From positions 1 to 37,867 of IMG/VR virus record IMGVR_UViG_3300043398_000054: 37,867 nt of DNA. One strand, given 5' to 3'. Made by a program: the position numbers and the translations under genes. Origin of the DNA: a virus. How positions within the stretch are numbered: position 1 is the stretch's first letter; every line of letters starts with the position of its first letter. Below are positions 1 to 37,867 of the stretch, one piece after another. The notes beneath the pieces are model-generated. The model saw only the letters and a list, made by a program, of their open reading frames with translations. It did no database searches and was not told where the DNA came from.

Positions 1-127
1 ATTGCAACCATGGTTAATTACTGGGATCGTTTGAAGCCGGAGATGGATGCCCACGGCATGGACCTCACGAAGTTTGCTGATGCAATGGGCATCAGCTATC
101 AGGCCGTGAGAAAGGTGCGCGATGGTG
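1..127. repeat. Terminal direct repeat, copy 1 (circle overlap)
   Basis: The first 127 bases are identical to the last 127 (37741-37867), and both copies contain the start of the repressor gene. Exactly 127 bp equals a common maximum k-mer of de Bruijn assemblers, so this most likely marks a closed circular or circularly permuted molecule rather than a biological terminal repeat. The unique genome would be 37,740 bp. Confidence 0.95.
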
Positions 128-651
128 GGAGCTTTGGGAAGGACAACAACCTCAAGGCCGCAAAGCTCTTCGGACTGAACTCAGATTGGTTAGCCAGTGG
201 AAAAGGCCCAAAGAAGGCCAGCGAGCTAGGAAACGTGGATGCTGCAAGGCAATCCGCAGGGAAGGTTCCAGTGATCAATTGGGTACAAGCGGGGGCGTGG
301 CACGACATAGCTGACACGTTCCAACCGGAGGATGCCGAGAGGCATCTGCCGATCTTCAAGGCGCACAGCGACCAGACGTATGCGCTGCGTGTGCGTGGAG
401 ACTCCATGACCTCTCCCTATGGGAGAAGCTACCCAGAGGGCTCCTATGTGATCGTGGACCCTGCCAAGCGTTCCCCTGTAAACGGGGATCGGATCATTGC
501 GATCACGCCAGGATCAAAGGAAGCCACGTTCAAGGTCTATAAGGACGAGGACGGAAGGCGCTGGCTTGCCCCGTTGAATCCGACTCACCCAACCATTCAG
601 GAGCCGTTTGAAGTGCTGGGCACAGTCATCGGGAAGTGGGAGGATGAATGA
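10..651 (+). CDS. cI: CI-type cleavable repressor (HTH + S24 peptidase)
   Basis: Lysogeny repressor of 213 aa that should bind the TTGAACC/GGTTCAA operators on either side of its operon and silence both early promoters. The N-terminal helix-turn-helix (about residues 15-55) contains GISYQAVRK, a string almost shared with the Cro-like protein. A linker carries the Ala94-Gly95 self-cleavage site (VQAGAW). The C-terminal S24/LexA domain shows the nucleophile Ser132 in GDSM and the base Lys175 in ATFKVY. The 43-residue Ser-Lys spacing matches lambda CI, so RecA-stimulated autocleavage and DNA-damage induction are expected. The ATG at 10 has no clear Shine-Dalgarno. A TACGAT -10-like box at 37737-37742 would start transcription at or beside the ATG, suggesting a leaderless message. 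It overlaps the next gene by ATGA. Confidence 0.93.
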   Translation: MVNYWDRLKPEMDAHGMDLTKFADAMGISYQAVRKVRDGGSFGKDNNLKAAKLFGLNSDWLASGKGPKKASELGNVDAARQSAGKVPVINWVQAGAWHDIADTFQPEDAERHLPIFKAHSDQTYALRVRGDSMTSPYGRSYPEGSYVIVDPAKRSPVNGDRIIAITPGSKEATFKVYKDEDGRRWLAPLNPTHPTIQEPFEVLGTVIGKWEDE

Positions 652-977
652 ACGCCTTCAAGATAAAGCTGGCAGTTGCGGGGGTACTTGCACTGTTAGG
701 ATTCGCCTTGCTCCGGTGTGCGCTTTGGGCCGACTACTTCAAGTTCTGCGCTAGATCGGTGTTCATCGACACAGGTCTTCATGGCCTGCACTTCACTGCT
801 TTGGGAATTGGGATCTGGGCAGGCGTTGAACTCCACAATCAATTCAAGATCAAGTGGCTGTCATGGCTTATTGGTATCGCGGTCTTCCTGTGTTTGTCGC
901 TCGGGTTGAGTGCGCTGGGCTTTGAATATCCAAGTTCTGACTCGGAATTCGAGGAAGACAACAATTACCGTCGATGA
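648..977 (+). CDS. Small integral membrane protein in repressor operon
   Basis: A 109-aa protein with three likely membrane segments: about residues 7-27, a weaker one at 47-60, and 68-90. It has an acidic, polar C-terminal tail (SSDSEFEEDNN). Its start overlaps the repressor stop and its end overlaps the HNH gene, so the three genes form one tightly coupled transcript expressed in the lysogen. I do not recognise the family. By position it is a candidate lysogenic-conversion or superinfection-exclusion protein acting in the inner membrane, but this is inferred from context only. Confidence 0.75.
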   Translation: MNAFKIKLAVAGVLALLGFALLRCALWADYFKFCARSVFIDTGLHGLHFTALGIGIWAGVELHNQFKIKWLSWLIGIAVFLCLSLGLSALGFEYPSSDSEFEEDNNYRR

Positions 978-1255
978 AATGCGCTCTTCTATTGATAGCT
1001 GCATGCGCAATATCCACAGGGGCTAGTGCCAGAATTCCCCGAAATTCCGAGGTGCTGCGAGAGTTCCAGCGCCAGACCCCCTGCCCTGCCACCGGCCTGA
1101 CCCATGGAAAGTGCCCAGGCTGGCAGATCGACCACATAGAACCCCTGTGTGCCGGGGGTGTTGACCAAGTGCATAACCTGCAGTGGCTCACCGTGCAGGA
1201 GCACAAGTGGAAGACCCGGACGGACGTTCGGGTGTGCCGATCCCTCCCCAAATAG
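974..1255 (+). CDS. Secreted HNH endonuclease with signal peptide
   Basis: A 93-aa HNH nuclease. Residues 1-19 form a short Sec signal peptide (Lys2, hydrophobic core LLLIAAC, Ala-Ser-Ala before Arg20). The mature part carries the HNH core: Asp53-His54 (QIDHIEPL), GG at 61-62, Asn68 in VHNLQW and His77-Lys78. Cys37, Cys47, Cys59 and Cys87 could form disulfides, which fits a periplasmic enzyme. It is the last gene of the repressor operon, overlaps the membrane-protein gene by 4 bp and is followed by an intrinsic terminator. It should therefore be made by lysogens. Small HNH proteins with this CPATG...DHIxPLCAGG layout are familiar from proteobacterial phages. Acting on incoming DNA in the periplasm is my inference; a housekeeping or packaging role is not excluded. 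Confidence 0.85.
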   Translation: MKCALLLIAACAISTGASARIPRNSEVLREFQRQTPCPATGLTHGKCPGWQIDHIEPLCAGGVDQVHNLQWLTVQEHKWKTRTDVRVCRSLPK

Positions 1256-1275
1256 CCACCATTTCCGCTTTTCAG

Positions 1276-1300
1276 ACCGCCCACCGAGGCGGTTTTTTTT
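1276..1300 (+). terminator. Intrinsic terminator of repressor operon
   Basis: Stem ACCGCC (1276-1281) pairs with GGCGGT (1288-1293) and runs into eight Ts (1293-1300). It lies 20 bp after the HNH stop and ahead of the rightward early promoter, separating lysogenic from early transcription. Confidence 0.9.
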
Positions 1301-1330
1301 GCCATGACTTACCTTTGGTTCAAATTTATT

Positions 1331-1370
1331 TTGAACTGTAGTTGACTAATTGTTTGAACCGTGGTTCAAT
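1331..1370 (+). promoter_or_regulatory. Rightward early promoter with paired repressor operators (OL-like)
   Basis: A perfect palindrome TTGAACCGTGGTTCAA lies at 1354-1369. A degenerate copy TTGAACTGTAGTTGAC lies at 1331-1346. The second half of the degenerate copy contains the -35 box TTGACT (1342-1347), and the palindrome covers the spacer and the likely -10 TTCAAT (1365-1370), 17 bp away. Repressor binding would block this promoter. The same arrangement occurs at 37685-37725 in the opposite direction. A further GGTTCAA half-site lies at 1317-1323. Confidence 0.85.
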
Positions 1371-1406
1371 ATCTCCATCGAAACGCAAAACGTGATGGAG
1401 GAAAAG

Positions 1407-1634
1407 ATGGCAACTCAGACAACCGGACAGCTTCGCACCGCAGCCTACGAAGCGGAGCAAGCCAAGGATTACCGCCTCGCTGCGGAGCTGTATCAGGCAG
1501 CCCTTGACGCCTACCCCACAGCACACCCAAAGAACGCGCTTGCCAATGCTGACCGTGACGGCCTGAACCGTCGTGCACGCAGCATGCGCACTATGGTGGT
1601 CAACACAGAGCGCCTGTGCGAGGTGACCGCATGA
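1407..1634 (+). CDS. Small early protein, TPR-like helical
   Basis: First gene of the rightward early operon. The ATG at 1407 is chosen because GGAGG (1397-1401) sits 5 bp upstream; the longer in-frame reading would begin inside the operator. The 75-aa product is alanine-rich and helical, with a pattern like one tetratricopeptide hairpin (AAYEAEQAKDYRLAAELYQA). I do not recognise a family. By position it is an immediate-early protein under direct repressor control. It overlaps the next gene (1631). Confidence 0.7.
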   Translation: MATQTTGQLRTAAYEAEQAKDYRLAAELYQAALDAYPTAHPKNALANADRDGLNRRARSMRTMVVNTERLCEVTA

Positions 1635-2038
1635 GCTACAGCACCAACCCCGTAGCCGACGCATCGGCCTACTACGAGCCCCGCTACACAGCTGCCGAGG
1701 CACAGGCCAAGGCTGAATGGGAAGCTGATCGGGCTTTCACCGCGGCCTGCGCTGCCGGTGATGCAAATGCCATCGCCACCTTCGCCCCCATGGTTCGGGA
1801 CTTCACCGCCCCGGTTTCCCCTGTCGGCGCCTACGTCCCCAAGCGCGTGCAGCTGCTCACCGAAGTGATGCAGGAATCGCTGGACTACCCCAGCGGCCCG
1901 AGCATGACCGAAGCCATGCAGTTGCTGCTGAACGTGGCCTATGGCACCGATCCTGTGGCTGTGCAGGACCAAGCCAAGCGGCTGATCGAGCGCATGGCCA
2001 CTACCTGGGCCAGCCAAAACACCGTGGTGGACGCATGA
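1631..2038 (+). CDS. Hypothetical early protein
   Basis: A 135-aa acidic, alanine-rich protein of unknown function. The start at 1631 (ATGA overlap with the preceding stop) is preceded by GAGGTG 5 bp away; a GTG at 1616 is less likely. No signal peptide or membrane segment is visible. It sits between the operator and the recombination genes in an unbroken translationally coupled series, so an early role in host takeover or recombination is possible but unproven. Confidence 0.7.
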   Translation: MSYSTNPVADASAYYEPRYTAAEAQAKAEWEADRAFTAACAAGDANAIATFAPMVRDFTAPVSPVGAYVPKRVQLLTEVMQESLDYPSGPSMTEAMQLLLNVAYGTDPVAVQDQAKRLIERMATTWASQNTVVDA

Positions 2039-2133
2039 ACGACGACATCCGATTCTGCTGCTGGGTAGGCCTTGTCTGCTCTTGTGTCATGTCCTTTATT
2101 GCCGGCTGGTTGGCGAAAGGTGCATTGCTGTGA
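2035..2133 (+). CDS. 32-aa membrane peptide
   Basis: Tiny gene overlapping the previous stop by ATGA and the next start by GTGA. The 32-residue product begins MNDDIRFCC and is essentially one hydrophobic helix (about residues 8-31) containing three Cys. It is supported only by its coupling to both neighbours and by the hydrophobic pattern. Function unknown. Confidence 0.5.
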   Translation: MNDDIRFCCWVGLVCSCVMSFIAGWLAKGALL

Positions 2134-2231
2134 CCTTCCTCCGCCTCTACGCCATGTATCGCCGGTTTGGGCACTCGCCCACCCGCTCCCTTGTCCGCGT
2201 CTGGGAAACCGTGCGCCGGACCACTCCTTAA
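2130..2231 (+). CDS. 33-aa basic peptide
   Basis: GTG-initiated gene overlapping the 32-aa peptide gene by 4 bp. The product is arginine-rich (LYAMYRRFGHSPTRSLVR in the centre) and resembles short basic peptides seen in the early operons of other betaproteobacterial phages. That resemblance is from memory. It ends 15 bp before the Erf gene. Function unknown; possibly nucleic-acid binding because of its charge. Confidence 0.5.
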   Translation: MTFLRLYAMYRRFGHSPTRSLVRVWETVRRTTP

Positions 2232-2246
2232 CTCCGAAAGGTATCC

Positions 2247-2993
2247 ATGACCGACGTAATCGATGTCGAGCAAGTGGCCCAGCTGCCGGCCATTGCCAAC
2301 CCGACCCCCTCCCACCTGCTGCAGATGGCTGTCCAACAGGGCGCCGATCTGGACAAGCTGGAGCGCCTGATGGCCCTGCAGGAGCGCTGGGAGGCCACCG
2401 AGGCACGCAAGGCCTACGACACCGCTTTCGCCGCCTTCAAGGCCGAGGCTGTGGTGATTGTGAAGAACCGCCGTGTGACCGCCGGCCCGCTGGCTGGCAA
2501 GTCCTACGCCGAGCTGTTCAGTGTGGTCAATGCCATCACCCCGGCGCTGTCCCGGCATGGCCTCAGTTCTTCTTGGAAGATCACCAAGGACGAACCCCAA
2601 TGGCTGGAGGTCACTTGCACCATCAAGCACGTGGCCGGGCACACCGAATCCGTTTCGATGGGCGGCCCTCCTGATGTGGGCGGTGCCAAGAATGCCATCC
2701 AGGCCCGCGCATCCACGGTCAGCTACTTGGAGCGCTATACCCTGAAAGCCATCACCGGACTGTCGGAGCAGGATGACGACGACAACGGTGGCCGTGGTGG
2801 TGCGCCGGACCCCGAGGACAGCGACGAGGATTACAAGCTGATCCAGGCTGGCCGGGACAAGTCTATGCAGGGCATGGCCGCGCTCACCGGTTGGTACAAC
2901 ACCCTGACGGCGGCACAAAAGAAGGTGGTGAACAAGGAATTCACCCAGATGCGCGGTGTGGCTCGGACGGCTGACCAGGGTGGTGCAGCGTGA
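2247..2993 (+). CDS. erf: Erf-family single-strand annealing recombinase
   Basis: A 248-aa protein of the Erf family, which anneals complementary single strands during phage recombination and genome circularisation. The conserved core runs from about residue 50 (AYDTAFAAFKAE) through YAELFSVVNAITPALSRHGLSSSW to GGAKNAIQARASTVSYLERYTL (about 140-165). An acidic linker (DDDDNGG) separates it from a C-terminal helical tail. It is followed immediately (ATGA-type overlap) by a YqaJ/exo-type nuclease, the usual annealase-exonuclease pair like lambda Bet-Exo. Transcription comes from the repressor-controlled promoter at 1342. Confidence 0.9.
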   Translation: MTDVIDVEQVAQLPAIANPTPSHLLQMAVQQGADLDKLERLMALQERWEATEARKAYDTAFAAFKAEAVVIVKNRRVTAGPLAGKSYAELFSVVNAITPALSRHGLSSSWKITKDEPQWLEVTCTIKHVAGHTESVSMGGPPDVGGAKNAIQARASTVSYLERYTLKAITGLSEQDDDDNGGRGGAPDPEDSDEDYKLIQAGRDKSMQGMAALTGWYNTLTAAQKKVVNKEFTQMRGVARTADQGGAA

Positions 2994-3727
2994 ACGATCT
3001 GCTGATCCGCTGCAGCTCCATCGGCAAGCTGATGACCGAGCCAGTGTCCATCGATGACCAGTTCCGCACACCCGAGGTCGAGGAAATCATCGCCAAGAAG
3101 AAGCGCACCGACGACGAGAAAGCGCTGCTGGCCCGCCTCAAGAACCTCACGCTGTCCGAGGGTGCCAAGACTCACATCCGCAGCCTGGTGTCCCAGGCCA
3201 TCTTTGGCGTGGACTTCGAGGTGTCGGCCAAGGAAATGGAGAAAGGCATCCTGCTGGAGGCCGATGCCATCGCCCTGCTGAACCGCGTGCGCGGCCTGGC
3301 CCTCACCAAGAACACCGAGCGCCGGCAGAACGAATGGCTGACCGGTGAGTGCGATCTGTTCAACGCCCCCGCGCGCCGTGGCCACGACATCAAGGTGCCC
3401 TGGTCCGTCGCCACCTTCCCCATCAGCCTGGCCGACTGCGAGGACAAGCTGTACGAGTGGCAGATGCGCGGCTACATGTGGCTGTGGGATGCCGACCAGT
3501 GGGAAGTGAACTACGTCCTGCTCAGCACCCCCGAGCACCTTATCCGATACGAGCCGGCCAGCATGCACTTTGTTGACCACGTACCCGAGCACCAGCGGTT
3601 GACCACCTGGACGATCACCCGCGATGCAGCCAAAGAGGCGCTGATGGCCGAGAAGGTCAAAGCCGCCCGCGTCTACGCCTCCGAGGTGTTGGCGCAATTC
3701 ACCCTTTCCCACTCCCTCCCCAACTGA
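2990..3727 (+). CDS. YqaJ/lambda-exo-like 5'-3' exonuclease
   Basis: A 245-aa PD-(D/E)XK nuclease expected to resect double-stranded DNA ends to make substrate for Erf. Visible catalytic elements are the acidic pair Glu120/Asp122 (TGECDLFN) and Asp133-Ile-Lys135 (GHDIKVPWS), followed by the YEWQMRGYMWL helix typical of lambda exonuclease and YqaJ proteins. It overlaps the Erf gene by 4 bp, consistent with a two-component recombination system. The length is normal for the family. The exact subfamily is a pattern judgement. Confidence 0.85.
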   Translation: MNDLLIRCSSIGKLMTEPVSIDDQFRTPEVEEIIAKKKRTDDEKALLARLKNLTLSEGAKTHIRSLVSQAIFGVDFEVSAKEMEKGILLEADAIALLNRVRGLALTKNTERRQNEWLTGECDLFNAPARRGHDIKVPWSVATFPISLADCEDKLYEWQMRGYMWLWDADQWEVNYVLLSTPEHLIRYEPASMHFVDHVPEHQRLTTWTITRDAAKEALMAEKVKAARVYASEVLAQFTLSHSLPN

Positions 3728-3736
3728 AAGAGAACC

Positions 3737-4285
3737 ATGACATTTGCAATCGAGACCATGACCAAAGCCAAGATCACCGACGTGGTGGTGTTGTCCCAGA
3801 AGAACCGCGAACCCGGCGCCAACCCGGGCGCGGCCCTGTCGTTCGCCCTGGAGCTGAGCAATAACGAGCTGGCCCACTTCGATGGTTCCTTGAAGTCTTT
3901 CCTGTACACCAAGTCCGCGGCATCGTCCTCCGGCCAGCAGGGTCTGGACGGCGTGGAGTCTGTCAGCGATATGCCCAACCTCACCAAGGCCGGCATCAAG
4001 GTGGGCAAGTTCCACTGGAACGAAGACCTGTACGGCTACGCCCTGGTGATCGATCACGGCATTGGTGGCAAGTCCAATCTGGACATCAGTGACTGCATCG
4101 TCTCCAAATTCAAGATCGAGCCCAAGGAAGGCGGGACCATCTTGGTGGATTTCCTGATCGAGTCTCAGGACGTGCCCGAGAAGACCTTCGGCAAGCTGGC
4201 CACCCTGAAAAACCTCGAGGTGAAGATCGCCCTCACGGCGCCCGAGGTCAAGCAGGAAAGCCTGGCCGGCGGCGCTCAGGACTGA
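3737..4285 (+). CDS. Recombination-cluster protein, unknown function
   Basis: A 182-aa protein between the exonuclease and the methyltransferase, with AGAG upstream of the ATG. It is rich in predicted beta strands and charged residues (SFALELSNNELAHFDGSLK; GGTILVDFLIESQDVPEK). A single-strand-DNA-binding or accessory recombination role is plausible because such proteins often lie beside Erf/Exo pairs, but no diagnostic motif is visible and I cannot name the family. Confidence 0.65.
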   Translation: MTFAIETMTKAKITDVVVLSQKNREPGANPGAALSFALELSNNELAHFDGSLKSFLYTKSAASSSGQQGLDGVESVSDMPNLTKAGIKVGKFHWNEDLYGYALVIDHGIGGKSNLDISDCIVSKFKIEPKEGGTILVDFLIESQDVPEKTFGKLATLKNLEVKIALTAPEVKQESLAGGAQD

Positions 4286-4290
4286 TCGAC

Positions 4291-6048
4291 ATGCTGAGCA
4301 GCCAATTCAACCTGCCCATCCACCACGAACTGGTGATTGACCTCTTCGCGGGCGGCGGTGGCGCGTCCACCGGCATCGAGCAGGCCATTGGCCGCGCGGT
4401 GGACATTGCCATCAACCACGACCCCGAGGCCGTGGCGCTGCACCAGGCGAACCACCCCCAGACCCGGCACTACGTCAGTGACGTGTTTGAAGTTGACCCC
4501 GTGGCGGTCACCAACGGCCTGCCCGTTGGCCTGCTGTGGGCGTCACCAGACTGCAAACACTTCTCCAAAGCCAAAGGCGGCAAGCCTGTGAGCAAGAAGA
4601 TTCGCAGCTTGGCAGGCGTAGTGCTCAAGTGGGTGAAGGCGCTGGAGCCATCAGGCAGAAAGCCCAAGGTCATTTGCCTGGAGAACGTCGAAGAATTCCA
4701 GACATGGGGCCCGCTGGTGAAGCGCAAAGTAGTCACCACTGATGCAGACGGTAACACCACGGAAGCCTGGGGCGAGTGGCCATGCCCGAAGCGCAAGGGG
4801 CAGACCTTCAAACGCTGGGTTGCCAGCCTGCGCAATATGGGCTACGTGGTGGAGTGGCGCGAGCTGCGCGCCTGCGACTACGGCGCCCCCACCATCCGCA
4901 AGCGCCTGTTTCTGGTGGCCCGGTGCGACGGCCAGCCCATCGTGTGGCCAGAGCCTACCCACGCGGCGCCCGGTTCGCTGCAGCTCAAGGCCAAGAAGCT
5001 CAAGCCATGGCGAACGGCCGCCGAGTGCATCGACTGGAGCATTCCAGCGCCCAGCATTTTCGAGCGCAGCAAGCCGCTGGCCGACGCTACCTGCAAGCGC
5101 ATTGCCAAGGGCATCCAGCGCTATGTGGTGGAGGCAGCAAAGCCGTTCATTGTGGGCAGCAGTGCGCCATTCCTCACCGAGCACGCCAATGCCAGCAGCC
5201 AGCGCACCTTTGACGCCAACGAGCCGCTGCGCACCCAGGTGGCCCAGATCAAGGGTGGACACTTTGCCGCGGTGGTGCCGACACTAATTCAAACCGGCTA
5301 TGGCGAACGTCCAGGCCAAGCACCCCGCGTGCCAGGCCTGGAAAAGCCCATCGGCACGCTGGTGGGCAGCGAGAAGCATGCGCTGGTATCCGCGTTCCTT
5401 GCCAAGCACTACACCGGGGTGGTGGGCAGCGATATGGCTGACCCCGTGGCCACTGTCACCAGTGTGGACCACCATAGCCTGGTGACTGCCAACATGGTCC
5501 ATCTGGGCCATGGCGAGCAGGCCAACGGCGCCAAGCGCTGGAGCCACGGTATCCGCGACGTGCGGGAGCCCGTGAACACCATCACCGCCAGCGGCGCTGT
5601 GGGCGCATTGGTCACCAGCCACATGCTCAAGCTGCGCGGAACCAACGTGGGCAGCGCAGCCACCGAGCCGCTACACACCGTAAGCGCCCAAGGCACCCAC
5701 CATGCCCAAGTGCAGGCGTTCTTGATCAAGTACTACGGCACCGACCAAGACCCACGGATGACCGAGCCCATGCACACCGTGCCCACCAAGGACCGGTTTG
5801 GCCTGGTGACCATCCACGGCGAGGAATACGCCATTGTGGACATCGGACTGCGCATGCTCACCCCGCGCGAGCTGTACCGCGCCCAGGGTTTTCCGGAGAG
5901 CTACCAGATCGACACCGGAGGCGACGGCCGCCCACTCACCAAAACCGCCCAGGTGCGGATGTGCGGAAATAGCGTTTGCCCACCCATGAGCCGCGCCATT
6001 GTGGCGGCCAATTACATCGAACCACAACAGCAGCGGAGGGTGGCATGA
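4291..6048 (+). CDS. dcm: C5-cytosine DNA methyltransferase with repeated target-recognition region
   Basis: A 585-aa Dcm-type enzyme that would methylate cosine-target cytosines at C5 using S-adenosylmethionine, probably to protect phage DNA from host restriction. Motif I is Asp17-Leu-Phe-Ala-Gly. The catalytic Cys88 lies in SPDCKHF, with PDC in place of the usual PPC. Motif VI is Glu131-Asn-Val, motif VIII is IRKRLF, and the C-terminal motifs IX-X include QVRMCGNSV (554-562). Between the catalytic halves, residues 311-515 hold six related blocks beginning (D/E/K)P-x-x-T at residues 311, 352, 384, 426, 459 and 492, each ending in a hydrophobic strand such as HALV or GALV. This is a tandem-repeat target-recognition region. 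No restriction endonuclease partner is nearby, so it is an orphan methylase. Confidence 0.92.
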   Translation: MLSSQFNLPIHHELVIDLFAGGGGASTGIEQAIGRAVDIAINHDPEAVALHQANHPQTRHYVSDVFEVDPVAVTNGLPVGLLWASPDCKHFSKAKGGKPVSKKIRSLAGVVLKWVKALEPSGRKPKVICLENVEEFQTWGPLVKRKVVTTDADGNTTEAWGEWPCPKRKGQTFKRWVASLRNMGYVVEWRELRACDYGAPTIRKRLFLVARCDGQPIVWPEPTHAAPGSLQLKAKKLKPWRTAAECIDWSIPAPSIFERSKPLADATCKRIAKGIQRYVVEAAKPFIVGSSAPFLTEHANASSQRTFDANEPLRTQVAQIKGGHFAAVVPTLIQTGYGERPGQAPRVPGLEKPIGTLVGSEKHALVSAFLAKHYTGVVGSDMADPVATVTSVDHHSLVTANMVHLGHGEQANGAKRWSHGIRDVREPVNTITASGAVGALVTSHMLKLRGTNVGSAATEPLHTVSAQGTHHAQVQAFLIKYYGTDQDPRMTEPMHTVPTKDRFGLVTIHGEEYAIVDIGLRMLTPRELYRAQGFPESYQIDTGGDGRPLTKTAQVRMCGNSVCPPMSRAIVAANYIEPQQQRRVA

Positions 6049-6593
6049 CCCTATCCACCCGCATCATAGAAGCCTGCACCGTCCCCGCTGGCCTGTGCCT
6101 GTCCGAGCTGGCCGCCGCAGTGGGTGACCATGCCGACATCGTGAATACCATGGCAGGCCTTCTGGTCCGCCAGGGCAGATTGCACAAGGCTGGTGTGCGC
6201 AGATTCTTCCGGTACTTCGCCACGCTGGCGCATGCCGAGGCTTGGGACTTGGTGGCCGAAGACGACTACAAGGCCCGCATGAGGGCATCCGCAGTGGCCA
6301 AGCGCCAGCGCAAGGCCGAGCGCGCGCGTACAGGTGGACCCGTTGGCCGCCCGCCAGTACCCAAGGCGCCGCCAAAGCCCAAGAAGCGCGAAGAGCTGGT
6401 GCTGCGCCGCTCTGAGCAGGCAGCGACTCCGGCCCAGCCTACCAAGATCATCTGGCCCGAAACCGTGAAGGTGCAGGTACACCCGACACCGCCGAGCCGG
6501 TTTGCGTTTGAGCCGCCACCGGGTTGGCGCGGACAGATAACGCATGACTGGATGGATCGGCGGCTGCAGGGTGCTGGCGGGGTGCGGGTATGA
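6045..6593 (+). CDS. Winged-helix-like basic protein
   Basis: A 182-aa protein starting inside the methylase stop (ATGA), with GGAGGG upstream. Residues 5-60 look like a winged helix (CLSELAAAVGDHADIVNTMAGLLVRQGRLHKAG has the shape of an HTH followed by a wing; shortest diagnostic part LSELAAAVGDHADIV). Residues 85-135 are a basic, proline-rich linker (RKAERARTGG; PPKPKKREE). The C-terminus is short and aromatic. DNA binding is inferred; the target is unknown. It sits between the methylase and an ASCH-like gene. Confidence 0.65.
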   Translation: MTLSTRIIEACTVPAGLCLSELAAAVGDHADIVNTMAGLLVRQGRLHKAGVRRFFRYFATLAHAEAWDLVAEDDYKARMRASAVAKRQRKAERARTGGPVGRPPVPKAPPKPKKREELVLRRSEQAATPAQPTKIIWPETVKVQVHPTPPSRFAFEPPPGWRGQITHDWMDRRLQGAGGVRV

Positions 6594-7273
6594 AATCAAC
6601 TCCCATGCTTTACCAGGGCTCCATGGTGCAGGCGATCCTGCGCGATGTTGACCCGAAGACCATCACGCGCCGCGCTGTCAAAGGTGAGGCTCTGGACTGG
6701 CTGGAGGCGCACAACTTCACACCGGAGTTTGTTGCACACCCGGAGAACAGGTTTAGCCCCTATGGCCACGCTGGCGACCAGATCCAGGTGCGCGAAACGT
6801 TCTTTGCCTGGGGCCGCTGGGAAACCCGGTTCAGCGCCAAGAAGGGCCGGGACGAATGGAACTTTATCGACCTGACACGCGAGTGCGGCAAGGACTACCT
6901 GTATGCCGCCGATGGCGTCAGTGACACGCAGGCATTCATCAAGCGCCGCAGTGGTGTGGAGCCGATGTACTGGAAGCGCCCCGCCATCTTCATGCCGAGC
7001 GCCGCCAGCCGCATCACCCTGGAAGTCACTGGCGTGCGCGTGGAGCGGTTGCAGGCCATCAGTGAAGCCGATGCGATGGCCGAGGGTGTTGACGCATGCG
7101 ACGGCTTGCTGGACACGGATGAAATCTTCCGGTTTGCAGCGTCAATGCGGCTCAGCCCGGAAGACTGCAAGCCCTGGTACGCCGCCCTCTGGGAATCCAT
7201 CAATGGCCTCGGCTCATGGGACGCTAACCCTTGGGTGTGGTGCGTTTCATTCAAGCGGGTAGCCCCATGCTGA
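6590..7273 (+). CDS. Phage ASCH/PUA-like conserved protein
   Basis: A 227-aa protein of a widespread phage family recognisable by MLYQGSMVQAIL near the start, DQIQVRETFFAWG in the middle, WKRPAIFMP-AASRITLEV, and SINGLGSWDANPWVW at the end. The fold has been likened to ASCH/PUA RNA-binding domains; I recall this and cannot test it. Relatives are often labelled morphogenetic protein without good basis. It overlaps both neighbours. Function unknown. Confidence 0.7.
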   Translation: MKSTPMLYQGSMVQAILRDVDPKTITRRAVKGEALDWLEAHNFTPEFVAHPENRFSPYGHAGDQIQVRETFFAWGRWETRFSAKKGRDEWNFIDLTRECGKDYLYAADGVSDTQAFIKRRSGVEPMYWKRPAIFMPSAASRITLEVTGVRVERLQAISEADAMAEGVDACDGLLDTDEIFRFAASMRLSPEDCKPWYAALWESINGLGSWDANPWVWCVSFKRVAPC

Positions 7274-7437
7274 CCAGCCTAAGCCACACCACCACGCAAG
7301 ACAACAGAACGCTTGAGCAGCGCGCAAAAGACCATGCCCGAAATCTGGACCTGAAAGCCGATCCTGTGGCGCTGCAGCGGTGGGCTGTGACGGCTAAGGG
7401 ATTGATTGAAAAACTTGTTGCGAAAGTGAATGTATGA
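7267..7437 (+). CDS. Small accessory protein
   Basis: A 56-aa helical, basic protein. The ATG at 7267 overlaps the preceding stop, and the end overlaps the next gene by 4 bp; a longer in-frame reading from 7231 lies inside the neighbour and is not used. No motif was recognised. Confidence 0.55.
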   Translation: MLTSLSHTTTQDNRTLEQRAKDHARNLDLKADPVALQRWAVTAKGLIEKLVAKVNV

Positions 7438-7784
7438 CTACACAGACCAAATCGCAGCGGCTGGCGAATGTAGCCGACAAAGTGGTAGCGGCCTCAATGC
7501 GCTGTGAAGACTGCAACGGCGAAGGCCACGTTGGCGAGGAATACCGGTCTTCAGACCACTTCCAGCCGCCAGAGCGCGATGTGTGTACGTCCTGCAATGG
7601 CTCTGGTTCATGGCACTTCGATGCCCTTCCTGTCGAAGCCATCGCTCAACTGCAGGCCCACATCCTCGCGCAAGACGCAGCGCTTACTGCTGCGCGGGAG
7701 GCGTTGGAGGCTGTGCGCCCCGCTGACTCGCTGAGCGCTGCTCGCTTGCGTCTTGCAATCAACATCATCAAGGAAGTCCAATGA
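7434..7784 (+). CDS. DnaJ-type zinc-finger accessory protein
   Basis: A 116-aa protein with two CxxCxGxG motifs, CEDCNGEG (about residues 24-31) and CTSCNGSG (about 51-58), as in DnaJ cysteine-rich zinc modules. A helical C-terminal half follows (AQLQAHILAQDAALTAAR). It probably binds one zinc ion. The phage role is unknown. It lies in a run of small, variable genes translationally coupled at both ends. Confidence 0.65.
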   Translation: MTTQTKSQRLANVADKVVAASMRCEDCNGEGHVGEEYRSSDHFQPPERDVCTSCNGSGSWHFDALPVEAIAQLQAHILAQDAALTAAREALEAVRPADSLSAARLRLAINIIKEVQ

Positions 7785-8191
7785 CCGCCACACAAGAACT
7801 GATTGAGCTGCGTAAGCTGGCAGAGAGCGCTAAACAATGGGCCGCTGCTGGGTTTCCCGTGGGCGATCCGCACGACACATATCCTCAGGAGCTGTTTCAC
7901 GCATCTGCCAATGAGGACAAAGTAATCGCCCTACTCGACCACATCGAATCCCTGAGCGACGACGTGGAGCGGCTGACGCGAGAGCGCAATGATTTGATGA
8001 TCATGACGGCAAAGGCCGTGCAGTCAAACGACCAACTCCGCGCCCGGCTTGAGGCGCAGGGGGAGGCGGTGGCTATTCCCGCTGATGTGCTGGAAGCTGC
8101 AAAAAACATGCAGAAAAACCAATATCGCGGGCCATTGGCATGGGCCGTGAAAGTGATCGACTTCGTGGCGGATTACACCCACCCAACCTAA
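7781..8191 (+). CDS. Coiled-coil accessory protein, Ea22-like pattern
   Basis: A 136-aa protein with a likely coiled coil at about residues 48-90 (LLDHIESLSDDVERLTRER) and a C-terminal VIDFVADYTHP. The layout (short N-terminal element, coiled coil, short tail) resembles the loosely defined Ea22/Ead-type accessory proteins of lambdoid phages. The likeness is weak and function is unknown. It overlaps the upstream gene by 4 bp. Confidence 0.6.
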   Translation: MTATQELIELRKLAESAKQWAAAGFPVGDPHDTYPQELFHASANEDKVIALLDHIESLSDDVERLTRERNDLMIMTAKAVQSNDQLRARLEAQGEAVAIPADVLEAAKNMQKNQYRGPLAWAVKVIDFVADYTHPT

Positions 8192-8203
8192 AGGAGAGAA
8201 AGC

Positions 8204-8590
8204 ATGAGCATTCAAAATCCCATTGTTGGGCACAAGACGTTCATGGACAGCAACGGCTTTCGCCATGAGCCTTTGCGCGAAAACGAGGCAAACGAAATCA
8301 TGGCTCGGGTCGAAGCTGCCACTAAACGCCGCGCCGAGCTTATGCCAACTGAGCAGGATGCAGCCCGCATGATGTTTGATGCCTGGTATCGCCTCAAAGA
8401 ACTTGGCTGGCGCGAGACTACGTACGGACCAACAAAAGAGCCAGTCCTTGTTGTTGAGCCCGGATCGTCAGGGATGCACAAAGCCGTTCGGAACGAACCG
8501 TGGCCTGAGAAAACTTGGTGGTCCTGCGACTCTGAGATGTACCCGATGAATCCGTGCCTGTTTAAACCTTTGCCAAATGATCACCCATGA
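8204..8590 (+). CDS. Hypothetical accessory protein
   Basis: A 128-aa protein with a strong ribosome binding site (GGAGAG, 8 bp before the ATG) after a 12-bp gap from the upstream gene, one of the few non-overlapping junctions in this operon. It is rich in Trp, Pro and charged residues, including ARMMFDAWYRLKELGWRE and a WWSCDSEMYPMNPC tail. No family recognised. Confidence 0.6.
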   Translation: MSIQNPIVGHKTFMDSNGFRHEPLRENEANEIMARVEAATKRRAELMPTEQDAARMMFDAWYRLKELGWRETTYGPTKEPVLVVEPGSSGMHKAVRNEPWPEKTWWSCDSEMYPMNPCLFKPLPNDHP

Positions 8591-9066
8591 CACAAGTAAC
8601 TATTGACCGGGAGCTGCTGGAGCGGGCGATGGCTGCATTAGAAAACCACAGCGGAAATTACAAACTGTCTAAGTCTGAGGCGGTTTCTCATTGTGCGGTT
8701 TGCACAGAGATTTTCGATGCCCTCCAAGCTGCACCAGCGCAGCCTGTTAATCAGGTGCTGGTGGAAAAGTTAAAGGCGCTTGCCGACTGGCACGAAAAAA
8801 CCAGCAAACTTTGGCCTATCAATATGGATCAGTCAGCATTCCACAATAGTGCTGCGCTAACGCTTTCAGGCATCGCCCAAGCACAAGCCCAGCCAGCGCA
8901 AGGGCTGACGGATGGGGAGGCTGTGCAAAACCTGATTGATGCCGTCGAAGACCTGATGGCGTGGCAAGTGAAGAACATCAAGGTTTGGAATCACCCGACA
9001 TGGGACACGGCTGACATGCGCGTAAAGCAGCTTCGCGCAGCCATCCAGAAAGGCCAGCAATCATGA
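8587..9066 (+). CDS. Hypothetical accessory protein
   Basis: A 159-aa protein overlapping both neighbours by 4 bp. The N-terminal part (TIDRELLERAMAALENH) resembles the opening of phage accessory proteins that share interchangeable N-terminal helices. It has a Cys pair (HCAVC) and an Ala/Gln-rich hinge (AQAQAQPAQG). Function unknown; it belongs to the variable cassette before the integrase. Confidence 0.6.
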   Translation: MTQVTIDRELLERAMAALENHSGNYKLSKSEAVSHCAVCTEIFDALQAAPAQPVNQVLVEKLKALADWHEKTSKLWPINMDQSAFHNSAALTLSGIAQAQAQPAQGLTDGEAVQNLIDAVEDLMAWQVKNIKVWNHPTWDTADMRVKQLRAAIQKGQQS

Positions 9067-9290
9067 GCATGTTCTTGGATGCCGATGAATTGAGCGACCT
9101 GACCGGTTACAAGCAGGCCAGCAAGCAAATCGCCCAGCTCAAGCTACAAAAGATCCCGTTCCACATCAACGCCGCAGGCCACCCAAAAGTGGCGCGCGCT
9201 ATTCTGGAGGGTCAGCGCGCCGCCGCTGCCAACAAACCCAAAGCAGCAGAGTGGAGTCCATCATGGGCCGCAAACCGAGTGCCAACCTGA
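9063..9290 (+). CDS. DUF4224 protein, candidate excisionase
   Basis: A 75-aa protein matching the DUF4224 pattern (FLDADELSDLTGYKQASKQI, then PFHINAAGHPKVAR). Members of this family sit immediately upstream of phage tyrosine integrases, and here the gene overlaps the integrase start. This placement and size suggest a recombination directionality factor, although DUF4224 proteins are not generally proven to be Xis. It is expressed from the rightward early operon together with the integrase. Confidence 0.75.
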   Translation: MSMFLDADELSDLTGYKQASKQIAQLKLQKIPFHINAAGHPKVARAILEGQRAAAANKPKAAEWSPSWAANRVPT

Positions 9291-10279
9291 ATTTGCCGCC
9301 GCGTATGCGTGCCCGGGTGCGCGGCGAGACGGTCTACTACTTCTACGACCACGGCGGGCGCCCCCGCAAGGAAACTGCCCTTGGCACAGACTTCGTGCTG
9401 GCCGTGCAGAAGTGGGCAGGCCTGCACGAAGCGCCCCCCACAGTGTCCATCACCGTGGGCTGGGCCATTGGCAAGTACCTAGCCTCGCCACAGTTTGACG
9501 AGTTGGGCCTGGGCACTCAAGCGGATTACAAGTTTGCCCTGGACAAGCTGCTTAAGAACTTTGGCGATGCCCCCATGGACCAGGTGAAGCCCAGCCACGT
9601 GCAGCTGTACATCGATGACCGGACGAAGGAAACCCGCCACCGCGCGCTGCGGGAAAAGGCTGTGCTGTCGATGGTCTATTCGTGGGCCATGGCCAGGGAC
9701 TTCTGCACCACCAACCCCGTGGCCGCCATCAAGACCAAGCGCCTACCCGGCCGCAAGGATGTGATCATCACGGATGACGTGCTGGAGGCGGTCTACACCG
9801 CTGGCAGCGTATCGCTCAAGGAAGCCATGGACTTGGCCTACTACCTGTCCCAGCGCCCGGCCGATGTGCTCAAGCTGTCCGAGGCCGACGTGCGCAAGGG
9901 CTTCATGGAGTTCAACCAGAACAAGACCGGCAAGGCCATGCGCATACCGGTGGCTGGCGATCTGGAGCGGCTTATCGAGCGGATCAATGAACGCAAGTCC
10001 CAGTTTGCCGTGCGCCCCATGCAGCTGCTGGTGGACGAGTCTGGCAAGCCGATGACCAAGGCAAAGCTGCGCTCACGCTTTGAAGCTGCGCGCGCACTGG
10101 TGCCAGGCGCAGAGCATTTCCAGTTCCGAGACCTGCGCCGCAAGGGCTCCACGGATCTGCGGGAACAGGTCGGGCTCGAGGCTGCGCAGGCCCTGCTGGG
10201 GCACACCAGCACCACCATGACAGAGCACTACACGGGCACCGCCAAAAAGGTGACGGCGCTGCCCAAGCGCAGAGGCTAA
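9263..10279 (+). CDS. int: Tyrosine site-specific integrase
   Basis: A 338-aa tyrosine recombinase that would join attP at 10391-10445 to a chromosomal tRNA-Leu. The N-terminal arm-binding region covers residues 1-60, the core-binding SAM-like domain about 70-160, and the catalytic domain follows. Catalytic residues seen are Arg198 (SQRPAD), Arg292 in FRDLR, His314 (LLGHTS) and nucleophile Tyr323 (TEHYTG). In box II the usual first His is Arg289, a variant I recall as common in related phage integrases. The ATG at 9263 follows GGAG at 6-bp spacing; a GTG at 9251 is the alternative. The gene overlaps the DUF4224 gene and ends 112 bp before attP. Confidence 0.93.
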   Translation: MGRKPSANLNLPPRMRARVRGETVYYFYDHGGRPRKETALGTDFVLAVQKWAGLHEAPPTVSITVGWAIGKYLASPQFDELGLGTQADYKFALDKLLKNFGDAPMDQVKPSHVQLYIDDRTKETRHRALREKAVLSMVYSWAMARDFCTTNPVAAIKTKRLPGRKDVIITDDVLEAVYTAGSVSLKEAMDLAYYLSQRPADVLKLSEADVRKGFMEFNQNKTGKAMRIPVAGDLERLIERINERKSQFAVRPMQLLVDESGKPMTKAKLRSRFEAARALVPGAEHFQFRDLRRKGSTDLREQVGLEAAQALLGHTSTTMTEHYTGTAKKVTALPKRRG

Positions 10280-10390
10280 AACCGTTCCGCAATCGAAAAG
10301 CGGCAAGAGTGAAAGACCGGGGGATTTGTGAGTAACTTTTGCGGAAACCCGAAGGGCCGCTAGCCCGCATGAAGCCTAGAAAGCCTGAGA

Positions 10391-10445
10391 GTTTCAGGTA
10401 CTAGCGAGTAACATCGTGGAGGTTCGAGTCCTCTTCTGGGCACCA
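10391..10445 (+). other. attP: attP core: 3' half of a tRNA-Leu(CAG) gene
   Basis: This stretch folds as the 3' portion of a leucine tRNA: anticodon loop TTCAGGT (10393-10399, anticodon CAG at 10395-10397), 3' anticodon stem ACTAG, long variable arm CGAGTAACATCGT, T-arm GGAGG-TTCGAGT-CCTCT (10418-10434), acceptor strand TCTGGGC, discriminator A and CCA (10443-10445). The 5' half is missing and upstream bases do not pair, so it is not a functional tRNA. It is the identity block that restores the host tRNA after integration. The crossover probably lies near the anticodon loop. The long variable arm supports leucine; the host gene itself is not in the window. Confidence 0.85.
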
Positions 10446-10473
10446 CCGATAATACAGGTGGAAAGTTGAAAGT

Positions 10474-10496
10474 AGCCGCTAACAAGCGGCTTTTTT
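10474..10496 (+). terminator. Intrinsic terminator downstream of attP
   Basis: Stem AGCCGCT (10474-10480), loop AACA, stem AGCGGCT (10485-10491), then a run of Ts to 10496. It would stop rightward transcription from the integrase operon before the convergent lysis genes. After integration it would lie just past the reconstituted tRNA. Confidence 0.85.
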
Positions 10497-10527
10497 CATT
10501 TCCGCAATCGGTTTCTATTTCCGCAAA

Positions 10528-10740
10528 TTACGGAACCCCAGCAGCCCTCCGGCATGCGTAGTAAATCCCCGAGACCTCTACCAGTTTGGACGTTGTAGCG
10601 CCAAAGCTGTCATCACTTAGGGGGATGAGTTTGGGGCAGTTCGCCACTATCAGCGGGGATGGTTCCGCCGTTGAGGGCTTGGTTGGCAAGGCGCAGGCCG
10701 TCAGGAGAATGGCGGCAATCAGCATAGATAACTTTTTCAC
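10528..10740 (-). CDS. Rz1: Rz1-like outer-membrane spanin lipoprotein
   Basis: A 70-aa o-spanin starting at GTG (10740), read in another frame within the Rz gene as in lambda. Residues 1-15 form a lipoprotein signal, with lipobox Leu13-Thr-Ala-Cys16. The mature part is Pro-rich (ALPTKPSTAEPSP) and polar, as is typical of Rz1, then extends to two more Cys. With Rz it should fuse inner and outer membranes at the last step of lysis. The gene ends near attP, making it the last late gene. The longer reading from 10815 is rejected because it would place a non-signal leader before the lipobox. Confidence 0.88.
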   Translation of the reverse strand: MKKLSMLIAAILLTACALPTKPSTAEPSPLIVANCPKLIPLSDDSFGATTSKLVEVSGIYYACRRAAGVP

Positions 10741-10957
10741 GGGTTTCCCTTTCCACAGCGTTCTGGATAGTGGTGAACTTTGGCTTGATGTTGGCGATGG
10801 CTTGGGCAGCAGCATTGTTCGCAGCGTCCACTGCTTCGGCTATGTGTTCACGCTCTCGGGACTGGGCGGCAATCTCGTGATCAGATCCCAGCTTGAAGCC
10901 TCCGGCCCCAGCTCCTGCAAGGGCCAGCAAGAAAACGATGATCAGGTATGGGTTCAT
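10613..10957 (-). CDS. Rz: Rz-like inner-membrane spanin
   Basis: A 114-aa i-spanin. Residues 3-22 are an N-terminal membrane anchor, followed by a periplasmic coiled coil (about 28-80). The C-terminal CRHSPDGLRLANQALNG matches the conserved tail of many Rz/LysB proteins. The Rz1 gene overlaps its 3' two-thirds in a different frame. It overlaps the upstream DUF5675 gene by 4 bp, forming the distal end of the lysis cassette. Confidence 0.9.
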   Translation of the reverse strand: MNPYLIIVFLLALAGAGAGGFKLGSDHEIAAQSREREHIAEAVDAANNAAAQAIANIKPKFTTIQNAVERETREKVIYADCRHSPDGLRLANQALNGGTIPADSGELPQTHPPK

Positions 10958-11388
10958 GGGTTCTTCACCTCCAGCATGACGGTGCGGCCTTCAGAGATTG
11001 CTTGCCGGACCACCTCCTTCACCAGAGCCACGGCGGGCCGGCTGGTGCCTCCCATGATCCCCGTGGGGGTGACTTGCATCCCGAGCAGCGGGCAGCCTTC
11101 AGTGTCGGACTCGGTGTTCCCTGCGTGCATCCGTACGCCTGTGAATCCTGGCACTGCGTTCACGGTCAGGGTGTCCAGACCAAAGCGCGGGGAGTTCTCC
11201 AAGGTGATGCGGTAGGAGCCTGCGGGGATCGCGGTTTTCCCGTGCACCTTCCAGTTCCCCACCGGTTGGCCGGGCACTTCCCGCACGGCGTCCTCCAGCG
11301 TGTAGCAGAGGCGGTGCCCATCCTCCGCTTCCAGTTTGCCGAAGGTGCGGGTGGGAGTGAGTTCGTAGCGGGTCAGGGTCAGTTTCAT
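10954..11388 (-). CDS. DUF5675 protein, candidate endolysin
   Basis: A 144-aa protein of the DUF5675 type: MKLTLTRYELTPTRTFGKLE at the start, CYTLEDAVREVPG, IPAGSYRITLENSPRFG, then the signature MHAGNTESDTEGCPLLG (about residues 89-105). The His-Gly-Asn...Glu-Gly-Cys arrangement recalls L,D-transpeptidase-like catalytic centres, which I infer rather than know for this family. It lies between holin-like genes and Rz/Rz1, where an endolysin belongs, and no lysozyme, amidase or transglycosylase is seen elsewhere. It is therefore the best candidate for the cell-wall hydrolase. Overlaps both neighbours. Confidence 0.8.
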   Translation of the reverse strand: MKLTLTRYELTPTRTFGKLEAEDGHRLCYTLEDAVREVPGQPVGNWKVHGKTAIPAGSYRITLENSPRFGLDTLTVNAVPGFTGVRMHAGNTESDTEGCPLLGMQVTPTGIMGGTSRPAVALVKEVVRQAISEGRTVMLEVKNP

Positions 11389-11624
11389 GATGCGCTCCGG
11401 CTGTCGAAATAGAACTTGATCGCGGCAGCCTGCAGAGCCATGTAGGGCCCAGTCACTGCGGCGATGATTGCGGCGATCTCCAGCCCGGGCTTGTCGGCGT
11501 GGGCGGTAGCGAAGGCCATAGCCCAGCTGGTCAGAATCTTGGTGCCGTAGAGCACGACGATGGACACCACGTGCTTGTCGATGTCACGCTGGTCGATCCA
11601 ATCCCAGATGCGCGTGAAGTTCAT
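11385..11624 (-). CDS. Small two-helix membrane protein of lysis cassette
   Basis: A 79-aa protein starting MNFTRIWDWIDQRDIDKH, followed by two hydrophobic segments (about 18-40 and 48-72). The ATG at 11624 is selected because upstream codons overlap the neighbouring gene and lack membrane character. It lies between a class-II-like holin and the DUF5675 gene, so a second holin, an antiholin or a pinholin partner is plausible. Its 4-bp overlaps imply coupled translation. Family not recognised with certainty. Confidence 0.7.
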   Translation of the reverse strand: MNFTRIWDWIDQRDIDKHVVSIVVLYGTKILTSWAMAFATAHADKPGLEIAAIIAAVTGPYMALQAAAIKFYFDSRSAS

Positions 11625-11815
11625 GGAACTGGCGGACCCCTTCGGGTCGTCCATTCTTTGTGCAGACGGAAGGCGATCTGAATCACCACCCAGATGGTCG
11701 AGACGATGTAGAACATGTCCTGCCAAGTTACCAAGCCGGTAACGCTGGTGAATAGCACCGTGGCCGGTGGGATGCTGGCGATCTTCTCCGCCGCTGACAT
11801 TGCGTGATCGCTCAC
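11621..11815 (-). CDS. Holin-like protein
   Basis: A 64-aa protein starting at GTG 11815, whose GTGA overlaps the upstream stop and which follows GGAGG by 9 bp; an internal ATG at 11800 is an alternative. Residues 10-55 resemble the small holins of podophages (EKIASIPPATVLFTSVTGLV, WQDMFYIVSTIWVVIQIAFR), with two membrane segments and a basic tail (HKEWTTRRG). It would form inner-membrane lesions and time lysis. Family assignment rests on the WQDxxYIxSxIWxVIQI pattern. Confidence 0.8.
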   Translation of the reverse strand: MSDHAMSAAEKIASIPPATVLFTSVTGLVTWQDMFYIVSTIWVVIQIAFRLHKEWTTRRGPPVP

Positions 11816-11904
11816 TTGAAAACCTCCCAGAGCATGAAGCCCACAAATCCCCAAAAGGCACAGAGGCTCAGGGCCATGCCGGTGTAAAACTGTTTTCTGG
11901 TCAT
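11812..11904 (-). CDS. 30-aa membrane peptide
   Basis: A tiny gene with ATGA overlap to the upstream gene and GTGA overlap to the holin gene. The product begins MTRKQFYTGM, then one hydrophobic helix rich in Phe/Trp. It could regulate the holin. Supported by coupling and hydrophobicity only. Confidence 0.55.
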   Translation of the reverse strand: MTRKQFYTGMALSLCAFWGFVGFMLWEVFK

Positions 11905-12194
11905 AGCGCCATGGCCTTGATGTGCTCCCCTGTTGGGGATATTTCGTTGATTTCGTGAGCTATGGCAGCAGCGAGCAACCAGCGTGGGTGTTTGTGTTCG
12001 GGGACGATGCGCTCTAAGGTGTGGGAGATCGTCCATTCACCACGCTTGGGCCAGCCGAAGACCAGCGCCCAAGTCGTGTGTGCAATGAACACATCGAGGA
12101 ACCACGCAGGAATGACCGCCCAGCAGTGCCACCACTTGCCACCCTCTACGCATTGCAGGGCAGGCTTCAGGAGGACGAGGAATAGGAAGATCAC
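11901..12194 (-). CDS. Membrane-associated hypothetical protein
   Basis: A 97-aa protein with an N-terminal hydrophobic segment (MIFLFLVLLKPAL), a second Trp-rich hydrophobic region (about 22-45) and the motif ERIVPEHKHPRWLLAAAIAHEINE near the C-terminus. HEINE superficially resembles a zinc-protease HExxH but lacks the second His, so no catalytic claim is made. It is the first gene after the tail-fibre assembly gene and opens the lysis cassette. Function unknown. Confidence 0.6.
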   Translation of the reverse strand: MIFLFLVLLKPALQCVEGGKWWHCWAVIPAWFLDVFIAHTTWALVFGWPKRGEWTISHTLERIVPEHKHPRWLLAAAIAHEINEISPTGEHIKAMAL

Positions 12195-12571
12195 GCATCC
12201 ACCTGCGCAAAAGCTGTTGCAAGCGATGGCGCTGCTTCAATCGCGGCTTGCCTGATAGTCAGGTAGCGGCCAAACATGACCAACTCGACGGAATCTGGAT
12301 CGCTGGGAAGATCCTTGGTGATGTCCAGCAAAGCCTCCGAGGCAACGTAGCAGGCCTCAGCCAGTGCGGTGTTGCCACGCCAGACTGCGCGCCCAGCAAT
12401 TCCATTTAGTCGTTCAAGCACCTGCTCGCGCAGCTGGCGCACGGTTTGCTTTTTGGCCTCGATGACGTTTAACGGGTTTGGCTGATTCGCGGCAATGGCG
12501 TCTAACTCTTCCTGCGTGTAATCGCGGACGGTTTCTTCGCCGGTCACAAAGTCAATGGTGCGAACTGTCAT
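12191..12571 (-). CDS. Tail-fibre-associated (assembly/chaperone-like) protein
   Basis: A 126-aa protein just downstream of the tail fibre gene (2-bp gap) with GAGGG before its ATG. It is helical and charged (YTQEELDAIAANQPNP; KKQTVRQLREQVLERLNGIAG). Short helical proteins directly after the fibre gene are usually fibre-assembly chaperones; this role is inferred from position and composition. Confidence 0.55.
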   Translation of the reverse strand: MTVRTIDFVTGEETVRDYTQEELDAIAANQPNPLNVIEAKKQTVRQLREQVLERLNGIAGRAVWRGNTALAEACYVASEALLDITKDLPSDPDSVELVMFGRYLTIRQAAIEAAPSLATAFAQVDA

Positions 12572-12573
12572 GA

Positions 12574-13929
12574 TTAACCCTCTACGATCAGTGAGTAAGA
12601 CCCAGAAACCAGCGTGTCAGGCGTCGCGGAGGTGAACCCAATGCGGTCAAGCGCACCAGACAAAGAGACGGAGCCAACTGTTTCAAATACCGCCGTGGCG
12701 ACTTGCGTTTTTCCCGAGCAGTTCCATGTGTTTGTGGCTGCATCAGCGAGGGTGAAAACCAGCGTCCCATAAATGCGGTCAGCGGCTGCACTGCTGGCAA
12801 TCGTGAAACCCGTTGCGTTTGCGCCTAGGCCATTGGAACCGTTAGCAACAAACGCTTGCGTCTGGGTATATCCGCTGGTTTTCAGCGAGCCGCTTCCAAG
12901 CTGAATGACTTTGTTGGATGTTCCGTTTGTCCCGCAGTTCAGCAGGTTCATAGTGATTCGCTTGGCAGAAGACGGAATGCCGGTCTGCGTGGCGACGGTG
13001 CCGCTGGTTGTGGCTACTGCCGCACCGATATTCAACACAACCGGCAAGCGCTCCACCAGAGCCTGCGTGGTGCTAATCAATGTCACACGGCTTCTGTGGT
13101 TGGCGGGTATGTCGCCTGCTGCGATGTTGCTGAATGTCCCACTTAAATCTTGCTTGACAAGGTTTGGAGGGGTTGCAATGCCGTTGATTTGCAATGTCGG
13201 GGAAGCACCTGACGCAGCATTAAAGTTCACCACAAACGACTGCCCCACCGCATAGGCGGTGATTGCTGGGTTTGGTGTGATGGTGTAGGCGGTAGAAGTT
13301 CCAGCAGTGGTGTAAACCGTGCTGGTGTTGTTGCCTAGGCTGGTGATGTTGGTGTTGACACCGGCTTGTGCGTCGCCGGTGCCTGCGCCAATGGCTGCTC
13401 TTGCTGCTGCTGCGTTTGCTGAGAGGATCACCGAAGCCATAAAAGTGGAAACCGGCGATCCAGTAACACCGGGCGCGGCAATGGCTTTGCCCAGTGCGTC
13501 GAAGGCCAAGAACTTCAGAGCACGATCCGCCAAGGCAGGAAGCGTCATCGGCGCAGCGGCATCACCCACAGGAAGCAGCACAGCCAAGTCGTTCAGGAAT
13601 TGGGAGTCCTGCAGCATCATCACGATGCGATCAAAGTCGGCATTGACCTGGGAGGCTTGGTAATCCCCGAGCTGCTGGTAATCGGTGGCGCGGGTCTTCG
13701 GAACTTTGCGCTGCAGTTCTACGATCTCCCCGCCAACCATTGGAGTGCCAAAAGTCAAATCCGTACTGGGGCCCCCAAGTACCCCCAAGGTGAACCCGCT
13801 GGTGACCACCACACTGTTCACTTTCACCTGCAAGTCGGTGGCCAACAGCAGGCGGAAATCTGTCGTGAAAAAAGTGGCGCCTGGCGCGGCGACATACTTC
13901 TTATAGGGGGTTTGAGCGGTGACTGACAT
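12574..13929 (-). CDS. Tail fibre/receptor-binding protein with T7-type N-terminal domain
   Basis: A 451-aa fibre. The ATG at 13929 gives MSVTAQTPYKKYVAAPGATF, the opening of the virion-binding domain of T7-like tail fibres (TTDFRLLLATDLQVKVN, LQRKVPKTRATDYQQLGDY, about residues 15-100). The rest is a low-complexity beta-rich shaft and tip (TAGTSTAYTITPNPAITAY; NGSNGLGANATGF) likely to bind the host receptor. The domain switch near residue 190 fits modular exchange. It lies between the large terminase and the fibre-associated gene. Confidence 0.88.
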   Translation of the reverse strand: MSVTAQTPYKKYVAAPGATFFTTDFRLLLATDLQVKVNSVVVTSGFTLGVLGGPSTDLTFGTPMVGGEIVELQRKVPKTRATDYQQLGDYQASQVNADFDRIVMMLQDSQFLNDLAVLLPVGDAAAPMTLPALADRALKFLAFDALGKAIAAPGVTGSPVSTFMASVILSANAAAARAAIGAGTGDAQAGVNTNITSLGNNTSTVYTTAGTSTAYTITPNPAITAYAVGQSFVVNFNAASGASPTLQINGIATPPNLVKQDLSGTFSNIAAGDIPANHRSRVTLISTTQALVERLPVVLNIGAAVATTSGTVATQTGIPSSAKRITMNLLNCGTNGTSNKVIQLGSGSLKTSGYTQTQAFVANGSNGLGANATGFTIASSAAADRIYGTLVFTLADAATNTWNCSGKTQVATAVFETVGSVSLSGALDRIGFTSATPDTLVSGSYSLIVEG

Positions 13930-13967
13930 GGGAGCCTTTGCAGTGTTTGCGCGGGCCACCCAAAGGG

Positions 13968-15623
13968 CTAAGAGGTTTCGAACACGATATCGTGGACGCC
14001 CGCTGATGGACGCCAAGGATGCTGCTGGTGCTCGGTCGGTTTCCCGACTATTTGCCCGATGCGCACAGGGGTGTCGGCAATGGCGCCAGCTCCCGAGTCG
14101 ATGTAGTCATCGGGCTGCCGCGTGGCCAGCGGGTTGAAATCCTTCATCTGGTCCCAGGTCGGGCCGTCCAACACGGACACATGGGCCCAGAGCACCTGCA
14201 TGGACAGCGGAGGCTCGAAGGCGTCAAGAATGCGCTTCTGCTTGTTGACCGTGCTGAAGTCTTCCGCCACAGCGCAGCCGGTGCCCGCCAGGAACTTGCG
14301 CAGGCGTGCGGGGACGAAGCCGCCGGGGCCGTTGGTCTCCACCACGATGCGCGGTATTTGGTACTCCAGGGCTAGCTCTTTTACGCGCAGGCACTGCGCA
14401 TCCAGATCGCCCTCCAGCCCTTCGGCAAGCTGCCAGTACAAATTCCCGGGCTGATCGGTCAGCACCAGAGAGAAAGCCGATGCATCGCTGGTGACCTTGC
14501 CCAGGGAACAGTCCCAGCGCGCGGCAGCGCCGACGATCTGCACCTTGCCCAGCATCATCACTGCTTGGCGGTTGGCGTAAGTGATGGTGGGCTTGAGGTC
14601 ATACGGCACCATGCGGGCCGGGTCGAGTCGGGTTTCGCTCACGGGCTTGGCCTCCAGTTGGTACTGGCTGTCCCAGCCATTGAGGGTGCGGGTGTCCTTA
14701 CGGCGCTGCGCAATCTCCGCACGGGTGAAGCGCTCGGGCCAGGCACAGCCGCCGCACAGGTCGATCACGGCGGTGGAGGGCTGTCGCAGCACTACGGTGC
14801 GTAGGGAGATAGTTCCCCCCGCCGGAAAGCTGGCCGCTACGGATCGTGTGTGAACCGTGTAGTCCGTGCCCTCTTCCAGAAGTCGAGAGAATTTGCCTAT
14901 GCCCACCAGCACATAGAGGCCATCCGCAGCCAGGTCAAAGTCAAACGACAGTTGCGTACGCGGCTCCGAGCTGGCCGCGTGCCGACGGACGTTGGCAAAC
15001 AACGGGATCTTGAGCACTGCGGCGCCGCCCTCGATCTGTTCTGTGTAGATCGAGTCGTGCGTGTGCGGCGTGCCGATGTAGGTTTTCTGAGCCCCTGGCA
15101 CCGCGATGTGGGTGGACTCTTCGATTTTCAGCCGTAGGTTCTGGCGCGCCTCTGGCGTCTTGATGTTCTTGGGCACCTCTACGTCATCGAAGTCGATCGC
15201 ATCGGCGCGGCTCCCGGTGGCGTTGCCGTTCACGCCCACGGCCTGCATGCTGGGGTTACGCGCATCAGTTGCACCATTCACCCAGAAGGCCTGCGCCCCG
15301 GGCTTGCTGGGCAGCATGCCACCGCACAGCGGATGCCGGCGCAGCACATTGAGCGTGTCGCGGGTGAGTTTGGTGGAGAGCGGATCATCCGCGGCCCAGA
15401 CCAGGGATCGCCACGTCCTATTGCGGTACAGCTTCCAGGCTTTGAAAACAGCGTAGATGGTGGACTTGGCCGCCCCTCGAAAGACCATCAGCACGCGCAC
15501 CGGGTCGGAGCAGTTCTCCAGCCACTGGCACATGAGCACGTGGATGTGGGGCACAGTCCAGCCCATCACCTTGGCCCACATGATGAAGAAGGCCAGGAAC
15601 GAAACGGGGCGGGGGTCAGCCAT
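13968..15623 (-). CDS. terL: Large terminase subunit
   Basis: A 551-aa packaging motor of the podovirus type. ATPase domain: a P-loop-like FRGAAKST (about residues 48-55) and Walker B-like ADAIDFDDVE (about 140). The C-terminal nuclease domain includes RWDCSLGKVTSDASAF, VVETNGPGGFVPARL and DDYIDSGAGAIAD, which supply acidic metal ligands. It packages DNA through the portal from concatemers. The gene lies after the internal virion proteins and next to the fibre gene, as in T7. Its 3' end carries a 21-bp sequence repeated near the capsid gene (14033-14053). Confidence 0.9.
   Translation of the reverse strand: MADPRPVSFLAFFIMWAKVMGWTVPHIHVLMCQWLENCSDPVRVLMVFRGAAKSTIYAVFKAWKLYRNRTWRSLVWAADDPLSTKLTRDTLNVLRRHPLCGGMLPSKPGAQAFWVNGATDARNPSMQAVGVNGNATGSRADAIDFDDVEVPKNIKTPEARQNLRLKIEESTHIAVPGAQKTYIGTPHTHDSIYTEQIEGGAAVLKIPLFANVRRHAASSEPRTQLSFDFDLAADGLYVLVGIGKFSRLLEEGTDYTVHTRSVAASFPAGGTISLRTVVLRQPSTAVIDLCGGCAWPERFTRAEIAQRRKDTRTLNGWDSQYQLEAKPVSETRLDPARMVPYDLKPTITYANRQAVMMLGKVQIVGAAARWDCSLGKVTSDASAFSLVLTDQPGNLYWQLAEGLEGDLDAQCLRVKELALEYQIPRIVVETNGPGGFVPARLRKFLAGTGCAVAEDFSTVNKQKRILDAFEPPLSMQVLWAHVSVLDGPTWDQMKDFNPLATRQPDDYIDSGAGAIADTPVRIGQIVGKPTEHQQHPWRPSAGVHDIVFETS
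14033..14053. repeat. 21-bp repeat with hairpin, copy 1
   Basis: Identical to 28490-28510. The centre GTCGG-TTTC-CCGAC makes a 5-bp hairpin; on the minus strand the loop is GAAA, a GNRA-type tetraloop. This copy is inside the large terminase gene, where it encodes IVGKPTE. Confidence 0.8.
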
Positions 15624-15626
15624 GCG

Positions 15627-16025
15627 TCAGGCCTTCTTGTGCACGTGCTTGTCGAAAGCCTCTTTGCGCGCGCCGCGCTGCACCTGGTCAAGCAGCCGGG
15701 CGGCTTCCTTCTCAGCAGCGGCCACCTCCCTATCCAGATCAGTTTCACCGTCAGCAGGTGCTGCAGGTGATCCGTCTGGGGTCGGTAGATCCACCGGCAC
15801 GGAGCGCTCGCGAATCACCTGCACCAAATTGAAAATGCGCTGTGCGCACGCCAACGTGGCCACCGCGTCCTTCTTGCACCAGTAGCGGTCCCCGCGGGTG
15901 GTTTTCTCCATGTTGGCCGGCTCGATCCCGTGGCCGGGCCACTTGGCTGGGTCGCTCTCCGCCAGGAAGATGTCCACCAGCTGCTCACCACGCGCCTGCA
16001 GCGCTTCGAATTGGTCTTGCCGCAT
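15627..16025 (-). CDS. terS: Small terminase subunit (likely)
   Basis: A 132-aa protein immediately upstream of the large terminase gene (3-bp gap), with AGGAGC before its ATG. It begins MRQDQFEALQARGEQLVDIF, has a middle region DRYWCKKDAVATLACAQRIF and a charged helical C-terminus. This is normal for a small terminase that recognises phage DNA, but no definite HTH is visible, so the call rests on position, size and the helical profile. Confidence 0.7.
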   Translation of the reverse strand: MRQDQFEALQARGEQLVDIFLAESDPAKWPGHGIEPANMEKTTRGDRYWCKKDAVATLACAQRIFNLVQVIRERSVPVDLPTPDGSPAAPADGETDLDREVAAAEKEAARLLDQVQRGARKEAFDKHVHKKA

Positions 16026-16045
16026 AAGTTAATAGCTCCTAAAAT
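16017..16045 (+). promoter_or_regulatory. Plus-strand sigma70-like promoter against the late operon
   Basis: TTGCCG (16017-16022), a 17-bp spacer, and TAAAAT (16040-16045, 5/6 to TATAAT). It faces opposite to all neighbouring genes and lies upstream of a perfect plus-strand terminator at 16113-16136. Predicted start near 16052. Confidence 0.5.
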
Positions 16046-16051
16046 GGCCAG

Positions 16052-16136
16052 GCAGGAAGCCGTGTTTGGCCGGATGAAATAAGCCGACGAGCCGCCATAG
16101 ACACTGTATGAGAGCCAGCAGAAATGCTGGCTTTTT
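16052..16136 (+). ncRNA. Candidate small RNA antisense to the late operon
   Basis: The region between the promoter at 16017-16045 and the terminator ending at 16136 would give an RNA of about 85 nt. The only early AUG in it reads AUG-AAA-UAA, so it appears non-coding. It occupies the gap between two minus-strand genes (16026-16135), the longest gap in this part of the late operon, and overlaps the leader of the small-terminase message only at its start. No known RNA family is recognised. Confidence 0.45.
16113..16136 (+). terminator. Plus-strand intrinsic terminator
   Basis: Perfect 8-bp stem AGCCAGCA (16113-16120) / TGCTGGCT (16125-16132) with GAAA loop, followed by Ts on the plus strand only. 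On the minus strand the hairpin is not followed by a T tract. It therefore ends a plus-strand transcript, although all adjacent large genes are on the minus strand. Confidence 0.8.
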
Positions 16137-18655
16137 CATTGGCCCACCGCATTGCTGAGATCGGGGGCCCGCGATGGCATGGCGTCTGCCGGATCCCACC
16201 AGTAACCCTGTGACCAGTCCTTCTGAGCGCGCTGTTTCATGCGGGCCAGATAGCCGGGGTTCAACGCTTCTTGTGCAGAGAACAGGAACCAGTGTTCATA
16301 GGCACCGCGCAGCCACCAGAGATTGGCATATGGCAGTTGGGAGTTCGTCCACCGCGCTGCCTCGGCACCGAAATGGGTGTCCTTCCCCTTTGCAGCCTCC
16401 CAGGCATTGGTCACCACCAGATCACCCGCAAGCCCAGCCACAGCGCCAGCGGCCGGGCCCAGCACTGTGCCAATCCCTTGCTCCGCTGAGCTGGTGCGCT
16501 GCTCGGTCGGATCTTTGAAAAGCAGATCGCCAAGATAGCCAGCACCACCACCCTGCGCTACGGCGCGCATCCAGAACTTGGACTGTGTGAGGTCGTAGGG
16601 GTCTTTGCCCTGCACCAGCGCCTTGTTCTGCAGCACCACGGCGCCCAGCATCATGAGCGTGAGGTTCAGCCCAGCGATGGCGGCCACCTTGTTCAGTGCG
16701 CCGCCGGCCTCGCTTTTGGCACCGTAGCCGCTCGGAGCGCCTTCCAGGCCTTGGGGCGTCTCCATCACCCGGCGCCAGTGGCGCGTCAGCATCGCAATGG
16801 GGAAGCTCTTGAACTGAGTGAAGCTGCGCATGGCTTCACCGCTGATGGTCCCGGTGGGCATGCCGCCGCCGGTCACGATGGCACGGGTGGCCAGGTCAGG
16901 ATTGACCACGGCAAATTGCCCCTCGTCCACCGTGAATGCTAGTATTTTTGTAGCTACTTGCGCAGCATCCGCGTGGCCGGTGGCTTTGATAGCTTCCGGC
17001 GTCAGATACTCGCCGCCCTGGTGCGCGGTGGGCTTGGCCTGGTTCACCACCGCCCAGTCCGCCTCGGTGATGCCCTTGCGCTGCAGCAGGTACCGGTCCC
17101 ACTCGGTGAGCTTGCCCCACTCGGTTTTCCCCATCTTGGCCATGCCGCCCATCATGGTCATGGAGAAGGCATTGCGCAGGCCGTCCGTCCAGGCGTTCAT
17201 CAGGGAAAGTTTCATCACGCTGCCCGCCACCCGCCCGGTAAGGCTGTGCGTCATGTGGTCGCCGGTCCAGCGGTTCAGCGTGGAAGACAAGGTTTCACCG
17301 ATGACACCGTGGGCGGTGAGGAAGTCGCGCGTGTCGCCGTCAAACTGCTTGCCGATGTTGCGCAGCATGTCGAAGTAAGGCAGCTTGTTGTAGTGCAGCG
17401 TGGAGGCGATGGTGGCCATGTCCGTGGTGCTGGAGAGCACCGCGCCGCCCAGCTTGGCCGCGGTCTGGATGTTGCGCAGGTCTTGCCCGATCTGGGCCAC
17501 CACGCGGTTCTGCGCGCTGGTCTTGCCGCTGATCAGGTTCCAATAGGCCTCCGGCTGGTTGCCGGCGCTGCGGCTTGCCATGGTGCCCACACCGTCCTCG
17601 CGCTGGGCGATGTCCTGCTGCAGCTTGAATTGCTGCTCGGGGTTGGGTCCGTAGCGCTCCACCAGGCCCGTGTCCCGCGCCATGTGCCCCACGTGCCCCA
17701 CCATGGCGTCATACAGCGATCCCTGCCCAAACTCGCCCATGTAGGCCATCCAGGCATCGCCGTCCTTGAAGTGCAGCACCCGGGCATCGCTGCCAGCGTT
17801 GGCCTTGGCGCCCGTGCCCTTGAACTGGCCCGGCTGGGTTTTGTTCAGCCCACCGGTGGCAATGGTGTCGTGGGCCCCCTCCAACATGGCCAGCACGTCC
17901 GCATCCTTCATCAGGCTGCCGTCTGTGTTCACGTACTGCTCACGGTCCAGCAGCGGCAACACCTTGGCCGCCCAGTCCTTGGGGCCGGCCTCCAGCACTC
18001 GCACGGCATCGTGGGCCTGGGACAGGTAGCCATATCCCAGTTTCCCAACATCGCCGCCGGCCGCGTTGAAGCGTAGGCGCATGGATTCTATGGTTTGGAG
18101 CCAGGCCTTGGCCGCTGCCACCGCCGCCTTGTTGCCGGTGTGGCCGTCCGCCAGTTTGAACACTTCGCGCACCACGTCCCGCGTGGTCACCGGGTTGTCC
18201 AGATCAAAGATGCGCATGCCCAGATTGCGCAGCAGGCCGGTGCCATCCTTGTTGCTGGCGGCGTCCATCAGGTCAGTGAGTCCAGAGATCGCATCGTTGC
18301 GCACCGCGTCGATGTACTGCCCAGTTTGCTCGATGTCGCGAATCAGGCCCTGCGAGCGGGTGAGGTCGCCCAGCGCGGCGGCGTCCTTCACGCGGGCGTC
18401 GGTCTCCGCTGTGCGCAGCACCTGCAAGGTGGCGCGGTATTCCTTGAGCGCCGCCTGGGCCTGCACGTCCTCCATGGCCGCAATGGCCGCCTCGGTCACA
18501 CGCTGGTCACGGGACAGCCCCTGCCAGCGCTGTCGGTCCTGACGGGCCAGTTCGCGCATCTTGGCGCTGATGGCGTCATCAATGGCCTGGATCTTGGCAG
18601 CGCTGAGTGGCTTGCCAGCCGCGGCAATCACGGCTTTAATGCAGTTCGAATTCAT
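16136..18655 (-). CDS. Large internal/ejection virion protein
   Basis: An 839-aa protein in the T7 gp16 position (last structural gene before the terminases). The ATG at 18655 is preferred over the TTG at 18661. The N-terminal half is helical and charged (DRQRWQGLSRDQRVTEAAI). The central part has MGEFGQGSLYDAMVGHVGHM and VERYGPNPEQQFKL. Later come amphipathic membrane-active stretches (LNLTLMMLGAVVL; AGAVAGLAGDLVV). Such proteins are stored in the capsid and ejected to form the DNA conduit through the cell envelope. I see no obvious lytic transglycosylase motif, unlike T7 gp16. A comamonad-type repeat fragment lies within it (16935-16975). Confidence 0.82.
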   Translation of the reverse strand: MNSNCIKAVIAAAGKPLSAAKIQAIDDAISAKMRELARQDRQRWQGLSRDQRVTEAAIAAMEDVQAQAALKEYRATLQVLRTAETDARVKDAAALGDLTRSQGLIRDIEQTGQYIDAVRNDAISGLTDLMDAASNKDGTGLLRNLGMRIFDLDNPVTTRDVVREVFKLADGHTGNKAAVAAAKAWLQTIESMRLRFNAAGGDVGKLGYGYLSQAHDAVRVLEAGPKDWAAKVLPLLDREQYVNTDGSLMKDADVLAMLEGAHDTIATGGLNKTQPGQFKGTGAKANAGSDARVLHFKDGDAWMAYMGEFGQGSLYDAMVGHVGHMARDTGLVERYGPNPEQQFKLQQDIAQREDGVGTMASRSAGNQPEAYWNLISGKTSAQNRVVAQIGQDLRNIQTAAKLGGAVLSSTTDMATIASTLHYNKLPYFDMLRNIGKQFDGDTRDFLTAHGVIGETLSSTLNRWTGDHMTHSLTGRVAGSVMKLSLMNAWTDGLRNAFSMTMMGGMAKMGKTEWGKLTEWDRYLLQRKGITEADWAVVNQAKPTAHQGGEYLTPEAIKATGHADAAQVATKILAFTVDEGQFAVVNPDLATRAIVTGGGMPTGTISGEAMRSFTQFKSFPIAMLTRHWRRVMETPQGLEGAPSGYGAKSEAGGALNKVAAIAGLNLTLMMLGAVVLQNKALVQGKDPYDLTQSKFWMRAVAQGGGAGYLGDLLFKDPTEQRTSSAEQGIGTVLGPAAGAVAGLAGDLVVTNAWEAAKGKDTHFGAEAARWTNSQLPYANLWWLRGAYEHWFLFSAQEALNPGYLARMKQRAQKDWSQGYWWDPADAMPSRAPDLSNAVGQ
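16935..16975. repeat. Degenerate ATAGCTGC-type palindromic repeat, copy in virion gene
   Basis: AATGCTAGTATTTTTGTAGC followed by TACTTGCGCAGCATCCGCG resembles copies at 32765-32820 and 36929-36978. It is locally AT-rich within GC-rich coding sequence and encodes ATKILAFTV. It is the weakest of the three copies. Confidence 0.4.
18612..18640 (+). promoter_or_regulatory. Plus-strand sigma70 promoter for antisense membrane gene
   Basis: TTGCCA (18612-18617, 5/6 to consensus), exactly 17 bp, then TTTAAT (18635-18640, 5/6). The start would be near 18647, about 7 nt before the ATG at 18654. It is embedded in the first codons of the opposite-strand ejection-protein gene. Confidence 0.65.
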
Positions 18656-18839
18656 GGACAAGTTCTTTCTTTTCTGGTTCTACATCGCGTGCATGCTGGG
18701 GATGGTCTTCTTGATCACCTGCGGCCTGTTCGGGGGCGTGCGCCCGGCGTGGCGGTACATGCGCACGCTGGTGAAGCACATCGCCTTTCTGGCAGCTGCT
18801 GGCACGGTGGTGGCCTTTGCCATCACATCGTTCCTGTAG
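18654..18839 (+). CDS. Antisense two-helix membrane protein (moron candidate)
   Basis: A 61-aa protein on the strand opposite to the surrounding late genes. It fills the 167-bp gap between two minus-strand genes and ends 17 bp inside the downstream one. It has two clear membrane helices (about residues 4-25 and 41-60) with a basic Arg-rich loop between them (RPAWRYMRTLVK). Its ATG and the ATG of the minus-strand virion gene share one CATG palindrome (18653-18656). A consensus-like promoter lies just upstream, and the short leader leaves no Shine-Dalgarno. It is independently transcribed and probably active in lysogens, so lysogenic conversion or superinfection exclusion is a reasonable guess. 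No family recognised. Confidence 0.65.
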   Translation: MDKFFLFWFYIACMLGMVFLITCGLFGGVRPAWRYMRTLVKHIAFLAAAGTVVAFAITSFL

Positions 18840-20931
18840 ACAGCGCGCAATTCGCCGCCACTTCCAGTAGCCCGGCATCCTGGGCGCCCAGCTCGGTGTC
18901 GGTGCCCTCCATGGACTCCCGGCGAATACGCTCCAGCTCCTGTTTCACCGTGATGGGTTTGCCATCGGCGTCCTGGCCCACCACCATGTCCGGGTTGGTG
19001 CGCTCGATTTCCTCGGCACGGGACAGCACGGACTTGACGCCGGGGGCCAATTTGCGGGTTTCCCCTGCCCCCGGTACAATGGAAGCATCGGAGGCCCCCA
19101 TGAAACTGCCAGCATTTGGACCCAAAGCCGAACTACTCGATGTAGAAGGCGTCCCTGTATCGCTGTACCCCGATTGCCCAGGCGTCAAGTTTTCGATGGC
19201 CTGGGACACTGATCCCCCCCGCGTTTTTCCGTCAGACTCAGCAGCGCGCAATGGCACGTTGGTCAACCGTGAATATTTCGATGCGTTGGTGTCGTTTACA
19301 CGCGGCGAAATGGATTCAGCAACATTTGCCGCCTTGCCGGTGGTGTCCGATCCAGTTGCAAAATCCCGGTTTGCATCAGCCCAAGCCGCTTCGTAAATAG
19401 CTTGCTGGCGGCCCTGCAGGTCGCTGACCTTTGCTGCCACATCTGCTGGCATTTCTTTCCCATCCCACTCGCGCCGCAAGGTTTCCACCTGTTTGTACAG
19501 CGGGTGAGCCTCCTTCTTCGCGGCCAGCATGCCGGGCACATTCACCTGAATCTCTGCCACGTGCCCATCGATCAGCACATTGAACTTGGCATCACGGTAG
19601 CCACCAATGGACTGTTCATTCAGGCCCAGAAGGTTGCGTCCGCTGCCAGGCACCACGTCATACCGCGCCATCACTTCCGCCACGGCCTTCTGCGCCGCTT
19701 CGGCTGAGTCCACCACCAGAGTGGCGCGCACCAAGTCTTTGATCTTGGTCGGGTCGCCGGCATAGTCGCCCACCACCTTGTCCACGGCGCGGTCCACGCC
19801 TTTGAGCTCGGCCAGCTTGACCGTGCCACCCACCGTGTCGGCGATGGCGCGCGCAGTGCTGTCGAATACCGGCTTCACCTGCTCGGCTTTGTTGTACATG
19901 TCCACCATGCCCTGGCGGCGATCCTCGGGCAGGCGCTGCACGTGTTCATTGGCAACGTCGGGCAACGGTCGCTTGGGCTGCACCAGCTTCACCGCTTCGG
20001 CTGGCGGTGTGGCCTCGCGCACGTCCTGCGCCAAGGTGAGGTTGTGGGTCATCACAGCGTCAGCCCGCTCTGGCGTCAGGCCTGCAACTTCCGGTTTTGC
20101 CACCGGCTTTGCGCCGCCCTTGCCTGCGCGCGCGCCGTACATGGCATGTGCTGCGAAGCCAGCGGGCACCAGCGAGGCCACCGCCAGGCCCGTGATATCG
20201 AGGGGGTCATACGACTGCGCCAGGTCGGCATAGTTCGCGTTCTCCAAAACCTTGCGGGTGGCGGCCTGCTGGGCGACAAAAGCGCCCGGTCCACCCACCG
20301 CCCACAGTCCCACAGTTTTGGCCACGGAGCCAGGCGCCGCTACTGGCAGCAGCACACCGGCTGCCGCCGCACCGCCAGCCACGGCCCCTACCTTTGTACG
20401 TGTGTTCTTGTCTACGCCCTGCTGCGCCAGATCGTCAGCAGTCTGCATGCCCTCGTCCACCGCCAACATGGCTGCACCGGGCGCCGCTCCGCCAGTGGCG
20501 GTGTACCCCACAGCCTTAGTGACAAAGCGGGTCAGGTCGAAAGTGAGCGTTTCAGCCAAGCTCGCCGTAGCCGGATCAGGTCGGTAGTTGCGCGCCACAT
20601 TACGGAAGGATGTGCCCACGCCCGAAGTGGTATCAATTCCCTCCGCTGCGATCTTTGCCCGCTGTAGCTCTGCCTCTCGTTTCTCGGCATCGCTGCGCAC
20701 CGAGAACATGCCGCCAGCGCTGGAGGTTCCATACGCGGATTCAACCTGTGCGGCGCCCTTCACGCTGTCGGCCCAGCTGCCCGCCACCTCTGCGGTTCCT
20801 GCAGCCACTGCGCGCAAGGGGGCACTCCAGCCGTTCCATTTAGCCGCAGGCTTTGGCTTCACGGGCGGCATGCTGGCCAGGTTGTCGAGTGCCTGGTCTG
20901 TGTCCTGTTGGTAGAGATCACCCAGCATCAT
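18823..20931 (-). CDS. Virion protein with RelA/SpoT-like domain
   Basis: A 702-aa protein between two large internal virion proteins. The N-terminal part contains Ala/Gly-rich hydrophobic stretches (about 130-260) of possible membrane-inserting type. Residues 365-500 resemble the nucleotidyltransferase fold of RelA/SpoT synthetases: Asp399 in KIKDLVRATLVV, Gly444-Tyr-Arg (GGYRDAKFNVLI), Glu460 in AEIQVNVP, and His476 in HPLYKQ. Residues 512-611 are Ser/Thr/Gly-rich and lie opposite a plus-strand gene (19100-19396). The C-terminal 90 residues are helical (VLSRAEEIERTNPDMVVG). If ejected with DNA like its neighbours, it could carry an enzymatic domain into the cell. Activity is inference; a purely structural use of the fold is possible. 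Confidence 0.75.
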   Translation of the reverse strand: MMLGDLYQQDTDQALDNLASMPPVKPKPAAKWNGWSAPLRAVAAGTAEVAGSWADSVKGAAQVESAYGTSSAGGMFSVRSDAEKREAELQRAKIAAEGIDTTSGVGTSFRNVARNYRPDPATASLAETLTFDLTRFVTKAVGYTATGGAAPGAAMLAVDEGMQTADDLAQQGVDKNTRTKVGAVAGGAAAAGVLLPVAAPGSVAKTVGLWAVGGPGAFVAQQAATRKVLENANYADLAQSYDPLDITGLAVASLVPAGFAAHAMYGARAGKGGAKPVAKPEVAGLTPERADAVMTHNLTLAQDVREATPPAEAVKLVQPKRPLPDVANEHVQRLPEDRRQGMVDMYNKAEQVKPVFDSTARAIADTVGGTVKLAELKGVDRAVDKVVGDYAGDPTKIKDLVRATLVVDSAEAAQKAVAEVMARYDVVPGSGRNLLGLNEQSIGGYRDAKFNVLIDGHVAEIQVNVPGMLAAKKEAHPLYKQVETLRREWDGKEMPADVAAKVSDLQGRQQAIYEAAWADANRDFATGSDTTGKAANVAESISPRVNDTNASKYSRLTNVPLRAAESDGKTRGGSVSQAIENLTPGQSGYSDTGTPSTSSSSALGPNAGSFMGASDASIVPGAGETRKLAPGVKSVLSRAEEIERTNPDMVVGQDADGKPITVKQELERIRRESMEGTDTELGAQDAGLLEVAANCALSTGTM
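19052..19080 (+). promoter_or_regulatory. Plus-strand promoter for embedded gene
   Basis: TTGCGG (19052-19057), 17-bp spacer, TACAAT (19075-19080, 5/6). The predicted start is near 19087, giving a 13-nt leader that contains the GGAGG ribosome binding site at 19090-19094. Confidence 0.6.
19100..19396 (+). CDS. 98-aa protein embedded antisense in a virion gene
   Basis: Plus-strand gene fully inside the minus-strand 702-aa virion gene. The ATG at 19100 has GGAGG 5 bp upstream and a promoter at 19052-19080, better signals than many phage genes. The product begins MKLPAFGPKAELLDVEGVPV, has mixed strand/helix character (PGVKFSMAWDTDPPRVF; NREYFDALVSFTRGEMDSAT) and no membrane segment. The opposite-strand translation here is low-complexity, as expected when one frame is under selection and the other is overprinted. 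The stretch looks less GC-rich than its flanks. Function unknown; a lysogeny-expressed moron is the best guess. Confidence 0.6.
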   Translation: MKLPAFGPKAELLDVEGVPVSLYPDCPGVKFSMAWDTDPPRVFPSDSAARNGTLVNREYFDALVSFTRGEMDSATFAALPVVSDPVAKSRFASAQAAS

Positions 20932-23015
20932 TTCACCTCGATGGTGATGCGGCGCTTGCCATCGGCAGCGGTGACCGGACGGCCCCCCACGATGACATTG
21001 AAGCGCCGTGGTCCGGCATAGGACAGCTCTGCACCGGGGAGCGATTTCACAAAGTCAGCCGCGGCCATGTCCACGCCGGCAACCTTGACCGTTCCTTGGG
21101 CAGACTGCTGGGTGATTTCTTCGGGGGTGATGCTGCGCAGCCGCTTCTCCAGCATGTCAGTGTCAACGCCTGCAGGCAGCGGGATAGTGCGCCCGTTATG
21201 GTTGACCAGATCGCCACCGGCTGCGAGACGCACGGCGCGCTTCATATCGTCTTCCCCCAGCTTGCCGCCGTTCTCGGCCGCGATGCCGTGGGCAATGTAC
21301 AGAGCGGCGTCCCGCACGCCTTCGGTCATGGTCTGAGTGGGATAGACGTTTTCCAGCTCAGCGGTCATGAAGCGTTTCCACTGGCCAGGCTTCACATCCG
21401 CAGCGTCCTTGTTCTTGGTGCTGGTACCGTCCTTTTCGGCCTGAGCGCCTTTCAGCACCAACTCTGAAACGTAGCGGCCCTGCGTGGTCTGAGATCCAGC
21501 CATGCCAAAAGCTAAGCCCAGAGCCCGGTCTTTCTTGTCCAACTGGCGCGCCATGCCCGCGGCAGCCTGTGGGCCCAGCGTGGTGGCCAGAGTGGCAATG
21601 GCTGCACTGCGCTGACCGGCTGGCAATGCGTCCAGCATCTTGCGTACGGGCTCGATCTCTTCCCCGGTAAGCGGTGCCACCGGTCCCCCGCTCCATTCGC
21701 TGGCGCGCGCGGCGATAGCGCTGCGATCGCTCAAGCTCTTTGTCAGGTTCTGCAGGTTGCTGGTGTCCAGCGGCGTGAAGTTTGCGGCATCCGTGCTGCG
21801 GTCAAGGTAAGCCCGCATGGGGTCCTCCTTGATATCGGTCTGGCTGCCGCGCAGCACCTTCTCGATCTGGTCTTTGCGCTTGGACAGTGTCGGGCTGTTG
21901 CCTTCCTTGGCGATCTGCGCCGTGATGCGGTCCAGCTCGGCGCGCTGGGCTGGGATGGGCTGGGCTGCCAATCCCCCATTTTCGGCCGCTGCCTTGGCCA
22001 TGGCAATGACACCGGCCTGGTAGGGTGTGCCCGCCGTCGCCTTCACCACCGTGTCCACGTAGGCGGGGTCCAGGGCCAGGCCCTTGTCACTGACCGCTTG
22101 GAAGGTCTGGAATGTGACCTCGGCGCGCTTCATGGTGGCTTCGTTCTGGCGCTGCGCACGCTGGGCGGCCAGCTCGGCTTTTTGATCGAGGCTGTATTTG
22201 TAGGCACCCACCCGGTCCAGCAGCGTTGCCCGCTTCTGGGGGTCCATGTCGTTCATGCCCTGAATGGTCTTCTCGGCAGTGTCCAAGCTCTTGCGGTCAT
22301 TGCGCGCGCCGCTGACCATTTCGTAAGCCTTGGTGAATGTCACCTGTTCCTTGAAACCCTGCGCTTCTTTTTCCACCTTTTCAGGTGTCCAGCCAGCGCC
22401 AGGTCCCAAGGCGCGTACGGTTTGGTCCCACTGCTTGATCGCTCCCTCCATGTCGGTATTGGCCAGGCGCTGCAGCTGTTCTTTATAGGTGATCAGCCCG
22501 GCGTCAGCATCCTGCTGGTCGCGCTTGCGGATGGTGTCCTCCAGGCGGTTGGTCAGGTTGCCCGCCAAGGGTTTCATTTGCGCCTGCACCAGGGGGGCCA
22601 GGTCGGTGGGCAGTTTCCCGATGCTGTCACCCAGCAGCTTGGTACTGCGCTCGGTCCACTGCTTGCGTGCATCGTCTTTGTTCAGCGCGCCGGTGGAAAG
22701 CCCGGCGGTGATCTCGTCGTTCAGGTCCGCCAGTCCCACCTGAATATCGGCGTGGGCATTGAGCTGGGCCACCTGGTCGGCGCGGTTGGCTTGCTTCTCG
22801 GCTTCCTGCCGTGCTTCAGCTTCGGCCTGGCGCTGCAGCCGCAGTTGCTCTGCCGCCTGCTGGTCAATGGTGTTCTGGCCTATGGCCGCGGCGGTATTGC
22901 CAACTCGCTGCACGGCATCCGACAGGCCGCCATCCAACTGGGCGGCCGAGGCGGTTGGTGTGGGACGAGCCGATGGGGTGAGCTGACCAAATTCGCCCAT
23001 TGGAATGCGTGCCAT
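20928..23015 (-). CDS. Internal virion (ejection) protein, T7 gp15-like position
   Basis: A 695-aa, strongly helical, Gln/Ala-rich protein with long coiled-coil stretches (AAEQLRLQRQAEAEARQEAE). It has a motif-poor middle and the C-terminal AQGTVKVAGVDMAAADFVKS. It sits between the small core protein and the RelA/SpoT-like virion protein, overlapping the latter by 4 bp. Position and composition match the tubular ejection proteins that span the periplasm in T7-like particles. No enzymatic motif seen. Confidence 0.78.
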   Translation of the reverse strand: MARIPMGEFGQLTPSARPTPTASAAQLDGGLSDAVQRVGNTAAAIGQNTIDQQAAEQLRLQRQAEAEARQEAEKQANRADQVAQLNAHADIQVGLADLNDEITAGLSTGALNKDDARKQWTERSTKLLGDSIGKLPTDLAPLVQAQMKPLAGNLTNRLEDTIRKRDQQDADAGLITYKEQLQRLANTDMEGAIKQWDQTVRALGPGAGWTPEKVEKEAQGFKEQVTFTKAYEMVSGARNDRKSLDTAEKTIQGMNDMDPQKRATLLDRVGAYKYSLDQKAELAAQRAQRQNEATMKRAEVTFQTFQAVSDKGLALDPAYVDTVVKATAGTPYQAGVIAMAKAAAENGGLAAQPIPAQRAELDRITAQIAKEGNSPTLSKRKDQIEKVLRGSQTDIKEDPMRAYLDRSTDAANFTPLDTSNLQNLTKSLSDRSAIAARASEWSGGPVAPLTGEEIEPVRKMLDALPAGQRSAAIATLATTLGPQAAAGMARQLDKKDRALGLAFGMAGSQTTQGRYVSELVLKGAQAEKDGTSTKNKDAADVKPGQWKRFMTAELENVYPTQTMTEGVRDAALYIAHGIAAENGGKLGEDDMKRAVRLAAGGDLVNHNGRTIPLPAGVDTDMLEKRLRSITPEEITQQSAQGTVKVAGVDMAAADFVKSLPGAELSYAGPRRFNVIVGGRPVTAADGKRRITIEVK

Positions 23016-23518
23016 CAGTAGCCTCCGCCTGGTTGCATTGGGATCTTGGTCGAGTCCACCAACTTGCTGGCCGAGGACTTCCAGCCCGAAGCTCCGCGCA
23101 TAACGCTGCCCATCGCGGAGACATACCCAGCCGTGCGGGCGTTATCGCCGGAGATCTTGGCGGCCTCTCCCTGCGCCCGTAGCCGGCGTGCGGAATTCTT
23201 GCCTTCCAGAATGGCGGTTAGAGCATCCTGCTCAGAGCCCTGGTCGATCTGGTTATTGATCAGCTCAGCGGTTCCGTCGTTTACCGAAAAGCCACTGGCT
23301 GCCGAGGCCGCTGTAGCCGCTGATTTCTGACGTTTGCCCGCATCACGGATCTGGCGCGCCTGCACCTCTGCCGCACCCTTGGCGGCTTCCGCGTCGGCAT
23401 TGGATTGGTTCTGCTGGTAGCTCCCCAGCGCGCCGGCCTGCTCTCCCTGCTGGATAGCGCCAATCGCAGAAATTGCAGAACCACCGACAAGGGCCGCTGT
23501 AGCCAAGCTGATGCACAT
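23015..23518 (-). CDS. Small internal virion core protein, T7 gp14-like position
   Basis: A 167-aa protein with a hydrophobic N-terminus (ATAALVGGSAISAIGAI) and a long Ala/Gln-rich helix (NQSNADAEAAKGAAEVQARQ), then GKRQKSAATAASAASGFSVN. This is the usual make-up of T7 gp14-type ejection proteins that insert in the outer membrane. It overlaps the next gene by 1 bp and follows the GNAT gene. Confidence 0.8.
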   Translation of the reverse strand: MCISLATAALVGGSAISAIGAIQQGEQAGALGSYQQNQSNADAEAAKGAAEVQARQIRDAGKRQKSAATAASAASGFSVNDGTAELINNQIDQGSEQDALTAILEGKNSARRLRAQGEAAKISGDNARTAGYVSAMGSVMRGASGWKSSASKLVDSTKIPMQPGGGY

Positions 23519-23519
23519 A

Positions 23520-23963
23520 TCAAAACTCCTTTGAGTGAAGGGTCGCCACCTGCGTGAAGCCGAGGTGACCGAGAAGGCGGCCGGTCTCTTCGACCTTGAA
23601 ACCGGTATTGATGCCCATCTCCACGGCGTGGGCTCCCTGGGTCTGCGCCCATTCGGCGTATCGCTTGAGAAGACGCACAGCGAGCATGCCGCCGCGGTGA
23701 TCTGGGTGGATGAACAGTCCGAAGTCCTGGGCCGTTTTGGCAGTGGAGAACCAGAGTTCCATCACGATGGCCGCCATGGCGCCAACGATCTGCCCATCCT
23801 TTTCCGCCACCATCACAAAGCTCTTGCTTTCGAGCAGTTGGGCGAAGATGCGCGCCACCTTGTCGGAGGCGTAGGGCAAGGCCTTGAACCGGCTTTCAAG
23901 GTGCATGACGTGGCCCAGCTCCACGATGGTGGGGATGTCCGATGGGGTGGCGTGGCGGATCAT
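23520..23963 (-). CDS. GNAT-family acetyltransferase in structural block
   Basis: A 147-aa GNAT N-acetyltransferase. N-terminal MIRHATPSDIPTIVELGHVM, then FVMVAEKDGQIVGAM (strand 4), and the acetyl-CoA-binding loop in HPDHRGGMLAVRLLKRYAEW (about residues 89-108). The C-terminus is GRLLGHLGFTQVATLHSKEF. It lies between tail tube B and the internal core protein genes, a place where podophages often carry such a protein. The substrate is unknown; it may modify a virion or host protein. Confidence 0.85.
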   Translation of the reverse strand: MIRHATPSDIPTIVELGHVMHLESRFKALPYASDKVARIFAQLLESKSFVMVAEKDGQIVGAMAAIVMELWFSTAKTAQDFGLFIHPDHRGGMLAVRLLKRYAEWAQTQGAHAVEMGINTGFKVEETGRLLGHLGFTQVATLHSKEF

Positions 23964-23967
23964 GGCG

Positions 23968-26127
23968 TCAATCGTTCACGGTGCATTTGCGGATCACGGC
24001 CAGCACATGAAAGTCCACGGGGTCCGGCTGGCTGATCGTCAGCTCGTTGCGGTAGATCTCGTCCGACAGCGTGACCTGCCGCAGGTCTCCGGTGCCAACC
24101 TCGGGCGGCCGGTCCAGCAGTTCGCTGTTCATCTTGCGGAAGTCGGTCAATTGGCTGTTGATCTGAATTCCAACGGTGTCCAGCACCCGCACGATCACCT
24201 CGCCCACGCTGATGGTTGCGCCCTGCGATGTCCCACCGGTAGACCCCACCTCGGGGTTCAACAACACCATCTTGGGGGTGTAACCCAGGCCAACCTCTAC
24301 AGCCAGCGCGGGGCGGGTGGTGACATTGCCGCCAGTGACAACCTGCTCCCCTTGGTAGATGCCGTCCGCCAGCACTTTGACCGTCTTTCCTTCGAGGTGC
24401 CCGAACCCGCCCCATGTTGTGACCGCCACGCCGCTGGTGCTGGTCTTGGCGCAGTCGGTTTTCAGTGTGGGGTCGAAATACTCCACAAAGCGCTTTGTCA
24501 CGCCGTTGATCGTGCGCTTGACGATCACCCAGGTTTGCTCCGATGTGGCAGTGGGGATGGTGGCCACCGATTCCACCAGCCCATCGGTGATCCAGCGCAC
24601 CCAGGCATTTACCTCCTGCTCGGAGTCGTAGGTGCACGCCGCAATCTGACCATCAGCGCGCACACAGCTCAGCAGTGCGTCGGGTTCCTGCTGGAAGGCC
24701 ATGTCTACGATCCCCGAGCTGGTGATGTGCTCCGAGAACACTGTGCGGTCAGGGGAGTCGAAGCTGTCGATGTCGGCACGGTATCCACAGGCGCGTACCT
24801 TGCGCCCAGCGCGCTGCACGAACATGATTTCGTTCCCGACCTTGACCGGCCGCACCTGGTTGGAGCCGGCGGTGGATTCGTCGTTCTTCTGCATGTTGGT
24901 CGGCGTAATGGCCTTTTCCTGGCCACCGCGCAGGCTCATTTCGTTGGAGCTGGTGAACACCATCAGGCGGCGCCCTTGGGATAGGTGCTGGATGGGCGCG
25001 ATCTGGGCCGTGGCAATCTCGCGCGAGAAGGCATCGGAGTCTTGGGTACCGAGCTCAAAGTTCAGGGTGTCACCAATTCGGCTCAATAGCAGGGTCTGGG
25101 GGTAGCCAGCGGAACCCGCCAGCAGCAGGCGCTGGTCGTTCAGGGTCACGGCGCGCGGGTACTTGCTGACGCTGTTCCAGATGGAGCTATTCAGGGTCCA
25201 GCTGTTGGCGATGGCCGCGGTGGTAGAGGTCAGCACCTGCTGCACAGTGGCATTCAACACGGTGGAGGTGGAATAGCTGGTGATCTTGAGCAGGCCGCCG
25301 TTCACCTTGATGTACTTGCCTACCTCGGCAGTGCCAGCGCGCCAGCCAGCAGCGCCCAGCGTGGCGGTGACTGCTGTGCCCACCGGGCCAACGGCCGACA
25401 CGGTGCAGGTGGTCTGTGGGGTGCCGTCCAGCGTCCAGGCACCGGATGCGATGCTAGTGCCGGAGAAGGCGCTCTGGATCGTGCATGTGACGTTGTTCAC
25501 ATCCACAAAGGCGGTGATCAGCGCCAGACCAGAACCAGAAACGATGTAGCGGCCCACGTCGGCAACCAGGAAGGCCGCAGCCGCCCCGAAGTTCCGACCG
25601 GCGCCAACTGTGGCGGCCGACAGGGTGAGCGCGGCGGCTGGCTGAATCCCGAGCTCGTCAAAGGGTTCAACGGTGAAGGGAGCGGCGAGCAGGCGCCAGT
25701 CGTTGTCTGCGAAGCGCTGCAGGCGGTACACCGGGACATCGCCCTGCACCAGATACATGGTGTCCGCGCCCTGCACGTAGTCGATCTCGAACAGTGAGGC
25801 CTCCACGTAGGGCGTAGCCACCTCATAGGGACCGGCCACCTGGGCACCATCCTTGAAGACCCGCAGATACAGGTCGCCCACCTCCAGCATGTAGGCCTGG
25901 TCCCGGTTGTAGACGAAGGGCACCAGCCGCGATCGCTTGGTGCTAGTCTTGGTCTCCGCAGCCATACGAAGCCCAGCCCGGCGGCGCGAACCGCCCTGCA
26001 CCATCACCTGAACGTTCTCCGCGATCTTCAAGCCGTTGTTGTACTTGGCCACATCAATGCGGCTCTGCACGCGCGGCGACAGCTCGCCCGCGGTGAAATT
26101 GGTCTGGATGGGGATGACCTTGCCCAT
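23968..26127 (-). CDS. Tail tubular protein B (nozzle)
   Basis: A 719-aa nozzle protein homologous in layout to T7 gp12. The start MGKVIPIQTNFTAGELSPRV and NGLKIAENVQVMVQGGSRRR is characteristic, followed by LVPFVYNRDQAYMLEVGD. The middle has Ig-like or beta-rich repeats (about 160-300), and the end has TWVIVKRTINGVTKRFVEYF. It forms the distal tail knob to which fibres attach. A 1-bp gap separates it from tail tube A. Confidence 0.9.
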   Translation of the reverse strand: MGKVIPIQTNFTAGELSPRVQSRIDVAKYNNGLKIAENVQVMVQGGSRRRAGLRMAAETKTSTKRSRLVPFVYNRDQAYMLEVGDLYLRVFKDGAQVAGPYEVATPYVEASLFEIDYVQGADTMYLVQGDVPVYRLQRFADNDWRLLAAPFTVEPFDELGIQPAAALTLSAATVGAGRNFGAAAAFLVADVGRYIVSGSGLALITAFVDVNNVTCTIQSAFSGTSIASGAWTLDGTPQTTCTVSAVGPVGTAVTATLGAAGWRAGTAEVGKYIKVNGGLLKITSYSTSTVLNATVQQVLTSTTAAIANSWTLNSSIWNSVSKYPRAVTLNDQRLLLAGSAGYPQTLLLSRIGDTLNFELGTQDSDAFSREIATAQIAPIQHLSQGRRLMVFTSSNEMSLRGGQEKAITPTNMQKNDESTAGSNQVRPVKVGNEIMFVQRAGRKVRACGYRADIDSFDSPDRTVFSEHITSSGIVDMAFQQEPDALLSCVRADGQIAACTYDSEQEVNAWVRWITDGLVESVATIPTATSEQTWVIVKRTINGVTKRFVEYFDPTLKTDCAKTSTSGVAVTTWGGFGHLEGKTVKVLADGIYQGEQVVTGGNVTTRPALAVEVGLGYTPKMVLLNPEVGSTGGTSQGATISVGEVIVRVLDTVGIQINSQLTDFRKMNSELLDRPPEVGTGDLRQVTLSDEIYRNELTISQPDPVDFHVLAVIRKCTVND

Positions 26128-26128
26128 T

Positions 26129-26698
26129 TCAGTACCGTCCAGAGATCAGGAGGAAATCGTCACCCATCGTGTCGCTGGGGTTCTCCTGCGCGTCGATGGA
26201 TTTGGCCTCGCGCAGCACATCCTTGGCGGTGATCGCCATGCTGTCGCGCAGGCTGGTGGACTGTGTGAGCGGGTATGCCAGCACCGCAGCCAGGCCGTGG
26301 GTGGCCGCTTGGATCAGACCGGCATCCCAGTTGTCCTCGTTGTCGTTGCGCCAGACGTAGCGCAGGGGCAGCGCCGGCACATTGGCCAGGATCATGCGGT
26401 TTTCCAGTTGGAAGTCCGTGATTGGGGCGGTAGTCTTGCCCACCTCGTACAGCCGCAGGAAGTCGCCGGGCAACTGAAACTGCGTGGTGTACCCGTAGGC
26501 CGGGGCCTCCGCCAGAGGTGACAGCAGCACCCGCTTGATAGCGCAGTTCCAGAAGTGTTTGCGCAACAGCGAATCACGCAGCAACGGGTACAGGTTGGCG
26601 CAGTACCGTGCCCGGTCGTTCTCTTCCGTCAGGCTGGCAATGGGAGACTTGCCCAGCATCATCAGGGCGTTGGAGCAGATCGATACGGCTGTGGTCAT
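26129..26698 (-). CDS. Tail tubular protein A (adaptor)
   Basis: A 189-aa adaptor of the T7 gp11 type joining portal and nozzle. Recognised by AVSICSNALMMLGKSPIASL, RARYCANLYPLLRDSLLRKH and QLPGDFLRLYEVG. The length fits the family. It is the first gene after the strong terminator at 26717-26743, which separates it from the capsid group. Confidence 0.9.
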   Translation of the reverse strand: MTTAVSICSNALMMLGKSPIASLTEENDRARYCANLYPLLRDSLLRKHFWNCAIKRVLLSPLAEAPAYGYTTQFQLPGDFLRLYEVGKTTAPITDFQLENRMILANVPALPLRYVWRNDNEDNWDAGLIQAATHGLAAVLAYPLTQSTSLRDSMAITAKDVLREAKSIDAQENPSDTMGDDFLLISGRY

Positions 26699-26716
26699 TG
26701 CTGGAATCCTTCAAAC

Positions 26717-26743
26717 AAAAAAGGAGGCCCGAAGGCCCCCTTT
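26717..26743 (-). terminator. Strong intrinsic terminator after capsid genes
   Basis: Read on the minus strand: AAAGGGGGCC, UUCG tetraloop, GGCCTCCTTT and a six-T run. The stem is 10 bp with one G-U pair. It lies between the capsid/decoration genes and the tail genes, the same place as the T7 early-late terminator T-phi after gene 10. It probably sets a high capsid-to-tail mRNA ratio through partial readthrough. Confidence 0.92.
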
Positions 26744-26789
26744 GAAAACGCCCCGCGCTGGAGACGGTCGCGCGCGTGGCAACTGCCCT

Positions 26790-27251
26790 TTACGGTGCTA
26801 CGTAGGCGATCTCCGCACGAATCGCAGCGTTGGCCGTACCGGCAGCGCCCGCCAAGGTGCCGTAAATCTCGGCGTCCTGGGGCAGCACGTAGTACTGGCC
26901 TGCGGTCAGCTTCGTGCCCGTGTTTACCTGCGCGGTGGCGGCCGAGGTGATGGCCGTAGCTGCTGCAATGGCGGTGGCATCAATCGCAACCTTGGTCACT
27001 GGATCACGCAGGCCAAGTGCAAGCGTCAGCGATGCGGTATTGGCCGCGTTCGAGATCGTCACTGGACAGATCAGGCGTGAGCCTTTGGCCAGGATGATGC
27101 CGGTACCGAAGGTGTCACCGTTGGCCGGGGCTGCATACGTGGCCGGCGTCTCGACAATGGCGATGCGCACCCGGTTTTGGTTGGTGGGGTGGGTCTTTTG
27201 ACCCAAGGCAATGGCCGCGCTGGTGCGGGTGATGGTGGAAAGTTCAGCCAT
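26790..27251 (-). CDS. Head decoration-like protein
   Basis: A 153-aa, Ala/Thr-rich, beta-strand-rich protein directly after the major capsid gene. Features: TNQNRVRIAIVETPATYAAP, LICPVTISNAANTASLTLAL and LTAGQYYVLPQDAEIYGTLA. The composition and place suggest a capsid decoration or accessory head protein. No definite family. It is followed by a terminator, so it should be made in amounts similar to capsid. Confidence 0.65.
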   Translation of the reverse strand: MAELSTITRTSAAIALGQKTHPTNQNRVRIAIVETPATYAAPANGDTFGTGIILAKGSRLICPVTISNAANTASLTLALGLRDPVTKVAIDATAIAAATAITSAATAQVNTGTKLTAGQYYVLPQDAEIYGTLAGAAGTANAAIRAEIAYVAP

Positions 27252-27279
27252 GATGGGCTCCTAAAAAGTTGTACGAGGC

Positions 27280-27295
27280 AGGGGCCGAAGCCCCT
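27280..27295 (-). other. Intergenic UUCG stem-loop
   Basis: On the minus strand AGGGGC-TTCG-GCCCCT forms a stable 6-bp hairpin just after the capsid stop and before the decoration gene. No T tract follows directly, so it is more likely an mRNA-stabilising or processing hairpin than a terminator. Confidence 0.6.
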
Positions 27296-27304
27296 AGCCG
27301 CTGG

Positions 27305-28327
27305 TTACTGGAAGTCGATCTGTACGACCTTCTTGTCATCTTGGCGGCCTGCGCCGTAAGACGCTGCCATGGACACCTGCTTGGCATCCTTCTTGTCGGG
27401 ACGAGGGCTGATGTTTCCTTCTTCATAGCCCTTGCCAAAATGGATGCCGGACTTGGCATAGGCCATGCCCGAATACACGGCGCCAGACTTGTTCAGACCC
27501 TGGTAAGGAATCCAGGTGAAGCCCAGCCACTTACCTTTGAGGGTGCCGGCTTGCAGCATCTGACCAGCCAGGAAGTCCGCGCTGGTGAGCGTGGTATCGG
27601 CCAGGACTTGCTGCAAGGCAATGTCGTTGTAGAGCATGTACAGCTCTTCTCCGGCTTCTTCATCTGCTTCGTTTGCACGGAAGATGGACTTGGCCTGGAT
27701 CAACTTGGCCTTGGTGAAGCCAGTACCACCGCCTGCAATCTTCTGGCCAGCGGGCAGTGCGTAGGTTGTCAGGCCGTCTTGCGACAGCAGCGAGCCCAGG
27801 CCAGCCTGATAGATGATGTCGTCAGCGCGGCGATTTCGGGCGGCGATCAACGATGTCATGTAACCGCCTGACAAGGGGTTTACCTTGAGCTTTGGGATGT
27901 CGTTGCGATCCACAGGCAAAGCCTTGTAGAAGTCGCGCATCACCGCATTGCGGGCACTGTGGTCGATATCGGACCAGACGGTGTCACCGTGGCGAACGGT
28001 GTTTTCGTCCAGCACACCGGCGGAAGCCAAGTTGTTGATGGTGAACGAAGCGCCTTCGATGGTGCCGCGGTCGGTCACGGTCTTCATCAGGCGGGAATCC
28101 TGCTGCTGTGCTTCGAGACGCAGCGCGGTATCCCAAGCAACCACCATTTGCGTAGTGATGGTGGTTGAGCCGAGGATCATCCCCTGGCGGCCCATGTAGT
28201 TGAACAGGCTGACGTGGAGACGCTCACCCGCGTAGTGGAAAAAGCTCTTGAGGGTGTCGGGTTTGAAGATCGCAAATGCGATCAACACGGATACCGCGAG
28301 GGCGGCGAAGAGGAACAAGGTTTTCAT
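27305..28327 (-). CDS. Major capsid protein with hydrophobic N-terminal extension
   Basis: A 340-aa capsid protein. From about residue 50 it follows the pattern of podovirus major capsid proteins: ITTQMVVAWDTALRLEAQQQ, SDIDHSARNAVMRDFYKALP, RADDIIYQAGLGSLLSQDGL, LPAGQKIAGGGTGFTKAKLI, and LKGKWLGFTWIPYQGLN. It should form the HK97-like shell. The ATG at 28327 has GGAG 6 bp upstream. Residues 3-21 are a strongly hydrophobic helix, and residues 22-49 form a linker that I do not expect in this family. Internal ATGs at residues 45 and 50 have no ribosome binding site. The extension could be a cleaved delta-like region or an annotation trap. Confidence 0.85.
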   Translation of the reverse strand: MKTLFLFAALAVSVLIAFAIFKPDTLKSFFHYAGERLHVSLFNYMGRQGMILGSTTITTQMVVAWDTALRLEAQQQDSRLMKTVTDRGTIEGASFTINNLASAGVLDENTVRHGDTVWSDIDHSARNAVMRDFYKALPVDRNDIPKLKVNPLSGGYMTSLIAARNRRADDIIYQAGLGSLLSQDGLTTYALPAGQKIAGGGTGFTKAKLIQAKSIFRANEADEEAGEELYMLYNDIALQQVLADTTLTSADFLAGQMLQAGTLKGKWLGFTWIPYQGLNKSGAVYSGMAYAKSGIHFGKGYEEGNISPRPDKKDAKQVSMAASYGAGRQDDKKVVQIDFQ

Positions 28328-28427
28328 GGATGGCTCCAAAAGTTGAACTAGGGTTCGCCTTCCAGGGTGTCCATTGCTGGGCCTGCTGTACGGGTCACGG
28401 TGCCGGCTGCAGCATCGTTACTCGGGC

Positions 28428-28510
28428 TAGGTTCCAGGGTGTCCGCTTGCCATGTCGGGCCTGATGGGGTGCAATGTCCCATCAGGCCCCGGTCGGTTTC
28501 CCGACTATTT
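28428..28510 (-). promoter_or_regulatory. Structured leader region before capsid gene
   Basis: The 181-bp gap 28328-28508 holds no gene. It contains a perfect 12-bp inverted repeat (GGGCCTGATGGG 28457-28468 / CCCATCAGGCCC 28478-28489, 9-nt loop), the 21-bp hairpin repeat (28490-28510) and two copies of TTCCAGGGTGTCC about 64 bp apart. No T tract follows the large stem on either strand. It may be an RNA-processing or stabilising leader for the abundant capsid message. No convincing promoter seen. Confidence 0.5.
28490..28510. repeat. 21-bp repeat with hairpin, copy 2
   Basis: Identical to 14033-14053. It starts 1 bp after the 12-bp inverted repeat and overlaps the stop of the scaffold gene (28509-28511). 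It carries the GTCGG/CCGAC hairpin with a GAAA loop on the minus strand. Confidence 0.8.
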
Positions 28511-29459
28511 ACACAACCGGTGCGTCAACTACACCTTTGGTCACGATGGCGTGCCACTTGGCAAGTGCGGCTTGGTGGCCCGGGTCCTTCGGATTGCGGA
28601 AGGCCGGGGACATCTGAATGGCAGCCGCTTCGGCTTCACCGCCACCACTGCCAGCACCTGCGCCGCCGGAGTTGACTGACTTGTCTTCCCGCAGCTGTGC
28701 GCCCACAACCGCCATGATGCGGTTGAATGTCGGGCTGTTGCCGAGCTCCGCTTCCACTTCGGCGGTGGTCAGGCCTGCAGCCTGCGCCATCTGCTCCATA
28801 CCGCGCCAGGCGGCCTGTCCGTTCTTCTGGTAGTCCGCGCCCCATGTCTGCTTGAGCGTGGCGATGGTGTCTTCTGCTGCAACCTTCTGCCCACCATTGA
28901 CCAAGGCCGGGGCCAGCTCGAAATACTTGCCCATCACACTTTCGAACTGCGCTTGATTGAGCCCCCACTTGTGAGCGTCTTCGCGGAATTTCCCCACCAG
29001 CCCATCGTCCAGTTTCATGTCCTTGAGGGCTTCTGGCAGCTCGGGCAGCTTGTACTCTGCCGCTGTCTTGGGAGGTGTGCCACCGGTGCCCAGGCGCTTC
29101 TCAAGAGCGGAATGTGCGTCCGCTATCTTGCGCGCCGACGCTTGGTGGTCGATCTCGCCCTTGTCGTTCTTGACCTGGTATTTTTCTGCAATGAAGTCCC
29201 AGCCGTTGGCACCCGCGTCAGCGCCTGCCGCGCCGCCTGCACCACCAGCGCCCTCTGCTCCGGCGCCAGCGCCCATTGCACTGCCAGACTTTGCAGCTCC
29301 AGCACCTGCCGCACCGTCCGCGCCTGCGCCAGCAGCACCAGCACCTTGTCCACCGTCGCCAGCACCAGGCGATCCAGCAGCACCTGCTCCCGCTGCCCCG
29401 GCCCCGCCAGCAGCGCCCGGATTGCCTTCCATGAAAACATGGCGTTTTCCTTTCAACAT
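28509..29459 (-). CDS. Scaffolding/head assembly protein with Gly-Ala-rich N-terminus
   Basis: A 316-aa protein upstream of the capsid gene, the normal scaffold position. The ATG at 29459 follows AAGGA. Residues 10-90 are an extreme Gly/Ala-rich tract of collagen-like or elastic type with Pro, Asp and Ser interruptions. The rest is helical and acidic: GWDFIAEKYQVKNDKGEIDH, DAHSALEKRLGTG, LPEALKDMKLDDGLVGKFRE, NPKDPGHQAALAKWH. A charged helical C-terminus that binds capsid is typical of scaffolds. No protease gene was seen, so scaffold would be released intact. Confidence 0.82.
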   Translation of the reverse strand: MLKGKRHVFMEGNPGAAGGAGAAGAGAAGSPGAGDGGQGAGAAGAGADGAAGAGAAKSGSAMGAGAGAEGAGGAGGAAGADAGANGWDFIAEKYQVKNDKGEIDHQASARKIADAHSALEKRLGTGGTPPKTAAEYKLPELPEALKDMKLDDGLVGKFREDAHKWGLNQAQFESVMGKYFELAPALVNGGQKVAAEDTIATLKQTWGADYQKNGQAAWRGMEQMAQAAGLTTAEVEAELGNSPTFNRIMAVVGAQLREDKSVNSGGAGAGSGGGEAEAAAIQMSPAFRNPKDPGHQAALAKWHAIVTKGVVDAPVV

Positions 29460-29475
29460 GATGTGTCCTTCGTGG

Positions 29476-29724
29476 TTAGTCGGCTTGCGCCTCGATGTCG
29501 GTGGGTGCCACGCCGTTGGCGAGGTTGATCTGCCCGACGATGAAATGCACGACCTTCGTGCTGCCCATGCGCTCATAAGTCTTGAGCACAGCGTCAATGC
29601 CGCCATCCGTCACAGCGGGCTGGCTGAATCGGGTGATCAAAGATTCAAGGATGGCCGCACCGCGCTTGTCGGTCTCGAAGATCTCGCGGAACAGTTCCGG
29701 GGTTACCTCTACGGGGCGGCTCAT
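29476..29724 (-). CDS. Bbp19-like small head protein
   Basis: An 82-aa protein between portal and scaffold. LFREIFETDKRGAAILESLI, RFSQPAV and YERMGSTKVVHFIVGQINLA match my memory of the Bbp19-like family found beside portal genes in podophages such as Bordetella BPP-1. The role is unknown, presumably head assembly. It overlaps the portal stop by 4 bp. Confidence 0.7.
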   Translation of the reverse strand: MSRPVEVTPELFREIFETDKRGAAILESLITRFSQPAVTDGGIDAVLKTYERMGSTKVVHFIVGQINLANGVAPTDIEAQAD

Positions 29725-31325
29725 GCTGCGGCCGCCTGCTTGATCAGGGCCTCACCGGCTGCACCCTGCATCTGAGCCGACTGTTGCTGTTCCTGCTGTT
29801 TCTGCTGGGCTGCGGCATTCGCTTTGCGGCGGGCGGTAACCTCGTCCTGGCTGCGGATCAGCTTGGCGGGCACGCCAAGGGCGGATGCCTTCTCGCGTTG
29901 GGTCTCTTCCATGTCCACCAGATCGATCAGCGTGGGGTCAACATCCATGGCTTGGGCCAGTCCCATCAGGAATGTGTCGATGGCCGTGACTTCCTCCAGG
30001 CGCTGGGCACGGGCCAAGGGCGACACATACTTCACGGTGAAGTTCTTATTGCGCAGGCTGTCCGGTGCGCGGCCGAGGATGCCGGCGCGATAAGCAATGT
30101 TGAAACAGCGCTCGATCAGCGGCTGCAGGAACTCGGCTTGCAGGCGGCCAAAGATGGGGCCGAGCTGCTGGCGGATCAGTTGGACCCGAGCGTGCACCTC
30201 GGTGGCTGTCATGGCGGGGCCATCCTGGGGGTGCAGCTGGTCGGCCATCAGGATTTTGCGGATGCTGGCCTGCAGGCGCTCAGCCTTCGCGAACGACACA
30301 TTGAAGTCCGCGCCCGTGGTCAGGGCCTCCATGTTCTTGGTGTCTGCCATCATGACCATCTTGCGCGGGCCGATCTTCACCGTCTTGGGGTTCAGCACGC
30401 CGTCGTCTACCGCTTTCCACATGCCTGACACCGCAATGTCCAGGCTGGCCAGTTCCAGTTCTTGGATCTGGTTCAGGGTCTTGATGTCGGGGAGCGCGTC
30501 GGAGCCCAGACCGGTGGCGTAGGGTGTGCCGGGGATCAGGCGCCAGCGTGGCACAGCACAAGGGAACTCGTCATAGCCCGACTCGCGCACCATGTGCTTG
30601 GTGACCACTTCATGGTGGCAGCTGGCGAATGGCTTGTTCTTGGCCAGGGCTGGGCCCACAACATGCACGGCGCGGGGGTAGATGGCCCAGACAAAACCGA
30701 CCTTTTCGCCCATTGCTGCACCGCCTTGGCGGTACTTGTCCTGCAGTTGGGTGGATAGCTTCTCCAGCCCGTATTCATTGACGGCCTGCTCCAGGGTCAA
30801 CTCAAACTCGCGGTAGATGATGTCCACCCGGCCGCCGGGCTTGCTGGTGGCGATGTAGCACTGAGCCAGCGGCCACTGCTCGAAGTGGTAGCCGCCCTCT
30901 TCTTTCTCGTCCACGTACAGCACAAACCAGCCGGCTGGCACCATGTCGCTGTGGCACTCACCCGCGGCGGCATCGAAGTTGGCGGCGTGGATGTTCTCGA
31001 AGATGATGCGCGCGGCGTTGTCAAAGAACCGGTTTTCCTCGTCGTTCTCGCCGTCCACCTTGAGGCCAAACCAGATCGAATTGGCTGGGTGCATTCCTGA
31101 TGCGAAGCCCGACGAAGCGATGCGGCCGGCGTCAATGGCGGTGCTGTCAAAGATCCGGGCCTTCTTGTTCTGGGCATCGGTGGCGCTGACAGTGTTGCCC
31201 TGGAACCCGTGGCTGCGCTCTGGCGCCATGTAGTCGAACACATCCCGCCAGACGGTCTCGTGTGGGTTGCGGTCAGATTTGAGCTGCGCCAGGCGGCGGC
31301 AGTCTTGTTCGGCTACTTCGGACAA
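29721..31325 (-). CDS. Portal (head-tail connector) protein
   Basis: A 534-aa podovirus head-to-tail connector. It shows RNPHETVWRDVFDYMAPERS, ARIFDSTAIDAGRIASSGFA, NRFFDNAARIIFENIHAANF, ASCHHEVVTKHMV, and MTATEVHARVQLIRQQLGPIFG, all characteristic of the T7 gp8-like dodecameric portal. The C-terminal tail is Gln/Ala-rich. The length is usual. It forms the packaging vertex for the terminase at 13968-16025. Confidence 0.92.
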   Translation of the reverse strand: MSEVAEQDCRRLAQLKSDRNPHETVWRDVFDYMAPERSHGFQGNTVSATDAQNKKARIFDSTAIDAGRIASSGFASGMHPANSIWFGLKVDGENDEENRFFDNAARIIFENIHAANFDAAAGECHSDMVPAGWFVLYVDEKEEGGYHFEQWPLAQCYIATSKPGGRVDIIYREFELTLEQAVNEYGLEKLSTQLQDKYRQGGAAMGEKVGFVWAIYPRAVHVVGPALAKNKPFASCHHEVVTKHMVRESGYDEFPCAVPRWRLIPGTPYATGLGSDALPDIKTLNQIQELELASLDIAVSGMWKAVDDGVLNPKTVKIGPRKMVMMADTKNMEALTTGADFNVSFAKAERLQASIRKILMADQLHPQDGPAMTATEVHARVQLIRQQLGPIFGRLQAEFLQPLIERCFNIAYRAGILGRAPDSLRNKNFTVKYVSPLARAQRLEEVTAIDTFLMGLAQAMDVDPTLIDLVDMEETQREKASALGVPAKLIRSQDEVTARRKANAAAQQKQQEQQQSAQMQGAAGEALIKQAAAA

Positions 31326-31328
31326 GGG

Positions 31329-31532
31329 TTATCCCCCCAAGGTTGTTTTGCCGGCTCCAATGGCTGACGCTGCCAAACCCGCGCCGGTACTCAGCGCGCT
31401 TTGGCGCTTGGCGTTGCGGCGCGCGGCAGTTTCGGCGTTGGCTTTAGCCTGCGCTTCGGCGGCCGTAGCGTCAGCTTCGGCCTTCGGGTCGGTCCTTACG
31501 ACCGGCGGGACATCCGGCTTGGGAAAGCACAT
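31329..31532 (-). CDS. Small Ala-rich structural-block protein
   Basis: A 67-aa protein just before the portal gene: N-terminal MCFPKPDVPPVVRTDPKAEA, a charged Ala-rich helix, and a small-residue C-terminus (LSTGAGLAASAIGAGKTTLG). Proteins of this look occur next to podophage portal genes. Function unknown. The GAGKTT string is not a true P-loop because the context is too short. Confidence 0.7.
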   Translation of the reverse strand: MCFPKPDVPPVVRTDPKAEADATAAEAQAKANAETAARRNAKRQSALSTGAGLAASAIGAGKTTLGG

Positions 31533-31535
31533 GGC

Positions 31536-31931
31536 TCAGAACTTCGGGGCTGCGGGGTTGGTGCCATAGGTGTGTGGCACATACCACCCCTGCTTGGTCA
31601 GCACGGGCGAGGTGATCGTGGCCTTGTCCAGGCTGTCGATGTCGGGAAGCTCTTCGGCTACGGCGCGGGCTGGGTTCTGGGCACGGGACACGTTCTGCAC
31701 GGCAACGGTCAAGGCGTCGATCTGGGCAGCCTGGGCCGCGATCATGGCACGAAGCTCGGCAGGACTCAGTTCATCCCCATCAGTTGCGCCACCGTCCGTG
31801 GTGCCGATCGCCTGGAAGGCGTCGGCGGGAGGTGTTCCGCCAGCGGCTGGAGCTTGCGCGCCGGTTGCTGGGGCTGTGGGGGTTGGGGTTTCGCCTGGGG
31901 TCTGAACTGCGCGGGTGGTCTTGGCGGTCAT
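31536..31931 (-). CDS. Structural-block protein with Pro/Ala/Thr linker
   Basis: A 131-aa protein opening the head gene group. The first 55 residues are a Pro/Ala/Thr/Gly-rich flexible linker. Residues 56-90 are a helical repeat (SPAELRAMIAAQAAQIDALT), and the end is ITSPVLTKQGWYVPHTYGTN. Possibly virion-associated. The N-terminal linker contains one of two copies of a 21-bp direct repeat that recurs 81 bp upstream in the leader. Function unknown. Confidence 0.6.
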   Translation of the reverse strand: MTAKTTRAVQTPGETPTPTAPATGAQAPAAGGTPPADAFQAIGTTDGGATDGDELSPAELRAMIAAQAAQIDALTVAVQNVSRAQNPARAVAEELPDIDSLDKATITSPVLTKQGWYVPHTYGTNPAAPKF

Positions 31932-31962
31932 GGTCTTCCTTCCGGTTGCTGGGGCTGTGGGG
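31861..31962. repeat. Direct repeat pair, 81-bp period
   Basis: CCGGTTGCTGGGGCTGTGGG plus one more G occurs at 31861-31881 and again at 31942-31962. The first copy is inside the 131-aa gene, the second just upstream of its start. It suggests a local duplication that created or extended the Pro/Ala-rich N-terminus. Confidence 0.75.
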
Positions 31963-32010
31963 TTGAGAAGCCCGCAGTGTTCGTCAGCCAGCCAGACGGA
32001 ATCCCAACAT

Positions 32011-32265
32011 TCAAGCCTTTGCCCGGGCAGCGCTCAGCAAGTCCTCCACGTTGAGCGGTAAGGCTTCGCGGGGTAGCTGCATCACTTGGCACCAGAAATT
32101 AACCAGCCGCTCGCCATCAGCATGCCTGGGCTCTGCATCCTGCAGCCTCCAACCCATGACTGTGGAGCGCGGCACGTCGATCGCCGCCGCAACCGTGGCC
32201 ACGTTGTAGCCCTTGCCCTGAAGCTCGGCCAGTGTTCTGAACCAGTCCACGCGCACCCGGCTCAT
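32011..32265 (-). CDS. Helix-turn-helix protein at early/late boundary
   Basis: An 84-aa protein with an HTH at about residues 20-42 (GYNVATVAAAIDVPRSTVMG). It is the last gene of the replication arm before a 79-bp gap (31932-32010) and the head genes, the place where a late regulator could sit. Repressor, activator and antiterminator roles are all open. It overlaps the upstream gene by 4 bp. Confidence 0.7.
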   Translation of the reverse strand: MSRVRVDWFRTLAELQGKGYNVATVAAAIDVPRSTVMGWRLQDAEPRHADGERLVNFWCQVMQLPREALPLNVEDLLSAARAKA

Positions 32266-32459
32266 AGAATCCCCAAATGCGCGTGCGCGCGCGAGTCGGT
32301 CAGGGTGAAGGGATCATGTGCCCGCGCCGGGATTGCATAAAAGTCCACAGCCTCCATCCGCACAGATGTGACGATGACAGCTTTCAGGGCTTGCTGGCCC
32401 GGTTCCGGGTTCGGTTGCACCTTCTCCACGATCAGCACTGTGGTTGTTTGGGTATTCAT
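32262..32459 (-). CDS. Small hypothetical protein
   Basis: A 65-aa protein starting MNTQTTTVLIVEKVQPNPEP. The ATG at 32459 overlaps the upstream stop by ATGA; the longer in-frame reading from 32621 is a shadow of the nuclease-like gene. It has mixed strand character (KAVIVTSVRMEAVDFYAIP). Function unknown. Confidence 0.55.
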   Translation of the reverse strand: MNTQTTTVLIVEKVQPNPEPGQQALKAVIVTSVRMEAVDFYAIPARAHDPFTLTDSRAHAHLGIL

Positions 32460-32761
32460 GCCCTTATGCCTTTCTGGAACTGGGTGATCAGGCGCTGGAT
32501 GGTGATTGCCAGGGCGTCTAGCTCGTCCATCTTCTTGAGGATCCAAATGCGCTTTTGGCCGTGGATGCCCAGCAATGGGCCGCGGTGGCAGCTGGCGCAC
32601 AGGGCTGTGGAGGTGAACCATTGGCCCTGTTTGATCTCATGGGCTTCGCTGGGCTGGGCTTCTCCCCCGCCGGTGTCACATACCGAGCAGGGGAGCAGCT
32701 TCACCAGTCGGACGTATTCACGCTCGGCCGTGGTCTGAGGGGTCTTGTTCTTGGACTGCAT
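32456..32761 (-). CDS. HNH/Ref-like zinc-binding nuclease candidate
   Basis: A 101-aa protein with a Cys-x-x-Cys pair (PCSVCDTGG), then EAHEIKQGQ, and a second CxxCH motif (ALCASCHRGPLLGIHG). This spacing is seen in HNH-superfamily proteins such as the phage P1 Ref-like group, where the zinc knuckle frames the His-metal site. It lies among recombination genes of the replication arm. Nuclease activity is inferred from pattern only. Confidence 0.65.
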   Translation of the reverse strand: MQSKNKTPQTTAEREYVRLVKLLPCSVCDTGGGEAQPSEAHEIKQGQWFTSTALCASCHRGPLLGIHGQKRIWILKKMDELDALAITIQRLITQFQKGIRA

Positions 32762-32764
32762 CGG

Positions 32765-32820
32765 ATACTATGAATTTGATAGCTGCTTGCGCACTGTTTA
32801 TGAGGGCTAGCCGCTGATTT
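32765..32820. repeat. ATAGCTGC-type palindromic repeat, intergenic copy
   Basis: ATGAATTTGATAGCTGCTTG-CGC ... GAGGGCTAGCCGCTGATTT fills the gap between the HNH/Ref-like gene and the DUF1367-like gene. It resembles the GATAGCTGCTAGCGC...GCTAGAGGC elements that I recall as abundant in Comamonadaceae genomes. Related copies lie at 36929-36978 and weakly at 16935-16975. Confidence 0.6.
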
Positions 32821-33289
32821 ATTGGAATTCCTGCAGAAAGTTCTCTACGCAGCGATACCGGCCCACGTCATCCAGGTGCGGCCACAGCGTTGCCTGGGCG
32901 TGGGCGGTCCAGAGGAACGTGTCCACGGCGCGGTGCAGATCCTGAAAATCGTTCTCGTCCATGCTGTCGAAGTCCAGGGACCGGGGGATGGCGTGCAGCT
33001 GGCCGCTGAATCCGGGCACGAAGTCGGCATAGCCGGCGCCCATCACCAGCCAGTAACGCAGCTTGTCCAGCTCGGTGAATGTCTCGGTGCGCGACAGCAG
33101 GCTGTTCAGCTTGGCAAAGAACAGACGGTGATGGGCTGGGCTGCGCGGCAGGCGGTAGCTGAATGTCAGCGTCTGTCCGATCTCCAGGTTCTCCACCAGC
33201 TTGCGCCACTTGGCATAGGCGCGCTGGCCCTTCTCGTCCAGGCCCTGCAGCTTGCCCTGGTTGTTTTTTAGGATGGTGATGTGGCTCAT
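32819..33289 (-). CDS. DUF1367-like phage protein
   Basis: A 156-aa protein starting MSHITILKNNQGKLQGLDEK at 33289. The middle part LPRSPAHHRLFFAKLNSLLS and the C-terminal DDVGRYRCVENFLQEFQ follow the pattern of DUF1367 proteins found in lambdoid replication/recombination regions. The biochemical role of the family is unknown to me. The longer reading from 33400 lacks homologous character. It overlaps the small upstream gene by 4 bp. Confidence 0.7.
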   Translation of the reverse strand: MSHITILKNNQGKLQGLDEKGQRAYAKWRKLVENLEIGQTLTFSYRLPRSPAHHRLFFAKLNSLLSRTETFTELDKLRYWLVMGAGYADFVPGFSGQLHAIPRSLDFDSMDENDFQDLHRAVDTFLWTAHAQATLWPHLDDVGRYRCVENFLQEFQ

Positions 33290-33435
33290 GGACGCACCTC
33301 GCAGATCCGCAGCAGCAGGTCGCCCAGCGGGATGACTTGCCCCACCCGGGCGCGGAACATGTCCAGGGGCAATGTCAGGTTGATGGTGACCACGTGCCAA
33401 TTGCCGCGGCCCTTGGGTTTGCAGATCAGGGTCAT
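33286..33435 (-). CDS. 49-aa hypothetical protein
   Basis: Small coupled gene: ATG 33435 overlaps the upstream stop, and its end overlaps the next start. The product begins MTLICKPKGRGNWHVVTINL and has strand-rich character (LPLDMFRARVGQVIPLGDLL). No family recognised. Confidence 0.55.
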   Translation of the reverse strand: MTLICKPKGRGNWHVVTINLTLPLDMFRARVGQVIPLGDLLLRICEVRP

Positions 33436-33845
33436 GCTTGATCTACCTTCACAAGATAGGAGAACTCCCACTCGCCGGGGTCACCAGCAAGGCCGGCACG
33501 CGATGGGTGAGGATCAAACACGATTTGTCCATTGCATCCAACCACTGCATGCATGACGCCGTTACCGCGCGGGGATGGTCCGGCAATTTCGTGATAGACA
33601 TCCCCTACTTCCCCAAAAAACAAAGCCCCGCCGCGTGCCGGCATGGTCATGTATGCATACCCATGTTTGCGGCAAAAGGCCTGCAACATGTCCCAGTAAT
33701 CGCTGGGGTCGTTTTGCGCCAACGCGTAAAAGTGCGGCACCTCAGTGATCGGTAACTCCAGCAATGAAGCCACGACTGCACGCTGGCAATCTCCGTACTG
33801 CCCAATCTCAGGGCGGTGCACAAACTCTTGATCTACTGGTTTCAT
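33432..33845 (-). CDS. Papain-like cysteine peptidase fold protein
   Basis: A 137-aa protein with a possible catalytic triad in papain-like order: Cys20 in YGDCQRAVVASLLELPI, His99 in GVMHAVVG, and Asp111 in VFDPHPSRAG. The motif set (NC/DC-x-x-A-x-x-ASLLELP; HAVV; DPHPS) is shared by uncharacterised phage proteins in replication regions. It might be a peptidase, deamidase or transglutaminase-like enzyme; substrate unknown. The ATG at 33845 overlaps the resolvase stop by ATGA. Confidence 0.72.
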   Translation of the reverse strand: MKPVDQEFVHRPEIGQYGDCQRAVVASLLELPITEVPHFYALAQNDPSDYWDMLQAFCRKHGYAYMTMPARGGALFFGEVGDVYHEIAGPSPRGNGVMHAVVGCNGQIVFDPHPSRAGLAGDPGEWEFSYLVKVDQA

Positions 33846-34342
33846 GCCACCTCCCGCATCAGCCAGTGCCCAATCAGGATCGACTCGGCGCGGTTGTGGT
33901 CCTTCATGCGCGTGACCGGCGCCGTGGGGTATAGGCGCTGCGCGGTGGCACGGCTGGCGTCCTTGTCGGTGCCCAGGCCAAAGAACTTCTTCCAGTCGCG
34001 CGGGTTTACGATGTGCATGCCGTCCGCAGCCACTCGGCCGCCCACCAGCGCCCGGATGGCGCCGAAGGTATCGAATTGGCTGGCCACCGTCTGGGCGGGC
34101 AGCGTGGGCATGGGGATGGGCCGCTCGATGCAGGCGTGCACCGATTCCTGGGCGAAGCTGTGGCGGGCGGACCAGTCGGCCAGCAGTGCGGCCAGCGCGG
34201 GAGCATCCAGCCAGCGCAGCATCTTGCCGGTGGCCTGGCCATTGCCACACACCGGCAGGTCGCTGCATTCCAGCAGGCCGCGCTCGGGACTCAGGAGGGA
34301 GATTGCACCGGTCAGGCCGGGGTCGCATCCGATGATGATCAC
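33842..34342 (-). CDS. RuvC-like Holliday junction resolvase
   Basis: A 166-aa RNase H-fold resolvase starting at GTG 34342, which overlaps the DnaB stop as GTGA. Catalytic acidic residues fit RuvC: Asp7 (IIGCDPGLTGAISLL), Glu73 (HACIERP), and Asp148-His149 with Glu153 at the C-terminus (KDHNRAESILIGHW). It would resolve branched DNA before packaging. The length is normal for RuvC. Confidence 0.88.
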   Translation of the reverse strand: MIIIGCDPGLTGAISLLSPERGLLECSDLPVCGNGQATGKMLRWLDAPALAALLADWSARHSFAQESVHACIERPIPMPTLPAQTVASQFDTFGAIRALVGGRVAADGMHIVNPRDWKKFFGLGTDKDASRATAQRLYPTAPVTRMKDHNRAESILIGHWLMREVA

Positions 34343-35763
34343 AGCTCGGGCCCTCCCTTTGTGCGCGCCATGCTGCTGGGGCGTTCGCCCACCCAGTCGC
34401 AGAACCGCATGGTCTGGCCCAGGAATCGCGCGTCCATCAGGCCGCAGGCGCCGCCGCGGTGCTTGGCCAGGATCAGCTCGGCGAAGTCCTTCCACTCCAC
34501 ATCCATATCGGGCTTCGCCTGGTAGGGGCGATGCACGAACAGCACCACGTCGGCGTCCTGCTCGATGTCGCCGGACTCGCGGAGGTCGGCCAGGATGGGG
34601 CGCTGATTCGGGCGCTTTTCCACCTCGCGGTTCAGTTGGGCCAGCAGGAGGATGGCAATGTCCAGCTCCTTGGCCAGGGCCTTGATACCGCGGCTGATTT
34701 CGCCGATCTTCTCGGCCCGGCTGGCGCGGTGGTTAATGCTCTCCATCAGCCCGATGTAGTCCACCACCAGCACCGCCAGGCCGTGCCGGCGCTTGAGCGC
34801 ACGCGCCTTGGCCCGCACCTGGTTGATGGTCAGGGCCGACTGGTCGCTCACGTACAGCGGCACCAGGCGCAGTTCCTCTACCGTCTTCGACAGCTCAGCC
34901 CAGTCGAAATCATTCATGCGTTCGGGGCGCAGCACCTTGTCGTAACGGATGCCGGAGCGCATTGACACGCGGCGCTCCTGCACTTCGTCCTTGGTCATTT
35001 CCATGGACATCACGCCCACGGGCTTGCCTTCGTTGGTGGCCACATGCTCGGCTATGGACATCGCCAGCGCAGTCTTGCCCATGGATGGGCGGCCGGCTAC
35101 CACGTACACCTTGCCCGGGCGCAGGCCGCCGTTCAGTTTCTCGTCCAGGCCCACCAGGCCGGTGGGGATGAAGTCGGCAGCACCCTGGCCGTCATGGCGG
35201 TTCTGGATGCTGTCCAGCACCATCACCACGCCCGCATCGCTGCTTTGCCAGTCGTCGCGGGGCGCGCCCTGGTCACCGATGGCGAACACCTTCTGCTGCA
35301 CCTCGTCCAGCAACTCCACCACGGTGCGCTTGCCTGGGTTGAAGGCGGCCGTGGCAATCTCGTCGCTGGCGCTGACCAGGCGGCGCAGCAAGGAGCGCTC
35401 CCGAACGATCTCGGCATAACGGTGCAGGTTGGCGGCGCTGGGCAGGTACTGGGCCAGCTGGTTCAGGTACTCCAAGCCGCCGGCATCCGTGGCCTTGCCC
35501 TGGCGCTGCAGGTGCTCGAACACGGTTACCACATCGGCCGGCTTGCAAGCGTTGGTCAGGCTGGCGATTGCCGCGAAGATCAGCTGGTGCTCGGCGCGGT
35601 AGAAGTCGGAATCCTGCAGCAGGTCGCCAACCCGGTCCAGACCGGCACTGTCCAGCAGCAGGGCTCCCAGCACGCCAGACTCGGCCTCTACGCTGTGGGG
35701 TGGCACGCGCAGCTGGGCGATGTCGTACTCGCTGGGTGGGGTGAAATCGGCGCGGGCGTTCAT
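34339..35763 (-). CDS. dnaB: Replicative DNA helicase, DnaB family
   Basis: A 474-aa hexameric helicase. The N-terminal domain (about 1-140) starts YDIAQLRVPPHSVEAESGVL, as in DnaB. The C-terminal RecA-like core has Walker A GRPSMGKTAL with Lys230-Thr231, VGVMSMEMTKDEV, and VLVVDYIGLME (Walker B). LADLRESGDIEQDADVVLFV and the HRGG motif follow (AKHRGGACG). It unwinds phage DNA at the fork. It follows the DUF1376 protein, probably its loader or initiator, with 4-bp overlap. Confidence 0.95.
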   Translation of the reverse strand: MNARADFTPPSEYDIAQLRVPPHSVEAESGVLGALLLDSAGLDRVGDLLQDSDFYRAEHQLIFAAIASLTNACKPADVVTVFEHLQRQGKATDAGGLEYLNQLAQYLPSAANLHRYAEIVRERSLLRRLVSASDEIATAAFNPGKRTVVELLDEVQQKVFAIGDQGAPRDDWQSSDAGVVMVLDSIQNRHDGQGAADFIPTGLVGLDEKLNGGLRPGKVYVVAGRPSMGKTALAMSIAEHVATNEGKPVGVMSMEMTKDEVQERRVSMRSGIRYDKVLRPERMNDFDWAELSKTVEELRLVPLYVSDQSALTINQVRAKARALKRRHGLAVLVVDYIGLMESINHRASRAEKIGEISRGIKALAKELDIAILLLAQLNREVEKRPNQRPILADLRESGDIEQDADVVLFVHRPYQAKPDMDVEWKDFAELILAKHRGGACGLMDARFLGQTMRFCDWVGERPSSMARTKGGPEL

Positions 35764-36569
35764 TGGGTGTCTCCGGTTTGGGTTTGTTCAATGACCTTCT
35801 GCATGCCCTTTGCGGACAGCAGGTACTCGAAGCTGCAACGCCAGTTCTGGTGCTCGGGTGACCGTGGGCCACGCCCCATCACGAAGTCGTTACCCCGTGC
35901 CCGATTGAAAAACTCACGGGCCCAGGCCAGCATTTCGTCGTCGTTGGTGGCGCGGTGGGTGCCGTCCTTGCGCTTGCTGGTCAGCACCCAGTCACGGAAG
36001 TCCCGGGCGGCCTGCTGGCGGTCGGTGTTCATCACGGCTACGCCCGGCAGTTCGGGCAGGATTTCGTGCCAGAGGTCGATCAGCGCCTGCATCCAGGTCG
36101 GCAGTTCAGCCGACAGAGGAGCTTTAGCTCCTTTCTTCTTTCTGGGTTTGGTGTCTGGTGTCTGGTTACTGGGAGCATTGCCATCGCTATGCGAACGCAT
36201 AGCTGATGCATCATGCGTTTGTGATGCGTCCGCATTGCCATCGGATAGCGAACGCTGTGCGCCCCAGCGTGCGTTCGCACTTGCGGAAGCCTTGCGTTGT
36301 TTGTCCTGGTAACGTGTGATTTCTCGGTCGCATCGGGTCTGTGCCCATCCGGAATCTGTGCTGGTGAAGAACTCGCGCAACACGTCCTGCAGCGCCTCTT
36401 TTTCTTCCTTGGACCGGGCACCGATCAGCCGGGCCACTTGGTCATCAGGCAGGGCTGATTCGCGGGTGTAGTACACGTCCAGCAGCCGGGTGTAGATACC
36501 GTGCTCCAGCAGGGACAGGTGGGCTGTGTCTTTGAGGTAGTCGCCAATGTGGCGTTCGTAGTAGTTCAT
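35760..36569 (-). CDS. DUF1376 replication initiation/helicase-loader-like protein
   Basis: A 269-aa protein starting MNYYERHIGDYLKDTAHLSL, the classic DUF1376/YdaU opening (winged-helix-like, about residues 1-95, including LLEHGIYTRLLDVYYTRESA). A Ser/Asp/Lys-rich linker (about 105-155, containing a KPRKKKG patch) leads to a C-terminal helical domain (WMQALIDLWHEILPELPG). Such proteins act as phage replication initiators or helicase loaders next to dnaB, and here the gene overlaps dnaB by 4 bp. The origin may lie in or near this gene, but I see no clear iterons. Confidence 0.85.
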   Translation of the reverse strand: MNYYERHIGDYLKDTAHLSLLEHGIYTRLLDVYYTRESALPDDQVARLIGARSKEEKEALQDVLREFFTSTDSGWAQTRCDREITRYQDKQRKASASANARWGAQRSLSDGNADASQTHDASAMRSHSDGNAPSNQTPDTKPRKKKGAKAPLSAELPTWMQALIDLWHEILPELPGVAVMNTDRQQAARDFRDWVLTSKRKDGTHRATNDDEMLAWAREFFNRARGNDFVMGRGPRSPEHQNWRCSFEYLLSAKGMQKVIEQTQTGDTQ

Positions 36570-36790
36570 GGTTCCAGTGCCATCCTGGCCATGGCCTGTG
36601 CGTGGGACTCGCCCTGCTGATCGAAGTAGCAGCCCTCCATAGCAGCCACCTTGGCAGCGGAACGGCCCTTGATGGCCTCGTTCTGAGCCTGCAGCCACTG
36701 CTCTGCTGCTTGGCGGTTCCCGCAGGCATAGGCGTGCTCCATACGCAGGCCGCAGTCCTTGATGTAGTCCTCGCGTTCGGCGTCGGTCAT
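36566..36790 (-). CDS. Small hypothetical replication-arm protein
   Basis: A 74-aa protein (MTDAEREDYIKDCGLRMEHA; EQWLQAQNEAIKGRSAAKVA) of helical character with three Cys. It is coupled to the CII-like gene and the DUF1376 gene by 4-bp overlaps. No motif recognised. Confidence 0.6.
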   Translation of the reverse strand: MTDAEREDYIKDCGLRMEHAYACGNRQAAEQWLQAQNEAIKGRSAAKVAAMEGCYFDQQGESHAQAMARMALEP

Positions 36791-37179
36791 GCTGCCGCCC
36801 TGGCGCTCTGGATGCGCTGCAGCTGTGTCTGGATGGCGGTCAGGCCCTGCACCGCTTCTATGAACTTGGATTGCAGCTCCGCCTCTTGGGACTCCACATC
36901 CACAGGCTGGGCCTTGTAACCAGTGTCAAATGCTACAAAGTTCATAGCTGCGTGCACTTGATTCGCGCGGGCTAGGCGAAGAATCATCAGGAAATGCTCG
37001 GGGCTCAGCTTCTCCCGACGTGATGGGTTCAGGCAATCGCGCAACCAGCCTGCAGCCTGGTCGATAGGCAGCTCAGGGCGAAGCGTTGGCCCCACCTTTT
37101 TGAAGCCGCCCAAGGCAGTAACAGCGCTCAGCAGCGCATCGTTTACCGACTCAAAGCACTCACCAATTTCGAGTTGCAT
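36787..37179 (-). CDS. CII-like phage regulator (CP76 type)
   Basis: A 130-aa protein resembling the phage regulatory protein CII/CP76 family: SVNDALLSAVTALGGFKKVG, a proline-rich turn, AAGWLRDCLNPSRREKLSPE, and LRLARANQVHAAMNF. In the lytic-lysogenic decision such a protein activates lysogenic promoters. It is expressed from the leftward early promoter right after the Cro operon head. ATG 37179 follows AAGG. A degenerate comamonad-type repeat lies inside the coding sequence (36929-36978). Confidence 0.7.
   Translation of the reverse strand: MQLEIGECFESVNDALLSAVTALGGFKKVGPTLRPELPIDQAAGWLRDCLNPSRREKLSPEHFLMILRLARANQVHAAMNFVAFDTGYKAQPVDVESQEAELQSKFIEAVQGLTAIQTQLQRIQSARAAA
36929..36978. repeat. 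ATAGCTGC-type palindromic repeat inside CII-like gene
   Basis: AATGCTACAAAGTTCATAGC then TGCGTGCAC ... GCGCGGGCTAGGCG matches the plan of the intergenic copy at 32765-32820 (…ATAGCTGC-TGC-C…GGGCTAG-CG). It is translated in frame as part of LARANQVHAAMNFVAF. Confidence 0.55.
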
Positions 37180-37238
37180 AGGCACCTTTCCGGGCTCGTC
37201 CGTTATTCACGGACACCCACGTACAGACGTTTTTGGAC

Positions 37239-37264
37239 AAAAAAAAGACACTGGCGGTCATGTC
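37239..37264 (-). terminator. Weak terminator candidate (tR1-like)
   Basis: On the minus strand a short GACA/TGTC hairpin (37247-37264) precedes eight Ts (37246-37239). It lies between the Cro operon head and the CII-like gene, where lambda has tR1. The stem is weak (4-5 bp), so it would at best attenuate. Confidence 0.35.
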
Positions 37265-37433
37265 AAACAGGAACCGCCTCAATCACGACCAGCGCAGCGC
37301 TGAATTCGCTCTCGAAGAGGTCATGCGCAGCCGTGCCAGGCGGGTAGGGATTAGTGGGCGGGATGCCGTCAAAGGCGGCAGCAGCAGCGGCGCGGGCCTG
37401 GATGGACTCGCGGGAAACGATCGGGCCGTCCAT
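37263..37433 (-). CDS. 56-aa protein after Cro
   Basis: A short gene starting ATG 37433, 3 bp after the Cro stop and ending before the T-run. The product begins MDGPIVSRESIQARAAAAAA, continues through a Pro-rich turn (FDGIPPTNPYPPGT) and ends in a helical AALVVIEAVPV segment. Its place between cro and cII suggests an early regulatory role, such as antitermination or an N-like function, but there is no arginine-rich motif. Unknown. Confidence 0.6.
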   Translation of the reverse strand: MDGPIVSRESIQARAAAAAAFDGIPPTNPYPPGTAAHDLFESEFSAALVVIEAVPV

Positions 37434-37436
37434 GGG

Positions 37437-37679
37437 TCAACCCCCGGATGCGGTCTGGGCTGCACTCCCGACGGCTGCGGGTTCTGCCTCGACACTGGCA
37501 GCGACCTCGGCCTCCAGTTCCGGCATGGCCTTTCGAGCCAGGACCGCATAAACGCGATCAGCAATTCGAGGCGGGAGAACGTCTGGCCACTTGTCCACTG
37601 CTTGGTAGGAGATGCCGATTGCGTTGGCTGCAGCGGATACGGTTCCGCCAAGCAATTCGATGGCTTTGGTTTTGAGCAT
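37437..37679 (-). CDS. cro: Cro-like HTH repressor
   Basis: An 80-aa DNA-binding protein. The ATG at 37679 is preferred over an upstream GTG that falls within the operator. The HTH is about residues 10-35 (GTVSAAANAIGISYQAVDKW), close to the CI recognition region (GISYQAV), so both should bind the same operators. The C-terminus is Ala/Glu-rich. It is divergent from the repressor gene across the operator region. The predicted -10 TTCAAT ends 5 bp before the ATG, so the transcript may be leaderless. It would antagonise CI and commit to lytic growth. Confidence 0.85.
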   Translation of the reverse strand: MLKTKAIELLGGTVSAAANAIGISYQAVDKWPDVLPPRIADRVYAVLARKAMPELEAEVAASVEAEPAAVGSAAQTASGG

Positions 37680-37684
37680 GCTGT

Positions 37685-37725
37685 ATTGAACCACGGTTCA
37701 ATGAAAACTGTCAACTCTGGTTCAA
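37685..37725 (-). promoter_or_regulatory. Leftward early promoter with paired repressor operators (OR-like)
   Basis: Minus-strand promoter: -35 TTGACA (37714-37709, perfect), 18-bp spacer, -10 TTCAAT (37690-37685). The perfect palindrome TTGAACCACGGTTCAA (37686-37701) covers spacer and -10. A degenerate operator (37710-37725; TTGAACCAGAGTTGAC on the minus strand) covers the -35. The same pair occurs at 1331-1369 in the other direction. A weak divergent repressor promoter may use TACGAT (37737-37742) as its -10. Confidence 0.85.
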
Positions 37726-37740
37726 AGATTGCCGACTACG

Positions 37741-37867
37741 ATTGCAACCATGGTTAATTACTGGGATCGTTTGAAGCCGGAGATGGATGCCCACGGCATG
37801 GACCTCACGAAGTTTGCTGATGCAATGGGCATCAGCTATCAGGCCGTGAGAAAGGTGCGCGATGGTG
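37741..37867. repeat. Terminal direct repeat, copy 2
   Basis: Exact duplicate of 1-127, including the truncated second start of the repressor gene (from 37750). It should be removed when the genome is closed; it is not a second repressor gene. Confidence 0.95.

What the first reader, a model, noticed from the sequence alone, without database searches (positions are those of the whole stretch)
19052..19396. Complete plus-strand gene with its own promoter overprinted inside an ejected virion protein gene
Sequence shows TTGCGG-17 bp-TACAAT, a GGAGG ribosome binding site 5 bp before the ATG, and a 98-codon frame (19100-19396), all antisense to the 702-aa virion gene. The virion protein is Ser/Thr/Gly-rich and low-complexity exactly here (residues about 512-611), as expected if the plus frame is the selected one. 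A lysogen-active moron that has inserted into or arisen within a structural gene would be a rare arrangement.
Basis: partly seen in the sequence, partly recalled or inferred. Interest (0 to 1): 0.82.

Follow-up and report, generated by a model that had tools for sequence, protein, structure and literature searches.

The report
Antisense immunity gene inside virion toxin gene
A temperate phage carries a probable nucleotide-poisoning toxin inside one of its virion proteins, and the probable antidote protein is written on the opposite DNA strand of that same gene with its own promoter, an arrangement repeated in many unrelated phages.

Summary
The plus-strand gene at 19100-19396 is real. It is one half of a toxin/immunity pair. 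The antisense virion gene (18823-20931, 702 aa) contains, at residues 321-526, a domain homologous to the (p)ppApp synthetase toxin Tas1 (sequence E = 1e-12; predicted model superposes at 2.1 Å). About 50 further viral and 4 bacterial-genome loci carry this domain. In most of them a small gene of the same new protein family lies antisense over the domain's 3' end, always in the same phase, mostly with a Shine-Dalgarno site and a sigma-70-like promoter. Searching with the small protein first, 29 of 29 loci had the toxin domain opposite. In 20 of 24 sampled loci the virion gene reads open through the whole small gene, far more often than chance. Related virion proteins share the N-terminus and C-terminal tail but lack both domain and small gene, so the pair entered as a two-strand cassette, and the virion frame must cross the immunity gene to reach its tail. 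Best reading: a virion-carried toxin with a lysogen-expressed immunity protein. Immunity function and expression are inferred. The small protein matches no known family; its relation to Tis1 is not demonstrated.

The parts
19052..19080 (+). Sigma-70-like promoter of the small gene: TTGCGG, 17 bp, TACAAT
   Evidence: Sequence. The -10 is conserved in L002 and a -10 TAnnnT is found in 19 of 22 dereplicated relatives, in about half of them at exactly -25 from the start; several have TTGACA, TTGCCA or TTGTCA 17 bp upstream
19090..19094 (+). Shine-Dalgarno site GGAGG
   Evidence: Sequence; a Shine-Dalgarno site is found in 18 of 22 relatives against 2.3% expected
19100..19396 (+). Small gene, 98 aa: probable immunity protein for the toxin domain encoded on the opposite strand
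   Evidence: family of 24 aligned members; predicted as a folded beta-beta-beta-alpha-alpha protein with pLDDT about 90 in its core; no Pfam, PHROG or NCBIfam family
19354..19971 (-). Tas1-like (p)ppApp synthetase (toxSAS) domain, residues 321-526 of the virion protein
   Evidence: phmmer to 6ox6_A (Tas1) E = 1e-12, profile E = 8e-19, model pLDDT 95, VIA-align Z 16.3, rmsd 2.1 over 166 residues
18823..20931 (-). Carrier virion gene (702 aa): N-terminal half shared with phrog_1145, toxin domain, stretch antisense to the small gene, conserved C-terminal tail
20004..20931 (-). N-terminal carrier part (residues 1-309), shared with cassette-free homologues L068-L071
18826..19098 (-). C-terminal part after the small gene (residues 612-702) with the tail DAGLLEVAANCALSTG, shared with cassette-free homologues

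Best explanation
The segment is a phage-borne polymorphic toxin/immunity cassette written on both strands. The minus-strand virion protein carries an enzyme domain of the Tas1/Apk type that would pyrophosphorylate ATP/ADP to (p)ppApp. Packaged in the particle and ejected with the DNA, it would poison or slow a cell that lacks protection. The plus-strand 98-aa protein is the cognate immunity protein. It is transcribed from its own constitutive-looking sigma-70 promoter inside the virion gene, so a lysogen with silent late genes can still make it and be protected from incoming particles or stray toxin expression. In the lytic cycle late transcription runs antisense through the small gene and could shut it down. 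The pair was inserted into the middle of an ejection protein; because the immunity gene is antisense and its opposite frame is kept free of stops, the virion protein reads through it as a Ser/Thr/Gly-rich linker to its conserved C-terminal tail. Shown here: the small gene's conservation, phase, signals and linkage; the toxin domain's homology; the cassette insertion; the frame kept open. Inferred: enzyme activity, delivery in the virion, binding and neutralisation by the small protein, expression in lysogens, and transcriptional interference.
For: (1) Toxin domain: Tas1 hit E = 1e-12 and 8e-19; Z 16.3, 2.1 A; Rel-synthetase-type residues invariant in 31 sequences, including R61, K65, D79, R82, Y125, E140, Q142, H156 of alignment A9. 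(2) Linkage: starting from the toxin domain, the small gene is found opposite in nearly all loci of that clade; starting from the small protein, 29 of 29 loci have the toxin domain opposite. In 385 and 369 sampled bacterial genomes it turned up only in a genome that also carries the toxin. (3) Where the antisense gene is absent, a small same-strand gene mostly follows the toxin instead: Tis1 in L015 (6ox6_B E = 7.5e-31), a member of the small-gene family itself in L052, and another small-gene family in most of the PHB04-like phages. (4) Same antisense phase in all 24 sampled loci, 20 of them fully nested. (5) Promoter and ribosome-binding signals. (6) Opposite frame open in 17 of 20 dereplicated loci against 4.5 expected, never reached in 1e6 simulations. 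(7) Cassette-free homologues L069-L071 keep the N-terminus and tail and lack both domain and small gene. (8) Temperate phage. (9) Precedent: MuF toxins with RelA-like domains on temperate phages (PMC5576092), Apk2 with IapK and Aph1 (PMC12226406).
Against: No experiment. The small protein shows no significant similarity to Tis1 (hhalign E 0.14) or to the PHB04-type partner (E 0.055), although both weak alignments fall on the same SARRNGxxVSxxxF stretch; its predicted fold has no clear match in PDB or BFVD. No virion proteomics, so packaging and ejection rest on relatives and gene order. The window's -35 is weak. An excess of third-position changes would also be expected from selection on either frame alone, because the two wobble positions face each other in this phase.
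Confidence: 0.83

Rival explanations
1. The small protein is a partner of the toxin domain but not an immunity protein: for example a chaperone that keeps the domain unfolded or inactive for packaging, or an activator.
For: Strict linkage to the domain would be expected for any dedicated partner; similarity to Tis1 is not significant.
Against: Its own sigma-70-like promoter on the strand opposite the late genes fits a protein needed when late genes are silent, not a packaging factor. Toxins of this family elsewhere are paired with small immunity genes.
Confidence: 0.09
2. The plus strand acts mainly as an antisense RNA that represses the virion gene in lysogens, and the peptide is secondary.
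For: Promoter antisense to the toxin gene.
Against: A protein family is conserved at the amino-acid level with a start and Shine-Dalgarno, also where it does not overlap the toxin (L050) or lies on the same strand (L052); change is concentrated at wobble positions.
Confidence: 0.04
3. The plus ORF is a by-product of GC-rich antisense sequence, with no gene there.
For: Many long antisense ORFs exist in the window; no hit in GenBank phages or plasmids.
Against: Conserved family in about 30 or more contigs, signals and phase; in AT-rich phages (L009, 34% GC) it is present and mostly clear of the virion ORF.
Confidence: 0.01
4. The small gene is the true gene and the apparent virion extension across it is not translated as such in these phages.
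For: In L009, L019 and L047 the toxin ORF stops inside the small gene.
Against: In the other 20 overlapping loci the frame is open far beyond chance, and the reading continues into tails conserved with cassette-free homologues (phrog_1145 spans L030 residues 70-692) or into long downstream coding sequence (L017, L024, L031).
Confidence: 0.03

Closest known systems
Tas1/Tis1 (Apk1), type VI secretion effector and immunity pair of Pseudomonas aeruginosa (PDB 6OX6)
   Same: Homologous (p)ppApp synthetase fold and residues; small dedicated partner gene.
   Different: Carried in a phage structural protein, not a T6SS effector; partner gene is antisense and nested; partner not detectably homologous to Tis1.
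MuF polymorphic toxins, Apk2 with IapK and Aph1 (PMC12226406, PMC5576092, PMC11699363)
   Same: Temperate-phage head-associated protein with a C-terminal adenosine 3'-pyrophosphokinase domain and immunity gene.
   Different: No MuF domain detected by Pfam in the carrier. In those papers immunity genes follow the toxin gene downstream; the words antisense, overlap or opposite do not occur in PMC12226406 or PMC11699363. Here the cassette is internal to the carrier.
Ionophoric (pore-forming) colicin immunity genes (PMC9517006)
   Same: Immunity gene on the strand opposite the toxin operon with its own promoter.
   Different: In colicins the immunity gene lies downstream of the toxin gene, not inside its reading frame (own knowledge; the review says 'downstream'); unrelated proteins.
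Experimentally supported antisense overlapping genes of E. coli (laoB, pop antisense to ompA; PMC5810103, PMC7103648)
   Same: Full antisense nesting of one protein gene in another.
   Different: Those are reported as isolated cases (abstracts only). Here the pair is functionally linked and conserved across many phages.

Membership tests
Tas1-like (p)ppApp synthetase / toxSAS | Sequence homology to Tas1 | tested here: met
   E = 1e-12 single sequence, 8e-19 profile
Tas1-like (p)ppApp synthetase / toxSAS | Rel-synthetase fold | tested here: met
   6ox6_A Z 16.3, rmsd 2.1, 166 aligned; SAS and Rel enzymes follow
Tas1-like (p)ppApp synthetase / toxSAS | Synthetase motif residues kept | tested here: met
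   K57, R61, K65, D79, R82, Y125, E140, Q142, K152, H156 of A9 invariant in 31 sequences; assignment to catalytic roles is from general knowledge of RelA/SpoT enzymes
Tas1-like (p)ppApp synthetase / toxSAS | Makes (p)ppApp and is toxic | not testable with these tools
   needs biochemistry
MuF polymorphic toxins | N-terminal MuF domain | tested here: not met
   No Pfam family in the 702-aa protein at E <= 1; carrier matches phrog_1145 instead
MuF polymorphic toxins | Temperate phage, toxin domain in a head/ejection-type structural protein | tested here: met
   Repressor and integrase; gene lies between virion structural genes
Tis1/IapK immunity proteins | Homology to Tis1 | tested here: inconclusive
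   hhalign E 0.14 on one motif; no PDB sequence hit; no Foldseek match
Tis1/IapK immunity proteins | Blocks the acceptor nucleotide site of the toxin | not testable with these tools
   needs a complex structure or assay
Opposite-strand immunity gene with its own promoter (as in ionophoric colicins) | Immunity gene on the opposite strand with its own promoter | tested here: met
   Orientation in 24 of 24 sampled loci and promoter-like signals; promoter activity not tested
Prophage moron | Independent transcription unit expressed in the lysogen | tested here: inconclusive
   Own promoter-like and SD signals; a weak terminator-like site at 19435-19451 is no more than shuffles give; expression not testable

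The most novel reading that the evidence does not exclude
A widespread phage toxin/immunity module is built as a two-strand cassette: one DNA segment encodes the immunity protein on one strand and an in-frame, stop-free virion linker on the other. The pair can therefore be dropped into the middle of diverse structural genes without cutting the structural protein, with immunity expressed in lysogeny and silenced by convergent late transcription.
Probability: 0.6. Interest if true: 0.88.

Novelty: new variant of a known kind. Interest (0 to 1): 0.82.

Why it matters
Antisense nested protein genes in prokaryotes and phages are disputed because most cases are single, young and without a known partner. 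This one is conserved across many divergent phages, has conserved start signals, and has a natural functional partner in the very gene it overlaps, so both frames can be tested by simple toxin-neutralisation assays. It also extends phage-delivered (p)ppApp toxins beyond MuF proteins to ejection-type proteins and portal-fused carriers, defines a new candidate immunity family that gene finders miss, and suggests that immunity genes of other virion-borne toxins should be sought on the opposite strand.

Tried and rejected
Near-identical DNA in GenBank phages: none. tblastn of the small protein in phages and plasmids: none. Small protein against PHROGs and Pfam: none, and the 24-member family against Pfam, PHROGs and NCBIfam: only chance-level single hits. 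PDB sequence and fold searches with the small protein: nothing credible, BFVD likewise. Homology of the small family to Tis1 and to the PHB04 partner: suggestive only. A first scan of bacterial genomes with the small protein found nothing; a scan with the toxin domain found four loci. A tree test of one origin of nesting was not decisive: the nested label needs 5 changes with many weak forks, while the same-strand PHB04 group is one clade. 'Moron that arose de novo in the structural gene' rejected because the small gene occurs outside the overlap in other phages and is absent together with the toxin domain in cassette-free homologues. Frame-openness estimates treat loci as independent after removing near duplicates; deeper relatedness remains a caveat.

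Full report
WHAT IS THERE. Taken alone this would mean little in a GC-rich window with 165 ORFs of 80 aa or more.

THE TOXIN DOMAIN. The minus-strand protein lies among virion structural genes: portal-like adaptor, head, tail and internal virion proteins. Its residues 321-526 match the (p)ppApp synthetase toxin Tas1 (PDB 6OX6) at E = 1e-12, and at 8e-19 as a four-sequence profile. A predicted model with pLDDT 95 superposes best on Tas1 (Z 16.3, rmsd 2.1, 166 residues, 31% identity), followed by small alarmone synthetases. K57, R61, K65, D79, R82, Y125, E140, Q142, K152 and H156 of alignment A9 are invariant in 31 relatives, as expected of an active Rel-type synthetase; activity is inferred.

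THE SMALL GENE IS A FAMILY. One other phage (L002) has the same gene at the same antisense place, 83% identical over 64 aa, with the -10 and Shine-Dalgarno conserved. Bog phages (L005-L010) have a 41% identical version that overlaps the 3' end of their toxin gene by only 49 nt. With the toxin domain as query, 51 viral and 4 genome loci were collected; a profile of the small protein then found it in almost every locus of that clade. Consensus: FFDVEGIPVxLG...CAAWDxxPPRxFxxDSARRNGAPVSxxxFxxLV. Starting instead from the small protein, 29 of 29 loci have the toxin domain opposite, including contigs not seen before. In 385 and 369 sampled bacterial genomes it appeared only in one that also carries the toxin.

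GEOMETRY AND SIGNALS. In 24 sampled loci the small gene is always on the opposite strand in the same phase (codon position 1 faces toxin position 2, wobble faces wobble); 20 are fully nested, 3 partly, 1 not. In the 20 dereplicated overlapping loci examined, the small gene's stop codon lies opposite a Tyr codon that is nearly invariant in the toxin. A -10 TAnnnT is present upstream in 19 of 22 dereplicated loci against 14% expected, in about half exactly 25 nt before the start, several with TTGACA, TTGCCA or TTGTCA 17 bp further up; a Shine-Dalgarno is present in 18 of 22 against 2.3% expected.

BOTH FRAMES ARE KEPT. Given the small protein's amino acids, random synonymous codons would leave the toxin frame open in 4.5 of 20 dereplicated loci; 17 are open, never reached in a million simulations (per-locus values). 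Loci were treated as independent, a caveat. Between the window and L002 the virion protein is 82% identical opposite the small gene, 60% in the toxin domain, 43% in the N-terminal part and 31% in the C-terminal part. Over six pairs, changes fall 82/56/206 on small-gene codon positions 1/2/3 (position 1 versus 2, p = 0.03), pointing to the small frame as the main constraint while the other frame must stay open.

A TWO-STRAND CASSETTE. Homologous virion proteins in L069, L070 and L071 share the N-terminal half and the C-terminal tail (for example ADAGLIEVAANCFLSNG against DAGLLEVAANCALSTG) but have neither the toxin domain nor the small gene. L030 aligns to phrog_1145 from residue 70 to 692, so its tail too belongs to that family. 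The domain also occurs on other carriers, for example fused to a portal-like protein in L047, or in proteins with stretches like phrog_342 internal virion protein. The pair has therefore been inserted into structural genes, and the structural frame crosses the immunity gene to reach the tail.

MOST LIKELY WORKING. The phage is temperate: CI-like repressor and integrase. Inferred: the domain is packaged and ejected and makes (p)ppApp in the recipient; the small protein, from its own promoter, protects the lysogen; late transcription converging on it may switch it off in the lytic cycle. Other members of the toxin superfamily here have a same-strand partner gene: Tis1 in the Pseudomonas locus L015 (E = 7.5e-31), a member of the small family in L052, and another small-protein family in most PHB04-like phages; in PHB04 itself a gene annotated as (p)ppGpp synthetase/hydrolase comes next. 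This supports the immunity reading. The small family's similarity to Tis1 (E 0.14) and to the PHB04 partner (E 0.055) falls on the same motif in both cases but is not significant.

COMPARISON WITH WHAT IS KNOWN. Temperate-phage MuF toxins with RelA-like domains were predicted in 2017 with small downstream ORFs as immunity genes (PMC5576092), and Apk2 with IapK and Aph1 was characterised later (PMC12226406; PMC11699363). (pp)pApp-making toxSAS are blocked by Tis1-like antitoxins at the acceptor site (PMC11782079). The present carrier has no MuF domain by Pfam. Immunity genes on the opposite strand with their own promoter are known for ionophoric colicins (PMC9517006), but not inside the toxin's reading frame as far as I know. 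I found no report of an immunity gene nested antisense in a virion toxin gene; the held library lacks most subscription papers and all preprints.

VERDICT. I rate it a new variant of a known kind: a phage-delivered polymorphic toxin with a new, antisense, nested immunity gene.

Noticed in passing
window 18654-18839 (+): A 61-aa predicted membrane protein on the plus strand fits the gap between two minus-strand virion genes. Similar small membrane ORFs lie at the same antisense place in L002 (3610-3789), L069, L070 and L071, also where the toxin cassette is absent, so it looks like a second conserved antisense gene of these phages.
   Followed up: partly
L011 (Bordetella phage PHB04) 4073-4857 and L054-L064: PHB04-like phages carry the Tas1-like domain in a protein next to the portal, followed by a conserved 64-80 aa gene (MVYIENEGALFRGP...) on the same strand and, in PHB04, a gene annotated as (p)ppGpp synthetase/hydrolase: a candidate second toxin/immunity/hydrolase set.
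   Followed up: partly
window 23520-23963 (-): A GNAT acetyltransferase gene sits between tail and internal virion protein genes.
   Followed up: no
L017, L024, L031: The toxin domain and antisense small gene lie inside giant ORFs of 2,100 codons or more, so the immunity gene is nested deep within a very large virion-type protein.
   Followed up: no
L071 4001-5956 and L068: Cassette-free homologues of the virion protein carry other middle stretches in the same slot (a lysozyme-like stretch in L068 by eye, an unidentified domain in L071), so the slot between N-terminus and tail looks like a general cargo site.
   Followed up: partly
window 19310-19380 (+) / virion residues 527-560: Compared with L002 the window has an extra 27 codons or so near the end of both frames (small-protein residues about 65-92), so one insertion lengthened both proteins at once.
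   Followed up: no
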